Shown: positions 1 to 64,000 of the stretch, one piece after another
Layout of the letters: every line of letters begins with the position of its first letter
Numbering within the stretch: position 1 is the stretch's first letter
NCBI RefSeq assembly: GCF_022343555.1
Contig: NZ_JAKQZH010000002.1
Location: 744,001-808,000, forward strand
Source of the DNA: Marinobacter sp. C7
GTDB taxonomy: Bacteria; Pseudomonadota; Gammaproteobacteria; Pseudomonadales; Oleiphilaceae
Reading direction: 5' to 3'
DNA length: 64,000 nt
Notes under the pieces: generated by a model
What the model was told of the DNA's origin: nothing
What the model saw: only the letters and a program-made list of their open reading frames with translations
Databases searched by the model: none
Program-made: the position numbers and the translations under genes

Positions 1-2
1 AA

Positions 3-383
3 CCATTCAATATCGGGCAAACGCTGCGCCCGGAGCAACAATCTACCTTGTGGCTGGAGTCCAATACTCATTATTTGCTGGGTGTACTGCCCACTAAAAT
101 GCGAAAGTCTGCAGAGCCTCTGAATGTGTTGCCGTACGCGGAACTGAGAGCTCTTGCCCGCCCGGACGGACAGTATCACAGTCCGTTCAACTCTCAGGGC
201 CTAATGCCGGAGTCCCGGCGGCCGGAACGCTTCCTGTTCTGGCCTATGGGTATTCCGAGTCCTGGCGCCATGCGCATTCATGGTACCCATGCCATCGCAT
301 TCATCGGTCAGCGACACTTTGATGACCCCCGGATACTTGATGAGTTGGGGTTGGTATCAGACTCATTGCGGTCGGTTCAATGA
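3..383 (+). CDS. C-terminal part of an unrecognised protein (5' end outside window)
   Basis: An open frame enters from the left edge and ends at TGA 381-383. About 126 residues are visible and no start is needed inside the window. I do not recognise the family. The visible part is soluble-looking, with a Pro/Arg-rich middle and a C-terminal stretch around FWPMGIPSPGAMRIHG. Its last 7 bases overlap the 3' end of the convergent crotonase gene. Coding status is inferred from frame continuity and from the compact convergent arrangement. Confidence 0.55.
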   Translation, partial: PFNIGQTLRPEQQSTLWLESNTHYLLGVLPTKMRKSAEPLNVLPYAELRALARPDGQYHSPFNSQGLMPESRRPERFLFWPMGIPSPGAMRIHGTHAIAFIGQRHFDDPRILDELGLVSDSLRSVQ

Positions 384-1171
384 CCCTGAAAGCGTGGTTG
401 TCGTTTTGCCAGAAACGCCGTCACACCCTCGGCAAAATCCTCAGTCCGGGTCATTTCCAGAAACGCGGCCCGCTCTGCTTCAAGATGGGCGGCAAGCTGA
501 TTGCCGTTGGCTCTGTCGGTCAGTTGGCGGAAAGCACCAAACGCCCGTGTGGGGCCGTTGGCGACTTTTCCGATGATCCCGTTCAGTTGTTTCTCGAAGT
601 CCTCCTCAGGCGCAATGCTGGTGATCATGCCCCAGTCTTTCGCTTCAGGCGCGCTGAGAGTCCGCCCCAGCATCATTAACTCGGCCGCCCTGCCAGCACC
701 GACCTTTTGCGCCAGAAACCAGCTGCCGCCGCAGTCGGGAACGGCGCCGATGCCGTTATAAGCCAGCAGAAATCTGGTGTCTTCATGGGCCACAACCAGG
801 TCCGCCATCAGTGCCAGGCTCAGGCCGGCGCCAGCGGCGATCCCTTTCACTGCTGCGATCACCGGCGCATCCAGGCTGCGCAACAGCAGGATAGCCGGTT
901 TGACGGCATCCAGGATCGCGCTGATTGCTGCGCCTGCCTGCTCCGATGTGCCGGCCATACTGGACACGTCTCCGCCTGCCATGAAGGCACGTCCCGCGCC
1001 TGTCAGCACTATGCAGCGAACGCCGGAAAGGCCATTGATTTCCCGCACTGCCGCGAGAAAGGCTTGCGCCAGGGGTACATTAATGGCGTTCAATGCTTCA
1101 GGCCGGTTAAAGGTAACCGTTGCCACACCGGTGTCAGGGTTGAAGACGGTGGTTACCAATCTGTTTGTCAT
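377..1171 (-). CDS. Enoyl-CoA hydratase/isomerase (crotonase) family protein
   Basis: Crotonase-fold enzyme of about 264 residues, a normal family length. The oxyanion-hole region is visible near GRAFMAGGDVSSMAG and again at GIAAGAGLSLALMADLV. The two glutamates of classical enoyl-CoA hydratase are replaced: Ser stands in GAGLSL and Asn in LAYNGIG. An Asp is present in VPDCGG, the position used by PaaG-type isomerases. It is therefore more likely an enoyl-CoA isomerase than a hydratase (family knowledge plus inference). I prefer the internal ATG at 1171 (MTNRLVTTVF); an in-frame start at 1189 adds six residues. It is divergent from the liv-type operon and may act on the acyl-CoA made by that operon's ligase. 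Confidence 0.85.
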   Translation of the reverse strand: MTNRLVTTVFNPDTGVATVTFNRPEALNAINVPLAQAFLAAVREINGLSGVRCIVLTGAGRAFMAGGDVSSMAGTSEQAGAAISAILDAVKPAILLLRSLDAPVIAAVKGIAAGAGLSLALMADLVVAHEDTRFLLAYNGIGAVPDCGGSWFLAQKVGAGRAAELMMLGRTLSAPEAKDWGMITSIAPEEDFEKQLNGIIGKVANGPTRAFGAFRQLTDRANGNQLAAHLEAERAAFLEMTRTEDFAEGVTAFLAKRQPRFQGH

Positions 1172-1418
1172 ATCTGTTTTTCCAGCCAAGGTGCATCTGA
1201 AGGTCGGTTCCCTGCGTAACCGTTAATGTCTGTCATCAGGTAACAGAATAGGAGCATCTGGCGAATGTTGCCTTGGTAGACTACTTTGAATCTGTAACCG
1301 GGCTGACCCCGGTGACGAGAAAAAACAACAATTACAATCATCTTTGGGCGTAGGTTGGGTAGAAACGACACGTGGAAACGTGCCTCGCTGCCCGGCGCCA
1401 GGGGTGCCGGGAGGTGAA

Positions 1419-2234
1419 GTGAGCATCCTCGAGATCAGTGACCTGTCTCTGTCCTTTGGCGGTGTGAAGGCTCTTCAGGACGTCAGTTTCCGGGTGCCGG
1501 AGAACACCGTGACCACCATTATCGGTCCGAACGGTGCCGGCAAGACGTCGCTGTTCAACTGCATTTCCGGTTTCTACAAGCCCCAGCAGGGCACCATCCG
1601 CTACGAAGGGCGGGAGCTGTCCAGCGGCATCAAACCGCCGAAACGGGCCGCGCTTGGCCTGGCCCGAACGTTCCAGAACATTGCCCTGTTCCGTGGTATG
1701 ACCGTATTGGACAACATCAAGCTGGGTGCCCATGTACACATGAACAGTGGCCTGCTGGCTTCCATGTTCTATTTCGGAGCGGCCCGTCGTGAAGAGATGG
1801 AGGTGCGCCGGGAGGTGGAGCACCGGATCATCGATTTTCTGGAAATCGACCATATCCGGCGCCAACCGGTGGCCAGTCTGTCCTACGGCCTGCAAAAGCG
1901 CGTCGAGCTGGCGCGCGCGCTGGCCATGCGCCCGAAGGTGCTGATGCTGGACGAGCCTGTGGCGGGTATGAACCGGGAAGAGAAGGAGGACATGGCCCGC
2001 TTCATCCTCGATATCCGTGAAGAATGGGGCGTCACCGTGCTGATGGTGGAGCACGACATGGGTATGGTGATGGACATTTCCGATCACATTGCCGTACTCA
2101 ATTTCGGACAGGTCATTACCGAAGGCGAGCCGGCCGATGTACAGAAGAACCCCGAGGTGATCAAGGCGTATCTGGGTAACAGCGACATCGACAGTCTGCG
2201 CAGGAAGCTTAATCCCCAGGGGGAGGCGGCCTGA
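1419..2234 (+). CDS. Branched-chain amino acid-type ABC transporter ATP-binding protein (LivG-like)
   Basis: Cytoplasmic ATPase of a HAAT/Liv-family importer. Walker A is GPNGAGKT, the signature region is LSYGLQKRVELARAL, Walker B is VLMLDEP, and a switch His lies in VEHDMG. The LivG-type insert between Walker A and the signature motif (FQNIALFRGMTVLDNI) is present. I chose the GTG at 1419 because GGGAGGTGAA stands directly upstream and the protein then begins SILEISDLSLSFGG, as usual for the family; earlier in-frame starts give an atypical leader. Its stop overlaps the next start by one base, so it is the first gene of a compact operon (ATPase, two permeases, binding protein, second ATPase, acyl-CoA ligase). 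Confidence 0.93.
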   Translation: MSILEISDLSLSFGGVKALQDVSFRVPENTVTTIIGPNGAGKTSLFNCISGFYKPQQGTIRYEGRELSSGIKPPKRAALGLARTFQNIALFRGMTVLDNIKLGAHVHMNSGLLASMFYFGAARREEMEVRREVEHRIIDFLEIDHIRRQPVASLSYGLQKRVELARALAMRPKVLMLDEPVAGMNREEKEDMARFILDIREEWGVTVLMVEHDMGMVMDISDHIAVLNFGQVITEGEPADVQKNPEVIKAYLGNSDIDSLRRKLNPQGEAA

Positions 2235-3112
2235 TGGACTGGTTGTTCTTCGGTGAGATCAGCCTGGCCGGGCTGGCCATGGGTGGGCTCTACGCCCTGA
2301 TTGCCCTTGGCTTCGTGATGATCTACAAGGCCACCCGGGTGATCAATTTCGCCATCGGTGAAATCATGATGTTCGCTGCTTACCTGTTCCTGGCGTTTGC
2401 CGGTGGCATGGAGTTGTCCGCCTGGATCGCGCTGCCACTGGCGGTGATCGGCGGCAGTATTCTGGGCGGGGTGATCGAGAAGACCATGATCCGCCCGATG
2501 CTGGGGGAGTCCCCGATCTCGGTAGTGATGGTGACCATCGGCATCGCCAGCATCCTGGTGGGGCTGGTGGAGTTCGTCTGGACCGCGGATCCGCAGTTGC
2601 TGCCCAATTTCCTGCCACGGGAACCGGTGTTTATCGGCCCGCTTTATCTGGCTCCGAAGATCGCCTACGGCTTCCTGATCGGTGCTGCCCTGTTGATCGT
2701 CTATCTGCTCTATTTCCGGTTTTCCCGGGGCGGGGTGGCGCTGAGGGCCACGGCCTCGGACCAGGCCGCCGCCTATTCCATGGGCATTAATGTGCGCCGG
2801 GTGTTCAACCTGGCCTGGGTGTTCGGCTCCCTGGCCGCCTCCCTGGCCGGTGTGTTGGTGGCGGCCACCGGGGGGCTCAGCCCCCAGTTCGGGATCATCG
2901 GGCTGAGTGTGCTGGTGGTGGTTATCGTCGGTGGCCTGGACAGCATTCTAGGTGCACTTGTGGCTGGCGTGTTCATTGGCTGGCTCGAAACTGTGGCCGG
3001 CGCCTATCTGGGAGGTGAGTACCGGATGCCGGCCACCTTCGTGGTGCTGGCGGTGATCCTGGTGATCCGTCCCTACGGCCTCTTCGGCACCCACGAAATA
3101 GAGCGAGTATAA
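2234..3112 (+). CDS. ABC transporter permease, LivH-like
   Basis: Integral membrane permease of 292 residues with about eight hydrophobic segments. The family start MGGLYALIALGFVMIYKATR and the conserved NFAIGE motif are present. A late segment with VIVGGLDSILGALVAG matches the LivH permease signature. It pairs with the LivM-like protein to form the membrane channel. The ATG overlaps the livG-like stop codon by one base, and the next gene begins one base after this one ends, so translation is probably coupled. The transported solute cannot be read from this subunit. Confidence 0.93.
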   Translation: MDWLFFGEISLAGLAMGGLYALIALGFVMIYKATRVINFAIGEIMMFAAYLFLAFAGGMELSAWIALPLAVIGGSILGGVIEKTMIRPMLGESPISVVMVTIGIASILVGLVEFVWTADPQLLPNFLPREPVFIGPLYLAPKIAYGFLIGAALLIVYLLYFRFSRGGVALRATASDQAAAYSMGINVRRVFNLAWVFGSLAASLAGVLVAATGGLSPQFGIIGLSVLVVVIVGGLDSILGALVAGVFIGWLETVAGAYLGGEYRMPATFVVLAVILVIRPYGLFGTHEIERV

Positions 3113-3113
3113 G

Positions 3114-4157
3114 ATGCGCATCGGTGACGCCAAACAGACCTACGAAGCCGATGAGGCAATCTGGACCAGCAACACCCAGAAGCTCTGGTTCGGCCTGTTG
3201 CTGCTGATTCTTCTGTTGTTCCCGTTCATGGCCGACTCCTATCTGCTGTACCTGGGCTGCCTGGTGGGCATTGCCGTGATCAGCACCACCGGCCTGAATA
3301 TCCTGACCGGTTTCACCGGCCTCATTTCCCTGGGGCAGGCGGGCTTCATGGGGGTGGGTGCCTACACCGTGGCCTGGCTCTCTCTCAACACCGGTCTGCC
3401 ATTTCCGGTCACCCTGTTGCTGGCCGGGCTCATGGCGGCCGCCGTCGGCATCCTGGTGGGGCTTCCCTCACTGCGGGTCAAGGGGCTGTATCTGGCCATT
3501 GCCACCCTGGCGGCCAGCGTGTTTCTGCATTTCATTTTCGCTGAGTGGGAATCGGTGACCGGTGGTATGGGCGGTTTGAGCCTGGAGCCGGCCCATCTGT
3601 TCGGGTGGACCTTCCAGAGCGATTTCCGGATGTATTTCATCATCGTGCCGCTGGCAGTGCTGATGGTGTTTGCCGCCCGCAATGTATTGCGGACCCGCGT
3701 CGGCCGGGCGTTTATTGCCATCCGCGACCGTGACATTTCCGCCGAGATCCTCGGTATCAACCTGTTACGGTACAAACTGATGTCCTTCGCGCTCAGCTCC
3801 TTCTATGCCGGGGTGGCCGGCGGGCTATTCGCCTATTTCTACCGGGTGGTGACCCCGGAGAGTTTTCCCCTCTCCATGTCCATCTTCTATCTGGCGGCGG
3901 TGATCGTCGGCGGCATGGGTAACCTGCTGGGCGGTATCCTCGGTGCCGCGTTCATGACCCTCGTGCCGGAAGCCCTGAAGCTGCTGACCGCCGCCCTGAC
4001 ACCGTTTTATCCCAATGCCCCGGTGTTCATGTCACCGATGCTGGAGATCATCTTCGGTGCCCTGATTGTCGGTTTCCTGATTTTTGAACCCCATGGCCTC
4101 GCGGAAATCTGGCACCGCATTCGCAGATTCTTCCGCCTGTGGCCATTCCGGAATTAA
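3114..4157 (+). CDS. ABC transporter permease, LivM-like
   Basis: Second permease, 347 residues. A polar N-terminal tail of about 22 residues precedes the first membrane segment. The LivM motifs are visible: LNILTGFTGLISLGQAGFMGVGAY near the start of the core, GLPSLRVKGLYLAIATLA, and the late VIVGGMGNLLGGILGA. Its C terminus is basic (WHRIRRFFRLWPFRN) and probably cytoplasmic. It follows the LivH-like gene with one base between them and is separated from the binding-protein gene by about 70 bases. Confidence 0.93.
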   Translation: MRIGDAKQTYEADEAIWTSNTQKLWFGLLLLILLLFPFMADSYLLYLGCLVGIAVISTTGLNILTGFTGLISLGQAGFMGVGAYTVAWLSLNTGLPFPVTLLLAGLMAAAVGILVGLPSLRVKGLYLAIATLAASVFLHFIFAEWESVTGGMGGLSLEPAHLFGWTFQSDFRMYFIIVPLAVLMVFAARNVLRTRVGRAFIAIRDRDISAEILGINLLRYKLMSFALSSFYAGVAGGLFAYFYRVVTPESFPLSMSIFYLAAVIVGGMGNLLGGILGAAFMTLVPEALKLLTAALTPFYPNAPVFMSPMLEIIFGALIVGFLIFEPHGLAEIWHRIRRFFRLWPFRN

Positions 4158-4199
4158 CCGTGTTTCCCCGGGCCTGGTACCGGGAACCCGTGCAACAGC

Positions 4200-4210
4200 A
4201 ACAACAAGAA
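4200..4210 (+). promoter_or_regulatory. CA-rich AANAANAA motif beside the binding-protein RBS
   Basis: The mRNA just before the AAGGAG of the binding-protein gene reads AACAACAAGAA, within a longer purine/CAA-rich stretch (about 4192-4228). This matches the AANAANAA pattern that Hfq/Crc binds in pseudomonads to repress uptake genes for less-preferred carbon sources. The pattern is seen directly; the regulation is inferred, and whether this organism has Crc is unknown. Confidence 0.35.
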
Positions 4211-4228
4211 GCAGCAAGGAGAAGAAAC

Positions 4229-5437
4229 ATGTTCAGAGACATCCTCAAAAAAGGGCGCCGGCTCGCCGGGCTTGGCAGCCTGGTCGCTGCGTTAACCGTA
4301 ACCGCACCGGCCATGGCCCAGGACAAGGAGCCCATCGTGTTCGGTGGTTCGATCCCGCTCTCAGGGGTGTTTGCCTTTGCCGGCATCCATCTCCATGCGG
4401 GACTCACGGACTACACCAGCTGGATCAACAGCCAGGGCGGCATCAATGGCCATCCGGTGGAATACGTGATGGAGGACACCGCCTACGAGGTGGACCGCTC
4501 GGTGGCGGCTTTCAAGAAGATTTCCGGAAGCAGTTCACCGGCCACCTACTATGGTGACAGTACCGGCTTCATGAAGGCGATTGCCTCGGAGCTGAACAGC
4601 ATGGGCACCACGCTGATGAGCGGTGCCTCCTTCGCCACTGCGCTGACGGATAACGAACAATATCCCTACCAGTTCATCCCCGGCCCCAGCTACAGTCAGA
4701 TGTTCGGCATCATCCTGGAATACATTGCCTCCCAGGGCGAGGGTGGAGACATGCCGAACGTGGCCTTCGTCTATAGCGACACCGAGTTCGGCAAGGATCC
4801 GATCGAAAACGGCAAGGCCCGTGCCGCTGAGCTGGGCATCGAGGTGGTCGAGGAGATTGTCACCAAGCCCGGCAGCGTGGATGTGTCTGCAGAGGTCTTG
4901 AAGCTGCGCCGGGTGCGCCCGGATTACGTGGTGTTTCACGGCTACGTGCTGTCGCCGATCAACGAGTTCATGGTGCAGATGCGCCAGATGGGGCTGGACA
5001 CCCAGTTCATGGGTACCTTCTGGTCCTCGGACAAGCTGATCATCGACAAGATGGGCGCGGATGCCGACGGCTACATGGGGGTCATGCCTTACAACTACTA
5101 CGACAGTGAGGAAAGTGGCCCGATGCTGGATGCCCTGAGGGCGCAGGCCGAGAAGAGTGATCCGGACGCGGGCTACCGCCCGACCGGCTACATCCAGGGC
5201 TGGTTCAACGCCATGGTCTGGACGGAGGTGATCAAGCGCACCCTGGATGCCGGCAAGGAACTCAATGCCGACAACATGGCGGCGGCGCTGGCTTCCATCG
5301 AGGACTGGGACACCGGTGGCATCATCGGCATTCCGGTGACGGTGAAGGATATGTCGTTCCCGGTTGGACGGATCTGGCGGGTCAATGCCGAGGCCGGTCG
5401 CTACGAGCCGGTGTCGGACTGGATTCACCTCGACTGA
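4229..5437 (+). CDS. Periplasmic substrate-binding protein of the Liv-type ABC transporter
   Basis: Type I periplasmic binding protein, 402 residues. It has a clear Sec signal peptide: basic MFRDILKKGRRLAG, a hydrophobic core and probable cleavage after AMA before QDKEP. The mature protein starts with the usual strand PIVFGGSIPLSG. The ATG at 4229 is chosen because AAGGAG lies about eight bases upstream and the signal peptide starts there. It lies between the permease and the second ATPase genes, so it is the receptor of this importer. Co-transcription with an acyl-CoA ligase suggests a carboxylic acid ligand rather than an amino acid (inference). Confidence 0.92.
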   Translation: MFRDILKKGRRLAGLGSLVAALTVTAPAMAQDKEPIVFGGSIPLSGVFAFAGIHLHAGLTDYTSWINSQGGINGHPVEYVMEDTAYEVDRSVAAFKKISGSSSPATYYGDSTGFMKAIASELNSMGTTLMSGASFATALTDNEQYPYQFIPGPSYSQMFGIILEYIASQGEGGDMPNVAFVYSDTEFGKDPIENGKARAAELGIEVVEEIVTKPGSVDVSAEVLKLRRVRPDYVVFHGYVLSPINEFMVQMRQMGLDTQFMGTFWSSDKLIIDKMGADADGYMGVMPYNYYDSEESGPMLDALRAQAEKSDPDAGYRPTGYIQGWFNAMVWTEVIKRTLDAGKELNADNMAAALASIEDWDTGGIIGIPVTVKDMSFPVGRIWRVNAEAGRYEPVSDWIHLD

Positions 5438-5445
5438 GGGGCTGT

Positions 5446-6255
5446 ATGGAAGCCTTACTGGAAATCGATAACATCGAGGTGGTCTACAACAAGGCAGTGC
5501 AGGTCCTTCGGGGCCTGTCCCTGCGGGTACCGAAGGGCGCCATCGTGGCGCTCCTCGGTTCCAACGGTGCCGGTAAATCCACCACGCTGAAAAGCGTTTC
5601 GGGGCTGCTCACCCTGGAGGACGGGGAGGTCACCGCCGGGGAAGTTCGCTTTCGTGGCAAGGATGTGAAGGGCGTGCCGCCGGAGAAACTGGTGCGCAAT
5701 GGCCTGTTCCACGTGATGGAGGGGCGCCGGGTCTTTGAGGACCTGACCGTCGAGGAAAACCTGATTGCCGCTACCTATGCACTTACCGGCAACAAACCCT
5801 CCCTGAGTGACAGCTACGAGCTGGTCTACAACTACTTTCCGCGCCTCAAGGAACGGCGCAAGCAGCTGGCCGGCTACCTGTCGGGGGGCGAACAGCAGAT
5901 GCTGGCGCTCGGCCGCGCACTGATTGCCCAGCCGGACCTGATCATGCTCGACGAACCCTCGCTGGGGCTGGCACCACTGCTGGTAGAGGAGATCTTCACC
6001 ATCGTTGCCCGGATCAACCGGGAGCAGGGCACTGCCATCCTGCTGGTGGAGCAGAATGCGGCGGTTTCCCTAGCGATCGCCTCCTACGGTTACATCATGG
6101 AGAACGGCAAGATCGTGATCGATGGGCCGACGGAAAAGCTCACCGCCAACGAGGATGTCCAGGAGTTCTACCTCGGGGTGGGGGGTGCCGAAGGCGAAAC
6201 CCGCAGTTACCGGGATATCAAGCATTACAAACGTCGCAAGCGATGGCTCTCATGA
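5446..6255 (+). CDS. Branched-chain amino acid-type ABC transporter ATP-binding protein (LivF-like)
   Basis: Second ATPase of the importer, 269 residues. Walker A GSNGAGKST, signature YLSGGEQQMLALGRAL, Walker B LIMLDEPSLGLAP and the switch region LLVEQNA are all intact. It is about 25-30 residues longer than ordinary LivF: the C-terminal tail (RSYRDIKHYKRRKRWLS) is strongly basic and overlaps the first 13 bases of the acyl-CoA ligase gene. That overlap implies translational coupling between transport and activation of the substrate. Confidence 0.93.
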   Translation: MEALLEIDNIEVVYNKAVQVLRGLSLRVPKGAIVALLGSNGAGKSTTLKSVSGLLTLEDGEVTAGEVRFRGKDVKGVPPEKLVRNGLFHVMEGRRVFEDLTVEENLIAATYALTGNKPSLSDSYELVYNYFPRLKERRKQLAGYLSGGEQQMLALGRALIAQPDLIMLDEPSLGLAPLLVEEIFTIVARINREQGTAILLVEQNAAVSLAIASYGYIMENGKIVIDGPTEKLTANEDVQEFYLGVGGAEGETRSYRDIKHYKRRKRWLS

Positions 6256-8054
6256 CAACACCGACCGTACCCGAACTTACCCTTCCCCAGATGCTGCGGG
6301 CCCATGCCCGCGACCGTTCCGATCATCTGGCATTGCGCCAGAAGGACTTTGGCATCTGGCAGGCCTACACCTGGCAGGACTATTACCGGCGCGCCTGCCA
6401 CTTTGGACTGGGGTTGCGGGCCCTGGGATTGTCCGAGGGTGGTCACGTGGCGATCATCTCCGAGAACCGGGTGGAGTGGGTGATAGCCCAGATGGGGATC
6501 GGTCTGGTGAACGGCATCTGCGTCGGTGTCTATCCCACCAGTCCCTGGAATGAGGTGGCCTATGTCCTCGAACACAGCGATGCCGAAATTGTGGTGTGCG
6601 AGGATCAGGAGCAGACCGACAAGGTTATCGAGGCCTGGGGCCAGCTGCCCCATTTGCAGCACTGTGTCACCATCGATATGAAGGGATTGCGCAGCTATCC
6701 GGCGCCTCCCACCGCCTTCGGGGCCGTGGAGGCCATGGGCCGGAAGTTCGAACAGCAACATCCGGACCTGATCGATAACATGCTCGCCCGCCAGGCCATG
6801 GACGACACCGCGCTGATGATCTACACCTCCGGCTCCACCGGGCGACCCAAGGGCGCCATGATCAGCTGGGGCAATCTGCACGCGGCGGCACCGGGGCTGA
6901 TCGAACTGCTGGGTGTCGACCGGCATGCCTCCAGCCTGTCCTACCTGCCGCTATGCCATGTCGCTGAGCAGGCACTCACCAACATCGCCCCGGTCTATGT
7001 GGGCAGCACGGTAAGTTTCGGGGAGAGCCTGAGGACGGTGCAGGAGGATCTCCGTGAAATCGCCCCGACTTATTTTCTGGGCGTGCCCAGAATCTGGGAA
7101 AAGCTCCACTCCGCCATTTATATCAAGATCCAGGAGACCGGCCGACTACGCCAGGCCATGTTCAACCGGGCGATGCGGGCCTGCGAGCCCATGGCCACCA
7201 AGCCCCGGGAACGCTGGACCTTGCGGGAGAAGCTGGTCTACGGGCTCAGCTACTGGCTGATCTTCCGGGCCCTGCAGAACTACATCGGCCTGCGCCGCTG
7301 CCACATCGCCCTGACCGGGGCAGCACCGATCTCCACCGGTATCCTGTCGTTCTTCCGGACCATCGGCGTTCCCCTGGTGGAAGTCTACGGTCAGACGGAG
7401 AGCACTGGGGTGGCCACCGCCCAGCCTCTGGACAATATACAGCTGGGAACCGTAGGGGTTGCGGTGAAAGGCGTTGAGGTCAAGCTGGGCGAACGGAACG
7501 AAATCCTGATGCGCGGCGGCAGCATGTTCAAGGGCTATTACAAGAACGATGCGGCTACGGCCTCGACCTACAAAGACGGCTGGCTGCACACCGGTGACGT
7601 GGGGGAGTGGCGTGACGGCCAGCTGCGGATCGTTGATCGTCTGAAAGACATCATGATCACCGCCGGGGGCAAGAACCTCTCGCCCACGGAAATCGAGAAC
7701 ACGATCAAGGCGAGCCCCTACATCAAGGAATGCATCGTGATCGGGGAAGCGCGGAAGTATGTCTCGGCCCTGATCCAGATCGATTTCGAGACCGTGGCCA
7801 AGTGGGCGGAGCAGGAGCGGATTCCTTACACCACCTTCCGCAGCCTGGCCGAGAACGAGCAGGTCAACGAACTGATCCGTACCGAGATCGATAAGGGCAA
7901 TGACACCTTGCCCCAGGTGGCTCAGATCAAGCGCTTCCACCTGCTGACCAAGGAACTGGACCACGATGATGATGAAGTCACGGCGACCATGAAGGTGCGC
8001 CGCAGCAACATCTACGAAAAATACATTGAGGTCATCGAGTCACTCTACGCATAG
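6243..8054 (+). CDS. AMP-forming acyl-CoA synthetase (long-chain type)
   Basis: ANL-superfamily ligase, 603 residues, converting a carboxylic acid, ATP and CoA to acyl-CoA, AMP and PPi. The adenylation P-loop is YTSGSTGRPKGAMIS (about residues 196-210). Also visible are the aromatic/substrate-pocket motif EVYGQTESTG, the ATP-binding motif GWLHTGDVGEW, and the hinge with catalytic lysine context DRLKDIMITAGGKNLSPTEIEN. These resemble the long-chain fatty acyl-CoA synthetases of the FadD15/bubblegum type. It overlaps the LivF-like gene by 13 bases and ends the operon. The location suggests it activates the imported acid; the chain length and structure of the acid are unknown. Confidence 0.92.
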   Translation: MALMTTPTVPELTLPQMLRAHARDRSDHLALRQKDFGIWQAYTWQDYYRRACHFGLGLRALGLSEGGHVAIISENRVEWVIAQMGIGLVNGICVGVYPTSPWNEVAYVLEHSDAEIVVCEDQEQTDKVIEAWGQLPHLQHCVTIDMKGLRSYPAPPTAFGAVEAMGRKFEQQHPDLIDNMLARQAMDDTALMIYTSGSTGRPKGAMISWGNLHAAAPGLIELLGVDRHASSLSYLPLCHVAEQALTNIAPVYVGSTVSFGESLRTVQEDLREIAPTYFLGVPRIWEKLHSAIYIKIQETGRLRQAMFNRAMRACEPMATKPRERWTLREKLVYGLSYWLIFRALQNYIGLRRCHIALTGAAPISTGILSFFRTIGVPLVEVYGQTESTGVATAQPLDNIQLGTVGVAVKGVEVKLGERNEILMRGGSMFKGYYKNDAATASTYKDGWLHTGDVGEWRDGQLRIVDRLKDIMITAGGKNLSPTEIENTIKASPYIKECIVIGEARKYVSALIQIDFETVAKWAEQERIPYTTFRSLAENEQVNELIRTEIDKGNDTLPQVAQIKRFHLLTKELDHDDDEVTATMKVRRSNIYEKYIEVIESLYA

Positions 8055-8215
8055 TGGCTTAAGAAACTTCAGAGCTCGGTCCTTCTCCTCTGAGCTTTTC
8101 CCGACACCAAGGTTTCTAAACGTTACAGAGCAAGCTAATCTTGCGGGGTAAAATTTCAGGGGTTAGCCCTCTGTTATTACCTGCTCACCGTTGCGGGAGC
8201 TCTTGGAGACTATTT

Positions 8216-10579
8216 ATGGGGAAGGCCGAGACAGAAAAGAGTCGTCTTGCTGCTCTTGAACGGCTGGGGATTCTGGATACACGACAGGAGGAGAGGTTTG
8301 ACCGCCTGACTTACCTGGCCCGGAGATTCTATTCGGTGCCAATAGCTCTGTTCTCCTTAATCGATCGGGACCGGCAATGGTTTAAATCCCGCCAGGGTCT
8401 CGAGACACAGGAAACACCACGTTCAGACGCAATCTGTGATCGCGCGATCGAGCAGGACAGGGTGTTTATCATCGAGGATGCCGCCAAGGATCCCAGGTTT
8501 TGTAACAATCCGCTCGTCACTGGCCCGCCTTATATCCGGTTCTATGCAGGCATGCCTGTTCGGGAGCCTACCGGCTTCAAGATTGGAACTCTCTGCATTA
8601 TCGACAGAAAACCCCGCACCGTTCCGGATGTTGAGCTTGATGTACTCCGAAGCCTTGCGAACCTGATCGAAGATGAGATAGAGCGCGCGTACCTGAGTGA
8701 TCACCATCAGGAATTCATGACCGTTTCCGAGTTGAATCGTGCAATTCAAAGAGCTCAAAACATATTCCTGACCTATGAGGACCACTCCGAAGCTTTCGAG
8801 ATCATGTTAGAGGATCTGCTCAACCTGACCCACAGCCAGTTTGGTTTTATTGGTGAGGTTCGGCACAACGATCATGGCAATCCTTTCCTGGAGGTCGGAG
8901 CCATCACTAACATTGCCTGGAGTCCTGAAACAAAAGGGCTGTACCAGGAAGTTCAGCGCCGAGGCATGAGGTTCGAACGCCTGGATAACATGATCGGAGT
9001 ATCCATTACCGCTGGAAAAGTAATTATCTCGAACGAGTTTGAATCGGATCCCAGGCGAGGCGGTTTGCCCGAGGGGCACCCTGAAATCTCCGCCTACATG
9101 GGTATTCCGATTTTTTCAGGTGATGAGCAGATTGGGCTCGTCGGATTGGCGAACCGCCACAACGGTTATTCCCCGAAAATCGCCAGTGAACTTGGTCCTT
9201 TGTTGCAGACCATCAGCCAGCTTATCGAGCGTAAGCGTTTGTTTGAAGAAAAGCTCAATCATAAGGAAAACCTCGAGAAGGCGGCTAATTTTGACGCTCT
9301 GACCGGCTTGCCCAATCGTCGCCTGATGACTGAACTCTTCGAGCGGGAGCTTGGTGAGGCCGATGAGAGGCAGGGTATTCTGTCGATTTGCTTTATTGAT
9401 CTGGACGGGTTCAAAGAGATTAATGACACTCACGGTCATTCGGTTGGCGATGCCGTGCTGAAAACTGTGGCGGATCGCCTGAAAAGCGCAGTCAGAGAAC
9501 ACGATATTATCGCGAGGTTGGGGGGTGATGAGTTCGTTGCCATCATCCGGGACACGCAGGAGCCCTCAATCTATCGGCGGATTCTTGAAGAGATCAGGCG
9601 CCCGATTCCGTTCAGACGCCATGTTCTGCAGCTTTCAGGGAGCATGGGCGTGACGGTTTATCCTGCGGATCACTCGGATACCGATGGACTCCTGCGGCAT
9701 GCCGACCAGGCAATGTATGCCGCAAAGGAGTCCGGCAAGAATCAGTACCAGGTGTTTGACCTTGAAACCCACGTTTCCCGGAAAGAGCGGGTGGAGATTC
9801 TGGAACAGATTCCGGCGGCTCTGGAAATGGGGCAGTTTGAGCTTTTTCTGCAACCGAAGATCGACTTGTTGAAAAATCGTGTTGAGGGATTCGAGGCCCT
9901 GATTCGCTGGCAGCACCCTGCGAGGGGACTGCTGAGCCCCATCAGTTTCCTGGGGCACCTGGAATATACGGAGTACGCTGCTGAGGTGGGCCGGTTTGTT
10001 ATCCGCGATGCGGTCGAAAAGTTGAAGACATGGCAAGAAGAGGGGCTGGATTATTCGCTGAGCATTAATCTGAGCCCATCGCATTTCATCAGCGATGATT
10101 TCGTTGCGGATTTGAAATCGGCATTGGCCGGCTGTGAGGCGTCGATTCGTTCCCGGCTTATTCTTGAGCTTCTGGAAACAACGGCTCTGGATGAAACGGA
10201 TCGGGTCATATCACTCCTGACTGAATGCCGGGCGCAGGGCGTGCTGGTGTCGCTGGACGACTTCGGAACAGGTTATTCGTCGCTGGATTACTTCAGACGA
10301 TTGCCCACCGACGAAATCAAGATTGATCGCTCCTTTGTGACCGATATGCTGGAGGATGGCGAGGATGAGCTGATCGTCAGTGCGATCATCGGGCTCTCGA
10401 AGAACTTCAATAAACGCATCGTTGCCGAAGGGATCGAGAATCAGGAAACGCAGGACCGTATGCTGGAAATGGGGTGTCGGCTTGTCCAGGGCTATTTCTA
10501 CACCAAGCCCCTACCTGCAGCAGAGGCGCTGGAATGGGCCCGGGAATTTCACGCAGCCAGAGATAGAGCGTCTCGATAA
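8216..10579 (+). CDS. GAF-GAF-GGDEF-EAL cyclic-di-GMP signalling protein
   Basis: Soluble protein of 787 residues. Two GAF-type sensor domains (about 10-165 and 190-345) precede a GGDEF domain (DALTGLPNRR; active loop RLGGDEF near residue 436) and a C-terminal EAL domain (EALIRW near 558, DDFGTGYSS, AEGIE). The GGDEF loop is canonical, and an RxxD inhibitory site (REHD) lies five residues before it. The EAL metal- and substrate-binding residues look intact, so both synthesis and hydrolysis of cyclic-di-GMP are possible. I prefer the ATG at 8216, which has TTGGAG upstream. No membrane segment is visible. It appears monocistronic. Confidence 0.92.
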   Translation: MGKAETEKSRLAALERLGILDTRQEERFDRLTYLARRFYSVPIALFSLIDRDRQWFKSRQGLETQETPRSDAICDRAIEQDRVFIIEDAAKDPRFCNNPLVTGPPYIRFYAGMPVREPTGFKIGTLCIIDRKPRTVPDVELDVLRSLANLIEDEIERAYLSDHHQEFMTVSELNRAIQRAQNIFLTYEDHSEAFEIMLEDLLNLTHSQFGFIGEVRHNDHGNPFLEVGAITNIAWSPETKGLYQEVQRRGMRFERLDNMIGVSITAGKVIISNEFESDPRRGGLPEGHPEISAYMGIPIFSGDEQIGLVGLANRHNGYSPKIASELGPLLQTISQLIERKRLFEEKLNHKENLEKAANFDALTGLPNRRLMTELFERELGEADERQGILSICFIDLDGFKEINDTHGHSVGDAVLKTVADRLKSAVREHDIIARLGGDEFVAIIRDTQEPSIYRRILEEIRRPIPFRRHVLQLSGSMGVTVYPADHSDTDGLLRHADQAMYAAKESGKNQYQVFDLETHVSRKERVEILEQIPAALEMGQFELFLQPKIDLLKNRVEGFEALIRWQHPARGLLSPISFLGHLEYTEYAAEVGRFVIRDAVEKLKTWQEEGLDYSLSINLSPSHFISDDFVADLKSALAGCEASIRSRLILELLETTALDETDRVISLLTECRAQGVLVSLDDFGTGYSSLDYFRRLPTDEIKIDRSFVTDMLEDGEDELIVSAIIGLSKNFNKRIVAEGIENQETQDRMLEMGCRLVQGYFYTKPLPAAEALEWAREFHAARDRASR

Positions 10580-10623
10580 GTAGTCTGTTGCCGACCGGGT
10601 TGCCCGATACCTGACAGTCGGCA

Positions 10624-11571
10624 TCAGTAGCTGTTTCTTAACAGTTCATGGTACTCGGTCTTGAACCTTTCGAGGCTCAGGTAGCGGTTGCGATGGTCTA
10701 CCAGTCCGGCGGCATTGAAGGCTTCGACGAAGGCCAGCGATTCGCCGGAGGCCGTGGTGCCGTCCAGGCCCTCCCAGTCTGCGAACTGCACGAGATCCAG
10801 CAGGACTGTCAGCGCCAGTGGGCCGTTCGCCTCTTCCAGGTAATGGTAGGCCAGCGCGTAATGTTCGAAGCGGTAATCGGCGGTGGTGGCATCGAAGACC
10901 GTGACATCCATCAGCGGGTCGTAATCATAGTGCTGGTAGACCGGCGCAATGGGCTCGCCGGCCACCACCGATGCCTGGCCCTCGGCAAACCACAGGGGCA
11001 GCAACGAATGCCGGGCCTGATAGCGGCTCAGGTTCTCCTGAACGAAATGGGCCAGTTCATGGGTGATGATCCGGTCTGAGTCGTAGGGCCACTGGCTGGC
11101 GTAGGGCATGATGCTGACGGCGGCGACGGAAGCGGATGCAAACTCGCTTCTGGACAGCGTCGGGCTCAGGCAGCCAATCAGATGGTCCGGATCCGGCACG
11201 GACGTACTGCGGTCCTCGACAAACTCCGGCCAGCGCAACTGGAACCGGCTCAGTACGCCGTCAATCCGTCGCTCCAGCTCCGTTGCCGCCGCCCGGAAGT
11301 CGGTCTCGCTGTAGGCGGGGGAGCCATAGACCCGGACCCGACCGCTGTCAGTCTCAAAATACAGGGAATCATCAATGCAGGCTTCCGCCGCCACATCCAG
11401 GCTCCAGGAATCGTCCGGGAAATCTTCGCCGGTGTCACCGATATAGAGGAAGAATCCCGAAGAGAACGAATCCCGGTCGTGTTCATCATCAAAACCTTCG
11501 GAGACCGTCACCTTGCAGCCAGATATCAGCGTGAGGGTAAGGCCCATAACGACTGCTGTGATTCTTCCCAT
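10624..11571 (-). CDS. Putative lipoprotein with HExxH zinc-peptidase motif
   Basis: A 315-residue protein with a lipoprotein signal peptide (lipobox LISGC, Cys19). It carries HELAHF at residues 171-176 and WFAEG 22 residues later, the zinc-ligand layout of the MA-clan (gluzincin) peptidases, where Glu197 would be the third ligand. The N-terminal half is acidic and unrecognised. It is thus likely a membrane-anchored, periplasm-facing metallopeptidase or peptidase-like protein. The gene lies alone between a cyclic-di-GMP protein and a mechanosensitive channel. The substrate is unknown; the family call rests only on the motif and its spacing. Confidence 0.75.
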   Translation of the reverse strand: MGRITAVVMGLTLTLISGCKVTVSEGFDDEHDRDSFSSGFFLYIGDTGEDFPDDSWSLDVAAEACIDDSLYFETDSGRVRVYGSPAYSETDFRAAATELERRIDGVLSRFQLRWPEFVEDRSTSVPDPDHLIGCLSPTLSRSEFASASVAAVSIMPYASQWPYDSDRIITHELAHFVQENLSRYQARHSLLPLWFAEGQASVVAGEPIAPVYQHYDYDPLMDVTVFDATTADYRFEHYALAYHYLEEANGPLALTVLLDLVQFADWEGLDGTTASGESLAFVEAFNAAGLVDHRNRYLSLERFKTEYHELLRNSY

Positions 11572-11675
11572 CCCAACCTCCGGCGGTATTGTTGTTACCC
11601 GTTATCTTCTCAAAGCGGGCAACGGGATGTCGTCAACCGGTGTAAAGATCCGGTAAATGCCGCTTTCTTCCAGTC

Positions 11676-14465
11676 CTATTCCGGACGAGTTTCCTGATCC
11701 TTGCGCGTATGGGTGGTGCTGCCCGGAAACGACGCCGTTGCGGTGCGGATGTGAATGTCCCGTTGCGGGAAGGGAATCTCGATTCCCGCTTCCCGCAGCG
11801 ACCGGGTGATGGTGGCGTGCAGTTCGTGGGACAGGGGCATGATGTCCCCGATTTCGCGCACAAAGACCCGGATCTCGAAGTTCACGCTGCTGTCGCCCAG
11901 GCCAACACAGAACACCGCCGGGGCCGGGTCATTCACGACCCGCTCGTTGTCGGTGGCAATCCGGAACAGCAGGTCCTGGACCTTGTCCACATCGGAACCG
12001 TAGGCCACGCCCACCCTGACGATGACCCGGGTAATGGCGTCGGTCAGGGTCCAGTTGGTCAGGTCCTGCGTAACGAAAGTCTTGTTGGGTATGATCTGTT
12101 CCTTGCGATCCCAGTCCACCAGGGTGGTGGCGCGGATACGGATCCGGGAGACGGTGCCGGTGATGCCGCCAATGGAGACGGTGTCGCCGACACGGATGGG
12201 GCGCTCGAACAGCAGTATCAGACCCGAGACGAAGTTGGCCACAATCTCCTGCAGGCCAAAGCCCAGGCCCACACCGAGGGCCGCCACCAGCCATTGCAGT
12301 TTCGACCACTGCAGCCCCAGCACCCCGAGCGCGGCGATGATGCCGATAAAGACAATGATGTAGGTGGCCATGGTGGTGATGGCGTAACCGACCCCCGGCT
12401 CCAGGCGTAGCCTGCTCAGGAACATCACCTCCAGGGTCCCAGGAAGGTTGCGGGCGGCCAGCACGGTACCTGCTCCGACCGCAAGCGCCAGCATCAGGTC
12501 GCCCAGGTTGATGGGCACCGGAGTTTCCCCTTCCACGCCGGTATCGATGCTCCAGAGCGTGATGGCGTCGAAGATGCCCAGGGCCGGGAATACATCGTCC
12601 CACAGCATCCAGAGGCCGATGCCGGCCACCACGAGGGACAGGGTGCGAAGCAGCGTCTCGCTCTGCTGACTGATGTCATTCATATCCTGCCGGGGCGAGT
12701 CGTAGCTTGCCGGCATGGCCTCACCGGTGGACTCTGCGGCTTCGCGGGCTTCTGCCAGCTTGCGCTCGGCCTCGCGCTCTTCGAGCCGCCGTACCAGGGC
12801 CATGCGCCGTTCCCGGACGGTCAGCCCCCGCAGTCCGAGGTAATGCAGCAGGATGACAAAGGCGAGCCAGCAGATGCTCATGAACATCAGACCTTCAAGG
12901 CGAACGGCACTGTAGTGGTAGCCCCAGGCCGAGAGCGCCGCCAGCATGGGAGGTACCGCAACGGCGACAACGTGCAACACCTTTAGCGCCCGTCGACTCG
13001 GCTGATCCTGGCGTACGGCGGACATGAACTGGTGAGCAAACCAGGCCAGCGCCAGTGATGCGATGGCGAAGAGCGTGCGGCCCAGACTGTCGCTGTAGAC
13101 CGATCCCTCGGGCAATGCCATGGCCGGCATGATGATGACGATGGGCGTCAGGACCCAGAGCAGAAGCGGAATCTGTTTACGCAGAGCCTGCAGGGTGTTG
13201 GGATTCCAATGGAAGTGCTGCTCTCCCAAACCACCCGGATAGGCAACGGTATAGACCGTCCTTAGCAGCAACATGGTAAACGCGGCATTGGAGAAACCCC
13301 GGGACAACGCATGCAGGAATTCGTTGCCTTCATCGAGCAGTAATGACGTGATACCCAGCGCGATCACCGCGGGAAGGGCTCGCAACAGGCTGAGGAGGCT
13401 GGCATACAGTGTCAGGTTCCAGTGGTCCTTGCCGACGTTGCCCACGTCTTCCCCGGACTCGGCCAATGCCCGGCGGATGGGCCTGCGTCGGGCCGAGAGG
13501 ACGATCAGCAGGGCCGCAAGCAGGGCGATTTCAGGCCAGTGTTCATCGAGCGAGGTTTTGACGCCCTCCCCTAAAGGGGTCCATTCCAGGCTCGATGCCA
13601 GCCAGCTGACGCCCTCGAACAGCTTTCCGAAGGTAGCCAGGTCAATGGCCTCGGTGCTGGGTAACCAGAACAGGCGTTGCTGCAGGAGTTCCTTGTAGGC
13701 TTCCAGCCGGTCCTGCAGCTCGGCGACGGTGTTGTAATAGTCGTTCAGCACTTCAATGTGCTCGGTGACCACCCCGTGCAATTCTCGCAGCAGCTGCGAG
13801 CGCCTGACTTCCAGCTGGCCGCGGATGTCGTCGCTTGGATTGATCACCGCTTCGAACTCTTCCAGGCGCAGCTGCTCTTCGCGGGCTGCGGAGAGCTGGG
13901 CGGTGATGCCCTGGGTCAGACCGGCGGCAATGGTCTGGCTGCGCAAACGTTCCAGCCGTTGACGTAGCAGATTGGCGTAATCGTCGGTGAGATTCAGCCC
14001 GGCCCGCTCCAGCCGGAGCTGGAAGCTCTCGTATTCGTTGTCCAGTCGCTTGAGCAGGGATTCGGCAAAGGCCAGTCGCTCCTGACTGGTGCCCAGTGCT
14101 TTACGGCGGGCGGCGAGCGCTTCACCCAGTTTCTGGATGTGCTGGCGAATGTCCTCGTTCTCGGGTGTCGGCAGCTGGCTTTCCAGAGGCTCTTCCAGTG
14201 CCTCGATCTCCGGCTTTACCGGGGTAGGAGAGGGTTCGGGTTCTTTCTCTTCTTCCGAGGCATTCTTGCTGTCGGTTTCTTCCTTGTCTTTTGCTTCGTC
14301 CGCACTCACAGGGGGCTGCTGTTCAGTCTGGGTCTGCACCGGAGGAAGCAGGTCGTCCAGTGCAGCAGTAACCTGCTTGGCGACAGCTCCGCTGGTCCAC
14401 AGGGACAGAGAGCAGAGCAATAGGAAAAGACAGCGTATATTCATGGATGGAAAGAGACCCCGCAC
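11676..14465 (-). CDS. Large MscS-family mechanosensitive channel (MscK-like)
   Basis: A 929-residue inner-membrane protein. A signal peptide (LFLLLCSLSLWTSGAVA) is followed by a low-complexity Glu/Pro/Lys linker, a coiled-coil-rich periplasmic domain (about 90-310), a run of membrane segments, and the C-terminal MscS core. In the core the pore helix precedes ANFVSGLILLFERPIRVGD, the beta domain holds IGGITGTVSRIRIRATTLVD, and the family motif IIPNKTFV follows. Size and layout match the MscK/KefA group, which vents osmolytes under hypo-osmotic stress. The GTG at 14465 has GGAAAG upstream; an ATG at 14444 is an alternative that also starts the signal peptide. Confidence 0.9.
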   Translation of the reverse strand: MRGLFPSMNIRCLFLLLCSLSLWTSGAVAKQVTAALDDLLPPVQTQTEQQPPVSADEAKDKEETDSKNASEEEKEPEPSPTPVKPEIEALEEPLESQLPTPENEDIRQHIQKLGEALAARRKALGTSQERLAFAESLLKRLDNEYESFQLRLERAGLNLTDDYANLLRQRLERLRSQTIAAGLTQGITAQLSAAREEQLRLEEFEAVINPSDDIRGQLEVRRSQLLRELHGVVTEHIEVLNDYYNTVAELQDRLEAYKELLQQRLFWLPSTEAIDLATFGKLFEGVSWLASSLEWTPLGEGVKTSLDEHWPEIALLAALLIVLSARRRPIRRALAESGEDVGNVGKDHWNLTLYASLLSLLRALPAVIALGITSLLLDEGNEFLHALSRGFSNAAFTMLLLRTVYTVAYPGGLGEQHFHWNPNTLQALRKQIPLLLWVLTPIVIIMPAMALPEGSVYSDSLGRTLFAIASLALAWFAHQFMSAVRQDQPSRRALKVLHVVAVAVPPMLAALSAWGYHYSAVRLEGLMFMSICWLAFVILLHYLGLRGLTVRERRMALVRRLEEREAERKLAEAREAAESTGEAMPASYDSPRQDMNDISQQSETLLRTLSLVVAGIGLWMLWDDVFPALGIFDAITLWSIDTGVEGETPVPINLGDLMLALAVGAGTVLAARNLPGTLEVMFLSRLRLEPGVGYAITTMATYIIVFIGIIAALGVLGLQWSKLQWLVAALGVGLGFGLQEIVANFVSGLILLFERPIRVGDTVSIGGITGTVSRIRIRATTLVDWDRKEQIIPNKTFVTQDLTNWTLTDAITRVIVRVGVAYGSDVDKVQDLLFRIATDNERVVNDPAPAVFCVGLGDSSVNFEIRVFVREIGDIMPLSHELHATITRSLREAGIEIPFPQRDIHIRTATASFPGSTTHTRKDQETRPE

Positions 14466-14544
14466 GGCTTTCCGATAGTGTAGCCAGAATAAGGTGCGGG
14501 GAGGAGAAGAACGGCGTTACGGTCGTGTAAATGGCGGTGCCAGC

Positions 14545-14820
14545 TTACTCGCCGGCCTCGGCGTTCAGCAGCTGTGGCTTCTTCAGGGCCTTCTGGAACA
14601 GGTCCTTTTCCTCAGCAATGGCCATGGCGCACTGTTCGGCCAGGTCCTCGCCCAGGCCCTCAACTTTGCGCTCAAGGAACATCTGGATGTTCTCGGCCAG
14701 TTCCAGAATCTTGTCTCGGGCATCCGCCTCGGCTTTGGATTGAAAAAGCATCGTTTCGGGATTCTTCAGCGCCATTTCCAGGCCATCCTTATCCGAATAA
14801 TAGAGTGCTTGTACTGCCAT
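14545..14820 (-). CDS. yebG: YebG family DNA-damage-inducible protein
   Basis: Small 91-residue protein beginning MAVQALYYSDKDG and containing the family pattern FQSKAEADARDKILELAEN, which matches E. coli YebG (SKKEADAYDKMLD). YebG is a LexA-regulated SOS protein of unclear biochemical role. The start at 14820 is chosen because homology begins there. A LexA-type box lies about 24 bases upstream, supporting both identity and SOS control. The longer in-frame extension would run through the box and is rejected. Confidence 0.88.
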   Translation of the reverse strand: MAVQALYYSDKDGLEMALKNPETMLFQSKAEADARDKILELAENIQMFLERKVEGLGEDLAEQCAMAIAEEKDLFQKALKKPQLLNAEAGE

Positions 14821-14843
14821 GAGGTTTCCTCGCAGTCTTTGGG

Positions 14844-14863
14844 AACTGTATGTTTGTACAGTA
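14844..14863 (-). promoter_or_regulatory. LexA (SOS) box upstream of yebG
   Basis: AACTGTATGTTTGTACAGTA contains CTGT-N8-ACAG and matches the gammaproteobacterial consensus TACTGTATATATATACAGTA closely. It stands immediately before the yebG homologue, a classic SOS gene. Confidence 0.85.
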
Positions 14864-15050
14864 GTGAATGGTACACGAGTGCGGAGGAATTGAGGAGTCG
14901 AATAAACACGCTTGAGCGAAGTCAAGGTGCCGGGGATACAGTCCGTAACCAAAAATACCCCTCTTTTTACGTTGAACGACCGTTCAGTCTTTTAAATGCG
15001 GGTATAGTTCTGACACCAAAAAATACAAGACAAATCAGAGGACTGTATCA

Positions 15051-16301
15051 ATGAAAAGGAGAGCAACCCTGCTCGCAGGCTTGATCCTGTGTATCGCCAG
15101 TTTCCCGCTGATGGCGGAAACGATACGGCTGGGTTTCAATTACCCTGAGTCCGGACGTTACAAGAACCTTGGCTTACAGCAGCGGCTCGCCGCCTTTCTG
15201 GCGGTGAATGAAATCAACGAAACGGGAGGCATCCTCGGCAGGGAGGTAGAGCTGGTCATTCGCAATACGGCCGGCGAGCCCGAACGGGGCGCCGCGAATA
15301 CGGAAGAGCTGATCCGCGAAGAAAACGTGGACATGGTCTTCGGGGGCGCGTCCAGTGCGGTGACGATTGCCTCGGGCAAGGTCGCGAAAAAGCTCGGCCG
15401 TCTGTATTTCGGAACAACAACCTCCGCCAATGCCACCACCGGCAGCGAAGGGCACGACCATATGTTTCGCGAGTACCCCAACGCCTGGATGACGGCGAAT
15501 GCGTTGGGTCACTATCTGACGGAAAACTTCGGCGACGCCAACTATTTCTATGTGACCGCCGATTACACCTGGGGGCACTCCTCTGAGGCGTCGCTTCGCG
15601 AATTTACCAATACCTCCGATACGGAAAAGCACCCCCACGCGCTGACCCCCTTCCCGCGGGCCCTCATCCGGGATTTCAGAAAGGCTCTGGAGACCGCCGA
15701 AGCGAGCGATGCCGACGTGCTGGTCCTGGTGCTCTACGGTGACGACCTGGTCCGGGCACTTCAGGTCGCCTATGAGATGGGTCTGAAAGACAAGGTTCAG
15801 ATTATCCTGCCCAATATCACGCTGGGTATCGCCCAGGCTGTCGGTGCGACCATCCTGGAAGGCGTGATCTCGACCACCCCCTGGGAGTGGACGATTCCAT
15901 ATCAGCTCGATTTCCCGCGTGGCAAGGAGTTTGTCGAGGCGTTTACGCAAGAATACGGGGTCCGGCCGACCTCTACCGCGGCCACCGCTTATGACATTGT
16001 CTACGAGTACAAGAGTGCGGTGGAGCGTGCCGGAACCACCGATACTCAGGCGTTGATCAAGGCCCTGGAAGGACATGAGTACACGTTGCTCAAGGACCGG
16101 CAACAGTGGCGGGCATTCGATCACCAGAATCTGCAGACCGTTTATGTGGTCCGCAGTAAGCCTCGCAACCAAGTGCTGAGCGACGAGCTGCGCAGTGACT
16201 TCTTCGAAGTTGTCGGATCGCTGGAGGGCGAGAAAGCCGCGCAGACCCTGGAACAATGGAAGGCCGAGCGGGCTGCGGCGAACAAGCCTCCCTATCTGTA
16301 A
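15051..16301 (+). CDS. Orphan Liv-type periplasmic binding protein
   Basis: Type I periplasmic ligand-binding protein, 416 residues. The signal peptide runs MKRRATLLAGLILCIASFPLMA with cleavage before ETIRL, followed by LGFNYPESGRYKNLG and the ligand-pocket region GGASSAVTIASG. No permease or ATPase genes are next to it, so it either feeds a transporter encoded elsewhere or acts as a sensor for a signalling partner. The nearest gene downstream is a convergent membrane diguanylate cyclase beyond a shared terminator. The start follows CAGAGGA at normal spacing. Confidence 0.88.
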   Translation: MKRRATLLAGLILCIASFPLMAETIRLGFNYPESGRYKNLGLQQRLAAFLAVNEINETGGILGREVELVIRNTAGEPERGAANTEELIREENVDMVFGGASSAVTIASGKVAKKLGRLYFGTTTSANATTGSEGHDHMFREYPNAWMTANALGHYLTENFGDANYFYVTADYTWGHSSEASLREFTNTSDTEKHPHALTPFPRALIRDFRKALETAEASDADVLVLVLYGDDLVRALQVAYEMGLKDKVQIILPNITLGIAQAVGATILEGVISTTPWEWTIPYQLDFPRGKEFVEAFTQEYGVRPTSTAATAYDIVYEYKSAVERAGTTDTQALIKALEGHEYTLLKDRQQWRAFDHQNLQTVYVVRSKPRNQVLSDELRSDFFEVVGSLEGEKAAQTLEQWKAERAAANKPPYL

Positions 16302-16325
16302 AGGCGGCCGCCCGGATAGCCTTTG

Positions 16326-16354
16326 AAAATGCCCTGCTGGATGCAGGGCATTTT
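16326..16354. terminator. Bidirectional rho-independent terminator
   Basis: A perfect 12-bp stem (AAAATGCCCTGC / GCAGGGCATTTT) with a TGGAT loop is flanked by A and T runs. It lies between the convergent binding-protein and diguanylate cyclase genes and can terminate both. Confidence 0.85.
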
Positions 16355-16382
16355 GCAGGTGGCTCGGGTTGAGCTTCCGGAC

Positions 16383-17480
16383 TCACACCCGCTCTGCGGA
16401 TGCTGTGCCAGGGATCGATCCGGGACTTTCGTTATCGTGCATCACAACCCGGTTGCGGCCCTGGGCCTTTGCCATGTACAGATGTCTGTCGGCAATTGCG
16501 AACAGCTCCTTCCCGCCTTGCGAATCGGGATCCCCGGTGGCAACGCCGACGCTGATGGTCACCGGAAGCTGGCCCGCTTCCGTGGTGAAGGGTTCTTTTG
16601 CCACCGCCATCCTTATGGCCTCGGCGCGCTGTTGCACAGTCTGGCGATCGCCGACCCGCAGCAAGACAGCGAATTCCTCGCCGCCAAGCCGGCCCACGAG
16701 ATCTTCGGCCCGAACTGCAGACGTAAGTCTTCGGGTCATGGCAATAATGACCTCGTCGCCGACGGCATGCCCATGGACGTCGTTGACCTGTTTGAAGTTG
16801 TCGATATCGACCAGCAGGAGTGAATAGAGTTGGCCGGTTGCCTGCATCTCCCTTTGTACGTCGGTCATTATCTCGATGAAATGACGCCGGTTGGATATTC
16901 CGGTCAGGAAGTCGCGGTCTGCTAACGTCTGGAGCTTCTCCTGTGCGCTTTCCCGCGAGCGCTCTTGGCAATAGGCTGCAACACCACCAGCGGTAAGTGC
17001 ACCGAAGATGTTCACCAGTGAGGCATTCCCCTGCACGGCTGGCCACTCGGTTCGGTTGGCGAAGATCAGTGCGGCCAGTAGGCCGAGAAAGGCAACGTAA
17101 GTGGGAACTGCCCTGCGTGTCCCTAGCAGGAAGAAGTTGATCATTACGAAGAACACCGCCCAAACCGACGCCGAGAAATCACCCCGCACGTAGTAAAAGA
17201 AAAACAGAGTCAATCCACCGGCCGAGAGTACGGAGACCCAGGCGGCTCGCTCAACGTTTTGATGGCGTTGCAGATCAAATAATGCAGCGAGAGTGATCAC
17301 GAGGAAGATGAATTCGACGGCCGTGAGCAAATACGCCTGAAAGAAAATCAGGTTGATCAAGCCGAGAACAAGAGAGGTTGCTGCCAGGATAACGAGGCAG
17401 AAATACGCTACCGTGGCTCGTCGATGATCAATTTTCCCGCCGTCTGGCGGATTACGGTCGAACCCCCGTATAGGCGTCAA
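16383..17480 (-). CDS. Membrane-bound diguanylate cyclase
   Basis: A 365-residue protein with about six N-terminal membrane segments (roughly residues 20-165) followed by a GGDEF domain. The domain opens with DRDFLTGISNRRHF; the active loop is RLGGEEF (the GGEEF variant is normally active). An RxxD product-inhibition site (RAED) lies five residues before it. It makes cyclic-di-GMP in response to an unknown membrane signal. The likely start is TTG at 17480, with GGGGAG upstream; the membrane domain is of no type I can name. It is convergent with the orphan binding-protein gene. Confidence 0.88.
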   Translation of the reverse strand: MTPIRGFDRNPPDGGKIDHRRATVAYFCLVILAATSLVLGLINLIFFQAYLLTAVEFIFLVITLAALFDLQRHQNVERAAWVSVLSAGGLTLFFFYYVRGDFSASVWAVFFVMINFFLLGTRRAVPTYVAFLGLLAALIFANRTEWPAVQGNASLVNIFGALTAGGVAAYCQERSRESAQEKLQTLADRDFLTGISNRRHFIEIMTDVQREMQATGQLYSLLLVDIDNFKQVNDVHGHAVGDEVIIAMTRRLTSAVRAEDLVGRLGGEEFAVLLRVGDRQTVQQRAEAIRMAVAKEPFTTEAGQLPVTISVGVATGDPDSQGGKELFAIADRHLYMAKAQGRNRVVMHDNESPGSIPGTASAERV

Positions 17481-17696
17481 TGGTCAAACTCCCCATCTTC
17501 GTTGCATCACGATTGTAGTTTAAAGTCTTTCATATGCAATATTACCAGCCCGGCGGCTCCGCATGGCCCCCCGATAGTGTGGTTTTTGCTCAATTGCCCG
17601 GCAACAATGAATTGCGAAAAAAAAGGATGTATGCCTGAGGGACCTGCAACGGCGATCTGGCGGGTAGAGAATGATCGGTAAAAATGATGGCTGTAA

Positions 17697-17936
17697 CTAT
17701 GCGAGACAGATCCGGTAGCGGAGGACGCCCTTGTCCTCCTCCCTAATCCATTCAATCCGGTGACCGGTGACCTCGCAAAGTGCCTGCATATCCTTGCGGC
17801 CACTCGGGTCATCGGCCAGGAACTCGACCTGCGTCCCACTGGGCAGGTCCTGAGTGCGTTTTTTGAAGCGCAGAATCGGGAGAGGGCATACCAAACCGAC
17901 GGCATCGATCTGGTATACCTCAGACTGATCAGTCAA
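17697..17936 (-). CDS. tusA: TusA/SirA-like sulfur carrier protein
   Basis: About 79 residues. The DAVGLVCPLPILRFKK segment carries the CPxP signature with the persulfide-carrying cysteine (Cys17 from the TTG start), followed by the usual LADDPSGRKDMQALCEVTGH region. TusA proteins relay sulfur from cysteine desulfurases. It is the last gene of the formate dehydrogenase arm, so it may bring sulfur for cofactor sulfuration by FdhD (inference; TusA is linked to molybdenum cofactor synthesis in E. coli). The TTG at 17936 overlaps the end of the upstream tiny ORF; a GTG at 17951 is an alternative start. Confidence 0.85.
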   Translation of the reverse strand: MTDQSEVYQIDAVGLVCPLPILRFKKRTQDLPSGTQVEFLADDPSGRKDMQALCEVTGHRIEWIREEDKGVLRYRICLA

Positions 17937-18054
17937 GACGCACGCTCTCACTGCTGGTTTGTTCGGCAGATGACCAGCCGAACTGGTTCAGAACCACCGG
18001 AGCAAGTGAGGCGATCAACAGGGCTGCGACAAATGCGGAAATCATGACCTTCAC
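17929..18054 (-). CDS. Tiny single-pass membrane protein coupled to the formate dehydrogenase operon
   Basis: A 41-codon frame. It starts with a GTG that overlaps the fdhC stop in the classic GTGA arrangement and ends with TGA inside the start of tusA. The product begins VKVMISAFVAALLIASLAP, a plausible membrane segment or uncleaved signal, followed by a short polar tail (SSAEQTSSESVRLD). An internal ATG at 18045 is an alternative start. I do not recognise a family. Evidence for reality is the four-base stop/start overlap upstream, the overlap with tusA downstream, and the hydrophobic-then-polar composition. Confidence 0.6.
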   Translation of the reverse strand: MKVMISAFVAALLIASLAPVVLNQFGWSSAEQTSSESVRLD

Positions 18055-19223
18055 GATGATTCTCCCTTGCCTTGTTTAGCCTCGACCTCGGCCACCCAGA
18101 GATCGTGATGCTGGCGCGCCCACTCCAGGTCCACCTGACCGTTACCCATGGCATCGAACGCACCTTCCATGCCGACCGAGCCGATGTAGATGTGGGCAAT
18201 GATGGCCACCATCATCACAAAGGCCACAATCGAATGCCAGATGTTGGCGTATTGCATCTCTTCGTGCGGTGCCAGTTCCGTTGGGAGACTGGTCCCCAGG
18301 ACACTGTTGATGACACCAAAGGTGTCCGCAAACATGGGCATCTGGAACGGGAACAGTAGTGACAGACCAGAGAGGGAGACGGACACGCCCAACAACATCA
18401 CGGTCCAGAAGATGATTTTCTGGCCGGCGTTGAATTTCTTCGCGGAGGGGTGGCTCTTGGTAAAGATACCTCCTCCCGCTTTCAGCCACTGCCAATCCAG
18501 CTTATTGGGAATGTTGTGGGCAACCCACATGACAAAGGTCATGACCAGGCCCAGCATAAAAGCCCAGGCAACATTGTTATGAAGCCACTTGGACCCGGTA
18601 GCGAGGGTGGAAAAAGCGTCGAGCCCGATCACGGGAATCAGGAAGCTGCGTCCCATCAAGGTGATCAGCCCCGTGAGACCGAGTACGATAAACGAGCCGG
18701 CGAGCAGCCAGTGGCCAAACCGTTCGATGGCCTTGAACCGTTCAATGGTGGTGCCTGCTGGGCCGCCATCGATCATGATTCTGCCGCGAACGAAGTAGAA
18801 CACGACGAGCAGTAAGATGATGCCCAACAGGGCGCCGCCGCCGTAGGTGATGACCGGTCCTTCGCGCAGCTTGTACCAGGCAATGCCTTCGTCCTGAATC
18901 ATCACGGTATTGGCCGGGCCGGGTGACTGAACGGTGGGGTCGATCTTGTTATAGCGAACAGATCTCCAGATATCGGCGTCAGAGCGCCCCCCCAGCGTAC
19001 CCAGTTGGCCACTTGCGGGCGCCGCATTGGCGGGATCTCCGAGGTTTTCAGACCGAAAGGACTCGTCGATCTTCAGCTGTTCCTGACGGCGCATGATGTC
19101 TTCGAGGGTTTGAGCTCCCCCTGTGGCCGTTCTGTCAACCGTCGGAGTCTCTTGTGCCCAGACAGGGTTGAAGAACAGTGTCGCCAGCGCGAGTATGGCG
19201 GCACTACATAGTTTTGATTTCAT
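18051..19223 (-). CDS. fdhC: Formate dehydrogenase gamma subunit (cytochrome b)
   Basis: A 390-residue di-haem cytochrome b-type membrane subunit that passes electrons from the periplasmic formate dehydrogenase to quinone. A signal-like N terminus (ending VWAQE) and a polar periplasmic region of about 110 residues precede four to five membrane helices. Histidines at helix ends (IERFGHWLLAG, SKWLHNNVAW, ANIWHSIVAF, IAHIYIG) are candidate haem ligands as in FdnI-type subunits. The extended N terminus is typical of the Shewanella/alphaproteobacterial fdhABC type rather than E. coli FdnI. ATG with GGAG upstream; it follows fdhB in the same operon. Confidence 0.92.
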   Translation of the reverse strand: MKSKLCSAAILALATLFFNPVWAQETPTVDRTATGGAQTLEDIMRRQEQLKIDESFRSENLGDPANAAPASGQLGTLGGRSDADIWRSVRYNKIDPTVQSPGPANTVMIQDEGIAWYKLREGPVITYGGGALLGIILLLVVFYFVRGRIMIDGGPAGTTIERFKAIERFGHWLLAGSFIVLGLTGLITLMGRSFLIPVIGLDAFSTLATGSKWLHNNVAWAFMLGLVMTFVMWVAHNIPNKLDWQWLKAGGGIFTKSHPSAKKFNAGQKIIFWTVMLLGVSVSLSGLSLLFPFQMPMFADTFGVINSVLGTSLPTELAPHEEMQYANIWHSIVAFVMMVAIIAHIYIGSVGMEGAFDAMGNGQVDLEWARQHHDLWVAEVEAKQGKGESS

Positions 19224-19310
19224 GAAAGCACTCCAACGGAATCGACAAGAAGAAATCGTTGCCTCATTGAATGCCGGGACCCCGCAGGGTCCCGGAACAC
19301 TCAGATCAGC

Positions 19311-19919
19311 TTATGGCGCCTTCTTCTCATAGGCTGTGCCCCATCCCCAGGCGCCGGAACCGAACCCGCGGTTCACCACACGCTGGCGGTAGATGTCCGC
19401 CACCTCGTTGCCGTCGCCGGCCAACAGGGCTTTGGTCGAGCACATTTCCGCACAGAGTGGCAATTTGCCCTCTGCGATACGGTTGCGGCCGTACTTGGAG
19501 AATTCGGCAGTGGAATTATCTTCCTCCGGACCGCCTGCACAGAACGTGCATTTGTCCATCTTGCCCCGGCTGCCAAAGTTGCCCGCCTGGGGGAACTGGG
19601 GCGCGCCGAATGGGCAGGCATAGAAGCAGTACCCACAACCGATACACAGATCCTTGGAGTGCAACACGATGCCGTCCTCGGTCTGGTAGAAGCAGTCCAC
19701 CGGGCAGACGGCCATACAGGGCGCGTCCGAGCAGTGCATGCAGGCGACCGAGATCGAGCGCTCACCGGGCGTGCCATCTTCGATGGTCACCACGCGTCGA
19801 CGGTTGATGCCCCAAGGGACCTCATGCTCATTTTTACAGGCCGTTACGCAGGCATTGCATTCGATGCAGCGTTCGGCGTCGCAAAGGAATTTTGCGCGTG
19901 CTTGTCCTTCAAGTGCCAT
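19311..19919 (-). CDS. fdhB: Formate dehydrogenase beta subunit (four [4Fe-4S])
   Basis: A 202-residue ferredoxin-type electron-transfer subunit. Four cysteine clusters are visible: CIECNACVTAC near the N terminus, CMHCSDAPCMAVCP, CIGCGYCFYACP, and a C-terminal CTFC with further Cys in CAEMC. It transfers electrons from the catalytic subunit to the cytochrome b subunit. It has no signal peptide and would be co-exported with FdhA. The start has GAGAGGT upstream and lies 15 bases after fdhA. Confidence 0.93.
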   Translation of the reverse strand: MALEGQARAKFLCDAERCIECNACVTACKNEHEVPWGINRRRVVTIEDGTPGERSISVACMHCSDAPCMAVCPVDCFYQTEDGIVLHSKDLCIGCGYCFYACPFGAPQFPQAGNFGSRGKMDKCTFCAGGPEEDNSTAEFSKYGRNRIAEGKLPLCAEMCSTKALLAGDGNEVADIYRQRVVNRGFGSGAWGWGTAYEKKAP

Positions 19920-19934
19920 GGTCTACACCTCTCA

Positions 19935-22823
19935 CTATGCCGGCATAATCGAACACAGGGTGGCCTTGGTCTCCTGCATCTGCGTGACCGAGTCGTACCC
20001 GTATGTTTGAACAACGTTGGTGGATTCACCCAAAACAATTGGATCGGCGCCCTCGGGGTACTTGTCCCTCAGGCTCTTGCCCTCCAGCTCTCCGCCAAAG
20101 TGGAACGGCATGAAGGCGACGCCCTCACCAACGCGTTCCGTCACCATTGCCTTGACCTTGATGCGTCCGCCTTCCGGGCCAGACACCCAGACGTCCTTGC
20201 CGTCACGAATGTTCAGGTTGTTCGCATCGCGCGGATTCACCTCGATGAACATCTCCTGCTGCAGTTCTGCCAGCCAGGGGTTTGAGCGTGTCTCGTCACC
20301 ACCACCCTCATACTCGACCAGACGGCCGGAGGTCAGAATGATGGGGAAGTCCTTGCTGAAGTCATTCTTCTGAATGGACTCGTACAAAGTTGGAACACGC
20401 CAGAAGGTCTTGTCCTCGTAAGTGGGGTAGTCCTCCACCAAGTCCCGACGCGTGGTGTAGAGGGGCTCGCGATGGAGCGGCACCGGATCCGGGAAGTTCC
20501 AGACGACAGCGCGCGCCTTGGCGTTACCGAAGGGTGCGCATTCGTGCTTGATGGCAACGCGCTGGATACCGCCTGACAGGTCGGTTTTCCAGTTGGTCTC
20601 GGGACCGGCAACCGCCTCAATGGTAGCGCGCTCTTCCTCGGTGAGGTCCTTGTCCCAGCCCAGATCCATCAGCATCTGCATGGTGAACTCGGGGTAGCCG
20701 TCCTTGATCTCGGAATTTTTCGAGTAGACGCCTTCAGCCAGCAGGTTTTCGCCGTTCCGCTCGACACCGAACCGGGCCCGGAAGGTGAGGCCACCCTTGG
20801 AAACCGGCAACGACATGTCGTACAGGTTGGGCGTGCCCGGATGGTTCATTTCCGCTGTTCCCCAGGACGGCCATGGCAGCCCATAGACATCGCCATCGCA
20901 GGGACCACCATTTGCTCGAAGGGTAGTCTTGTCGAAGTGATGCTGGTACTTCATGTGTTTCTTGAGACGCTCGGGGGACTGACCCGTATAGCCGATGGTC
21001 CACATGCCGCGGTTGAATTCACGGGTGATGTCCTCAATCGACGGCTCGTCGCCTTCAATTGCAATGTTGCGGAACATGCGATCGGTGAAACCGAACTTGT
21101 CCGCAAAGAGCTTCATGATTTCGTGGTCGACCTTGGAGTCGAAGAGCGGGTCGATGACCTTCTCACGCCACTGGAGCGAACGGTTCGAAGCGGTTACTGA
21201 ACCATAAGTCTCGAACTGGGTGGTCGTTGGCAGCAGGTAGGCGCCATCTTTCCGATCGTGCAATACCGCAGAGACGGTCGGGAAGGGATCCACGACGACC
21301 AGCAGGTCGAGTTTTTCCATGGCTTCCTTCATTTCGAGCATCCGGGTCTGGGAGTTGGGTGCGTGGCCCCACAGAACCATCGCCCGGGTGTTATCGGGCT
21401 GCTCTAGGTTTTCCTTGGCTTCCAGAACACCATCGATCCAGCGAGAAACAGGGATGCCCTTCTCGTTCATCATGGCCTTGGACTTGCCGTTCTTGTCCCA
21501 CACGGCGAACCGGCCCTTCAGCCAGTCCAGGTCCTCTTCCCAGACGCGTGCCCAGTGTGCCCAGGCGCCGGCGCTCAGACCGTAATAGCCGGGGAGGGTG
21601 TCCGCCAGGACCCCCAGGTCGGTGGCGCCCTGAACGTTGTCGTGCCCGCGGAAGATGTTGGTGCCGCCGCCGGAAACCCCCATGTTGCCCAGGGCCAGCT
21701 GCAGGATGCAGTAAGCGCGGGTGTTGTTGTTACCATTGGTGTGCTGGGTACCCCCCATACACCAGATGACGGTGCCGGGACGGTTGTTGACCAGGGTTCG
21801 GGCGACGCGCTCAAGCTGTGCGCCCGGTGCACCGGTAACACGCTCGACCTCCTCCGGATTCCAGCGTTTCACCTCGTCACGGATTTCGTCCATGCCCCAT
21901 ACGCGGGTACGGATAAACTCCTTGTCTTCCCAGCCGTTCTCGAAGATGTGCCAGAGAATGCCCCAGACCAGCGCAACGTCCGATCCCGGCCGGAAGCGCA
22001 CAAACTCGTCCGCATGAGCGGCGGTGCGCGTGAAACGCGGGTCACACACGATAAGCGGTGCGTTGTTTTCCTCTTTGGCCTTCAGGATATGAAGCAGCGA
22101 CACCGGGTGTGCTTCGGCGGGGTTGCCGCCGATCAGGAAGATCGCCTGGGACTTGTGGATGTCGTTGTAGGAGTTGGTCATCGCACCGTAGCCCCAGGTG
22201 TTGGCTACCCCGGCTACTGTGGTTGAGTGGCAGATCCGGGCCTGGTGGTCGACGTTGTTGGTGCCCCAATAGGCAGCAAACTTCCGGTAGAGGTACGCCT
22301 GTTCATTGTTGAACTTGGCACTGCCCAGCCAATAGACCGAATCGGGGCCGCTTTCGTCGCGGATCTGCAGCATCTTGTCGCCGATCTCGTTGATGGCGGT
22401 TTCCCACGAGATTTTCTGCCACTGGCCATCGACCATTTTCATCGGAGACTTGAGGCGACGTTCGCCGTGGGCGTGCTCGCGCACCGAAGCGCCTTTGGCA
22501 CAGTGAGCCCCCAGGTTAAACGGGCTGTCCCATCCCGGCTCCTGGCCGGTCCAGACGCCGTTCTGCACTTCGGCCTCGACCGTGCAGCCCACCGAGCAGT
22601 GGGTACACACGGACTTTCTGATAACGGTTTCCCCGCCTTCGGTCGAAGCGGTCGCGGCTTCGACCCGCCCTGGCGTCAGGGACAAAGCCGCCAGGCCGCC
22701 CCCCACAGTCACACCGGAGGCCGCCAAAAAACCACGACGGTCCATAGTCCTGGCAGCGAGGGATGAAAGCAAAGATCCCGCACGGGGGCCTTTCGCTACC
22801 CCGTTGGTTTTCTTCCGTAACAT
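19935..22823 (-). CDS. fdhA: Formate dehydrogenase catalytic subunit (Mo/W-bisMGD, cysteine type)
   Basis: A 962-residue molybdopterin oxidoreductase of the DMSO reductase family, oxidising formate to CO2. A Tat signal is visible (TMDRRGFLAASGVTV, twin Arg 29-30). A [4Fe-4S] site uses Cys73, Cys76, Cys80 and Cys108. Cys198 followed by His199 (ARICHSTTV) is at the metal-ligand position, so this is a cysteine, not selenocysteine, enzyme. Cofactor-binding and C-terminal molydopterin-dinucleotide-binding regions (NPWLAELQQEMFIEVNPRDA) are present. I chose the ATG at 22823 because AGAGAGGT stands upstream; an in-frame start at 22871 lacks this. It is periplasmic and probably respiratory. Confidence 0.95.
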   Translation of the reverse strand: MLRKKTNGVAKGPRAGSLLSSLAARTMDRRGFLAASGVTVGGGLAALSLTPGRVEAATASTEGGETVIRKSVCTHCSVGCTVEAEVQNGVWTGQEPGWDSPFNLGAHCAKGASVREHAHGERRLKSPMKMVDGQWQKISWETAINEIGDKMLQIRDESGPDSVYWLGSAKFNNEQAYLYRKFAAYWGTNNVDHQARICHSTTVAGVANTWGYGAMTNSYNDIHKSQAIFLIGGNPAEAHPVSLLHILKAKEENNAPLIVCDPRFTRTAAHADEFVRFRPGSDVALVWGILWHIFENGWEDKEFIRTRVWGMDEIRDEVKRWNPEEVERVTGAPGAQLERVARTLVNNRPGTVIWCMGGTQHTNGNNNTRAYCILQLALGNMGVSGGGTNIFRGHDNVQGATDLGVLADTLPGYYGLSAGAWAHWARVWEEDLDWLKGRFAVWDKNGKSKAMMNEKGIPVSRWIDGVLEAKENLEQPDNTRAMVLWGHAPNSQTRMLEMKEAMEKLDLLVVVDPFPTVSAVLHDRKDGAYLLPTTTQFETYGSVTASNRSLQWREKVIDPLFDSKVDHEIMKLFADKFGFTDRMFRNIAIEGDEPSIEDITREFNRGMWTIGYTGQSPERLKKHMKYQHHFDKTTLRANGGPCDGDVYGLPWPSWGTAEMNHPGTPNLYDMSLPVSKGGLTFRARFGVERNGENLLAEGVYSKNSEIKDGYPEFTMQMLMDLGWDKDLTEEERATIEAVAGPETNWKTDLSGGIQRVAIKHECAPFGNAKARAVVWNFPDPVPLHREPLYTTRRDLVEDYPTYEDKTFWRVPTLYESIQKNDFSKDFPIILTSGRLVEYEGGGDETRSNPWLAELQQEMFIEVNPRDANNLNIRDGKDVWVSGPEGGRIKVKAMVTERVGEGVAFMPFHFGGELEGKSLRDKYPEGADPIVLGESTNVVQTYGYDSVTQMQETKATLCSIMPA

Positions 22824-22909
22824 GTCACGTACCTCTCTCTTTTTGTTCTCGTTTTCCGGAGGTGTGATCATCCAAGAGCATCACGCAACCTTGAATGATT
22901 CACGCTTCC

Positions 22910-23098
22910 TCAAAAGCGAGCCGATTCGAAATATTTACGTGTGTGTTCAGTGTCACGCAGTCCGCGGCTTTTCGGGGCCTCCTTCACGACCTCGGCTGCG
23001 GCGTTCGGCGCAACGGCCATCGCAACGGCAGCGGGCGCTGCGGCTGCTGCCATTTGCAGGAAACGGCGACGGCTGTTTTCACGCTTCGGGTTGTCCAT
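22910..23098 (-). CDS. Small Tat-signal protein of formate dehydrogenase loci
   Basis: A 62-residue protein that is almost entirely a twin-arginine signal (NSRRRFLQMAAAAAPAAVAMA) with a short charged tail (RKYFESARF). It matches the known 'formate dehydrogenase region Tat target' family, found just before fdhA in many proteobacteria. The function is unknown. It lies between the TorD-like chaperone gene and fdhA, consistent with a role in assembly or export of the enzyme. Confidence 0.88.
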   Translation of the reverse strand: MDNPKRENSRRRFLQMAAAAAPAAVAMAVAPNAAAEVVKEAPKSRGLRDTEHTRKYFESARF

Positions 23099-23139
23099 CG
23101 GACTCCTCCACCTGAGTTAAGGGATCTGGCCGATCCCGG

Positions 23140-23751
23140 TTATTGAATTGCAAAGGCGTCAGCCTCTACGGTCATGAAAGCCCGCCCAAGCGAGCCCACA
23201 GGCGCATAGACGACTGCGCTTTGCGCTTCTTCCAAATCGGTAAAAAACAACGCCGCCCACTTTGCCAGGTGCGCGTCAAAAAAGGCTTTCTGTGACGGCA
23301 AGTCGCTATCGCACGCGAACTCGCCGGTAATGATGCCCGCCATGATTTCGCACAGCGTGCTGATGTGATCTTCGGGTTCCTTGACGCCCTCACTGGCTTT
23401 GATGCCCCTGGCTCTCAGATCGGTACGCAGATCCGCAAGGGGCTTCTCGTTGAGGAAACCGGTCAGGTAATAACTGGCATACGGCAACAGCTCACCGCGG
23501 CCGAGTCCCACAAAAAGGTTGTTGAACTCCCGCTCGGCATCATGAGGTGAAGTGCGTTCGGCAAGCGCAGCCAGATTCTTATAGGCGGAACCCAGGGGGC
23601 TATCGTCGCCCTTGAGGGACGCGAGCCCGTTGAGCAGCTCGCCAGAAGGCGGACCACCCAGCAGAACAGCCAGCAACTGGTAGATTTGAGCCCGGGCGCG
23701 ATCTTCTTCAGTGATCGAGCGAGGGCACTGAAGTTCAGCAGTGTTAGCCAA
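23140..23751 (-). CDS. TorD/DmsD-family assembly chaperone
   Basis: A 203-residue, mostly helical protein with the TorD-family pattern ERSITEEDRARAQIYQLLA-like start, YASYYLTGFLNEKPLADLR in the middle and EPEDHISTLCEIMAGI. In this family the EPxDHIxxL segment is the hallmark, and members bind the Tat signal of a molybdoenzyme until the cofactor is inserted. FdhA is the obvious client. The start is a TTG at 23751 with AAGGGA upstream. The roughly 80-base AT-rich gap before it (23752-23833) probably contains a promoter for the structural operon. Confidence 0.88.
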   Translation of the reverse strand: MANTAELQCPRSITEEDRARAQIYQLLAVLLGGPPSGELLNGLASLKGDDSPLGSAYKNLAALAERTSPHDAEREFNNLFVGLGRGELLPYASYYLTGFLNEKPLADLRTDLRARGIKASEGVKEPEDHISTLCEIMAGIITGEFACDSDLPSQKAFFDAHLAKWAALFFTDLEEAQSAVVYAPVGSLGRAFMTVEADAFAIQ

Positions 23752-23833
23752 GTCTTGTCCCTTAGAATTGTTGTTTGACTTTTGAACAGTTAATTTTAAG
23801 TTATAGTCCTAACCTGTGCCCGGTGCAACAAGC

Positions 23834-24475
23834 CTAGGACTCAAAGCGCATCCTGGGCCGATAGCGCGGCTCTGGTCCATCGTCGGTCTCGTTGGAGGCC
23901 GACTCTACAGGGCGCGTCGTCGAGGAGGGTGTGGCTGCGGTTTCGGGCTCTGATTCCTTGTTGGTGCCGGCAGGGGCAGCCGGTTCCGGGTCTGGAGCGA
24001 TCGGCTCTGAAGCACTGGTCCGCTGCCCGGCCGGAACCTCTTCGTGCCCAACGCCACGGTTCTTTTTCTCGATGAATCCCTGACCCGCTTTGTAGAGGGT
24101 GTTCACGCTCTTCGTCGCAAGAGCGGCATCCGTGTAGTCTTCGTCGTAGTCATTGAGGCCATCCAGCACCGCCAGGACCGGGTTGGATTTCCACAGTGCC
24201 CGCAGGGCCTTACGACGCAACAGTTCAGGAATCTCTTTTCGCATGAAGCCTGTAATGTCCGCGCCCAACTCGATGGTATCCGGATCTGGCAGGCCGTACT
24301 TATCCAGCACCTCACGTTCCGGCAGGGCTTCATTCACAGCGAGTTCGCGCGCGGCGGATTCCTGCTCTTCGGGGTAGGGTGCGGACTCAATGCCCGGAGG
24401 AGGGGTGGGCTCGGCCTGTTTGCGAACCTCGGATTTCCTTCGTGACCAACGCTGGAAACGTGACTCAGCCATCAC
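23834..24475 (-). CDS. DUF3306 domain protein
   Basis: A 213-residue cytoplasmic protein. The N terminus holds the DUF3306 opening (FQRWSRRKSEVRKQ), the middle has the conserved block RRKALRALWKSNPVLAVLDG followed by LNDYDEDYT, and the C-terminal third is low-complexity (Pro, Glu, Thr, Ser). The function is unknown; the family occurs in Shewanella-type formate dehydrogenase loci beside DUF3305 and an iron-sulfur protein. Its start overlaps the DUF3305 gene by four bases (ATGA). Confidence 0.85.
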   Translation of the reverse strand: MMAESRFQRWSRRKSEVRKQAEPTPPPGIESAPYPEEQESAARELAVNEALPEREVLDKYGLPDPDTIELGADITGFMRKEIPELLRRKALRALWKSNPVLAVLDGLNDYDEDYTDAALATKSVNTLYKAGQGFIEKKNRGVGHEEVPAGQRTSASEPIAPDPEPAAPAGTNKESEPETAATPSSTTRPVESASNETDDGPEPRYRPRMRFES

Positions 24476-25050
24476 TGCAACCTTGGTTTCCTGATGTTGG
24501 AAGGTGCGCGGTAGACGTCGCTCTCCTGGCGAATGCGAGGATCGCCCTTGCCATCCTCGACGGCGTCGACACGGACTTCGTCACGGCGGCGTTTCTTGAA
24601 AGGCTCTTCGATGTAGTGCATGTCGATAAACTCCTTGATCCAGGCTGCCAGCGACTCCGGAATCGGGACGGCTTCGACGATGCTCTCGCCACTGTCCAGA
24701 GCATCCAGCGCCTCATGGGCACTGGCGGTGATGGTGCTGACTACCCACCCGGATGGAGAGCGGCCGGTCTGGTCCTTATCCATTACGACCCAGACGGAGG
24801 GAACGATCATATTCAGGGATACGAGATAGCCTTCCACATCGGCGCGGAAAAGTTCCATTGTCACGGTGCCTGCGTGGTAATCGATCACCTCGCCCTCTCG
24901 GACCATTTCTTTCCAGAACGCCTCCGGAGCGCCCGGTATAACGGCCACTGGCTTCCAGACGTTCTTCGCCCACCGTGTTACCCCCGGCGACCGGCGAACG
25001 ACCGCGCCAACCTGCAACTCCCGTGTCCAATGTTCTGTGCGACTGCTCAT
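24472..25050 (-). CDS. DUF3305 domain protein
   Basis: A 192-residue cytoplasmic protein. The conserved pattern GAVVRRSPGVTRWAKNVWKP followed by a Tyr/His-rich beta region and VVSTITASAHEALDALDSGE fits DUF3305. I place the start at the ATG 25050 (MSSRTEHWTREL), since the upstream extension is hydrophobic and unlike the family. It is divergent from the iron-sulfur protein gene, with about 140 bases between the starts that must hold both promoters. The function is unknown; co-occurrence suggests formate dehydrogenase maturation. Confidence 0.85.
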   Translation of the reverse strand: MSSRTEHWTRELQVGAVVRRSPGVTRWAKNVWKPVAVIPGAPEAFWKEMVREGEVIDYHAGTVTMELFRADVEGYLVSLNMIVPSVWVVMDKDQTGRSPSGWVVSTITASAHEALDALDSGESIVEAVPIPESLAAWIKEFIDMHYIEEPFKKRRRDEVRVDAVEDGKGDPRIRQESDVYRAPSNIRKPRLQ

Positions 25051-25192
25051 GATGACTCTCTTCTTGTTATAGCTTAAAGCTAGCAGGACCCAAATGATTA
25101 TCCAATTGTCCAAGCACAAAAGGCTGTGGCATGCTCTAAGAACGGCATGTACACGTATACGCATAACAACAACGAAAAGAGTCAACATCCTG

Positions 25193-27172
25193 ATGACGGC
25201 ATCCAAGACCCTACTGTTATGTAGCTGCGATAAAACACAGTCCTTTGATCCAGAGGCACTGAAGGCGGCTGCCTCCGCCGGGCAGGTGATCGCCGTGGAT
25301 CAGCTGTGCGGCAAGGACATGAAGATCGCTGCCGAGCACCTGAGTGGCAGTAGCGAGGTGCTGATCGCCTGTGGCCAGCAGGCCGCCCTGTTCGAACGTT
25401 TGAGCGAGGACATCCAGGCTGAAATCCAGCATTCCGCGCCACTGGGCACCATCGATATCCGGGATCGCGCTGGCTGGAGCGCGCCGGACGCAAACCCGAA
25501 GCGTCTGCATGCCAAGCAGGCCGCGCTGATGGCCGCCGCCGGATTACCGGCACCCGTGGCGCCGGTAAAAACCATACAGTCCAGCGGTGTGTGCTGCATT
25601 GTCGGCCCAACCGAGCAGGCCATCCGGATGGCAGAGCTGGTTCAGGACGAGCTGGGTGTCACCTGTATCGTCAATGATTCCGGTCCGATAAAGCTGCCGT
25701 CTGCGGGTTACGACGTGGCCAAAGGACAATTGACCGCCGCCTATGGCGCGTTGGGCAACTTCAAGCTGGAGTTTGCCCGGCTGCAAATGCTGAACCCTGC
25801 TGGCCGAGGCGAGCTCGGTTATGGCGAGATGAAAGCCACCGCCCGGAGCGAGTGCGACGTATTTATCGACCTGCGCGGCGGCGCTCCGGCGTTTCCCAGT
25901 CATCAGAAGCGCAACGGCTATTTCTGGGCCGACCCGGCCAAAACCGGAGAGTTGGAGCGCATTGCGTTGACCGCCAGGGAGCGGGTGGGTGAGTTCGAGA
26001 AAACCGTATATTTCAGGCTGGAAGAATCCTTGTGTGCGCACTCACGGGCGAACCAGACCGGTTGTACCCGTTGTCTGGATGTCTGTCCCACCGAGGCCAT
26101 CTTCTCCGCTGGTGACCACATACAGATCGATTCCGATATCTGCGCCGGGTGCGGATCCTGTGCGGCGGTCTGCCCGACCTCTGCCGTGACCATGAACGAA
26201 ACCTCTTTCGAGGCCATCACCCGAAACCTGGAGGTCATGGCCAGCGTCTATCGCGAGCATGCCAACGAAGCCCCACGGCTGGTCTTTCACACGCTGAATG
26301 CGGGTACGGAAGCCATTGCCTATCTGGCCCGTTACGACGACGGGCTGGCGGACGATCTGATCCCGCTGGGACTGGAGCACATAGACCGGATCGGCCACGC
26401 CGAGATCATGGCTGCATTCGGGGCCGGCTACGCCGAAGTCCTGATCCTGGCAGACAACGAGATAGACCGACGGGCGGTTACTGCGGAGGTGGAGCTGGCC
26501 CGGGCCATGCTCACGGGCACCCGGAACTCTCCCAGCCGGGTCCGGGTTATCGAAGCCATCGAACTGTGCGCAGCTGGCGACAACGCCGGGCGGGTGAGCG
26601 AGCCGGTTTTGCTGGTCGGCGGTCGCCGCGACATTACCCGGGTCACCGCCACGGCGATGGCGGAGAGCCTGGAGGCGCCCATCCCCCTGCCAGTGGGTGC
26701 ACCTTACGGTGCGATCGAGATCGACTCCGACAAATGCACACTCTGTCTGGCTTGCGTGTCGCTGTGTCCGACCGGCGCCCTTGGCGACCACCCCGACCGG
26801 CCGGAGGTTCAGTTCACGGAAAACGCCTGCGTCCAGTGCGGTATCTGCCAGAGCACCTGCCCCGAGACGGCCATCACGTTGAAGCCCCGTCTGGATCTGT
26901 CGAAGGACGCGCTGAGTGCCCGGGCACTCCATGGCGAGGAACCGTTCGAGTGCATCCAGTGTGGCAAGCCGTTTGGTGTTGCCAGCACCATCAACCGGAT
27001 TGTTGAAAAACTGGAAAACCAGCACTGGATGTACACCAACTCTGACAATGTCCAGCTGATCAAGATGTGTGACGATTGTCGGGTCAAGGCCCAATACCAC
27101 GGCGACAACGCTCCCATGGCGGGAGGCGAGCGTCCCCGGGTTCGCACCAGTGACGACTATCGGGACAGCTGA
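25193..27172 (+). CDS. Multi-cluster 4Fe-4S ferredoxin-like protein of formate dehydrogenase loci
   Basis: A 659-residue soluble iron-sulfur protein. Four full 8-Fe or 4-Fe ferredoxin motifs are seen: CTRCLDVCP and CAGCGSCAAVCP in the middle, CTLCLACVSLCP and CVQCGICQSTCP near the C terminus. A final CIQCGKPFG plus CDDC may bind another centre. The N-terminal 280 residues lack motifs I recognise. The start at 25193 begins MTASKTLLLCSCD; the upstream extension is unlikely. It resembles the iron-sulfur protein found next to fdhA in Shewanella. A role in electron delivery or in cofactor assembly is inferred. Confidence 0.85.
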   Translation: MTASKTLLLCSCDKTQSFDPEALKAAASAGQVIAVDQLCGKDMKIAAEHLSGSSEVLIACGQQAALFERLSEDIQAEIQHSAPLGTIDIRDRAGWSAPDANPKRLHAKQAALMAAAGLPAPVAPVKTIQSSGVCCIVGPTEQAIRMAELVQDELGVTCIVNDSGPIKLPSAGYDVAKGQLTAAYGALGNFKLEFARLQMLNPAGRGELGYGEMKATARSECDVFIDLRGGAPAFPSHQKRNGYFWADPAKTGELERIALTARERVGEFEKTVYFRLEESLCAHSRANQTGCTRCLDVCPTEAIFSAGDHIQIDSDICAGCGSCAAVCPTSAVTMNETSFEAITRNLEVMASVYREHANEAPRLVFHTLNAGTEAIAYLARYDDGLADDLIPLGLEHIDRIGHAEIMAAFGAGYAEVLILADNEIDRRAVTAEVELARAMLTGTRNSPSRVRVIEAIELCAAGDNAGRVSEPVLLVGGRRDITRVTATAMAESLEAPIPLPVGAPYGAIEIDSDKCTLCLACVSLCPTGALGDHPDRPEVQFTENACVQCGICQSTCPETAITLKPRLDLSKDALSARALHGEEPFECIQCGKPFGVASTINRIVEKLENQHWMYTNSDNVQLIKMCDDCRVKAQYHGDNAPMAGGERPRVRTSDDYRDS

Positions 27173-27191
27173 AAACCAGACAGGATATGAC

Positions 27192-28037
27192 ATGGTTCAA
27201 TACACCGAAGTAGGAAAGGACAACCTGATTGGTACCGATGCGCCCCGGCCGCAGGACAAGAACCCCACGGGCATTGACCGCATCATCGCCATCGCCTCGG
27301 GCAAGGGTGGCGTGGGCAAGTCGACGGTGGCCTCGAATCTGGCGGTTGCGCTGGCCTCGAAAGGCCTGAAAGTGGGTCTGTTGGACGCCGATGTCTACGG
27401 GCCCAGCCAGCCCCGCATGCTGGGTGTATCAGGTCGCCCGTCCAGCCCCGACGGGCACACCATCCTGCCGCTGCGCAATCACGGGGTGACGCTGATGTCC
27501 CTGGGGCTGATGGCCCCGGATGACGAAGCCATCGTCTGGCGCGGGCCGATGCTGATGGGCGCCCTGCAACAGATGATGAACCAGGTGGACTGGGGCAAGC
27601 TGGATGTGCTGCTGGTGGATCTGCCCCCGGGCACCGGTGACGTCCAGATGACCCTGAGTCAGAAGTTTTTCGTGGCCGGCGCCGTGGTGGTCTCGACACC
27701 CCAGGACGTTGCCCTGATGGACGCGCGCAAAGGCATTGATATGTTCAACCGGATGGATGTGCCCCTGTTCGGCCTGATCGAGAATATGGCTTCGTTTGTC
27801 TGTGATGGCTGTGGCAAGGAACACCACCCGTTTGGATCCGGTGGTGCCCGGGCGGAAGCCGAAAAGCTGGGCGCCCCCTTCCTCGGCGAAATCCCGCTTG
27901 ACCTCGATATCCGGGTGGCATCGGACGGCGGCGTTCCCATTGTGGTGTCAAAGCCCGATAGCCCGCAGGCCCGGGCCTTCCAGCGTATCGCCGACGAAAT
28001 TATTGCCTCTGACGTCTACGCCCGGGCTGTCCGATGA
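27192..28037 (+). CDS. Mrp/ApbC-family Fe-S cluster carrier ATPase
   Basis: A 281-residue P-loop ATPase with the deviant Walker A GKGGVGKST near residue 36, the DADVYGPSQPRMLG motif, LLVDLPPGTGD, and the C-terminal CxxC (FVCDGCGKEHHPFG) that bridges an Fe-S cluster at the dimer interface. It lacks the N-terminal DUF59 domain of longer Mrp proteins. The start at 27192 has AGGA upstream and lies 19 bases after the ferredoxin gene. It probably delivers clusters to the iron-sulfur proteins encoded here. Confidence 0.9.
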   Translation: MVQYTEVGKDNLIGTDAPRPQDKNPTGIDRIIAIASGKGGVGKSTVASNLAVALASKGLKVGLLDADVYGPSQPRMLGVSGRPSSPDGHTILPLRNHGVTLMSLGLMAPDDEAIVWRGPMLMGALQQMMNQVDWGKLDVLLVDLPPGTGDVQMTLSQKFFVAGAVVVSTPQDVALMDARKGIDMFNRMDVPLFGLIENMASFVCDGCGKEHHPFGSGGARAEAEKLGAPFLGEIPLDLDIRVASDGGVPIVVSKPDSPQARAFQRIADEIIASDVYARAVR

Positions 28038-28738
28038 TCGAGTCACCCCATTTCCCGCCGCTGCTGTCGGGCGAAGTCGTGCCCAGGCACACGGATCCTT
28101 TTGACAAGGCTGTCAGCCGCGCCATAGCAGGCGTCGATTCGGGCACGATCTTCTACTCGGAGGCGATCGATACGCTGCGCGCAGCTCTGGTGCTGGCACC
28201 GGAAACGCCCCTGGAAGAGGCGATTCAGGCGGTCTATGTGGCCCAGATTGGCCTGGCCGAGAGTCTGGGGGCACTGGCCCCGCCGGAAGTGCCCGTCCAC
28301 TTTCAGTGGCCCGATCGCATCAAGGTGAATGGCGCGCTCTGCGGGAGTGTCCGTTTTGCGGCGGATGTTTCAGATCCCGGGGCGCAGCCCAACTGGCTGG
28401 TCATCGGCATTGATGTGCCCTTTTTCCACGTGAGTGACGAGCCGGGCGAGAATCCGAACCAAACCTGTCTGTACGAGGAAGGTTGCGTTGATATCACCCC
28501 CATGGCGCTGCTGGAAAGCTGGTCCAAACACACGCTGCTCTGGCTGACCTACTTCATGGACAGCGGGTTCGAGCGGGTGCACAACGAGTGGCGGCCACGC
28601 TGCGACACTCTGGGTCAAATGATTGATCAGCCAAAGCCCGGACTCTTCGTGGGGCTTGATGAAAAAGGCCGGATGCTGTTGCGCGAGGGTGTCATGACCG
28701 AGAGAGTGAGCTTGATTGAATTTGCGGAGCACGTATGA
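28034..28738 (+). CDS. Biotin/lipoate-ligase-fold protein (DUF4444 type), probably lacking ligase activity
   Basis: A 234-residue protein. The region around residues 88-108 (VHFQWPDRIKVNGALCGSVR) aligns with the biotin ligase segment that normally reads KWPND...KLAGIL. The catalytic lysine position is Ala101, the Asn of WPND is missing, and no GRGRxxR adenylate-binding loop is seen in the N-terminal part. The C-terminal 60 residues (PGLFVGLDEKGRMLLREG) resemble DUF4444. It overlaps the Mrp gene by four bases and the next gene by four bases. The role is unknown; formate dehydrogenase context suggests a maturation function. Confidence 0.8.
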   Translation: MIESPHFPPLLSGEVVPRHTDPFDKAVSRAIAGVDSGTIFYSEAIDTLRAALVLAPETPLEEAIQAVYVAQIGLAESLGALAPPEVPVHFQWPDRIKVNGALCGSVRFAADVSDPGAQPNWLVIGIDVPFFHVSDEPGENPNQTCLYEEGCVDITPMALLESWSKHTLLWLTYFMDSGFERVHNEWRPRCDTLGQMIDQPKPGLFVGLDEKGRMLLREGVMTERVSLIEFAEHV

Positions 28739-29211
28739 AACTGGCCCGAACCCTGCGACTGGATGTGTCCGATGACAATGTATTTGAAAAGCCGGCTCCC
28801 AGCGGTGAATGGGCGATCTCGGGCGGCTTTGAATTTTCCAACTGGACCGAGGCGGATCTGAAGGGCAAGGCCCGGCAAGCCTTCAGCAACGGCTGGTACA
28901 GCGTAGAGTCGGGTGGCCGCGCCAGCTTTGTGGGCGTCTGCGACATCACCGAAGCGGAACTGGAGCAGCTCCGCCGGACCCTGGCGCAAACCTTTGTAGA
29001 GCACTACGGTGCGCCGGATATTGACGCTGCCTACCCCGTCGCCTGCGAAGAAATCGATCAGATGCGCAGCATGTGTGAGGATTTCGAGGATAACACCCTG
29101 CTGATGGTCAGCCGCCGGCTGACCGAGTTGGGTGTTGAGGAGACCTATCGCTCCCGGGCCCCGCAGGATGCCTCGCTGGAGGCCTTTGCGGTACACGGCA
29201 GCTACGAGTGA
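28735..29211 (+). CDS. DUF6505-like protein
   Basis: A 158-residue acidic soluble protein without membrane segments. It begins MKLARTLRLDVSDDNVFEKP and has the visible block GEWAISGGFEF followed by GKARQAFSNGWYSVES. The family name is from memory of its constant pairing with the ligase-fold protein and should be checked. It overlaps the preceding gene by four bases and its stop abuts the stop of the convergent moeA. No known catalytic motif is visible. Confidence 0.7.
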   Translation: MKLARTLRLDVSDDNVFEKPAPSGEWAISGGFEFSNWTEADLKGKARQAFSNGWYSVESGGRASFVGVCDITEAELEQLRRTLAQTFVEHYGAPDIDAAYPVACEEIDQMRSMCEDFEDNTLLMVSRRLTELGVEETYRSRAPQDASLEAFAVHGSYE

Positions 29212-30489
29212 TTACAACCCGAAGCTGCCGTAGGGAATGAACCGCACGGGCGTTCCTGGCTCTATCTGCCGGGCGCTCTCGTCCAGATCCACCAGGCCTT
29301 CGGACCAGGCCAGGCCGGTGACCCGGCCCGAGCCTTCGGAACCGAACACCTCAACCTGTCCATCGCGGATCCGGGCGCGCAACATCTCACTGCGCCCCGG
29401 CTTCTTGTTCTTGGAAAAGTTGGCAGGGACGAGATAGCCCTGGGGGTCGAACCACTCACTTCCTGCCAGCAGTGCCATGGCCGGCGCGCCAAAGCGCAGC
29501 GCGCAGACCCAGGCGGCAACCGGATTGCCCGGCAATCCCACCACCGGGGTGCCTTTGAACATGGCCAGTGCCAGGGGACGCCCGGGTTTGATGGCAATAC
29601 GCCAGTTGCTGATCTCGCCATGGGCTTTAAGCGTTTTCGACACGTGGTCCTCGTCTCCTGCGGAAACGCCGCCACTGGTGAGGATCAGATCGCACTGCTC
29701 GGCGCCTCGTTCCAGGACCGCCTTGACGTCATCGGCCCGGTCGAGCACATGGCCCAGGTCCACCAGCTCATACCCCAGCTGCGATACCAGGGCGCTCAGC
29801 ATCGGGCGGTTGGCATCGTAGATTTGCCAGTCGGTAACCGGTGAACCAACGGGTTTCACTTCGTCGCCCGTCGACAAGACCCCGACGCGGAGCCGCTGGT
29901 AGACGTCGACCGACTCGACCCCCACACTGGCCAGCACCGAAATCTGGGTAGGGGTCAGGCGGGTACCCGCCGTCAGGATCCGGTCCTGCGCCTGGATGTC
30001 CTCGCCGGCTTTACGGCGATTGGCTCCCGCCTTTAATGTGCCGTTCAACTGGAGCTGGCCATCGACGACCTCGCAATCCTCCTCGAGCACCACCGTATCC
30101 GTGCCTGCCGGCATCACCGCCCCGGTCAGGATCCGGATTGCATGGCCCTCGGGGACCTGCCCGGTGTAAGGCTCGCCGGCGGCACTGCGACCATCCACCA
30201 GGGGCATGGTGCAGGGCACTTCTGTCAGGGGGCCGGCAAATGCATAGCCATCGACCGCAGAGTTGCTGCTGGGGGGGTGGGCGCGAGGCGCGTACACATC
30301 GCTGGCCAGTATCCGGCCATTTACCTGCGACAATGCGACCGCCCGATCCACGCCCACGACAGGATGCAAGCGCGAGCGCAACCGCTCCAGTGCCTCGTCT
30401 ACCGGTGTCCAGTTCACCCCGGGGGGCAGGGCAAAACAGTCGTTGCGAAGCGGTTTCATTGCTCCCCCGTTACTGGTTGTGTCGTTCAT
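29212..30489 (-). CDS. moeA: Molybdopterin molybdenumtransferase MoeA
   Basis: A 425-residue cytoplasmic enzyme inserting molybdate (or tungstate) into adenylylated molybdopterin. The family motifs SNSAVDGYAFAG, PEGHAIRILTGAVMPAGTDT, the MogA-like domain with STGDEV and TSGGVSAGDEDHV, and PGRPLA are all present. It overlaps mobB by four bases, forming fdhD-mobA-mobB-moeA. The N-terminal extension (MNDTTSNGGAMKPL) is short and a start at the second Met is also possible. Confidence 0.94.
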   Translation of the reverse strand: MNDTTSNGGAMKPLRNDCFALPPGVNWTPVDEALERLRSRLHPVVGVDRAVALSQVNGRILASDVYAPRAHPPSSNSAVDGYAFAGPLTEVPCTMPLVDGRSAAGEPYTGQVPEGHAIRILTGAVMPAGTDTVVLEEDCEVVDGQLQLNGTLKAGANRRKAGEDIQAQDRILTAGTRLTPTQISVLASVGVESVDVYQRLRVGVLSTGDEVKPVGSPVTDWQIYDANRPMLSALVSQLGYELVDLGHVLDRADDVKAVLERGAEQCDLILTSGGVSAGDEDHVSKTLKAHGEISNWRIAIKPGRPLALAMFKGTPVVGLPGNPVAAWVCALRFGAPAMALLAGSEWFDPQGYLVPANFSKNKKPGRSEMLRARIRDGQVEVFGSEGSGRVTGLAWSEGLVDLDESARQIEPGTPVRFIPYGSFGL

Positions 30490-30977
30490 GGTTGTTCACG
30501 GTTCAGGATAAAGTCAGCGATTCCGGGCACATCGTCTACGTCGAAAACCGGGCCCGCAAAATCCGGCGCATAGTCCGTCGCCAGGGCAATAATACTGGCG
30601 TCTTCCCGGTAAAGGGGGCCACGGGAAGACTCCTGTCGGTGCACTTCGATCTTGGGGTGTGCATGGGTCTTGAATCCCTCGACCACAACCCAGTCGCAGG
30701 GAGCCAATCGGGCCAGCAATTCGTCCAGTGTGGGCTCCTTGTCTCCGCGCAGCTCGTGCATGATGGCAAAGCGCTGACCGCCCGCCAGGATGACTTCCCG
30801 GGCACCGGCCTCCCGGTGTTTATAGCTGTCGGTACCGGGTTGATCCACATCCACCATGTGATGGGCATGCTTGATCGAGTTGACGGTTAATCCTCTGCTG
30901 GATAACTCACGAATCAACGCGCTGGCCAGAGTCGTCTTTCCGGAATTTTTCCAGCCTACGATACCTATAACGTTCAC
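30486..30977 (-). CDS. mobB: Molybdopterin-guanine dinucleotide biosynthesis protein MobB
   Basis: A 163-residue GTP-binding accessory protein of MobA. The P-loop GWKNSGKTTLASAL is at the N terminus, and the family motif SIKHAHHMVDVDQPGTDSYK follows. Switch-like VVVEGFKTHAHPKIEVHR is conserved. The start is a GTG that overlaps the mobA stop (GTGA), and its stop overlaps the moeA start. Confidence 0.93.
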   Translation of the reverse strand: MNVIGIVGWKNSGKTTLASALIRELSSRGLTVNSIKHAHHMVDVDQPGTDSYKHREAGAREVILAGGQRFAIMHELRGDKEPTLDELLARLAPCDWVVVEGFKTHAHPKIEVHRQESSRGPLYREDASIIALATDYAPDFAGPVFDVDDVPGIADFILNREQP

Positions 30978-31561
30978 TTCAGATGCTGCTCCGCCCAGGC
31001 CAGATCTTCCGGCGTGTTGATGTTGAAAAAGTCGTCCTCACCAAAGATGACCAGTGTCTCACCCTGGGCTTGTGTCCACTGGCGAATCTTGCGCACACCG
31101 TCGTTCAGGGCGGCTCTCAGCTCATGCCGCAAAGCGACCTGCCAGCGGCCGAAGGTCGGCTGGGGCACCCGGCCACGCTCCGGGTCCGGCGTCGCCGCCA
31201 ATACCACAGGAGTCTCGTACCCGGAGAAGCGTTCGACCAGGTCCAGGGGGAAGGACGGGGTGTCGGCGGCGACGCTGATCAGCCAGTCATGGCCTTGCTC
31301 GGCGGCCCAATCCATCCCGGCCAGCACGCCCGCCAGAGGGCCGGCATAGCCGGGGATCGAGTCGGCCACCACCGGCAAACCCAGATCATCGAAACGGCTC
31401 AGATCTCCGTTAGCGTTCAATACCACGGCGTCCACCTGTGGCGTGATGCGATCGATGACACGCTGGATCAATGACCGATCGCCCAGCATCAGTCGTCCTT
31501 TATCACCACCACCCATACGGTTTGCCTGACCACCGGCCAGGATGACGGCGCACTCAGTCAT
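30974..31561 (-). CDS. mobA: Molybdenum cofactor guanylyltransferase MobA
   Basis: A 195-residue nucleotidyltransferase converting Mo-molybdopterin to the guanine dinucleotide form used by formate dehydrogenase. The N-terminal GTP-binding motif ILAGGQANRMGGGDKG is complete, with the central VAADTPSFPLDLVERF motif. The ATG at 31561 places this motif at the expected distance and overlaps the fdhD 3' end by eight bases; an upstream in-frame extension is rejected. Confidence 0.93.
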   Translation of the reverse strand: MTECAVILAGGQANRMGGGDKGRLMLGDRSLIQRVIDRITPQVDAVVLNANGDLSRFDDLGLPVVADSIPGYAGPLAGVLAGMDWAAEQGHDWLISVAADTPSFPLDLVERFSGYETPVVLAATPDPERGRVPQPTFGRWQVALRHELRAALNDGVRKIRQWTQAQGETLVIFGEDDFFNINTPEDLAWAEQHLK

Positions 31562-32423
31562 GCTCTGCCCCTTTGCGACGCATTTTCTTGTCCTCATCGG
31601 GAACCTGCGACAGGTCCTGATCGAACACCAGGCGGTGCTGGCCACTGAGGCAGGTGAATTTCTTGCCCCGCATCCGTCCGATCAGCGTCAACCCGACCTG
31701 CCGGGCGATATCGACGCCCCAGGCGGTGAAACCGGATCGGCTGATCAGGGTCGGGATGCCCATCAGGGAGGTCTTGATCACCATTTCGGAGGTCAGGCGG
31801 CCGGTGGTGTAGAGAACCTTGTCTGCGGCCGGGATGTCGTTCAGGTGCATCCAGCCTGCGATCTTGTCGACCGCGTTGTGACGTCCGACATCCTCCATGT
31901 AAGCCAGGATTTCCCGGCCCTGGCACAGGGCAGTTCCGTGAATGGCACCGGTTTCCATATACAGGCTGGGCGTATGGTTGATCTGGTAGGAGAGATCATA
32001 AAAGGTGCTTGTGTGTACCGGCGTATCCGGCAGTGCCAGTCCCTCAAGTCCCGCCATCATGTCGCCAAAGACCGTGCCCACGGCGCAGCCTGACGTCCGG
32101 GTTTTCTTTTCCAGCTTGTCCTCGACATTCGTGATGCCGGCCGTGCGGACCACCACGACTTCCAGCTCTTCGTCGTAATCGATTCTGGTGACCTCATCGG
32201 TCTCTTTGAGCATGCCCTGATTAAGAAGAAAACCCAGTGCCAGGTACTCCGGGTGATCGCCAATAGTCATAGCGGTGACGATCTCCTGACTGTTCAGGTA
32301 GATGGTCAGTGGGCGCTCTTCGATCACACTGATTGATTTATCCTGACCGGTTTCGTCAACGCCCTCTACAGCACGGGACAGCCGGGGATCCTTGGGATCG
32401 GGAAGTATGGGATCAATCGTCAT
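31554..32423 (-). CDS. fdhD: Formate dehydrogenase accessory sulfurtransferase FdhD
   Basis: A 289-residue protein that passes sulfur to the bis-MGD cofactor of formate dehydrogenase. The conserved ERPLTIYLN start, FLLNQG, EDVGRHNAVDKIAG and SRSGFTAWGV blocks are present. In E. coli a CxxC motif carries the persulfide; here the site reads SGCAVGTVFG, so only the first Cys (Cys113) is kept. It is the first gene of the fdhD-mobA-mobB-moeA operon. The ATG has no strong upstream Shine-Dalgarno. Confidence 0.93.
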   Translation of the reverse strand: MTIDPILPDPKDPRLSRAVEGVDETGQDKSISVIEERPLTIYLNSQEIVTAMTIGDHPEYLALGFLLNQGMLKETDEVTRIDYDEELEVVVVRTAGITNVEDKLEKKTRTSGCAVGTVFGDMMAGLEGLALPDTPVHTSTFYDLSYQINHTPSLYMETGAIHGTALCQGREILAYMEDVGRHNAVDKIAGWMHLNDIPAADKVLYTTGRLTSEMVIKTSLMGIPTLISRSGFTAWGVDIARQVGLTLIGRMRGKKFTCLSGQHRLVFDQDLSQVPDEDKKMRRKGAEHD

Positions 32424-32486
32424 TTTTGTTACAGCCGTTTCATGGACGCCGCGGTGGAGAATTTACGGTCATTATCAGAGATTAGC

Positions 32487-32522
32487 CTATTTGCCACTCG
32501 GGAAAAACAGCTGCTTACCGCC
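32487..32522 (-). pseudogene. Relic 3' end of a tupA-like gene
   Basis: Read on the minus strand this short stretch encodes GGKQLFFPSGK and a stop. The intact tupA just upstream ends with DGQQLFFPNAK and a stop. The two share a 16-base identity (TCGGGAAAAACAGCTG on the plus strand, 32498-32513 and 32615-32630). The copy lies beyond the tupA terminator and has no gene body. It looks like the tail of an older or second tupA left after recombination. Confidence 0.5.
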
Positions 32523-32525
32523 AAT

Positions 32526-32554
32526 AAAAAACCCCAGCATTGCTGAGGTTTTTT
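32526..32554 (-). terminator. Rho-independent terminator of tupA operon
   Basis: On the minus strand an A-rich arm, a GC-rich stem (ACCTCAG / CTGGGGT with one mismatch) and a run of six T follow the tupA stop by about 50 bases. Confidence 0.7.
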
Positions 32555-32603
32555 GGGGCCAGGGCAAAGCGCGGGCGGTTTGGTGGTCTCTTATTCAGAG
32601 GGG

Positions 32604-33410
32604 CTACTTCGCATTCGGGAAAAACAGCTGTTGGCCATCCACCTTGAAGTCGGCAATCGCCTGCTGGCCTTCCTTGGAGATCAGCCAGTTGTGCCATTGC
32701 CGGGCCAGCTCATGCTTGAGGTGAGGGTGCTTCTCTTCGGAGAGCAACAGGCTGCCGTACTGGTTGAACAGCACTTCGTCGCCTTCAAAAAGCAGTGTCA
32801 GGTTCTGGGGGTTTCCAAATGCCACCCAGGTTGCCCGATCCGACATCACGTACGCATCCATGGCGGCGGCGGTGTTGAGTGTCGGGCCCATACCGCTGCC
32901 GAGCTCGCGGTACCAGTCTCCGTCCGGCTCGACGCCTGCACTTTTCCAGAGGCGCAGCTCGGCGCGATTGGTGCCGCTATCATCGCCCCGTGAGGTGAAA
33001 GGTGCCTCGGCCTCGGCGATAGCCGCGAATGCTTCGGCGGCACTCTCCGCTTCACGGATATTCGCCGGATCGTCAGCTGGCCCGATCAGGACGAAGTCGT
33101 TGTACATGACGTCGGCCCGCTCGCTGGCAAAGCCGTTCTCGACAAAGCGTTGCTCGCCGGCGGTATCGTGCACCAGAAGGCTGTCGGCATCACCGCGGCG
33201 GGCGATCTCGAACGCCTGCCCGGTGCCCACCGCGACCACCCGCACTTCGATGCCGGTGGCGTCTTCAAACTTCGGTAAGATGGCATCGAACAGCCCGGAG
33301 TTCTCGGTCGAGGTTGTCGAGGCCAGGGTGATGTAGTCCTCGGCGTGAGCGCTGAACGCCAGGCCGAAGCTGGTAATGCCCGCAAGTACCAGGTTTAGCA
33401 TCCTGTTCAT
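32604..33410 (-). CDS. tupA: Tungstate/molybdate ABC transporter substrate-binding protein (TupA-like)
   Basis: A 268-residue periplasmic protein with signal peptide (cleavage after AHA). The mature N terminus ITLASTTSTENSGLF carries the TTSTxNSGL oxyanion-binding motif of TupA, and VGTGQAFEIARRGDADSLLVHD plus MYNDFVLIGP are also diagnostic. TupA proteins prefer tungstate. It is the last gene of a permease-ATPase-binding protein operon with AAGGAG before its start. It supplies the metal for the cofactor of the adjacent formate dehydrogenase. Confidence 0.9.
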   Translation of the reverse strand: MNRMLNLVLAGITSFGLAFSAHAEDYITLASTTSTENSGLFDAILPKFEDATGIEVRVVAVGTGQAFEIARRGDADSLLVHDTAGEQRFVENGFASERADVMYNDFVLIGPADDPANIREAESAAEAFAAIAEAEAPFTSRGDDSGTNRAELRLWKSAGVEPDGDWYRELGSGMGPTLNTAAAMDAYVMSDRATWVAFGNPQNLTLLFEGDEVLFNQYGSLLLSEEKHPHLKHELARQWHNWLISKEGQQAIADFKVDGQQLFFPNAK

Positions 33411-33442
33411 ATTGTTTTCTCCTTTTGCAGATGGAGGCCGGA

Positions 33443-34186
33443 TTATTCGACCAGTTCTCCGGTAATAAACGCTTGTGCCTGCCTCGAGACGGGCGCGTCA
33501 AAAAACGCTTCAGCAAGGGTGTGTTCGCGAACTTTTCCGCTAGAGAGAAAGAGTACATCTCCGGCCAGGCGTCTGGCCTGATGGATATCGTGTGTGGTCA
33601 TCACGATGCGCGTTCCCCGTTGATGAAACTCGCGCACCGCCGCCTCTACGGCCTTGATTGCTGCGGGGTCGAGTGCGGAAGTGGGTTCATCGAGGAACAG
33701 CACCTGGGGCGAAAGTACCCAGGCGCGCGCCAGAGCCAGACGCTGTTGCTGGCCTCCGGAGAGCACGCGTGCGGGCGTATGGGCGCAGGCGCTCAGGCCA
33801 AAACGTTCAAGCGCGTCAAACGCGAGCTTCGAACGTTGCCTGCGTGGGATGTTATTCACCGCCAGCGCGTGAATAAGGTTGGCCACGGCCGAGCGGCGCA
33901 GAAGCACCGGTTGCTGGAATACCATTGCCTGGCGGGGGGTGCCTTCACTTGACCACGCCACCCTTCCCTGAGTCGGTAAGATCAAACCGTGAGCCAGTCG
34001 CAGCAAAAGGCTCTTGCCCGCCCCGTTAGGCCCCATCACCAGGGTCGGGCCGGTGCCTTCCAGGGTGAATGAGCACGGTCCGAGCAGTACCTTGTCCTCG
34101 TGGTTGAAAGCCACATTCTCAAAGCACAGTGCCGGCGGTGACAGAAGAGACGACGATGCAAGGAGTGGCGCGTTGAGTGAGGTCAT
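33443..34186 (-). CDS. tupC: Tungstate-type ABC transporter ATP-binding protein (TupC-like)
   Basis: A 247-residue ATPase. Walker A is GPNGAGKS, the signature is VLSGGQQQRLALARA, Walker B is VLFLDEPTSAL, and the switch His is in VMTTHDIHQ. It begins with about 20 non-conserved residues rich in Ser/Leu. Start and stop overlap with the permease gene in an ATGA arrangement. It energises uptake with the neighbouring permease and TupA. Confidence 0.9.
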   Translation of the reverse strand: MTSLNAPLLASSSLLSPPALCFENVAFNHEDKVLLGPCSFTLEGTGPTLVMGPNGAGKSLLLRLAHGLILPTQGRVAWSSEGTPRQAMVFQQPVLLRRSAVANLIHALAVNNIPRRQRSKLAFDALERFGLSACAHTPARVLSGGQQQRLALARAWVLSPQVLFLDEPTSALDPAAIKAVEAAVREFHQRGTRIVMTTHDIHQARRLAGDVLFLSSGKVREHTLAEAFFDAPVSRQAQAFITGELVE

Positions 34187-34881
34187 CCTGTCCGTCTCCG
34201 GGTCAGTTCTCCGACCAGATAGGCGCCTGCGTTGATCAGCATGACCAGCGTCAGCAGCACTATGCCCAGCCCAAGTGCCAGCGGCAGGTTGCCCTTGCCG
34301 GTTTCAAGCACGATGGCGGTCGTCATCACCCGGGTGACCCCATCAATGTTGCCGCCTACCATCATCACCGCGCCCACTTCGGCACTGGCGCGGCCAAACC
34401 CGGCCAGCAGAATGGTCAACAGCGCAAAGCGGGCGTCCCACAGCAGGGTGGGCATCATGCGTCCGCGCGACATACCCAGTGACATGAACTGCTCGCGGTA
34501 CTCGCCCAGCAGTTCCTCCACCTTCTGACGCGAGAGCGCAGCCAGAATCGGCAACACCAGCACCACCTGCGCAATGATCATGGCACCCGGTGTAAACAGA
34601 AGCCCCCACTCGCCCAGTGGCCCGGCGCGCGAGAGCAGCAGATAAACCATCAGCCCGGCGACAACCGGCGGCAGCCCCATCAGGGCATTGAGCACAACAA
34701 TCACCCCTCCGCGCCCGGGAAAGCGCCACAGCGCCACCGCCGCCCCCAGGGGAAACCCCAGCATAGCCGCGATCACTACCGCCAGAAGCGAAACCTGCAG
34801 CGAAAGCACCACAATCTGAAACAGCGAGGTGTCGAGGTTTAACAGTAGCGATAGCGCCACATAGAACGCATTATTTTCCAC
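34183..34881 (-). CDS. tupB: Tungstate-type ABC transporter permease (TupB-like)
   Basis: A 232-residue permease with about five to six membrane helices. The ABC-permease cytoplasmic loop is visible as the block EVGAVMMVGGNIDGVTRVM, with upstream LPPVVAGLMVYLLLSR. The start is a GTG at 34881 with AAGGAGA upstream. It is the first gene of the importer operon and is divergent from the HTH regulator gene. Confidence 0.9.
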   Translation of the reverse strand: MENNAFYVALSLLLNLDTSLFQIVVLSLQVSLLAVVIAAMLGFPLGAAVALWRFPGRGGVIVVLNALMGLPPVVAGLMVYLLLSRAGPLGEWGLLFTPGAMIIAQVVLVLPILAALSRQKVEELLGEYREQFMSLGMSRGRMMPTLLWDARFALLTILLAGFGRASAEVGAVMMVGGNIDGVTRVMTTAIVLETGKGNLPLALGLGIVLLTLVMLINAGAYLVGELTRRRTG

Positions 34882-34931
34882 AGCTGCGTCTCCTTGTTAT
34901 TTGAGCATCGTGGCGTCTTTGACTACGCTTT

Positions 34932-34974
34932 GCACAGCCTGCTGAAAATTATGCAGCAAAAAACAGTCCTGTGC
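34932..34974. promoter_or_regulatory. Nested inverted repeat between the divergent tup operon and its regulator
   Basis: Outer arms GCACAG and CTGTGC and inner arms TGCTG and CAGCA are centred in the roughly 115-base space between the two divergent starts. This is a candidate operator for the HTH regulator encoded to the right. The symmetry is seen directly; the binding is inferred. Confidence 0.35.
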
Positions 34975-34998
34975 TTTCCCGGACAGCAGGAGAGACCG

Positions 34999-35883
34999 AT
35001 GCCCCTTCCCACTTACCTCACCACGGCCGAGGCCGCCGAGTATCTGCGCCTGAAAGAACGCAAGATCTACGATCTGGTCAGCCAGGGCGTTATTCCCTGT
35101 GTGCGGGTGACGGGAAAGCTGTTGTTTCCGCGTCAGCGTATCGATCTGTGGTTGATGAACCATCTGGAGGGTGACGACGCCGTCAGTTCACCGACTCCCC
35201 CGGTCCTCGCGGGCAGCCAGGACCCCCTGCTGGAGTGGGCCGTGAAGGAGAGCGGCGCGGAGCTGGCGCTGCTGTGCCAGGGCAGCGGCGATGGCGTGCA
35301 AAGGCTGATCGACGGGCGTGCGATGCTTGCCGGCATGCACATCTGGCACACGGAAAGCGAGCGTTACAATGATCCCGCCACGTTGGGGCTGAGCGGGATG
35401 CGCGATCTGGTGCTGATTCGATGGGCAAAGCGCCAGCAGGGGCTTCTTGTGGCTGCCGATAATCCTCACCAACTGGCGCGGCTTGAGGATATCGCACGCC
35501 CTGGCATACGTCTGGCGCACCGCCAGCCCGATGCCGGCGTCAGCCATTTGCTGCAGAGCCTGCTCGCCCGCCACCGCATCGATGCCGGGCATCTCACGTG
35601 GGCGTCCCACCCGTCGCTGAGCGAGGATGATCTCGCTTTGGCGATTCGCCAGGGCGAAGCGGGTGTCGGGGTTGGAATCGAAGCGGCGGCGCGCCGCCAG
35701 GGCCTGGCCTTTATCCCTCTGCAGCGGGAGCATTTTGACCTGGCCATGCGCCGGCGCCACTACTTTGAGCCAGCCATGCAGCGGCTGCTGGCGTTTGCCG
35801 GTAGCGCGCGCTTCGTCCAGCGCGCGGAGGCACTGGGTGGCTATGATATCGGTGAATTGGGGCAGGTTGTGTATAACGCCTGA
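34999..35883 (+). CDS. Excisionase-type HTH regulator with periplasmic-binding-like sensor domain
   Basis: A 294-residue protein. Residues 1-55 form a MerR/excisionase-like helix-turn-helix (LTTAEAAEYLRLKERKIYDLV). Residues 75-290 resemble a molybdate/tungstate-type periplasmic binding domain without a signal peptide (for example the late block RFVQRAEALGGYDIGELGQV), so it should sense the oxyanion in the cytoplasm. Divergent placement suggests it controls the tup operon. The ATG at 34999 has CAGGAGAG upstream; an in-frame upstream start gives a non-homologous leader. Confidence 0.85.
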   Translation: MPLPTYLTTAEAAEYLRLKERKIYDLVSQGVIPCVRVTGKLLFPRQRIDLWLMNHLEGDDAVSSPTPPVLAGSQDPLLEWAVKESGAELALLCQGSGDGVQRLIDGRAMLAGMHIWHTESERYNDPATLGLSGMRDLVLIRWAKRQQGLLVAADNPHQLARLEDIARPGIRLAHRQPDAGVSHLLQSLLARHRIDAGHLTWASHPSLSEDDLALAIRQGEAGVGVGIEAAARRQGLAFIPLQREHFDLAMRRRHYFEPAMQRLLAFAGSARFVQRAEALGGYDIGELGQVVYNA

Positions 35884-35915
35884 GCGGTGCAAACAATAAA
35901 TGGGCGAATGAAATT

Positions 35916-35945
35916 GGGGTCAGAAGAAAGCTTTCTTCTGACCCC
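35916..35945. repeat. 30-bp perfect palindrome, REP-like
   Basis: A perfect inverted repeat whose half is GGGGTCAGAAGAAAG, followed by its exact complement. It lies between the regulator gene and the permease gene. GGGGTCAGA...TCTGACCCC hairpins occur as dispersed repeats linked to REP-associated tyrosine transposases in several gammaproteobacteria. It has no T-run, so a classic terminator is unlikely. Only one copy is seen in this window. Confidence 0.7.
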
Positions 35946-35972
35946 GGGGGCAGGGCGAAACCGGGAGCCTGT

Positions 35973-37097
35973 ATGCATTCAAGCCATAAAGATTCAGTAA
36001 AAGAGGTCAGCGGTGCTCTGGGTGATCTGGGCACCCTGCTGCCACTGAGTCTCGGGGCTGTTGCCGTTGCCGGGCTGGCACCGGTGCCGGTCCTGTTGGG
36101 GTTCGCAGCGTTCTATATCGCAACGGGACTGTATTATCGCCTGCCGATACCGGTTCAGCCCATGAAAGCCGTTGCTGCGTTGTTGCTGACCACCCAGGTG
36201 AGTTCCGGGAGCCTGATCGCCAGCGGCCTGTTGATCGGGGCCATATTGCTGCTGCTGGGATCAACCGGGTGGATTAACCGGGTGGCCCGTCTGGTCCCCG
36301 GATCGGTGTTGAGCGGCCTCCAGCTGGGACTGGGGGTGTTGCTGGCCAACATGAGCCTGGGATTGATGGCCACCTCGTGGCCGCTGGGACTGGTCACTTT
36401 AGCTATTTTGGTCCTCACGCTGAAGCTGTTACCGAACTGGCCAGCAGCTCTGATGGGGCTTGGCGGGTCTCTAGCGCTCGGTGCAGTGCTGGGGGCACCG
36501 GGGCTCACACTTCCTGCGGGGGGTTCCGTTGCATTCACGTTGCCTCAGTTACCGGGCGTAGACGAATGGCAGCAGGCCATTTCAACGGTGGTGTTACCCC
36601 AGCTGGTGCTCACGATAACCAATGCCATCGTACTGACGTCTCTGGTGGTTGGGGATTATTTCGGCGAGCAATCGCATCGCGTGTCACCGGCCCGGCTGTC
36701 GGTGAGCACAGGCCTGGCCAACCTGTTTCTGGTACCGCTCGGAGCCTTGCCCATGTGTCATGGAGCCGGTGGTGTGGCGGCCCACTATCGTTTCGGCGCC
36801 CGGACCGGGGTGGCACCCGTACTTCTGGGAACAGGCCTGCTTCTGGTCGCCTTCATGCCGAACGGCCTTTCAGTCATTGCAGCGATTCCAACGGCAGGGC
36901 TTGGGGCCTTGTTGTTGGTGGCGGCGGTCGAGCTTGGTGTCTCCAGGCGCCTTTGGATGGCTAAACCGTCGTGCTGGCCGGTGATCGCAATAACAGCGCT
37001 GGTTACCGTCTGGGTCGATCCGTTTTTCGGGCTTTTGGCCGGGGTGGCTTCTGAAACGGTTCGGGCGGCGTGCGTACGTAGGAAAAAGATTGCGTAG
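35973..37097 (+). CDS. MOT1/SulP-related molybdate or sulfate permease
   Basis: A 374-residue integral membrane protein with about ten hydrophobic segments. MOT1-type motifs are present: SGALGDLGTLLPLSLGAV near the N terminus, RLPIPVQPMKAVAA, and LPMCHGAGGVAAHYRFGART. It lacks a STAS domain, as MOT1 proteins do. It is next to the cofactor and tungstate genes, which favours molybdate as substrate, but sulfate cannot be excluded. The ATG at 35973 is preceded by CGGGAG. Confidence 0.85.
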   Translation: MHSSHKDSVKEVSGALGDLGTLLPLSLGAVAVAGLAPVPVLLGFAAFYIATGLYYRLPIPVQPMKAVAALLLTTQVSSGSLIASGLLIGAILLLLGSTGWINRVARLVPGSVLSGLQLGLGVLLANMSLGLMATSWPLGLVTLAILVLTLKLLPNWPAALMGLGGSLALGAVLGAPGLTLPAGGSVAFTLPQLPGVDEWQQAISTVVLPQLVLTITNAIVLTSLVVGDYFGEQSHRVSPARLSVSTGLANLFLVPLGALPMCHGAGGVAAHYRFGARTGVAPVLLGTGLLLVAFMPNGLSVIAAIPTAGLGALLLVAAVELGVSRRLWMAKPSCWPVIAITALVTVWVDPFFGLLAGVASETVRAACVRRKKIA

Positions 37098-37170
37098 AGC
37101 AGGCCGGGAACCGGCCTGTATCGAAATGGCTAATAATATAGAGAAATGCTATCTACAGATTAAGAAAGTC

Positions 37171-37548
37171 TCATTTCGAAATTGCGGCATAAACTACCAG
37201 TTCAACAAATATTTCTTCTCGAGCGAGACCAGCAACTACCACAGCAGCTCGATTGGGATAAGGTTCTTTGAAGTACTCCGCGTAGATTTTGTTCACAGTT
37301 GGCAGGTAGGCCCTGTCCGTAACGTAAATCATCACCTGAGTGACATCCGTTAGACTGGCGTTGGCGCAGTCAATTGTATGGCACAGGTTCCTCATGGTTT
37401 GGTGCGTCTGGGCCTCGATGCCCCCGGGAACCACCTTGCCCTGATCATCGATTGGAATCTGGGCGGTGAACAGTATGCCGTTACCAATGGTTGCCCACTC
37501 AAGTGGTGAGGGTGATTGGTAGAGATCGGTTTTGACCGTTTTGATCAT
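37171..37548 (-). CDS. RidA family imine deaminase
   Basis: A 125-residue trimeric-type RidA protein that hydrolyses reactive enamine/imine intermediates. The conserved C-terminal pattern YPNRAAVVVAG has Arg100 and the following FVELVVYAAI has Glu116, matching the active-site Arg and Glu of the family. It starts 29 bases after the end of the FAD oxidase gene on the same strand, so it probably removes the imine that the oxidase produces (inference). Confidence 0.88.
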   Translation of the reverse strand: MIKTVKTDLYQSPSPLEWATIGNGILFTAQIPIDDQGKVVPGGIEAQTHQTMRNLCHTIDCANASLTDVTQVMIYVTDRAYLPTVNKIYAEYFKEPYPNRAAVVVAGLAREEIFVELVVYAAISK

Positions 37549-37577
37549 GTCGTCAGATTACCTCTAATGGTCTTGGG

Positions 37578-38855
37578 TTAACGTTCGGCACCTGCCAGTC
37601 GCCGCTCTACGGCGCTGACCATGTTAAATCCGATATGGCGGATCGGCTCTGGTGGCATCCAGCCTGGCTTACCCATGAGTCCTTGGACGTCCATGGAGGG
37701 GTGTCCTGTCGCCAGGTTGGCCAACTGTTGGCCTAGAAGGGTGCCTTTGAGGATGCCAACACCGTTGCAGCCTATGGAAGCGAACAAGCCTTTTTTGAGT
37801 TGTCCCCAGAGGGGGGCGCCGTTCGCTGTCAGTGAAGTCGTACCGCCCCACCATTTCTCCAAGCCGTAATCACGTAATTCCGGAAAACGGTTAAAGAGGC
37901 TTTGCTCCAGGTAGCCGCGGGTAGAATCATTGCCCTCATGTTCGTAGCCGTAGAAGCCGCGTATGAGAAGTCGACCGTCATCGGTGGTCCTTAAGGTAGA
38001 ACCGAGTCGATGAGCCGGCAGCAGGCCCCAATGGCCTTCCGGTGCGAGAGATGCAAACAGATCGGGTGGAAGTGGGGGCGTGACACCGGCGTAGGTAAAG
38101 ATTTTTACGCTGTATGCATTCCCGACTCCCAGAGAGGCTGCAAACGCGTTGTTCGCCAGAAAAACCATTGGAGCCTTTAACGAGCCTTCCGGGGTTGTGA
38201 TTAGCCAGTCGCCCGAAGAGTCCTGAGACAGATGGATGGCGGGACTTTCCTCGTAAAGCGTGATTGAAGGTGGCAGGCTGTGGGCCAGGTTGGAGATCAG
38301 GGCGTAGGGGTTAACCAGACTGTTGCCTGGCAGATTCAGGCCAGCCCGATAATAGCTGCTACCCGTGACCGACCTCATATGGTCAGAGCTCATCCACTCG
38401 AAGGGCTGGCCACTTTTCTCCAGGAACTTGGCCAGGGTTGCCAGCTTCTTCTCACCCCTTTCCGTTGCGGCACCTTTGAAAATTTGGGACTTTGGAGTGT
38501 GGGCGTCTCGGTACGCGGTTGCGCGCATCTCATTTTGCGTGGCTTGGTATTGTTCATAAAGCGCACCCGCGGCCGCCGTGTTGGCAGCGGTGAAAGCGTG
38601 TTCAAGCACGAAGCCTGAATTGCGACCTGGAGAGCCCGAGCCCACGGTTTCTGCCTCGAGAATCCTGATGTCCGTGCCCGGGTTTTGAGTAGCAAGCTGT
38701 CTCGCTATAGCGATGCCTGTATAGCCGGCGCCAATAATCACTGCATCGCAGGACTGAGTGTTTGTGAGTCTTGGGTGCCTTCGACTCAGGTTAAGAGCCT
38801 CGGTCCAGCCACAGGAACGTTGATAGATGGGGTAGGGAGAACCACTTGTACTCAT
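37578..38855 (-). CDS. FAD-dependent amine/amino-acid oxidase (DAO family, PuuB-like)
   Basis: A 425-residue flavoprotein. The dinucleotide-binding motif VIIGAGYTGIAIARQLA is near residue 40, and the DAO-family pattern GSGSPGRNSGFVLEHAF follows. The N-terminal SYW-type block (YPIYQRSCGWTEALNL) and the C-terminal GWMPPEPIRHIG resemble gamma-glutamylputrescine oxidase-type enzymes. It probably oxidises a primary or secondary amine to an imine or aldehyde. It lies just upstream of ridA in the same orientation and downstream of an IclR regulator gene. Confidence 0.87.
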   Translation of the reverse strand: MSTSGSPYPIYQRSCGWTEALNLSRRHPRLTNTQSCDAVIIGAGYTGIAIARQLATQNPGTDIRILEAETVGSGSPGRNSGFVLEHAFTAANTAAAGALYEQYQATQNEMRATAYRDAHTPKSQIFKGAATERGEKKLATLAKFLEKSGQPFEWMSSDHMRSVTGSSYYRAGLNLPGNSLVNPYALISNLAHSLPPSITLYEESPAIHLSQDSSGDWLITTPEGSLKAPMVFLANNAFAASLGVGNAYSVKIFTYAGVTPPLPPDLFASLAPEGHWGLLPAHRLGSTLRTTDDGRLLIRGFYGYEHEGNDSTRGYLEQSLFNRFPELRDYGLEKWWGGTTSLTANGAPLWGQLKKGLFASIGCNGVGILKGTLLGQQLANLATGHPSMDVQGLMGKPGWMPPEPIRHIGFNMVSAVERRLAGAER

Positions 38856-38873
38856 CGTGCTTTTACTCTCATA

Positions 38874-39689
38874 TCAGGTGGATTCCACCGAGTCGAAAAG
38901 GTTATCGCTGATCGCTCTCGCACTGGTTAGGAGCGCTTTGGTTAGCCTTTCGTAGTGATCATCAGATAATCTGGATCGCCTGAGGCAACAGCTCAGTGCG
39001 GCGATTGGTTTCCGGTCTTTTCCAAAGACCGGGACGGCCACGCCGGTGAATTCCGGAGGATCAGAGTCTTCAACACCGCAACTAACTTCCAGGTGCTGAC
39101 AGTTTGCAATGGCCTCCCTTACACGACGGCGCGTAATCCCCCGTGTTCGAAGGAAGGCTGGTTCATTGTGGTCGAGGATGTGAGCTTGCTCGTGTTCGCT
39201 CATGAAACTCAGTATCGCAATAGAAGCTTGGCCGACGCCGAAGGGAATCCGGTCTCCCTTTTGACGGGTATAGCTCCGTGCCGGGTGTTGGCCATCCACT
39301 ATATCCAGGCACAAAACCTGAAATCCGTCTGGAACCATCAGGAAAAAGCTGTCTCCCAGTGCTTCTGCCATGTCCAGCAGATGCATGTGCGCAATGCTGT
39401 CCAGGGCGTCACGGATGAGCTCCCCCCAACCCAGGAGTTCCGGGCCGGGATAGACTGGCCCGCGACTAAGGGGTTGTCTGAGCAGCCCCAAGTCCTTCAA
39501 GGCCCGGACCAGTCGATACACGGTTGGTGTGCTCAGTCCTGAAGCGTCAACGAGCTCAGATATTGATTGGCCTCGGTAGCCTGCTCTAATCACCAGCTGA
39601 AGCAATGAGTAGCTTCTGTCCAGGGTCTGAATCCCGCTTCGTTGCATTCTTTTCGGCTCGTCCCATTTTGTGTCTTTCACTGTACCCAT
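38874..39689 (-). CDS. IclR family transcriptional regulator
   Basis: A 271-residue regulator. The winged HTH is near residues 30-85 (SISELVDASGLSTPTVYRLV) and the IclR effector domain follows, with the family pattern VRRREAIANCQH-like block and SVGVPVFGKDRKPIAALS. It is 18 bases from the FAD oxidase gene and divergent from the arginase-family gene, so it likely controls both arms. Its upstream region contains the two palindromes listed below. Confidence 0.88.
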   Translation of the reverse strand: MGTVKDTKWDEPKRMQRSGIQTLDRSYSLLQLVIRAGYRGQSISELVDASGLSTPTVYRLVRALKDLGLLRQPLSRGPVYPGPELLGWGELIRDALDSIAHMHLLDMAEALGDSFFLMVPDGFQVLCLDIVDGQHPARSYTRQKGDRIPFGVGQASIAILSFMSEHEQAHILDHNEPAFLRTRGITRRRVREAIANCQHLEVSCGVEDSDPPEFTGVAVPVFGKDRKPIAALSCCLRRSRLSDDHYERLTKALLTSARAISDNLFDSVEST

Positions 39690-39710
39690 TGCGGAGCGTC
39701 TTGGCTTATC

Positions 39711-39732
39711 GCGAAGTGAGAAGTTACTTCGC
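39711..39732. promoter_or_regulatory. Inverted repeat GCGAAGT-N8-ACTTCGC
   Basis: Seven-base perfect arms with an eight-base spacer lie 22 bases upstream of the IclR start, in the AT-rich divergent intergenic region (39690-39859). IclR proteins bind such palindromes, so this is a candidate autoregulatory operator. Function is inferred. Confidence 0.35.
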
Positions 39733-39822
39733 TTCTAGTGACAAAAATTCAAATATAAAATTTATCTTCACGTATAAATAAGTTGTGCTATTTAAGTGTT
39801 CCATGCGTCATTTTTGTGTGCT

Positions 39823-39836
39823 TATATGATCATATA
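39823..39836. promoter_or_regulatory. Perfect palindrome TATATGATCATATA
   Basis: A 14-base perfect palindrome 24 bases before the GTG of the arginase-family gene, in a very AT-rich stretch that could also hold a -10 element. It is a candidate operator for one of the two IclR regulators. Confidence 0.3.
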
Positions 39837-39859
39837 TTGAATTTTGTTGAGAGAATATC

Positions 39860-40828
39860 GTGACGTTCAAACCAGCATCAAAATGGGAAGGCCGGATAGA
39901 TACAGAGGAAGGTCCGGGTGCACTCCGTTGGCACCAGAAGGTGTCCCCTTCGCCAATGGATGGTTCTGAGTCGAGTGTTGGTTTGCTTGGATTTGCCTGT
40001 GATGCCGGAGTCTGGAGAAACAAGGGGCGGCTGGGCGCCGCCGCCGGACCTTCTGCTTTACGCCGTCAGTTGGCAAATCTGGCGTGGCATGGTGACGAAG
40101 ACCTGTCGGTGAAGGACTTTGGCACCGTTGAGGTGGAAGGTGATGCGTTAGAGCAGGGACAAGAGGAGTTGGCCTCAAAGGTTGCTGAGGCGCTACCTTC
40201 GGTCCGTCGCCTATTGGTGATGGGTGGAGGTCATGAGACAGCGTGGGGTAGCTTTTCTGGTCTTGCCCGTGCTTTCGACCCGACCACCACTCGAATCGGG
40301 ATTATCAACCTGGATGCCCATTTCGACCTTCGAATGACGGGTGAACAAGGACCTTCGTCCGGTACTCCCTTTGCGCAAATCGCTGAGCAATTTGGTCGAG
40401 AGGCGTTTCATTACTGTTGTCTTGGCCTGGCAAAGACTGGCAATACAGAATCCCTTTTCAAGCGTGCGGATGAGTTGGGTGTCAGCTACCGAGAAGATCG
40501 GGATATGCGTGTCTCGGATATTCCTGAGGTGCTGGAACAGGTCCGCGACTTTTGCCGGGGCATGGACATGCTCTATCTCACCATCGATCTTGATGTGCTT
40601 CCTCACTACCAGGCACCCGGTGTCAGCGCCCCAGCGGCACGAGGTGTTGCTCTGGAAGTAGTCGAGGCGGTGATTGATGAGGTGGAGCATATTGCTCGGT
40701 CGCTCCCCAAGGGTATGCCTCTGGTAGAAATATCCGAATTGAATCCTGAATTTGACGAATCTGGCGTGACCGCTAAAACAGCGGCTCTGCTGGCGGACAC
40801 ACTTTTGTGTCCTAACCGCCGTCCGTGA
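39860..40828 (+). CDS. Arginase/HutG-family ureohydrolase or formimidoylglutamase-like enzyme
   Basis: A 322-residue metallohydrolase. Candidate Mn ligands are His125 in GGGHETAWG, Asp152, His154 and Asp156 in NLDAHFDLR, and Asp243 and Asp245 in TIDLDVLP. The GGGHExAWG and DAHFDLR forms are closest to HutG (formimidoylglutamase), but no other hut gene is present. Together with an amine oxidase and RidA it may act on another amidino or guanidino compound. The start is GTG at 39860 with GAGAG upstream. It leads the TAXI-TRAP operon. Confidence 0.88.
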   Translation: MTFKPASKWEGRIDTEEGPGALRWHQKVSPSPMDGSESSVGLLGFACDAGVWRNKGRLGAAAGPSALRRQLANLAWHGDEDLSVKDFGTVEVEGDALEQGQEELASKVAEALPSVRRLLVMGGGHETAWGSFSGLARAFDPTTTRIGIINLDAHFDLRMTGEQGPSSGTPFAQIAEQFGREAFHYCCLGLAKTGNTESLFKRADELGVSYREDRDMRVSDIPEVLEQVRDFCRGMDMLYLTIDLDVLPHYQAPGVSAPAARGVALEVVEAVIDEVEHIARSLPKGMPLVEISELNPEFDESGVTAKTAALLADTLLCPNRRP

Positions 40829-40869
40829 GGCGGCACCCCTAAGCTCAAACAGAAAAGGAAGGTACAACA

Positions 40870-41835
40870 ATGAGAAAACTGAAGACAATTCTTGTGTCTG
40901 CTGCCTTGGGAGTCGGCCTCGCCGCTGGTGCTGCTCAGGCGCAGGAGCGTGTGTTTTTCGGCATTGCGACTGGCGGAACTGGTGGTACTTACTACCCGCT
41001 CGGCGGCATGCTGGCGCAAGTGATTTCCAATAATGCTGATCTCGACGGCAAGAAGCTGTCCGCCACCGCTGAAACCGGTAACGCGTCGGTAGCCAATGCG
41101 GGGCTGCTTGGACGTGGCGATATTGAGTCTGCTTTTGTGGCAGCCGACATTCTCGATTCTGCCTATAAAGGTAAGAACCAGTTTGATGGCAAAGCACAGA
41201 AGAACCTGCGCGCTTTGGGCGCCCTTTACCCGGAAGCGGTCCAGTTGGTGGCTCAACCCGGGCTTGATTCGGTCAAGGACTTGGAAGACAAATCCGTTAG
41301 CTCCGGTTCTCCCGGCTCCGGTCAATGGCAGCTGCTGGGCGACCTGCTCAAGGCTCACGGTATGAGTCGTGACGATGTGAACGAAGACTACTCGTCCTTC
41401 TCCCAGTCTGCGGAAAAGATCAAGGACGGTAACCTGAACGCTTCTCTGATTACTGCCGGCGCCCCGACTGCATCCATCGTGGAATTGGCCAACGGTCATG
41501 ACATCAACATCATTCCGCTGACTGGCGAGCCGATCAAGAAACTGCGGGAAACCCAGCCTTACTACACCTCCACAGTACTGCCGGGTGGTACCTATAAGGG
41601 TGTGAATAAGGATGTTGAGACCATCGCTGTCCGTGCAATCTGGGCAACCCACGCGGATCTTCCGGAAGATATCGCCTACGCCGTGACCAAGGCGCTTTAT
41701 GAAAACACCGAAACCCTTGGCAAGGTCCACGTGAAGGGCAAGGAAATTTCGGTCGAGACTGCGCTTGAGTCGGTTTCCATCCCGCTGCACCCGGGTGCGG
41801 AGAAGTATTTCCGTGAAAAGGGCATCATTGAATAA
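40870..41835 (+). CDS. TAXI-family TRAP transporter solute-binding protein
   Basis: A 321-residue periplasmic binding protein with signal peptide (GVGLAAGAAQA, cleavage before QERVF). The TAXI-family opening FFGIATGGTGGTYYPLGG is exact, with ETGNASVANAGLLGRGDIES following. It is 41 bases downstream of the arginase-family gene, preceded by GAAAAGGAAGG. It delivers solute to the fused TRAP permease encoded two genes downstream. Confidence 0.93.
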   Translation: MRKLKTILVSAALGVGLAAGAAQAQERVFFGIATGGTGGTYYPLGGMLAQVISNNADLDGKKLSATAETGNASVANAGLLGRGDIESAFVAADILDSAYKGKNQFDGKAQKNLRALGALYPEAVQLVAQPGLDSVKDLEDKSVSSGSPGSGQWQLLGDLLKAHGMSRDDVNEDYSSFSQSAEKIKDGNLNASLITAGAPTASIVELANGHDINIIPLTGEPIKKLRETQPYYTSTVLPGGTYKGVNKDVETIAVRAIWATHADLPEDIAYAVTKALYENTETLGKVHVKGKEISVETALESVSIPLHPGAEKYFREKGIIE

Positions 41836-42304
41836 GTTTGCTCTGCTTCTGCTGCTGGCTGGGGTCCTTGCCTCGGCCGGTGATCTCCAGGCCGATGGCC
41901 TTGAGATCAGTCAGTATCGGGAGGGCAGGGTGCTCACCTGCGTTCCCGTGATTGACGCGGAGTTTGAACTCTCGTTCATCCACTCCGTGTCGTTAACGCC
42001 AGTGACGGACTACTATCGCCTGATCAAATCTCCAACTGGTGATCTAACGATCAAGCAGACGGCAGAAGTTTTTGTCGCTCATGGGCAGGGTTTGCCCTCC
42101 CTGGTGAATGAGCCGGACGCCACGTCGTTTGAGCATCGGAACGGTCAGTTCATCCTGAAGATGGACCGTAAAATTGGTCGCCTGATCGTGCGCACCGACC
42201 AGCGGTTCAAAAACAGGCTGCACACTGGCAACAGCACTATCAATTTGAACCAATGGCCGGACAGCGGGCTGCTGATTGCGCCGGTCTCCAACTGCCAACA
42301 ATAA
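41828..42304 (+). CDS. DUF1850 domain protein
   Basis: A 158-residue exported protein with signal peptide (KFALLLLLAGVLASAGDLQA). The conserved FELSFIHSVSLTPVTDYYR motif of DUF1850 follows. Such proteins regularly occur between TAXI binding-protein and permease genes and may be small TRAP accessories. The start is the TTG at 41828, overlapping the end of the TAXI gene by eight bases. Confidence 0.83.
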   Translation: MNKFALLLLLAGVLASAGDLQADGLEISQYREGRVLTCVPVIDAEFELSFIHSVSLTPVTDYYRLIKSPTGDLTIKQTAEVFVAHGQGLPSLVNEPDATSFEHRNGQFILKMDRKIGRLIVRTDQRFKNRLHTGNSTINLNQWPDSGLLIAPVSNCQQ

Positions 42305-42320
42305 CGCAGAGTCAACGGGT

Positions 42321-44567
42321 ATGAGCAATTCAAACAGCCAGACTGCCAACCGTTCGTCATCCAGCGGGCCTGAAATGCATCAGGCTGATCTGGATAACCT
42401 GATTAAAAAGTTCGATAACGAATCGAATTTTCGGGACCTGAAAGGCATTCTCAAAACGCTTGTGACCATCACCTGCGTTGTCCTCAGTGTCTTCCATATA
42501 TACACGGCGGGTTTCGGTCTATTGAATGAAGTGACCCACCGTAACGTGCATATGGCCTTCATCATGGGCCTGCTGTTTATCGTGTTTCCCAGACGGCCGC
42601 CTAAACACTTCAAGCTCAATATGGGGCTGAGCCTTCTGTATGGTGCTTTTTACCTGTTGATCGCTCATCAACTGGTTCAGGCGCTGGCCGGCGATATCCC
42701 AGCCTGGTGGGGATGGGGGATTTACGGCTTTGCCGGGCTAATGGCGCTGTCTGCTCTGCCCGTAGCTGCTCTGGGTGGGCGCAATAAGCCCAGCTGGATC
42801 GACTGGCCGTTGATGTTGGCAGGGGCCGGTTTCTCCGCTTATCTGATCGTCTTCTTCGAAGAGATCTTCATTATCAACGTTGGTTTCCCGAAAGCCTTCG
42901 ATTACATCATGGGCGGTATTGCCGTGATGTTGGTGGTTGAGGGTGCCCGCCGGACCATGGGGGAATCACTGTCGATCATTGGTGTGCTGGCATTGCTATA
43001 CGCCATGTTTGGTCCCTATTTACCGGGTGTGATGGCGCACCGTGGGTACGACATCATCCGTTTGGTAGAGCATTTGTACCTGGGCACCGAAGGTATCTAT
43101 GGCATTGCCATTGGCGTGGTTGCCACCTACGTTTACCACTTCGTTTTATTTGGCGTACTGGCTCAGGCTTCCGGTCTTGGCCAGCTGTTCATCGAGTTGG
43201 CAACACTGGTCGCCGGTCGCTATTCCGGAGGCCCAGCCAAAGTGTCTGTCGTTTCATCAGGCTTCTTTGGCATGATCTCTGGTTCCCCAGTCGCTAATAC
43301 CGTGACAACCGGGGCATTTACGATCCCGATGATGAAGAAGTACGGGTTCAGTGGCCGTTTTGCCGCCGCTACCGAGGCAGCCTCATCCTGTGGTGGGCAG
43401 ATCACCCCGCCGATCATGGGGGCCTCGGCGTTTGTCATGTCGGAAATGCTTGGTGTGCCCTACAACGAGCTGATTCTCATTGCAATTATTCCAGCTGCGT
43501 TCCACTACCTGGCCACCCTCTGTATGGTTCATTTCGAGGCCCGTCGCCTGGACCTCAAGGGCATGCCGGCTGACCAGATTCCCCGGTTTGGAGCCGTACT
43601 CGCCAAACATTGGCACCAGGTGATTCCGCTCGTGGTGATGGTGACGTTGCTGTTGATGCAGTTCACGCCATTTTTGGCGGCATTCTGGGGCATTATCCTG
43701 ACCATTGCCTGTTCCTACATTCCTCTGGTGTTGCGGCCTCTGGGATTCAAGAAGCTGGATCATGAGAGCGTGCTTACGCCTCGTCGCTTGATCGACGGCC
43801 TGGAAGAAGGCGCCAAGCAGTCCATCGCGATTACCGCTGCCTGCGCCTGCGTTGGTTTCCTGCTGGGTGTCACCACGCTGACCGGGCTTGGCTTCAAGTT
43901 CTCCGGAGCCATTGTTGGTCTGGCTCATGACTTTGGCAGCACGCTTTCGGCGTTCGTGCCCTTTGATCTGGTAACCGAAAACAGCTTGACCTTGTTCATC
44001 GCTCTGCTGCTGGTGGCCGTCGCTTGTATCCTTATGGGGGCGGGGATTCCGACGACGCCGACCTATATCATCTTGGCCTCCATTGTGGCACCGGCACTGG
44101 ATGAGTTTGGGATCGCCCTTCTGGCTTCCCACTTCTTCATCTTCTATTACGGTGTGTTGGCTGATGTGACGCCACCGGTTGCTCTGGCCGCTTATGCGGG
44201 AGCGGGCATTTCCGGCTCTGATCCAATGAGGACCGGTACTACCGCGTTCCGGCTGTCCATGGGCAAGGCACTGGTGCCATTGATGTTCATCTACGCGCCG
44301 AGCCTGCTGTTCCTCGACTTCACCTGGTATGAGTTCTCGATTGCCATGATCAGTGGCATCCTCTGTATCGTGGCGCTGTCGGCAGCCTATATCGGCTTCT
44401 TTAGCGCGCCGCTATCGAAACTTGAGAAGACCGTTCTGAGCCTTGCCGGTTTGTCGCTGGTGGCACACAGCCCATGGCTGCTGGTGATCTCTGGCGGCCT
44501 GGTTCTCGCCATACTTGGCAGAAACTATAGAATCGGAAACTACCAGCTAGCGACTCAGACGGGATAG
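42321..44567 (+). CDS. TRAP transporter permease, fused small and large subunits
   Basis: A 748-residue membrane protein. After a Ser/Asn-rich cytoplasmic N terminus (about 45 residues) come membrane segments of the DctQ-like part and then the large DctM-like domain, with GVVATYVYHFVLFGVLAQ, SSGFFGMISGSPVANTVTTG and ADVTPPVALAAYAGAGISG. This fused 4TM-12TM form is standard for TAXI TRAP systems, which use Na+ or H+ gradients for uptake. The ATG at 42321 follows ACGGGT; the longer frame that overlaps the DUF1850 gene is rejected. Confidence 0.92.
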   Translation: MSNSNSQTANRSSSSGPEMHQADLDNLIKKFDNESNFRDLKGILKTLVTITCVVLSVFHIYTAGFGLLNEVTHRNVHMAFIMGLLFIVFPRRPPKHFKLNMGLSLLYGAFYLLIAHQLVQALAGDIPAWWGWGIYGFAGLMALSALPVAALGGRNKPSWIDWPLMLAGAGFSAYLIVFFEEIFIINVGFPKAFDYIMGGIAVMLVVEGARRTMGESLSIIGVLALLYAMFGPYLPGVMAHRGYDIIRLVEHLYLGTEGIYGIAIGVVATYVYHFVLFGVLAQASGLGQLFIELATLVAGRYSGGPAKVSVVSSGFFGMISGSPVANTVTTGAFTIPMMKKYGFSGRFAAATEAASSCGGQITPPIMGASAFVMSEMLGVPYNELILIAIIPAAFHYLATLCMVHFEARRLDLKGMPADQIPRFGAVLAKHWHQVIPLVVMVTLLLMQFTPFLAAFWGIILTIACSYIPLVLRPLGFKKLDHESVLTPRRLIDGLEEGAKQSIAITAACACVGFLLGVTTLTGLGFKFSGAIVGLAHDFGSTLSAFVPFDLVTENSLTLFIALLLVAVACILMGAGIPTTPTYIILASIVAPALDEFGIALLASHFFIFYYGVLADVTPPVALAAYAGAGISGSDPMRTGTTAFRLSMGKALVPLMFIYAPSLLFLDFTWYEFSIAMISGILCIVALSAAYIGFFSAPLSKLEKTVLSLAGLSLVAHSPWLLVISGGLVLAILGRNYRIGNYQLATQTG

Positions 44568-44579
44568 GGAGTAAACCAC

Positions 44580-45338
44580 TTGAGTGAAAAGGATTATACC
44601 GTTCCGGCCCTGTACAAGGGCTTGCGCATCCTGGAGATGTTTGACAGTAACTGTCGGGCATTGAGCCAGGTGGAGATGGCCGAACGTCTGGGGGTGAGTA
44701 CAAGCTCGATTTACCGGATTGTGCAGACCCTGACGTCCATGGGCTACCTGAATAAAATCGGGACCAACACCTATGCGCTCGGCACTCAAGTGGTTTCCCG
44801 CGGTTTTAGCTACCTTGCCAGTCGTGAGATTGTCGAGGTAGCGGCTCCGTTTATTACTCGGCTTCGGGACAGTACTTCGCTGTCTAGCCATGTTGGGGTT
44901 CGAGATGGCACTGAAGTGCTTTATGTATTCAGGGCGCTGGCATTGCAGAGGGTTTCGGTCAACGTACCTGTGGGTACCCGTTTCCCTTTGCATACGACTG
45001 CTATGGGCAGAGCGCTCTTGATGGGGATGACACCCACTGAGTTACAAAGCCTTTTCCAGGGTCAGCGACTGGATGGTTACCCGCGACCAGCACCACAGAC
45101 AATGCCTGAACTAATTGCGCTTTGCGAGAAGGAGCGAGCACAGGGTTGGACTCGTCATTACTCCGATCATTCAACCGCGTTGGCAGTGCCTATAAGGAAC
45201 TTTACTGGGCAGGTAATTGCGGCAATAAATATCTCTGGGCCGGATCCGGTAATGAATGCTGAGGGAGTCATGGAGACGTTGGTGTCTGAGCTGAAGCAGA
45301 CCGCGACCAATATTATGCGTCAGGTTGGCGGCGTCTAA
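44580..45338 (+). CDS. IclR family transcriptional regulator
   Basis: A 252-residue regulator. The HTH (LSQVEMAERLGVSTSSIYRI) is near residue 24, and the IclR ligand-binding domain follows with LHTTAMGRALLMGMT and the end motif AAINISGPDPVMNAE. It starts at TTG 44580, 12 bases after the TRAP permease gene, with GGGATAGGGA upstream. It is the second IclR protein in the island and probably regulates the TRAP operon. Confidence 0.9.
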   Translation: MSEKDYTVPALYKGLRILEMFDSNCRALSQVEMAERLGVSTSSIYRIVQTLTSMGYLNKIGTNTYALGTQVVSRGFSYLASREIVEVAAPFITRLRDSTSLSSHVGVRDGTEVLYVFRALALQRVSVNVPVGTRFPLHTTAMGRALLMGMTPTELQSLFQGQRLDGYPRPAPQTMPELIALCEKERAQGWTRHYSDHSTALAVPIRNFTGQVIAAINISGPDPVMNAEGVMETLVSELKQTATNIMRQVGGV

Positions 45339-45396
45339 TGCAGGTGCCACACATTAAGTACCGTCCCCAGCACCCGCACAACTAGAGGACTGCCCG

Positions 45397-45430
45397 ACAA
45401 AAAAGCCCGCTCAATGGCGGGCTTTTTTGT
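45397..45430. terminator. Bidirectional rho-independent terminator
   Basis: A 14-bp perfect stem (ACAAAAAAGCCCGC / GCGGGCTTTTTTGT) with a TCAATG loop. It serves the IclR gene from the left and the tRNA-Arg gene from the right. Confidence 0.9.
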
Positions 45431-45436
45431 AGAATA

Positions 45437-45513
45437 TGGCCCGCCCGTCAGGATTCGAACCTGAGACCTTCGCCTCCGGAGGGCGACGCTCTATCCAGCT
45501 GAGCTACGGGCGG
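45437..45513 (-). tRNA. tRNA-Arg (anticodon CCG)
   Basis: A 77-base cloverleaf. The 5' acceptor CCGCCCG pairs with the 3' CGGGCGG before the encoded CCA. The D-arm has AGCTCAGCTGGATAGAGC, the anticodon loop is CTCCGGA with anticodon CCG, and the T-arm is CAGGTTCGAATCCTG. It closely resembles E. coli tRNA-Arg(CCG). The terminator to the left is 7 bases from its 3' end. Confidence 0.96.
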
Positions 45514-45614
45514 AAGAAATCGGGCACGGTGTGCGTCAATTTCGAGGCGCAATCTTACGTGTGATCGGGTGCTCTGTCCAGCCCTCCGGCGATCTTGATT
45601 GCATCGGCCCCGTT

Positions 45615-47459
45615 TCAGGTGGAACCGACTTCGGCCCTGGGGTTTTTAGGATAGTAACGCTCCGGCAGGCGTTCGATGTGGGGAAAGAAACGGGTGTCCT
45701 TGTAGGGCATCTTCATGTAGCCGGAAACGCCCAGACCGGCAATCTGGTCCACGGCCGAGAGGATTTCATCGAGCAGGCGGGCGAACTCGTCTTCCCGGTC
45801 GGGGTCGAGCAGTCGGTAGTGGCTGTGAATCTTGAGGTGCCGGGGCAGCGACTCGAAGATGATCATGCCGGTGTGGTGGATGTCGTTCAGGGCTTCCAGG
45901 GCCTTGATCATGGTCCCCGGCAGTACAAGGAACTCCTCCGGATCGGGGCCGTCCTCGAAGTAGGAGTGTACCCGGGATTCGTCTTCCACCTCCGGTGCGG
46001 CACTGACCTCATAGCGCAGTTGCATGCCCGGATCGATCCGGAACGGCTGGTCTGGGCCGTCGCGGTCCACGTGCAGGGTGTTGCGGGCATTGAACAGGCA
46101 GCTCTTGAAGATGCCCTGGCGGTAGATGGCCTGGGCCAGGCAGACCATGTTGTTCACGGCCCGGATGAACGCGGTCTTTAGCGCCGGATCATGCAGGTTC
46201 AATGAGGTGTCGATGTAGACACCGTCGCTTTCCCAGCGCACGGCCAGGCCACCTTCCACCGGATAGCGTCCCAGCCGGCTGACGGCGGCCAGGAACGCCT
46301 TTTCGGTCTCGCCCATGCCCTGCATGAAGTTCTTGTAGTACCTGTCCAGCTGGACGTCGTTGACGTCGCTGAGGGTTTCCGGGGCGTTCTCCTGGCGCAG
46401 GAAGGATTTTCGGGAGCTGTATACCACGGTGTCGATCTCGTGATCGGAGGCGCGGGTCCAGACCGGCACCATCGGTGTGATCGGCGGCTCCGGCAGGTCG
46501 ATCATCACGGTGTGTGCCATCCTCGGCATTTCCTGGAGATAGTAATCACCGGCTTTCCGGCGGGTCTCCGGATCCGGTGACAGCATGCCGTCGAGCATGC
46601 GGGCGAATTCCATGGGCAGGCCCAGTGAGCTGGCCGGTATCGCCTGATGGCCGAACCGGCAGGACTGGCCGGAGGCGAGTGCATAGAGGGTGCCAGCGGC
46701 GCCCTGTTCATCGAAGCGGGGGGAGGAGAGTCCGCCGTTGAGTTGTTCCTCGCCAATGAAATAGACATCCCCCAGCCGGGCGTTGGTCTGCTGCAGGTTG
46801 TCGGACATCAGCTCCATGACATTGGCGGTGATGAACTGCTGGTTGGCGTCCAGCTGGGCGAATACCGACGAGCCCCAGTCGATCAGGGCAATGTTTTCGG
46901 TTCTGGCGTCAAAGACCAGGTTGGAGGGTTTGATGTCGCCATGCACGATGGGACGTCCGCCCGCGCTGGCGCCGCTGCGCAGGTTGCGCAGGATATCGGC
47001 GAGCTGGTCGGCGATGCGGATCACCAGTCTCGGTTTCAGGCGGCCTTCCTGCAGCGAGACTTCCTCCAGGTTGATGCCGGCGGCCCGTTCCATGACGAGG
47101 ATGGGCTGGTTGCGGGCCCGTTGGTAGGCGATCAGCCGTGGTACCCGTGGGTGGCGGACCTGTTCGAGAATGAAGGCTTCGTCCTCGAGCCGGTCCTGCA
47201 GGTGTTGGGGCAGGTTGATGCGGGTGAACTTGAAAACGTGCTCCGGGCCTGAGTGACCGTTCCCCGGCAGCTTGCCGGCGAACACGAAGCCGTAGGCGCC
47301 CTTGCCGATCAGTTCGATGTCCCGGTAACCCAGCTGGCGGAGCTGGGCGGCGCACAGCGCCACCCAGTCCTTGAGCTTCTTGGCATCGTCATGGCTGAGC
47401 AGATAGATCGACTGCTCTTCAGGTATATAGAACTGCTGAAGCTCGGTCTTCTGCTCCAT
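45615..47459 (-). CDS. Hanks-type Ser/Thr protein kinase in the branched-chain 2-oxoacid dehydrogenase operon
   Basis: A 614-residue cytoplasmic protein. The N-terminal half is a protein kinase domain: glycine loop GKGAYGFVFAG (52-62), Lys77, Glu94, catalytic loop HGDIKPSN (173-180, Asp175 and Asn180) and metal-binding DWG (194-196) in place of DFG. All essential residues are present, so activity is plausible. The C-terminal half (about 340-614) is unrecognised, soluble and without membrane segments. It starts eight bases after the E2 stop on the same strand and is probably co-transcribed with the dehydrogenase genes. Confidence 0.85.
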   Translation of the reverse strand: MEQKTELQQFYIPEEQSIYLLSHDDAKKLKDWVALCAAQLRQLGYRDIELIGKGAYGFVFAGKLPGNGHSGPEHVFKFTRINLPQHLQDRLEDEAFILEQVRHPRVPRLIAYQRARNQPILVMERAAGINLEEVSLQEGRLKPRLVIRIADQLADILRNLRSGASAGGRPIVHGDIKPSNLVFDARTENIALIDWGSSVFAQLDANQQFITANVMELMSDNLQQTNARLGDVYFIGEEQLNGGLSSPRFDEQGAAGTLYALASGQSCRFGHQAIPASSLGLPMEFARMLDGMLSPDPETRRKAGDYYLQEMPRMAHTVMIDLPEPPITPMVPVWTRASDHEIDTVVYSSRKSFLRQENAPETLSDVNDVQLDRYYKNFMQGMGETEKAFLAAVSRLGRYPVEGGLAVRWESDGVYIDTSLNLHDPALKTAFIRAVNNMVCLAQAIYRQGIFKSCLFNARNTLHVDRDGPDQPFRIDPGMQLRYEVSAAPEVEDESRVHSYFEDGPDPEEFLVLPGTMIKALEALNDIHHTGMIIFESLPRHLKIHSHYRLLDPDREDEFARLLDEILSAVDQIAGLGVSGYMKMPYKDTRFFPHIERLPERYYPKNPRAEVGST

Positions 47460-47467
47460 AACGCCCG

Positions 47468-49066
47468 TCAGCCCAGATGCAGCAGCATGGATTGCGGCGA
47501 TTCCAGGTAGCCTTTCCAGCGGTTGCAGAAGCGCGCAATGGTGCCGCCGTCGATGATGCGGTGGTCGCCCGCCCAGCTCACCGTCAGGATCGCACGTTCC
47601 ACCACGTTGCCATCGGCATCGAAGCGCGGAAGTTTCTGGGTCCGGCCCAGGGCGACGATGGCCACTTCCGGCGGGTTGATAATGGGGGAGGCGTAGGTGC
47701 CACCCAGCGCGCCAATGTTGGAGATGGTGATGGTGCCGCCCTTGAGGTCGTCCTGGCTGACACGGCCCGAGCGCGCGGCCTCGGTCAGGCGGGTGACTTC
47801 ATCGGCCACGCCCAACAGGGTCAGGCTTTCCACGCCCTTCACGTTCGGCACCATCAGACCGGCCTTGCTGTCCACGGCCATGCCGATGTTGCACTGGGGC
47901 TGGTAGTGGATCTCCGTGACCTCGTCATTGAGGCGACTGTTGAGCACCGGGAATTCGCGGATCGCCAGGGCCATGGCCTTCATGAAGAAGGGCATCAGGG
48001 TCAGCCGCGAGCCGCGAGCCTCGGCTTCGGGCTTGAGCTGTTCGCGCAGGACGAGCAGGTCAGTGACATCGATGTCCTCACTGTAGATGAAGTGGGGAAT
48101 CGTGGTTGCTGATTGCACCATGCTGCGGGCCATCGCCGCCCGGACGCCCCGGATCGGTTCCACCCGTGCTTCCAGCTCGCGCTCCGGTTTCCGGTGCTCG
48201 CCGGCAGCCTGTGCCGACGGTGCTTCACCGGCAGGTTGCCTGGGTTCCGGGGCGGGCTTGGGCTGGTCGAGATGGGCCAGAACATCGGCCTTCAGTACCC
48301 GGCCATCCTTGCCGGAGCCCTCGATGTCGGCCAGGTCCAGGTTGTGCTCCCGCACCAGGCGGCGCACGGCCGGGCTGGCGGGAATCCGGGGACGGTTGCC
48401 GGTGGCCACCGGTCTGGCCGGTGCCGGTGCGCTTTCCGGGGCCGGTCTTGACTCAGTCCGGGCCTCGGCCGGCTCGTCCCTGTCTCTGGGGATGAAGGCG
48501 AACAGCGGGGAATGCACCCGGGCCATTTCCTGTTGCTTGTGGTAAAGCTTGGTCACTCGGCCGGCCTTGGGGGCGGTGATCTCGACCATGGCCTTGTCGG
48601 TCATCACATCGACCACCGGCTGGTCTTCCTCGATCTCGTCGCCTTCGGCCACACGCCATTCCACCACCTCGCACTCGACGATACCCTCGCCGATGTCCGG
48701 CAGGATGAAGTCCTCGGTGACGTCGCCGGCGCCAGTTTCACCTGCTGGGGCGGGCTCCGGCGCTGCCGGTGCCTCGTCGCCGGTGTCCGCCGGCTGTTCT
48801 GCGGGCGCGGAGCCCTGTCCGGCCTCGCCATCCACCTCCACCAGCTCAAACAAAGGGGCGTGGACTTTCGCGATGTCGCCTTCCTTGTGGTACAGGCGGG
48901 TCACCTTGCCCTTGTACGGTGCCGGGATTTCCACCAGGGCCTTGTCGGTCATCACCTCGGCCACCGGCTGGTCTTCCTCGATGATGTCTCCCTCGGCGAC
49001 CAGCCATTTGACCAGTTCGCACTCCACGATACCTTCGCCGATATCGGGCAGTATAAAATCACTCAT
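47468..49066 (-). CDS. bkdB: Branched-chain 2-oxoacid dehydrogenase E2 (dihydrolipoyl acyltransferase)
   Basis: A 532-residue acyltransferase with two N-terminal lipoyl domains (lysine in VMTDKALVEI near residue 43 and in VMTDKAMVEI near 150), Pro/Ala-rich linkers, a peripheral subunit-binding domain (RIPASPAVRRLVREHNLDL) and a C-terminal catalytic domain with DHRIIDG. The MTDKA lipoyl motif favours branched-chain or acetoin/2-oxoacid types over pyruvate E2. It follows the E1 beta gene by 26 bases. Two lipoyl domains are more than many BkdB proteins have. Confidence 0.9.
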   Translation of the reverse strand: MSDFILPDIGEGIVECELVKWLVAEGDIIEEDQPVAEVMTDKALVEIPAPYKGKVTRLYHKEGDIAKVHAPLFELVEVDGEAGQGSAPAEQPADTGDEAPAAPEPAPAGETGAGDVTEDFILPDIGEGIVECEVVEWRVAEGDEIEEDQPVVDVMTDKAMVEITAPKAGRVTKLYHKQQEMARVHSPLFAFIPRDRDEPAEARTESRPAPESAPAPARPVATGNRPRIPASPAVRRLVREHNLDLADIEGSGKDGRVLKADVLAHLDQPKPAPEPRQPAGEAPSAQAAGEHRKPERELEARVEPIRGVRAAMARSMVQSATTIPHFIYSEDIDVTDLLVLREQLKPEAEARGSRLTLMPFFMKAMALAIREFPVLNSRLNDEVTEIHYQPQCNIGMAVDSKAGLMVPNVKGVESLTLLGVADEVTRLTEAARSGRVSQDDLKGGTITISNIGALGGTYASPIINPPEVAIVALGRTQKLPRFDADGNVVERAILTVSWAGDHRIIDGGTIARFCNRWKGYLESPQSMLLHLG

Positions 49067-49092
49067 GATTGCTCTCCTGTCCTGATATCAAC

Positions 49093-50070
49093 CTAGAAGT
49101 CCACACTCGACCTGATGGCCTCGAAGACCTTCAGGTGATTGGGCAGGTGCTCTTTCTCCAGCACCAGCGGGAAGGGCGTGTCCATCCCGGTGACCCGTGC
49201 GATCGGGGATTCCAGGTACAGGAAGCAGCGTTCCTGGATCGTCGCTGCGATTTCGCCGGCGAAACCACCGGTCAGTGGCGCTTCATGGGTAACCACCAGG
49301 CGCCCGGTCTTGAACACCGAGTTCGCCACGGTCTCCACGTCCCAGGGCAGGATGGTTCGCAGATCGATGATTTCGCAGGAAATGCCATCTTTCTCCGCCA
49401 TGTCGACGGCCTGTTCGATCACCTCCATCTGCGCACCCCAGCCCAGCACGGTCACATCCGTGCCTTCCTTGAGGACTTCTGCTTCGCCCAGCGGCAGCCG
49501 GTAGTCCTCGTCGGGCACTTCGCCGACGGAGGCACGATAGAGCCGTTTGGGTTCGAAGAACAGGGTCGGGTTGGGATCGTGGATGGCTCCCAGCAGCAGG
49601 CCTTTGGCCTGGTGAGGGTTGCGCGGAACGACAATCTTCAGCCCGGGCGTGTGTGCGAAGTACGCCTCCGGCGACTGGGAGTGGTAAAGCCCGCCGGCGA
49701 TGCCGCCACCGTACGGCGCGCGAATGGTCAGCCCGCCGACATTGAACAGGTTGCCGGAGCGATACCGGAACTTGGCGGATTCGTTCACGATCTGGTCGAA
49801 GGCCGGGAAGATGTAGTCGGCAAACTGGATCTCGGCCACGGGCACGGAGCCCTGGGCAGCCAGACCGTTGGCGAAACCGATGATGCCCTGTTCCACCAGT
49901 GGCGTGTTGAAGCAGCGCGCCTTGCCGTATTTCTGTTGCAGGTTGCTGGTGGCCCGGAAGACACCACCGAAGACGCCGACGTCCTCACCGAAGCACAGCA
50001 CCCGCTCGTCGGCGGCCATGGCGGTGTCCAGGGCGTTGTTAATGGCCTGAAGCATGTTCATCTGTGTCAT
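49093..50070 (-). CDS. bkdA2: 2-oxoisovalerate dehydrogenase E1 beta subunit
   Basis: A 325-residue transketolase-type subunit. The N-terminal [20 protein letters not shown] and [17 protein letters not shown] motifs are typical, with [15 protein letters not shown] and [15 protein letters not shown] later. It pairs with E1 alpha to decarboxylate 2-oxo acids from Val, Leu and Ile. Its start is one base after the E1 alpha stop. Confidence 0.92.
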
Positions 50071-50071
50071 C

Positions 50072-51256
50072 TCAGGCCCCTCCCTTGGCGTGTTCGGCGC
50101 TCTTGGGGTAGGCGTCCGGATAGCGGCGGATGTGCGCCTTCAGTTTCTCGAACTGCTCGGCCAGCACCGGCGGCACCTCGTCGTAGACGTCGCTCACCAG
50201 CGATTCCAGCGGGGGTGGCGGGCGTTTCTGGGCCCGTTTCATGGTCTCCAGCACCTCCCGGCGCATGGTTTCCTGCAGCTGTTTCTCATCGTCTTCGCTC
50301 CACCACTTCTTGCGCTCGAGCCAGAGTCGCATGCGCAGGATGGGGTCTTTCTCGCGCCAGACAGCCTCTTCGTCCTTGCTGCGATAGCCGGACGGGTCGT
50401 CAGAAGAGGAATGGGCGGCCAAGCGATAGCTCATGGCCTCGATCAGTACCGGGCGGTTGTGCTCCACCGCCAGGCTGCGGGCGGCCCTGGTAGCCTCGTG
50501 CATGGCCAGGACGTCGTTGCCGTCCACACGGATGACATCCATCTTGTAGCCGTAGGCCCGGGGTGCCACACCGTCGGCTGCGAACTGTTCGGCAGCCGGA
50601 GTGGAAATGGCATAGCCATTGTTGCGGCACAGGAAAATGACCGGGACCCGCTGCACGGCGGCCATGTTCAGGGCAGCGTGGAAATCACCTTCCGAGGCCG
50701 CACCTTCGCCGAAATAGGTAATAGTGCAGTTACCTTCGCCCGCCAGTTTCTGGCCGTAGGCGTAACCGGTGGCCTGGGGGATCTGGGTGGCCAGGGGTGA
50801 TGAGATGGTCATGTAGTTCAGCTTTTTGGAGCCGTAGTGCACGGGCATCTGGCGACCCTTGCCGTAGTCCAGTTCATTGCCGAACAACTGGTTCATGAAT
50901 TCATCAATGGTGAAGCCCCGATAGGCGAGGGCACCCTGTTCCCGGTACTGCGCCATGATCATGTCGGCGTCATCCAGGGCTGCGGCACTGCCGATGACGG
51001 CGGCTTCCTCGCCGGTGCACTGCATGTAGAAGCTCAGTCGGCCCTGTCGCTGGGCGGCGAGCATGCGCTCATCCAGGATCCGGGTCGTAACCATCGTCCG
51101 GTAGATGCGCAGGGCTTTGTCTTTGTCCAGTGCCGGCGCTTTGGCACCCTTGTACAGGGAGCCGTCCTGCTTGAGCAGTTTAAAGGTGGGAATACGAAAC
51201 TCTGCTCCGTCGGTAAAAACCGGGGAGTAAACAACCTTGGATCTTGTTGTTGTCAT
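50072..51256 (-). CDS. bkdA1: 2-oxoisovalerate dehydrogenase E1 alpha subunit
   Basis: A 394-residue ThDP-dependent subunit. The ThDP/Mg site appears as [19 protein letters not shown] followed by NNGYAIST. The phospho-loop region [16 protein letters not shown] corresponds to the segment with the regulatory serine in mammalian E1 alpha; serines are present here. It is the first gene of the operon (E1 alpha, E1 beta, E2, kinase). The conserved Ser makes regulation by the operon kinase conceivable (inference). Confidence 0.92.
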
Positions 51257-51372
51257 AATCCTCTTCCTGGGGTAGTGGCCTGAGGAACACGGCTCCCCTT
51301 GTGGGGGTGCCGATCACTTAAGTGTAGACAATCCGACAGAGTCTGGTGCGACCTGACGGAGTCATCTGATGC

Positions 51373-51386
51373 TTACCTTAACGTAA
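51373..51386. promoter_or_regulatory. Near-perfect palindrome upstream of the bkd operon
   Basis: TTACCTTAACGTAA is a 14-base palindrome with one mismatch, about 117 bases before the E1 alpha start in an otherwise unassigned gap (51257-51435). It recalls MerR-family LiuR-type sites reported for branched-chain amino acid degradation genes. Similarity is by eye and from memory. Confidence 0.3.
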
Positions 51387-51435
51387 ACTGCGGGATTCGG
51401 GTAGACCCCTTACGGAGTTTCCTTGATCGGGGCGG

Positions 51436-51981
51436 CTATTCGGGTGGCTGCAGGCGGGAAGGCGAAAGGTTAACGAGAGTGTTGGCATCGCCAATACCAA
51501 CCTCGCCGTCCTGAATCGTACACTGCAGGTTCATGGTGCGCTCGGCCAGGCCGGCCAGGGCCTCGGTGCCCTCCTGGGGCAGGTTGATCACGGTCAGGTT
51601 GTTGAAGCGAGCGAGCTTGTTGTGGTGTTTGTCCCACCACAGGGAGACGGCCCGTCCGCCGTAGGTGTACAGCACAACCTTTTGGGCACGGTTGCATGCC
51701 TTGCGCAGTCGGCTTTCGTCCGGCAGGCCCAGTTCAATCCAGAGTTCGATCTCGCCGCTGAGGCTTTTTCGCCAGAGCTCCGGTTCGTCGTCGGTGCTCA
51801 AGCCCCGGGTGAATTCAAGGTGCTCGTCGGCATTGAGGACAAAGGCAAGCAGACGGACCATCATGCGTTCGTCGGTCTCGGAAGGATGCCGCGCCAGGGT
51901 CAGGTGATGGTCGGCGTAGTAGTGCCGGTCCATGTCGGCGATGTTGAGCGTGGCCTTGAAGACGGTTGCTTTGAGTGCCAT
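51436..51981 (-). CDS. yaeQ: YaeQ family protein
   Basis: A 181-residue protein matching YaeQ: MALKATVFKATLNIADMDRH at the N terminus, then LARHPSETDERMMVRLLAF and later ELWIELGLPDESRLRKAC. YaeQ has a PD-(D/E)XK nuclease-like fold and is of uncertain function. It lies between the bkd operon and a divergent LrgA-like gene. Confidence 0.92.
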   Translation of the reverse strand: MALKATVFKATLNIADMDRHYYADHHLTLARHPSETDERMMVRLLAFVLNADEHLEFTRGLSTDDEPELWRKSLSGEIELWIELGLPDESRLRKACNRAQKVVLYTYGGRAVSLWWDKHHNKLARFNNLTVINLPQEGTEALAGLAERTMNLQCTIQDGEVGIGDANTLVNLSPSRLQPPE

Positions 51982-52055
51982 GAGCGTCCTGTGTTGGTAT
52001 CAAGATGTCTGTTTGCGCTAGTGTAATGCATTCCTTCCCGGTTGAGCGTGAACGC

Positions 52056-52415
52056 ATGGCGATGTTGCGTGGTTTTCTGGTATTGGTGCTGTTTTTTCTC
52101 CTTGGTGAATCCCTGCGGGTACTGTTCGCCTTGCCGGTAAGTGGCGGGGTACTCGGAATGGTAGTCATTACACTCACCTTGATGGTCAAAGGCAGTGTCA
52201 GCGATGATCTGGCGTCAGCCAGTCAGGGCCTGATCTCGGTGCTGGTGCTGCTGATCATGCCCGGTGTGGTCGGCGTGTTCTTTACCGCCGATCAGTTTTC
52301 AGGCCAGTGGCTGGCGGTTGCCGCAGCCTTGCTGGTCGGTACTTTTCTGAGCGTACTCACGACCCTGGTATTAATGAAGCTGGTAACGGTGAAGGGAGAG
52401 CGCCATCGTGAGTGA
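52056..52415 (+). CDS. CidA/LrgA family holin-like protein
   Basis: A 119-residue protein with four hydrophobic segments and the family pattern LPVSGGVLGMVVI followed by LISVLVLLIMPGVVG. CidA/LrgA proteins modulate murein hydrolase export or organic acid movement. I prefer the ATG at 52056; an in-frame ATG at 52005 adds 17 polar residues. The downstream LrgB-like gene overlaps its stop by eight bases. Confidence 0.85.
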   Translation: MAMLRGFLVLVLFFLLGESLRVLFALPVSGGVLGMVVITLTLMVKGSVSDDLASASQGLISVLVLLIMPGVVGVFFTADQFSGQWLAVAAALLVGTFLSVLTTLVLMKLVTVKGERHRE

Positions 52416-53145
52416 GCTGTTCGACCGCCTCGGGGCCTTGGCGGATACCCTTGCTGCCACGCCGATTCTCGCCATTGGGCTGACTCTGGGCGCCTTTTTT
52501 GCCGGTAACTGGCTGTTCGCCCGCATCGGCCGGCCTTTGTGGCTGCCGCCGGTGTTGTTGTCCGCGTGTCTGCTGTCCGGAGTGATCGCCATTCTTGCCA
52601 TCGATTACCAGGCCTACCAGCGGGGCGCAAGCTGGCTGACGGTTCTCCTGGGGCCGGCCACGGTCGCTCTCGGGATTCCGCTGTACCAGCAGATGCACCA
52701 TATCCGTGCCATGTGGCGCCCGATTGCGGTGACCTTGCCAATTGCCGCCACCCTGGCTGCGGCCTACGCCCTGGTCATTGCCTGGGCGCTGGGGGCCACA
52801 CCGGAGGTGCTGGCGTCGCTGGCGCCCAAGTCGGTGACCGCGCCCATCGCCATTGGCATTACCGAACAACTTGGAGGGGCGGTGCCTCTGATGATGGGTG
52901 GGCTACTGATTACCGGGGTCGTCGCCACCCTCTTTGTTGACATGCTCGCACGTCTGCTGCCGGTCAGGGACGAACGTATCCTGGGCTTCGCCCTCGGTCT
53001 GAACGGTCATGCCATCGGGACGGCCCGGGCATTTGCCATCAGCCACACCGCCGGAGCCTTCGCTTCTCTGGGTATGGGGCTGACCGGTGTTTTCACCGCG
53101 GTGATCCTGCCGCTCGTGGGATCGGGCATTTTTAATACCGGCTAG
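52408..53145 (+). CDS. CidB/LrgB family membrane protein
   Basis: A 245-residue membrane protein with about eight helices and the LrgB signature region KSVTAPIAIGITEQLGG, followed by GHAIGTARAF and SLGMGLTGVFTAVILPL. It pairs with the LrgA-like protein. The start is GTG at 52408, coupled to the preceding gene by an eight-base overlap. Nothing notable is seen in the 149-base gap before the next operon. Confidence 0.9.
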   Translation: MSELFDRLGALADTLAATPILAIGLTLGAFFAGNWLFARIGRPLWLPPVLLSACLLSGVIAILAIDYQAYQRGASWLTVLLGPATVALGIPLYQQMHHIRAMWRPIAVTLPIAATLAAAYALVIAWALGATPEVLASLAPKSVTAPIAIGITEQLGGAVPLMMGGLLITGVVATLFVDMLARLLPVRDERILGFALGLNGHAIGTARAFAISHTAGAFASLGMGLTGVFTAVILPLVGSGIFNTG

Positions 53146-53294
53146 AACGGTGCCCCTGCTCATGGTTTTCGGCTCGTTCCGTTAACGCCTGTACCCGAAA
53201 CTGGTATATCGCCAGCAAGGGGGTATCCTTAATAGACCAAACAATAACAAGCGCTGATCCATACGGATACAGGGCCGCTGGAAAGGGGGACGCC

Positions 53295-54581
53295 ATGGGC
53301 GATGTGTTCTCGGGGCTCTCAGATTGGTTTGATTTGACGTTCATGGGGCATGGCCATTGCTATCTCTGGCGCTCCGACCTTGTGCTGCTGCACTCTATAT
53401 CTGACAGTCTGATTGCCGGGGCCTATTTCACGATTCCGCTTGCACTCTATGTGCTTATATACAAGCGGAAGGACATCGAATATCAATGGATGTTCGTGCT
53501 CTTTGCCGTCTTCATTTTTTCCTGCGGCCTGACCCATTTGATGGCCGTCTACAACATCTGGAACGGGGCTTATTACGTTTCCGGAATTCTGAAGGCACTG
53601 ACAGCCGTCGTTTCTGTGCTTACCGCCGCACTCATCTGGCCTCTTATACCCAAGGCGCTAGCGTTGCCTCGCCCCATAGAACTCCAGGCCGCAAACCAGA
53701 AACTGCAGGGCGAAATCGCGCGCCGGAGCCTTTCGGAGAACCACCTGGAGAAGGTTCGGGTTGAGTTGGAACGTCGTGTTGAGGAATTGACGCTCACCAA
53801 GGAGCGTCTGGAACAGGAAATCGAGCGTCGTCATGCGCTGGAGCTACTGGAGCGCGAGAAAACCGAGGCTTTGCGGAGATCCAACGAGGATCTGGAGCAA
53901 TTCGCGTTTATCGCCTCCCATGATCTGAGAGAACCGCTGCGTAAGCTGCTGGCCTTCACGCAACTACTGATGACCGGAAAGTATGGTCAATTCAATGAGA
54001 AAGGCGAGCAGTTTGTCCGCTACATCCGGGAGGCGGCTGTCCGCATGGATGCGTTGCTGAACAGTCTGCTCCATTACAGCCGTATCAGTTCCAGCCCTGA
54101 AGGTGAGGAGGATATCCCTCTCGGGAAGGTGGTCGGTGACGCATGCAGGGACCTTCAGCTAAGAATTGAAGAGAGTGGTGCGTCGGTGCAGATCGATGAG
54201 TTGTGTCAGGTACATGGCAATGCCGCCCAGCTGAGGCAACTGATCCAGAACCTGCTCGGTAACGCTCTCAAATATCGTGCGCCTGGTGTGCCACCGGTGA
54301 TTCGTATCTATAGCGAAGAGGACCCTGACCTTGGCCGGTGCAAGGTGTGTGTCGCCGATAACGGTATCGGCTTTGATATGGCCTACAGCGATCAGATTTT
54401 TGATGTCTTCAAGCGATTGCATGGCCGGGGGGAATATGAGGGGACCGGCATGGGGCTGGCGATCTGCAGAAAGATCGTGGAACGGCACGGGGGGCGTATC
54501 TCGGTACAAAGTGAGGAGGGCAAAGGCACGGAGTTCTGTTTTGATCTGCCCCTGGCCCGGGGGGAGAGGGGAGAATCATGA
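53295..54581 (+). CDS. Histidine kinase with ethylene-receptor-like copper-binding membrane domain
   Basis: A 428-residue sensor kinase. The N-terminal three-helix domain (about 30-118) carries the ETR1 ethylene-binding pattern: Asp37, Tyr44, Ile47, Pro48, Ile74, Cys77 and His81, at the same relative spacing as ETR1 Asp25, Tyr32, Ile35, Pro36, Ile62, Cys65 and His69, plus KALTAVVS as in ETR1. Cys and His bind Cu(I) in ETR1. A coiled coil (135-195), HisKA domain (FIASHDLREPL, His209) and HATPase domain (QNLLGNALKYR, VADNGIGFD, GTGMGLAI) follow. There is no GAF or PAS domain. It heads a four-gene operon; its stop overlaps the receiver gene start. Confidence 0.9.
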   Translation: MGDVFSGLSDWFDLTFMGHGHCYLWRSDLVLLHSISDSLIAGAYFTIPLALYVLIYKRKDIEYQWMFVLFAVFIFSCGLTHLMAVYNIWNGAYYVSGILKALTAVVSVLTAALIWPLIPKALALPRPIELQAANQKLQGEIARRSLSENHLEKVRVELERRVEELTLTKERLEQEIERRHALELLEREKTEALRRSNEDLEQFAFIASHDLREPLRKLLAFTQLLMTGKYGQFNEKGEQFVRYIREAAVRMDALLNSLLHYSRISSSPEGEEDIPLGKVVGDACRDLQLRIEESGASVQIDELCQVHGNAAQLRQLIQNLLGNALKYRAPGVPPVIRIYSEEDPDLGRCKVCVADNGIGFDMAYSDQIFDVFKRLHGRGEYEGTGMGLAICRKIVERHGGRISVQSEEGKGTEFCFDLPLARGERGES

Positions 54582-55015
54582 AACCGGTCACTATCCTCAT
54601 GGCGGACGACGATCCGCTGGACCAACTCCTGACCAGGGAGGCTTTCGAAGAGGCGAAGGCCCTCAATCCACTGTATTTTGTCGAGAATGGCCTGGAGCTG
54701 ATGCGTTACCTGCGTCGTGAGTCTCCCTACGAAGACAAGGAACGTTACCCGACACCCGGGATCGTCCTGCTCGATCTCAACATGCCCAAAAAAGATGGCC
54801 GGGAATGCCTCCGGGAAATCCGGAGTGATCCGGAGCTTCAGCACCTGCCGGTCGTAGTCATGACCACTTCCAGCCGGGAGGAGGAAGTCTTCCAAAGCTA
54901 TGATCTGGGGGCCAACTCCTACATAACCAAACCGGTTGATTTTGAAAAGCTGGTGGCCCAGATCCAGGCCTTCAATACATACTGGTGTTCGATCGTGGAG
55001 TTGCCTGATGATTGA
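54578..55015 (+). CDS. Rcp1-like single-domain response regulator
   Basis: A 145-residue receiver protein. Acidic Asp10-12, phospho-acceptor Asp66 in LLDLNMP, Thr96 and Lys118 (ITKPV) are all in place. The PKKDGRECLREI block and the long first loop resemble Rcp1-type regulators that pair with phytochrome-like kinases. It has no output domain. The ATGA overlap with the histidine kinase makes it the likely phospho-acceptor. The next gene overlaps it by eight bases. Confidence 0.9.
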   Translation: MKPVTILMADDDPLDQLLTREAFEEAKALNPLYFVENGLELMRYLRRESPYEDKERYPTPGIVLLDLNMPKKDGRECLREIRSDPELQHLPVVVMTTSSREEEVFQSYDLGANSYITKPVDFEKLVAQIQAFNTYWCSIVELPDD

Positions 55016-56729
55016 TCATGACAAAAGTATCCGGGTTCATGTTGTCGATGATGACCCCGCGGATTTTCTGATCATCGACGAATTGCTGGGGCAATCGACG
55101 CGGTTCCGGTATGAGATCAATCATATCAGTGATATCAGTGAAGCCCGTCAGGAGCTGATCGATCCACAGTGCGATGTGTTTCTTCTTGATTTCTTTCTTG
55201 GGGCAAAAACGGCCCGTGACCTGTTGGTGGAAGCGCGCAAGCTTCACTGTCCGGCGCCAATCGTCGTCCTGACCGGAGTGGAGTCGGGCGCGCTCGATGA
55301 TGAGGTGATCCAGCTTGGCGCCGCGGATTTCCTGCCCAAGAGCGACATCACGCCGTCGCTGCTTGAACGCACCATTCGTCATGCTATTCAGCACAAGCGG
55401 GCAGAGCTTGAACTGGAGAAGATGGTCAAGCGAGACCCCCTGACAGGTCTGGGAAACCGGCTTCTGTTCGAGGAGATCCTTGAGAGTTCGCTGGCGAGAT
55501 GCAAGCGCGCTGGCACCAAGCTGGCTGTGCTGTTCATGGATCTCGATCGGTTCAAGGAGATCAATGACTCACTCGGCCACCCGACCGGAGACCTTTTGCT
55601 TCTGCTCATCGCTGACCGACTCCGGGCGGTCATTCGTGAGGCCGATTTTATTGCCCGGATCGGCGGTGACGAGTTCACCATACTGATCGACGATCTGCAT
55701 GATGCCCAGGATGCTCTCAGCGTGGCGCGCAAGATAATCCATGCCGTGTCCCAACCCTCCGCAATAGGAGGGCATGAGCTGAATGTCTCGGCAAGCATCG
55801 GGATGGCTCTTTTCCCCGAGAATGGAGACGCGCCGATCAAACTGATGCAGAAAGCGGATATCGCCTTGTATGAGGCCAAGCGGAAAGGGCTGAACAAGGT
55901 TCAGTGTTTTACTTCAAACCTGCAGACCCAGCTTGAGAAGCATCTGAACATCGAGAAAGGTCTGCGGTATGCCCTGGAACACAACCATTTTGAATTGATG
56001 CTCCAGCCTCAATGGAATCTCAGCGATCGCCGTATTTTCGGTTTTGAGGCGCTGATTCGATGGCGGTTTGGTTCGGATCTGGTTTCACCGTCGGACTTCA
56101 TTTCGGTGGCCGAGAAAACCGGATTGATCGTACCTATCGGTGAATGGCTTCTCCTCTCGGCCTGTCGTTACCTCAAGAAATGGCAGGAGCTGGGGGTAAC
56201 CCAATACCGAATTGCGATAAATGTGTCCCCGCTGCAACTGAAATCCGGTTATTTCATAGAGACAATGCAGTCCGCGTTGAACTCGACCGGCATAAATCCT
56301 GAGCTTCTTGAGGTAGAGATTACAGAGGACAGTCTGCTGGACGGCCACGAAGAGAATACCAAGGTGCAGCAGGATCTGATGCGAATCCGGGAGCTGGGGG
56401 TCAAGATTGCCATTGACGATTTTGGGACAGGCTATTCATCGCTCCGATATCTTCGTCAGTTTCCGGCAGACGTCGTGAAGATTGATAAGAGCTTTGTTTC
56501 GGGCAATGGGGGGGAGGCTCTCTCCGAACCGGAAATCTGTCGCGCAGTTGTCACCATGGCTGATTCGCTTGGCATGGAGGTTTTGGCGGAGGGAATTGAA
56601 ACCATTCCCCAACTCACACGTTTAAGGGCTATGGGATGCCGGTTGGGCCAGGGTTACCTGGTCTCTGAGCCACTCGCTTTTGACGAAGCGACGCAGTGGG
56701 CACTGGCCGGTGAAGCGGTTTCCAGATAG
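55008..56729 (+). CDS. REC-GGDEF-EAL cyclic-di-GMP response regulator
   Basis: A 573-residue protein. The receiver domain (1-125) has acidic Asp14-16 and phospho-Asp61 (FLLDFFLG). The GGDEF domain (RDPLTGLGNRL; active loop RIGGDEF near residue 219) has an intact loop and an RxxD inhibitory site (READ) five residues before it. The EAL domain (EALIRWRF near 347, LEVEITEDSLL, DDFGTGYSS, AEGIE) has its catalytic residues. Thus it can make or break cyclic-di-GMP under control of phosphorylation. The start ATG at 55008 overlaps the receiver gene. It is probably the output of the ethylene-receptor-like kinase. Confidence 0.92.
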   Translation: MIDHDKSIRVHVVDDDPADFLIIDELLGQSTRFRYEINHISDISEARQELIDPQCDVFLLDFFLGAKTARDLLVEARKLHCPAPIVVLTGVESGALDDEVIQLGAADFLPKSDITPSLLERTIRHAIQHKRAELELEKMVKRDPLTGLGNRLLFEEILESSLARCKRAGTKLAVLFMDLDRFKEINDSLGHPTGDLLLLLIADRLRAVIREADFIARIGGDEFTILIDDLHDAQDALSVARKIIHAVSQPSAIGGHELNVSASIGMALFPENGDAPIKLMQKADIALYEAKRKGLNKVQCFTSNLQTQLEKHLNIEKGLRYALEHNHFELMLQPQWNLSDRRIFGFEALIRWRFGSDLVSPSDFISVAEKTGLIVPIGEWLLLSACRYLKKWQELGVTQYRIAINVSPLQLKSGYFIETMQSALNSTGINPELLEVEITEDSLLDGHEENTKVQQDLMRIRELGVKIAIDDFGTGYSSLRYLRQFPADVVKIDKSFVSGNGGEALSEPEICRAVVTMADSLGMEVLAEGIETIPQLTRLRAMGCRLGQGYLVSEPLAFDEATQWALAGEAVSR

Positions 56730-56762
56730 GTGGTTCCTTCCGGAATCGCACAGGGAGAGAGC

Positions 56763-57245
56763 ATGGCCTTTTTAAAAAGACGGATGTTCAACGTTTGGCT
56801 CATTGCGTCAGGCCAGTCGAGAGCTGATCTGGAAGAGGCGTTGCGGGGCCATGCCCTCGGGCACAATCTGACCGTCATCCCGGATGAGACCGCGTTCGAT
56901 GTCCTGGCCAGGGATATCGACCGAGACGCGGACAGGTTTCCCAATCTCCTGATGTATCTGGTTCGGGACAGCGCGCAGGCGCCTCCGGATTTCCTCCACA
57001 AGCTCAAGGCTTCAGCCGACTTCCGCCACGTCCCGGTCATCGTTTTCCACACCGGGCGGATTGTGCCGGATATCAAACACCTCTACTCGCTTGGAGCGGC
57101 ATCTGTGATTCGGGTGCCCATCAAGTTTCACGGTCTGGTTTCGGTGATGAGGACCATTGAGGCCTACTGGTTCAATGTGGCTTCTCCGCCTCCTATCGAC
57201 GGGCCCTTGCGTACTGCCTGGGCACGACACGTTCAACCCCTCTGA
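56763..57245 (+). CDS. Degenerate receiver-like protein
   Basis: A 160-residue protein with the alternating strand-helix pattern of a receiver: VWLIASG, LLMYLVRDS, VPVIVFHTGR and ASVIRVPIKF. The acidic pair after strand 1 and the phospho-Asp at the end of strand 3 are missing (Tyr/Leu/Val there), and the strand-5 Lys is replaced. It is probably a non-phosphorylated pseudo-receiver that binds partner proteins. The ATG follows AGGGAGAG. It is the last gene of the signalling operon. The assignment is from pattern only. Confidence 0.65.
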   Translation: MAFLKRRMFNVWLIASGQSRADLEEALRGHALGHNLTVIPDETAFDVLARDIDRDADRFPNLLMYLVRDSAQAPPDFLHKLKASADFRHVPVIVFHTGRIVPDIKHLYSLGAASVIRVPIKFHGLVSVMRTIEAYWFNVASPPPIDGPLRTAWARHVQPL

Positions 57246-57426
57246 TTTGTAAAGAATTTTTCCTGGTGCGTTGAGCACCGAATCAGGTCATTCACCTGGC
57301 GAATAACTCCATGTCGCAATTTCGATTGCCGTAAGGGTTTCCCGAGACTAGCTTGTTGCCCAGGCAATCGGCGCCATTGTGCGCCGATGTTCCGTGAAAA
57401 TTCCTAAAACAGCGACGGAAAACGCG

Positions 57427-58989
57427 ATGAAAAAACTGATTGCAGCATTTGTCGGTTCCATGGCCCTGGCCGCGGCACCGGTGGCCTTGTCCGCCGAGGC
57501 AACCAAGGAACTGAAGATGGCGTACGACGCCGACCCCGTGACCCTCGATATCCATGAGCAGTTGTCAGGCGGCATCCTGCAGCTGTCCCACATGACCTTC
57601 GATCCGCTGCTGCGCTGGACGCAGGATCTGGGCTTTGAGCCCCGCCTGGCCGAGAGCTGGGAGCGTATTGACGAGAACACCATGCGCTTCAAGCTTCGCG
57701 AAGGCGTGAAGTTCCACTCCGGCAATGAGCTGACCACGGCCGATGTGAAGTTCACCTTCGATCGCCTCAAGGAAAGCCAGGACTTCAAGGCCATCTTCAA
57801 GCCTTTCAGCGGCATCAACGTGATTGATGACTACACCTTCGAGCTGGTGACCAGTGAGCCATACCCGCTGCTGTTGAACACCGCCACTTACATTTTCCCG
57901 CTGGACAGCGAGTTCTACAGTGGCCAGACCGAGGACGGCAAGGACAAGAGCGCCATCCTCAAGCACGGCAACTCTTTTGCCTCCGAAAACCTTTCCGGTA
58001 CCGGTCCCTACACCGTTGCCGAGCGAAAGCAGGGCGTGCGGGTCGAATTCGAGCGTTTTGATGACTACTGGGATTCCGAGTCCCCGGGTAACGTCGGCAA
58101 GATCGTGCTCACCCCGATCAAGGAAAACGCCACCCGGGTGTCCGCCCTGCTGTCCGGCGGTGTCGACTTCATCGCTCCGGTACCGCCCAACGATCTGGAG
58201 CGGATCAAGCGTGACAACAGCACCAACCTGGTCACCATGAGCGGTACCCGCATCATCCTGTTCCACATGAACCAGGAAAGGGTCGAAGCCTTCAAGAACC
58301 CGAAGGTGCGTCAGGCTATTGCCTACGCCATCAACCAGGAGGGCATTGCCGCCAAGATCATGAAGGGCTTCGCCACCCCGGCTGCCCAGATGTCTCCGGC
58401 GGGCTACCAGGGGCATAACGAGTCGCTTACCCCGCGGTTCGATGTCGCCAGGGCCAAGGAGTTGATGAAAGAGGCCGGCTATGAGGACGGATTCACCATT
58501 ACCATGATGGCGCCGAACAACCGCTACGTGAACGATGACAAGATCGCCCAGGCGGTGGCCGCCATGCTGGCCCGCATCAACATCAAGGTGGATCTCAAGA
58601 CCCTGCCGAAGGCCCAGTACTGGCCTGAGTATGACAACCGCGCTGCGGACATGATGATGATTGGCTGGCACGCGGATACCGAGGACTCGGCCAACTTCTA
58701 CGAGTTCCTGACCTTCTGCCCGGATGCCGACAGTGGCGCCGGCCAGTACAACGCCGGCAACTACTGCAACCCGGAGATCGATGCGCTGGTTGAGAAAGCC
58801 AACGTCGAGACCGACCTCGACAAGCGTGCCGCCATGCTGAAGGACGTGGAGCAACGCCTGTATGACGACGCTGCTTTCATCCCGCTGCACTGGCAGGACC
58901 TGGCCTGGGCGGCGAAGCAGAACGTGAAGATCGAGCCGGTGCTCAACGTGATGAACTTCCCGTACCTGGGTGACCTGGTCGTGGAGTAA
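57427..58989 (+). CDS. Peptide/nickel-type ABC transporter substrate-binding protein (DppA-like)
   Basis: A 520-residue periplasmic binding protein of cluster C. It has a signal peptide (MKKLIAAFVGSMALAAAPVALSA) and the family region GVKFHSGNELTTADVKFTFD. The late block LPKAQYWPEYDNRAADMMM is typical of dipeptide-binding proteins. The start at 57427 is set by the signal peptide. A strong hairpin after its stop probably limits expression of the downstream permease genes relative to this one. The ligand cannot be deduced beyond peptide-like. Confidence 0.9.
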   Translation: MKKLIAAFVGSMALAAAPVALSAEATKELKMAYDADPVTLDIHEQLSGGILQLSHMTFDPLLRWTQDLGFEPRLAESWERIDENTMRFKLREGVKFHSGNELTTADVKFTFDRLKESQDFKAIFKPFSGINVIDDYTFELVTSEPYPLLLNTATYIFPLDSEFYSGQTEDGKDKSAILKHGNSFASENLSGTGPYTVAERKQGVRVEFERFDDYWDSESPGNVGKIVLTPIKENATRVSALLSGGVDFIAPVPPNDLERIKRDNSTNLVTMSGTRIILFHMNQERVEAFKNPKVRQAIAYAINQEGIAAKIMKGFATPAAQMSPAGYQGHNESLTPRFDVARAKELMKEAGYEDGFTITMMAPNNRYVNDDKIAQAVAAMLARINIKVDLKTLPKAQYWPEYDNRAADMMMIGWHADTEDSANFYEFLTFCPDADSGAGQYNAGNYCNPEIDALVEKANVETDLDKRAAMLKDVEQRLYDDAAFIPLHWQDLAWAAKQNVKIEPVLNVMNFPYLGDLVVE

Positions 58990-59003
58990 CCGCCTTTAAC
59001 GGC

Positions 59004-59038
59004 AGGCCGGCACCGGCATGAAACGGTGCCGGCCTTTT
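59004..59038 (+). terminator. Hairpin attenuator between binding protein and permease genes
   Basis: A 12-bp perfect stem (AGGCCGGCACCG / CGGTGCCGGCCT) with a GCATGAAA loop is followed by only a short TTT run. Placed within the operon it should reduce readthrough and stabilise the upstream mRNA. Confidence 0.7.
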
Positions 59039-59066
59039 GTTTGCAAGTCTTATCCGGAAAATTTCC

Positions 59067-60116
59067 ATGTTAGCGTTTTTGGTTCAGCGGATTTCCCAGG
59101 CATTGCTGGTCATGTTTGTGATCAGCGTGATCGCCTTTGCCATCCAGGATGGTCTCGGGGACCCGCTTCAGGAAATGGTGGGCATGTCCGTCTCGGAAGA
59201 AGAGAGGGAAGCCATTCGCGAGGAGCTCGGCCTGAACGACCCGATGGTGGTTCAGTACCTCCGGTTTGCCGGTAACGCATTGCAGGGCGACCTGGGCAAT
59301 TCCTACTTCTACAGCAAGCCGACCCTGGAGGTGATCGCCGAGCATCTGCCCGCGACCCTGGAGCTGGTCATCGGCGCCAGCCTGATTATTGTGTTTCTTT
59401 CGGTCCCGATCGGTGTCTATGCCGCGATCCGACCCCAGGCATGGCTGTCCAAATTCTTCATGGGTGTCAGCACCGTGGGTATCTCCATCCCGGTGTTTCT
59501 GACGGCCATCGTGCTGATCCAGCTGTTTTCCATCGGTGTCAGGGTAGAGTGGTTCCCGGCAGATACCGGCTGGGGCCAGTGGCTGAACGGATTCTTCACC
59601 ACCGAGGGCGGCCTGCCCTCCTATGGCCGCGGTGATGAATTGACCCATCTGTTCGGGACGTGGGAGTCCGGTTTCTTTACCGGCACCGGCCTGATGCACC
59701 TTGTACTGCCCTGTGTATCGCTGGCGTCGATCATGCTGCCACTGTTCATTCGCCTTATCCGGGCCGAGATGATGGAAGTCCTGCAAAGCGACTACATCCG
59801 TTATGCCCGGGCAAAGGGGCTGGGTGCCGGCCGCATCAACTTCCTGCATGCGCTCAAGAACACCATGCTGCCGGTGATCACCGTGGGTGGTGTGCAGATC
59901 GGCATCATGGTCGCGTACACCATTCTCACCGAAACCGTGTTCCAGTGGCCGGGCGTGGGCCTGATGTTCCTGGAGGCGATCACCCGTAGCGATATTCCGC
60001 TGATCGTCGCCTACCTGATGGTGGTGGGCCTGATTTTCGTGATTACCAACACCGTGGTGGATCTGGTCTATGGCCTGGTGAACCCCACCGTCAAACTGAC
60101 AGGTAAGAAAGCATGA
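59067..60116 (+). CDS. Peptide ABC transporter permease (DppB-like)
   Basis: A 349-residue permease with about six helices. The N-terminal LVQRISQALLVMFVISVIAF is typical, as is the EAA-type cytoplasmic loop RAKGLGAGRINFLHALKNTM. A larger periplasmic loop (about 165-215) is slightly longer than in E. coli DppB. I choose the ATG at 59067. Its stop overlaps the next start (ATGA). Confidence 0.92.
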   Translation: MLAFLVQRISQALLVMFVISVIAFAIQDGLGDPLQEMVGMSVSEEEREAIREELGLNDPMVVQYLRFAGNALQGDLGNSYFYSKPTLEVIAEHLPATLELVIGASLIIVFLSVPIGVYAAIRPQAWLSKFFMGVSTVGISIPVFLTAIVLIQLFSIGVRVEWFPADTGWGQWLNGFFTTEGGLPSYGRGDELTHLFGTWESGFFTGTGLMHLVLPCVSLASIMLPLFIRLIRAEMMEVLQSDYIRYARAKGLGAGRINFLHALKNTMLPVITVGGVQIGIMVAYTILTETVFQWPGVGLMFLEAITRSDIPLIVAYLMVVGLIFVITNTVVDLVYGLVNPTVKLTGKKA

Positions 60117-61045
60117 CAACGGCAACGGTTTCCCGCTGGGACCGCTTCCGCGAGTCCTTCTTCTGGTACAGCTTCAAACGCGACAAGGTGGCCATTGCCA
60201 GCTTTGCCGTGCTGTTGCTGATGGTGCTGGCGGCGGTTTTTGCGCCGCTGCTGGCACCCACCGATCCCTATGATCTCGCGCAGATCAACATCATGAATTC
60301 CGAGTTGCCGCCGGTGGGCCTCGATGGCGCGGATTCAGCCTTTCCCCTGGGCACCGACGCCCAGGGCCGGGACCTACTCTCAACCATTCTGTATGGCACC
60401 CGGGTGTCGCTGATGATTGGCTTCGGCGCGGTGGTTCTGCAGGCGTTTCTCGGCATCCTGTTCGGACTGCTGGCAGGCTACCTGGGTGGCAAGGTCGATG
60501 CGATCCTGATGCGCATCGCCGATGTGCAGCTGTCGTTCTCCACGTTGATGGTGGCGATCATTGTCGGCGCCGTGTTCAAGGCGAGCTTTGGCAACCTGAT
60601 GTTCGGCGAGATTGCCATCTACATGCTGATCTTCATCATCGGCGTCGCCGAATGGCCGCAGATCGCCCGCACCGTGCGTGCCTCGGTGCTGGCGGAGAAG
60701 AAGAAAGAATACGTGGACGCGGCCAAGGTCATGGGCTTTGGCACCCGCCGGATCATGTTCCGGCATATCCTGCCGAATACCCTGTCACCGATCTTCGTCA
60801 TCGCCACGGTGCAGATTGCCAACGCCATCATCTCCGAGGCGGCGCTGTCCTTCCTCGGGCTGGGCATGCCGGAAACCCAGCCGTCGCTGGGTTCGCTGAT
60901 CAAGTCCGGTTTTGACTACATCCAGAGCGGTTCCTGGTGGATCACCCTGATCCCCGGGCTGGTGCTGGTGGTGCTCGTGCTGGTCATCAACCTGTTGGGT
61001 GACTGGTTGCGGGATGTCATGAACCCACGACTGTACAAGGGGTAA
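60113..61045 (+). CDS. Peptide ABC transporter permease (DppC-like)
   Basis: A 310-residue permease with the DppC N-terminal region (WYSFKRDKVAIASFAVLLLMV), the periplasmic segment HPLGTDAQGRDLLS-like (FPLGTDAQGRDLLSTILYGT), the EAA loop AAKVMGFGTRRIMFRHILPN and EAALSFLGLGMPETQPSLG. It overlaps the DppB-like gene by four bases and is followed four bases later by the first ATPase gene. Confidence 0.93.
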   Translation: MTTATVSRWDRFRESFFWYSFKRDKVAIASFAVLLLMVLAAVFAPLLAPTDPYDLAQINIMNSELPPVGLDGADSAFPLGTDAQGRDLLSTILYGTRVSLMIGFGAVVLQAFLGILFGLLAGYLGGKVDAILMRIADVQLSFSTLMVAIIVGAVFKASFGNLMFGEIAIYMLIFIIGVAEWPQIARTVRASVLAEKKKEYVDAAKVMGFGTRRIMFRHILPNTLSPIFVIATVQIANAIISEAALSFLGLGMPETQPSLGSLIKSGFDYIQSGSWWITLIPGLVLVVLVLVINLLGDWLRDVMNPRLYKG

Positions 61046-61049
61046 CACC

Positions 61050-62048
61050 ATGGCACTGTTGGAAGTCAAAAATCTGGATGTGCGCTTTGCCGTGCGCGGC
61101 GGTGACCTGACCGCCTTGCGGGGCATCAGCTTCACCCTGGACAAGGGCGAGCGCCTGGGCCTGGTGGGGGAGTCCGGCGCCGGTAAATCGGTGGCGGCTT
61201 TCTCCGTTCTCAATCTGATCGCCAAGCCCGGCTACATTGCCGGCGGGCAGATCCTGTTCGAAGGCAAGGATCTGGCAGCCATGAGCGAGCGTGAGTTGCG
61301 CAAGATCCGTGGCAACCGCATCGCCATGATCTTTCAGGATCCGATGATGACCCTGAACCCGGTACTCACCATCGGTACCCAGATGGTCGAGGCCATTCTG
61401 GCGCAACGGAAGATCAGCAAGAAAGAAGCGCGGGCGATCGCCCTCGACCGGTTGCAGAAGGTACAGATCCCGTCGCCGGAGAAACGCCTCGACCAGTATC
61501 CCCATGAGTTGTCTGGCGGTATGCGCCAGCGGGTGATCATTGCTATTGCGCTGCTGCTCGATCCGGAAATTATCATTGCCGACGAGCCTACCACCGCCCT
61601 GGACGTGACGATCCAGGCTGAGATCATGGACCTGTTGCTGAACCTGTGCGAGCAGGAGAATGTGGCGCTGATGCTGATCACCCATGATCTCGGAGTGGTT
61701 TCCCAGGTTACCCAGCGGATGCTGGTTATGTACTCCGGTCGTATCATCGAACAGGGCCCGACCCGGGAAATCATCAACGATGCCCAGCATCCGTACACCC
61801 AGGGCCTGATCAACGCGCTGCCACAAATGGGTGAACCGGGAGAGCGGCTATTCCAGATTCCCGGTTCCATGCCGTCCCTGAAGAATGTGCCGTCGGGCTG
61901 CCCGTTCCACCCCCGGTGCAACTTCGCCACCGAACAGTGCAAGCAGTCGATGCCGGAGTATGTGCGTTCGGGCAACGTGGATGTGGCCTGTTACGAAGTC
62001 GCCAACCTGATTGAGCAGGAGAAACGCATGCAGGAGGCCGAATCATGA
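61050..62048 (+). CDS. Peptide ABC transporter ATP-binding protein (DppD-like)
   Basis: A 332-residue ATPase. Walker A GESGAGKS, signature ELSGGMRQRVIIAIAL, Walker B IIIADEPTTALDV and the C-terminal oligopeptide-transporter extension with the cysteine-rich block SGCPFHPRCNFATEQC are present. That block is thought to bind an Fe-S cluster in relatives. It overlaps the DppF-like gene by four bases. Confidence 0.94.
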   Translation: MALLEVKNLDVRFAVRGGDLTALRGISFTLDKGERLGLVGESGAGKSVAAFSVLNLIAKPGYIAGGQILFEGKDLAAMSERELRKIRGNRIAMIFQDPMMTLNPVLTIGTQMVEAILAQRKISKKEARAIALDRLQKVQIPSPEKRLDQYPHELSGGMRQRVIIAIALLLDPEIIIADEPTTALDVTIQAEIMDLLLNLCEQENVALMLITHDLGVVSQVTQRMLVMYSGRIIEQGPTREIINDAQHPYTQGLINALPQMGEPGERLFQIPGSMPSLKNVPSGCPFHPRCNFATEQCKQSMPEYVRSGNVDVACYEVANLIEQEKRMQEAES

Positions 62049-63055
62049 CCTCCCCATTGGTAAGTATTCGCGGGCTGGAGAAGCGTTTTGACCTGTCCGG
62101 CAGTCTGCTCGAGCAGATCACCTTTGAGGGCGGACGCTTCCGGCGCAAACAGGAAGCCGTTCATGCCATCAATGGCGTCGACCTGGAAGTGCAGAAGGGC
62201 GAAGCCCTGTGCGTGGTGGGTGAGTCCGGCTGCGGCAAGTCCACGGTCGCCCGCACGGTCATGGGGCTGCTTTCCCCCAGCGCCGGCGAGATCCATTACG
62301 GCGGCCAGCGCATTGACAATCTGGATGGCAAGGCGGCGCTGCCGTATCGGCGCAAGATGCAGATGATCTTCCAGAACCCCTATGCCTCCCTGAATCCGCG
62401 CATGACCATCCAGCAGACCCTGGAAGAGCCCATCCGCTTTCATCATCCGGACTGGTCGACGATCCAGGTGCGGGACAAGATCCACGAGGTAATGCATTCG
62501 GTGGGGATCGATCCGGACTGGGGCAGCCGTTTCGGCCACGAGTTCTCCGGTGGCCAGCGCCAGCGGATTGCCATTGCCCGGGCACTGGCGGTGGACCCGG
62601 AGTTTATCGTGGCGGACGAGCCGATTTCCGCGCTGGACGTGTCCATACAGGCCCAGGTGCTGAACCTCCTGATGGATGCCCAGGAAAGTCGGGGGCTGAC
62701 ATACCTGTTCATTACCCACGATCTGGCGGTGGTGGAACATTTCGGCACCCGCGTGGCGGTGATGTACCTGGGGCGGGTGTGTGAGTTGGCGGATACTGCC
62801 ACCCTGTTTGCCGCACCCCGGCATCCCTACACCCAGGCGCTGCTGTCTGCCATTCCCAAACTGGAGGATGACCGGCCCAGCCACATCCGCCTGAAAGGGG
62901 AGGTGCCGACCCCTGTGAACCTGCCATCCGGCTGTGTGTTCCATGGCCGCTGTCCCTACGCGAATGATCGGTGCCGGCAGGAAGTACCCCGGCTGATCGC
63001 CACCGATGGCGGTACCCAGGTGGCCTGCCACGCCGTGGAAGAGGGGCGTTTGTAA
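62045..63055 (+). CDS. Peptide ABC transporter ATP-binding protein (DppF-like)
   Basis: A 336-residue ATPase partner of the preceding one. Walker A GESGCGKST, signature EFSGGQRQRIAIARAL, Walker B FIVADEPISALDV and C-terminal SGCVFHGRCPYANDRC are intact. It completes the five-gene importer operon (binding protein, two permeases, two ATPases). No terminator is visible before the LysR gene 75 bases downstream. Confidence 0.94.
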   Translation: MTSPLVSIRGLEKRFDLSGSLLEQITFEGGRFRRKQEAVHAINGVDLEVQKGEALCVVGESGCGKSTVARTVMGLLSPSAGEIHYGGQRIDNLDGKAALPYRRKMQMIFQNPYASLNPRMTIQQTLEEPIRFHHPDWSTIQVRDKIHEVMHSVGIDPDWGSRFGHEFSGGQRQRIAIARALAVDPEFIVADEPISALDVSIQAQVLNLLMDAQESRGLTYLFITHDLAVVEHFGTRVAVMYLGRVCELADTATLFAAPRHPYTQALLSAIPKLEDDRPSHIRLKGEVPTPVNLPSGCVFHGRCPYANDRCRQEVPRLIATDGGTQVACHAVEEGRL

Positions 63056-63130
63056 CGGGTGCGTTGAGGTAGGCTATGATGCCTGCAGTTATGCACGGAC
63101 CATTTCAACCGCTGATCCTCAGGGAGATCC

Positions 63131-64000
63131 ATGGAAGTACGCTGGCTGGAAGACTTTCTGGCGCTTGCCCGCACGCGCCATTTCTCGCGAGCTGCCGAGT
63201 TGCAGCACGTGAGTCAGCCCACGTTCAGCCGCCGGATCAAGCTGCTGGAAGAGGCCATGGGCACCACCCTCGTTAACCGCCAGAGCCTGCCGCTGTCGCT
63301 GACGCCGGCAGGAGAGGTGTTCCGGGAGTTGTGCGAACGCATCACCCGGGACGTGAGGGACACCAGGGATCGCATCGCGGCTCTTGAGGCGGAGGCTTCG
63401 GCACGAATCAGCGTCGGCTCCACCCAGGGGCTGTTTTCCCACTTCTACCAGGGTTGGGCCCGAGAGGTGGGCATTGCGGAACGCCTGCAACTCAATCTGA
63501 AAGCCACCAGCTGGGTCGGCGAGCAGTTTCTGGAGGCCCTGGAGAGTGGCGAGTGTGACCTGGTGCTGTGTTACTGGCATCCGGACCTGCCCTGGGGCGG
63601 ACGGCTGACTGCCGACAATTTCGAGTGGCTCGTGGTGGCCCGTGAAGCCCTTGTGCCGGTCAGTATTGCCGACGAGCAGGGCCTCCCAAGATTCCCGCTG
63701 CCGGGTAACCCGGAGCAGCCGGTGCCGCTGATTGCCTACCACAATCGTGGTTTTCTGCAGTCCGCGATTGAAGGTCACCTCGGGCGGCAAAAACTGTCGG
63801 CCAACCTGCTGCCGCTGAACGAGAACACCCAGTCCGCCAGCATCAAGGCCCTGGTCAAGCAGGGCTTTGGCATGGGCTGGCTGCCACAACGGATGACCGA
63901 GAAAAGCGAGCAGTTCGGGAGCCTGGTGCGGGCCGGTGACGAGCGCTGGGACGTGCCCCTGGAAATACGCCTGATTCGCCAGCGTGATGCCCGCTCGGAC
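63131..64000 (+). CDS. LysR family transcriptional regulator (3' end beyond window)
   Basis: The first 290 residues of a LysR protein are visible and the frame stays open to the right edge. The HTH is MEVRWLEDFLALARTRHFSR followed by AAELQHVSQPTFSRRIKLLE. The substrate-binding domain follows, including SVGSTQGLFSHF and GFGMGWLPQ. The N-terminal pattern (WLEDFLALARTRHFS) resembles the HypT/YjiE group, which senses hypochlorite in E. coli, but this is only a resemblance. AGGGAG stands before the ATG. It may regulate the adjacent peptide importer. Confidence 0.88.
   Translation, partial: MEVRWLEDFLALARTRHFSRAAELQHVSQPTFSRRIKLLEEAMGTTLVNRQSLPLSLTPAGEVFRELCERITRDVRDTRDRIAALEAEASARISVGSTQGLFSHFYQGWAREVGIAERLQLNLKATSWVGEQFLEALESGECDLVLCYWHPDLPWGGRLTADNFEWLVVAREALVPVSIADEQGLPRFPLPGNPEQPVPLIAYHNRGFLQSAIEGHLGRQKLSANLLPLNENTQSASIKALVKQGFGMGWLPQRMTEKSEQFGSLVRAGDERWDVPLEIRLIRQRDARSD

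Follow-up and report, generated by a model that had tools for sequence, protein, structure and literature searches.

A predicted ethylene-receptor histidine kinase encoded in a four-gene operon with a putative cyclic-di-GMP enzyme in Marinobacter sp. C7

The window, that is, the whole 64,000-nucleotide stretch of Marinobacter sp. C7 DNA that was analysed, contains a compact set of four genes (53295-57245, forward strand) for which the best explanation, and in our judgement a probable one, is a membrane ethylene-receptor histidine kinase controlling cyclic-di-GMP (c-di-GMP). The earlier note on this DNA had interpreted the locus as a receptor linked to c-di-GMP, and sequence comparison supports that interpretation. 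Within it, we infer the ethylene ligand, copper, the phosphotransfer route, the sign of the effect, the physiological output and the role of a pseudo-receiver. Bacterial ethylene receptors are already known, as is the lowering of c-di-GMP by ethylene in Azospirillum; in Azospirillum brasilense biofilm is reported to decrease as well, and the authors call the linking pathway unknown (PMC11819568). A dedicated wiring of an ethylene-binding domain (EBD) to c-di-GMP, beyond one neighbouring gene, was not found described in the open-access literature searched.

The first gene (53295..54581, + strand) encodes a 428-residue ethylene-receptor-type histidine kinase composed, according to Pfam, AlphaFold2 and Foldseek, of an EBD, a long signalling helix, HisKA and HATPase_c. 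It overlaps by 4 nucleotides (ATGA) the gene of a 145-residue Rcp1-like receiver (54578..55015, +), which in turn overlaps by 8 nucleotides the gene of a REC-GGDEF-EAL protein (55008..56729, +). The mechanical open reading frame of the latter begins upstream at TTG 54936, and ATG 55008 was taken as the start of a protein of 573 residues. After a gap of 33 nucleotides follows the gene of a 160-residue Rcp1-type pseudo-receiver (56763..57245, +), whose ATG at 56763 is preceded by a purine-rich stretch; its mechanical frame begins at GTG 56730. The overlaps and the short gap suggest an operon-like layout, as judged from gene positions. Previously noted coordinates of the four genes proved correct when reading frames and start codons were checked, and the accompanying claim of a four-gene operon fits the tight co-directional layout and the conserved gene set in relatives. 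Scanning of the locus gave 1 promoter site versus 2.5 in shuffled sequences and 9 terminator sites versus 4.5 in shuffles, with none directly after the last operon gene. Two of the terminator sites overlap each other where lrgB ends, upstream of the operon. Inverted repeats of at least 8 nucleotides were sought upstream of the operon and none were found, and an Rfam search of 52900-57500 returned zero matches at the gathering threshold.

The earlier note had asked for a profile check of the kinase membrane domain. When this was run, Pfam placed an ETR1_N domain (PF25487) at residues 29-124 (53379..53666, +) with a score of 120.3 bits against a curated cut-off of 27 (E 4.5e-35). At an E value of 0.001 this match is the sole one in the genome, and the control genomes gave 0/14. 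Alignment located D37, Y44, I47, P48, I74, C77 and H81 at ETR1 spacing, as had been claimed; their counterparts in the ETR1 sequence are D25, Y32, I35, P36, I62, C65 and H69, and kinase K100 aligns with ETR1 K91. None of the seven residues is missing from the window kinase or from any of the 13 named Marinobacter loci; they are invariant or at least 90% conserved across 32 aligned kinases, and occur together in 54 of the 78 other aligned EBDs. AlphaFold2 predicts EBD helices at 27-57, 64-90 and 93-122, of a length suitable for transmembrane segments. A search of PDB sequences with the sensor gave zero matches at E 1. A chance three-helix protein carrying Cys and His was rejected as an identity for the sensor, being opposed by both the profile score and the seven-residue alignment. 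Membership of the sensor in the true ETR1-type EBD family is thus confirmed by profile and alignment.

Family membership also accommodates a sensor that retains the EBD fold and the same c-di-GMP output and perceives another signal, such as Cu(I), a small olefin other than ethylene, or membrane redox state. The Cys/His pair could suit metal or redox sensing, as could the conserved HGHC motif that precedes the first helix (HGHCYLW, immediately preceding the ETR1_N domain), whose C22 is present in 73 of 80 aligned EBDs; moreover, it is sequence that argues for ethylene as the ligand here. Against this, I47, P48 and I74 are kept and are not obviously needed by a pure metal site, and both AzoEtr1, which has the same seven residues (PMC11819568), and the Synechocystis receptor are reported to bind ethylene. 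We therefore regard a different ligand as unlikely and ethylene as the probable one.

Pfam analysis of the kinase found HisKA and HATPase_c with GAF and PAS absent, which agrees with the proposal that the EBD is joined directly to the kinase core. The phospho-accepting H209 and N323, D355 and G383 of the N, D and G motifs are in place. In the AlphaFold2 model (mean pLDDT 83.6) a single helix, 127-226, enters the HisKA region, and the best Foldseek match of the core in the PDB is the RpBphP2 kinase (8f71, 43% identity). The lack of GAF had been presented as unusual, which did not hold up, and its novelty was rejected: AzoEtr1 has a PAS domain instead (PMC11819568), and when EBD operon kinases from five further loci were examined with Pfam, PAS was found in three (L112, which is M. 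mobilis, L115 and L211) and neither PAS nor GAF in two (L219 and L224).

The three downstream products correspond to those described in the earlier note. The second protein is a single-domain receiver in Pfam with its acidic pair, phospho-Asp, Thr and Lys all intact, consistent with an Rcp1-like partner; it also carries a YW-containing C-terminal extension of Rcp1 type. The third protein is a complete REC-GGDEF-EAL protein, with the same phosphorylation residues intact in its REC domain, an RxxD I-site, and intact GGDEF and EAL catalytic residues. Its best NCBIfam match, the phosphodiesterase DibA, scored 411.6 bits, under the cut-off of 980, and gives no assignment. The fourth protein is indeed a degenerate receiver, since in all 15 aligned rows substitutions or gaps take the place of the acidic pair, phospho-Asp, Thr and Lys. 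Its fold model (pLDDT 75.9) has Rcp1 structures 1jlk and 1i3c as best PDB matches, and by alignment and model it is a predicted non-phosphorylatable pseudo-receiver with an Rcp1-like fold.

On the proposed mechanism, the receptor would form a three-helix Cu(I)/ethylene site and would be dimeric by analogy with ETR1. Ethylene at the Cys77/His81 site would shift the third helix, which continues as one long helix into the HisKA dimer domain, and kinase activity would be altered. Ethylene would most likely inhibit the kinase, which is what it does in plants and what has been proposed for Synechocystis. Phosphoryl groups would pass from the kinase to the Rcp1-like receiver, to the REC domain of REC-GGDEF-EAL, or to both; this would move the enzyme's balance between c-di-GMP synthesis and breakdown and thereby that between attachment and motility. 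The pseudo-receiver would most likely partner the Rcp1-like receiver or the kinase and tune the signal. Because a putative enzyme making and breaking c-di-GMP is the single effector, ethylene may set attachment versus swimming. Plants, bacteria, fungi and sunlight acting on dissolved organic matter are reported sources of ethylene (PMC11819568). If the proposal is true, this gas would decide whether marine bacteria live attached or free.

The link to c-di-GMP must be weighed against the composition of the genome itself. Two further histidine kinase, receiver and REC-GGDEF-EAL cassettes with different sensors occur in it, and the two closest paralogues of the Rcp1-like receiver in this genome belong to them; the combination is a general module in this genome. 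One of these cassettes has a CHASE8-HAMP kinase beside a YfiR/HmsC-like gene, and the YfiR/HmsC-linked CHASE8-HAMP sensor type is tied to c-di-GMP control, a point in favour of the link. Adjacency to GGDEF is by itself a weak argument because a co-directional GGDEF gene also lies no more than 4 kb from 4 of the 32 other HisKA genes (5/33 including the window kinase); the c-di-GMP argument therefore rests on the fusions and on the operon shared with other loci. Such a baseline, together with the description of AzoEtr1 with a lone receiver only (PMC11819568), would suit a real ethylene receptor whose output is the stand-alone receiver, the c-di-GMP enzyme being a mere neighbour from a common cassette. 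We consider this improbable, as the genes of the receiver and the REC-GGDEF-EAL protein overlap, the catalytic residues of the latter are kept across intact orthologous operons, and other lineages have direct fusions of this sensor to GGDEF or GGDEF-EAL.

The same four genes occur outside Marinobacter at five loci (L115, L211, L216, L218 and L222), where the fourth protein likewise lacks the phospho-Asp and Lys. Fusions of EBD to GGDEF or GGDEF-EAL were found at 9 of 49 named non-Marinobacter loci, and all six of these nine that were run through Pfam were confirmed; further such fusions are L082 and L085, and EBD-PAS-GGDEF-EAL fusions exist in other lineages. All seven residues are kept in 9 of 16 GGDEF-fused EBDs and at least one is lost in the other seven (L082, L085, L142, L144, L154, L155 and L240). 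Within the order and outside the genus, 47 EBD loci comprised 10 with a co-directional downstream GGDEF gene, 5 EBD-GGDEF fusions, 29 unlinked and 3 cut; hence 29 of 44 assessable loci have no GGDEF fused or co-directionally downstream, and 17 of these 29 are kinases of one family. Two of the order fusions are minimal proteins of 313-325 residues, the 313-residue one being that of L230; on an ethylene-sensing reading they would act as diguanylate cyclases gated by ethylene in a single component. The conserved operon and the EBD-GGDEF and EBD-PAS-GGDEF-EAL fusions give independent support for the c-di-GMP link. More broadly, we see about an even chance that ethylene is a general c-di-GMP input in marine and methane-oxidising bacteria, the EBD being repeatedly coupled in three ways (REC-GGDEF(-EAL) kinase operons, EBD-PAS-GGDEF(-EAL) fusions and minimal EBD-GGDEF proteins) and Marinobacter adding a dedicated pseudo-receiver regulator. 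Since receptor kinase, receivers and c-di-GMP enzyme are co-encoded and minimal EBD-GGDEF proteins exist, the output question is testable with few proteins.

Known systems share parts of this arrangement. AzoEtr1/AzoRRetr1 has an EBD with the seven residues, a histidine kinase and an overlapping downstream receiver gene, but AzoEtr1 has its own PAS and a lone receiver, with no c-di-GMP enzyme named among the neighbours that the source describes (PMC11819568); the Marinobacter operon, in contrast, includes REC-GGDEF-EAL and a pseudo-receiver. In Synechocystis, SynEtr1/UirS (Slr1212) is likewise an EBD kinase that influences motility together with response regulators, but it has its own light-sensing GAF, and its reported regulators are UirR and LsiR (PMC5812497, PMC7700396). 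The gene of GeiEtr2, an EBD kinase of Geitlerinema, is grouped with a diguanylate-cyclase-domain gene; GeiEtr2 differs in having PAS/PAC/GAF and a C-terminal receiver, and its neighbourhood is reported in one strain (PMC6682694). PcrK/PcrR of Xanthomonas campestris also has a plant-hormone-sensing kinase acting via c-di-GMP turnover, with a CHASE domain for cytokinin instead of an EBD (PMC7700396). Cph1/Rcp1 and bacteriophytochrome systems resemble the operon in the kinase core, the single-domain Rcp1-like receiver and the nearest fold of the pseudo-receiver, whereas the Marinobacter operon has an EBD sensor and the additional REC-GGDEF-EAL and pseudo-receiver.

The operon is not unique to the window, an idea that was rejected on finding EBD operons in 18 Marinobacter genomes and in other families. 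Of the 124 Marinobacter genomes, 18 carry the EBD, and strong pseudo-receiver matches occur in the same 18 and only in those; the cassette is accessory in Marinobacter. Intact operons include those of M. lipolyticus and M. santoriniensis. This sparse distribution, with 14 intact and 4 decayed operons and with the site vacant in 6 of the 8 genomes lacking the EBD that were checked, might be taken to mean that the operon is a decaying relic without present function in this strain. We consider that extremely improbable, as each of the four genes has an uninterrupted reading frame in the window and retains its key residues (except for the fourth protein, which is degenerate in every aligned orthologue). 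In addition, in the five close Marinobacter pairs open to measurement, none of which includes the window, all four proteins show a dN/dS well under 1. The pseudo-receiver values are rough, as the reading frames used have N-terminal extensions at some loci, and for the pair of the window and L077 dS is saturated for three of the four genes. Correlations of distances among the four proteins, computed without an outside gene as control, were 0.85-0.98. The receiver gene in L072 and L102 and lrgAB in L077 were located by tblastn.

The operon at 53295-57245 comprises four codirectional genes encoding a histidine kinase (428 aa), an Rcp1-like receiver (145 aa), a REC-GGDEF-EAL protein (573 aa) and a degenerate receiver (160 aa). 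The kinase and receiver genes overlap by 4 nt, the receiver and REC-GGDEF-EAL genes overlap by 8 nt, and 33 nt precede the fourth gene. LrgA- and LrgB-type genes lie 5' of the operon; a 536-aa peptide-transport binding protein-like gene and then transporter-like genes, named by sequence appearance, lie 3'. Analysis of the kinase N-terminus with the Pfam ethylene-binding domain (EBD) profile ETR1_N gave a match to residues 29-124 of 120 bits against a cut-off of 27. A profile search of the whole genome (4.06 Mb, 108 contigs) returned this kinase as its single match, and 0/14 control genomes contained one. The earlier note had reported the ethylene-binding residues of ETR1 in this kinase, and alignment confirmed all seven (D37, Y44, I47, P48, I74, C77 and H81), with ETR1 as the reference. 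The two sequences share 38 identities across residues 25-124, with K100 opposite K91. All seven residues are kept in 56/80 aligned sequences (window and ETR1 counted) and in 38/46 of a second set (window counted). The named relatives closest in the sensor region come from Marinobacter (13 loci, 74-92% identity), and a search against PDB sequences gave no sensor match at E 1. C77 and H81 are equivalent to ETR1 C65 and H69, where modelling places Cu(I) according to PMC6586836. Ahead of the first membrane helix, an HGHCYLW motif (53349-53369) represents an HGxCxLW-type motif shared with relatives, its glycine present in 77/80 and its cysteine in 73/80 aligned EBDs. This cysteine may correspond to the cysteines through which plant receptors dimerize, or may have a role in copper loading.

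An AlphaFold2 model of the kinase (mean pLDDT 83.6) displays three sensor helices of 27-31 residues each, followed by a single helix (127-226) reaching the HisKA region. The best Foldseek match of the kinase core is the bacteriophytochrome kinase RpBphP2 (43% identity). Phosphorylation residues are intact in the second protein and in the REC domain of the third, whose I-site, GGDEF and EAL residues are likewise intact. These receiver and enzyme residues are conserved over 17 other Marinobacter loci and an Ectothiorhodospiraceae locus (L115), apart from L068, L073 and L074, where the copies are decayed or not covered, and from minor substitutions (EGL for EAL in L067 and L068, SGDEF in L115, E for D at acidic pairs). 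In 15/15 aligned rows of the fourth protein (window, 13 other Marinobacter and L115), neither the acidic pair nor the phospho-Asp, Thr96-equivalent or Lys is present; the protein nevertheless shares L36, P60, P91, Y108, G111, S114, P119, F122 and YW135-136 with intact receivers. It was not recognized by Pfam or NCBIfam at E 0.001, and its structural model (pLDDT 75.9) best matched Rcp1 (1jlk, 1i3c). Strong matches to this pseudo-receiver (E <= 2.1e-34) occur in exactly the 18 EBD-bearing Marinobacter genomes, and the next best (1.9e-22) is the Rcp1-like receiver inside one of those 18 EBD operons.

The EBD was found in 18/124 Marinobacter genomes, own genome counted, and all 18 neighbourhoods were read and then verified by tblastn. 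The operon is intact in 14/18; the damaged copies carry an insertion in the third gene (L068), deletions (L073, L074) or a broken kinase frame (L079). The decayed operons L073, L074, L079 and L068 belong to two M. litoralis strains, M. similis and one further Marinobacter. At the corresponding site of EBD-negative genomes the operon is absent in 6/8, the binding-protein gene following lrgAB after ~120-160 nt; the other two have lrgAB without a binding-protein gene in range (L249) or a distant lrgB only (L250). The operon lies on the opposite side of lrgAB in M. santoriniensis (L077), and neither lrgAB nor the binding-protein gene is near it at L063, L067, L068 and L069. The operon is thus an accessory cassette. 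Protein distances over 19 loci correlate for every pair of the four genes (r 0.85-0.98), a comparison confined to the operon genes. All four proteins show dN/dS far below 1 in five close pairs, the pseudo-receiver values (0.11-0.28) being rough owing to N-terminal ORF extensions at some loci; in the window/L077 pair, dS was saturated for three of the four genes. A kinase with a complete receptor domain is encoded together with receivers and a c-di-GMP enzyme, and the set is retained as a unit.

In the window genome, from which this baseline was drawn, a co-directional GGDEF gene lies within 4 kb of 5/33 HisKA genes (EBD kinase counted), and two of the others head the same kinase, Rcp1-like receiver and REC-GGDEF-EAL cassette with the sensor swapped for CHASE8-HAMP or PAS (L163:7071-13648; L164:4121-8452). 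Linkage to c-di-GMP is therefore in part customary for kinases of this type. The CHASE8-HAMP kinase stands beside a YfiR/HmsC-like gene and the PAS kinase after a receiver-carrying type II/IV secretion ATPase. The direct fusions in other lineages supply the independent evidence for input from the ethylene domain to c-di-GMP.

Among 62 named EBD loci (13 Marinobacter, 49 others), EBD-GGDEF or EBD-GGDEF-EAL fusions were found at 9/49 non-Marinobacter loci (L127, L139, L140, L142, L144, L149, L153, L154 and L155), with L149 ending at a contig end and the EAL part of L153 a separate frame; the EBD frame was not called in 4/49 (L129, L147, L152, L160). All 6/6 fusions submitted to Pfam were confirmed (L127, L139, L140, L153, L154, L155). 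L115 has the same four genes as the window operon, L146 has a REC-GGDEF gene 3' of its EBD gene, and L119, left unclassed, has a GGDEF-EAL gene farther downstream beyond opposite-strand ORFs. Eight of the nine fusions (all except L155) are from methanotrophs by name, of several genera. Those put through Pfam also have PAS, and at least one of the seven residues is lost in L142, L144 and L154. Ethylene can serve as a co-substrate in methane oxidation or inhibit it, which is a possible reason for these fusions.

In the order sample, 46/390 genomes carry an EBD (E 1e-10), two being Marinobacter. All 47 loci outside the genus were read (L196-L240, L080 and L093). A co-directional GGDEF gene lies downstream at 10/47 (L211, L216, L218, L219, L222, L224, L228, L231, L235, L237), fusions, all Pfam-confirmed, occur at 5/47 (L213, L226, L230, L232, L240), 29/47 are unlinked and 3/47 are cut at contig ends (L080, L221, L229). 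At least one linked locus occurs in 8/12 assessable families. The four-gene operon recurs at L211, L216, L218 (via tblastn) and L222, where the distant fourth proteins lack phospho-Asp and Lys and each retain one acid at the acidic pair. Two proteins, of 325 aa (L226:5386-6360, minus strand) and 313 aa (L230:5935-6873, plus strand), contain EBD and GGDEF with no further Pfam domain, all seven residues and GGEEF; both are candidate one-component ethylene-gated diguanylate cyclases. Over all samples, 9/16 fused EBDs have all seven residues. Twenty hand-picked loci (L081-L100; 12/17 class matches outside own genome and 8/29 further phylum matches, L093 shared with the order sample, no EBD frame called at L092) included two fusions (L082, L085) and three downstream GGDEF genes (L086, L098, L099); the rest have neither, with a divergent GGDEF gene upstream at L084, L097 and L100.

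Reviews on microbial ethylene receptors exist. In the passages of open papers examined, we found no description of an EBD operon with, or EBD fusion to, GGDEF/EAL, and subscription reviews may list such architectures. Published reports state a wide range of output domains for bacterial EBD proteins (PMC7700396), group the GeiEtr2 gene with a diguanylate-cyclase-domain gene (PMC6682694) and, for ethylene and cellulose in Komagataeibacter, describe an ethylene receptor as not yet reported there (PMC4686702). In the proposed mechanism, Cu(I)-bound ethylene would alter kinase activity via the continuous helix, and phosphoryl transfer to the Rcp1-like receiver, to the REC-GGDEF-EAL protein or to both would set the c-di-GMP level. 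The pseudo-receiver might tune the signal by pairing with receiver or kinase. The sign is the weakest step: we lean towards a decrease of both kinase activity and c-di-GMP under ethylene, since c-di-GMP drops in Azospirillum exposed to the gas (PMC11819568) and an inhibitory effect of ethylene on signalling has been proposed for Synechocystis (PMC5812497).

One family of the order (L198-L210, L212, L214, L215, L217) carries short EBD kinases of 402-491 aa; neither a receiver gene nor a GGDEF gene occurs within the stretch listed, which spans the two preceding and four following genes. These are possibly orphan ethylene-receptor kinases. In L114 and L116, named loci of similar type, the third gene upstream encodes a receiver.
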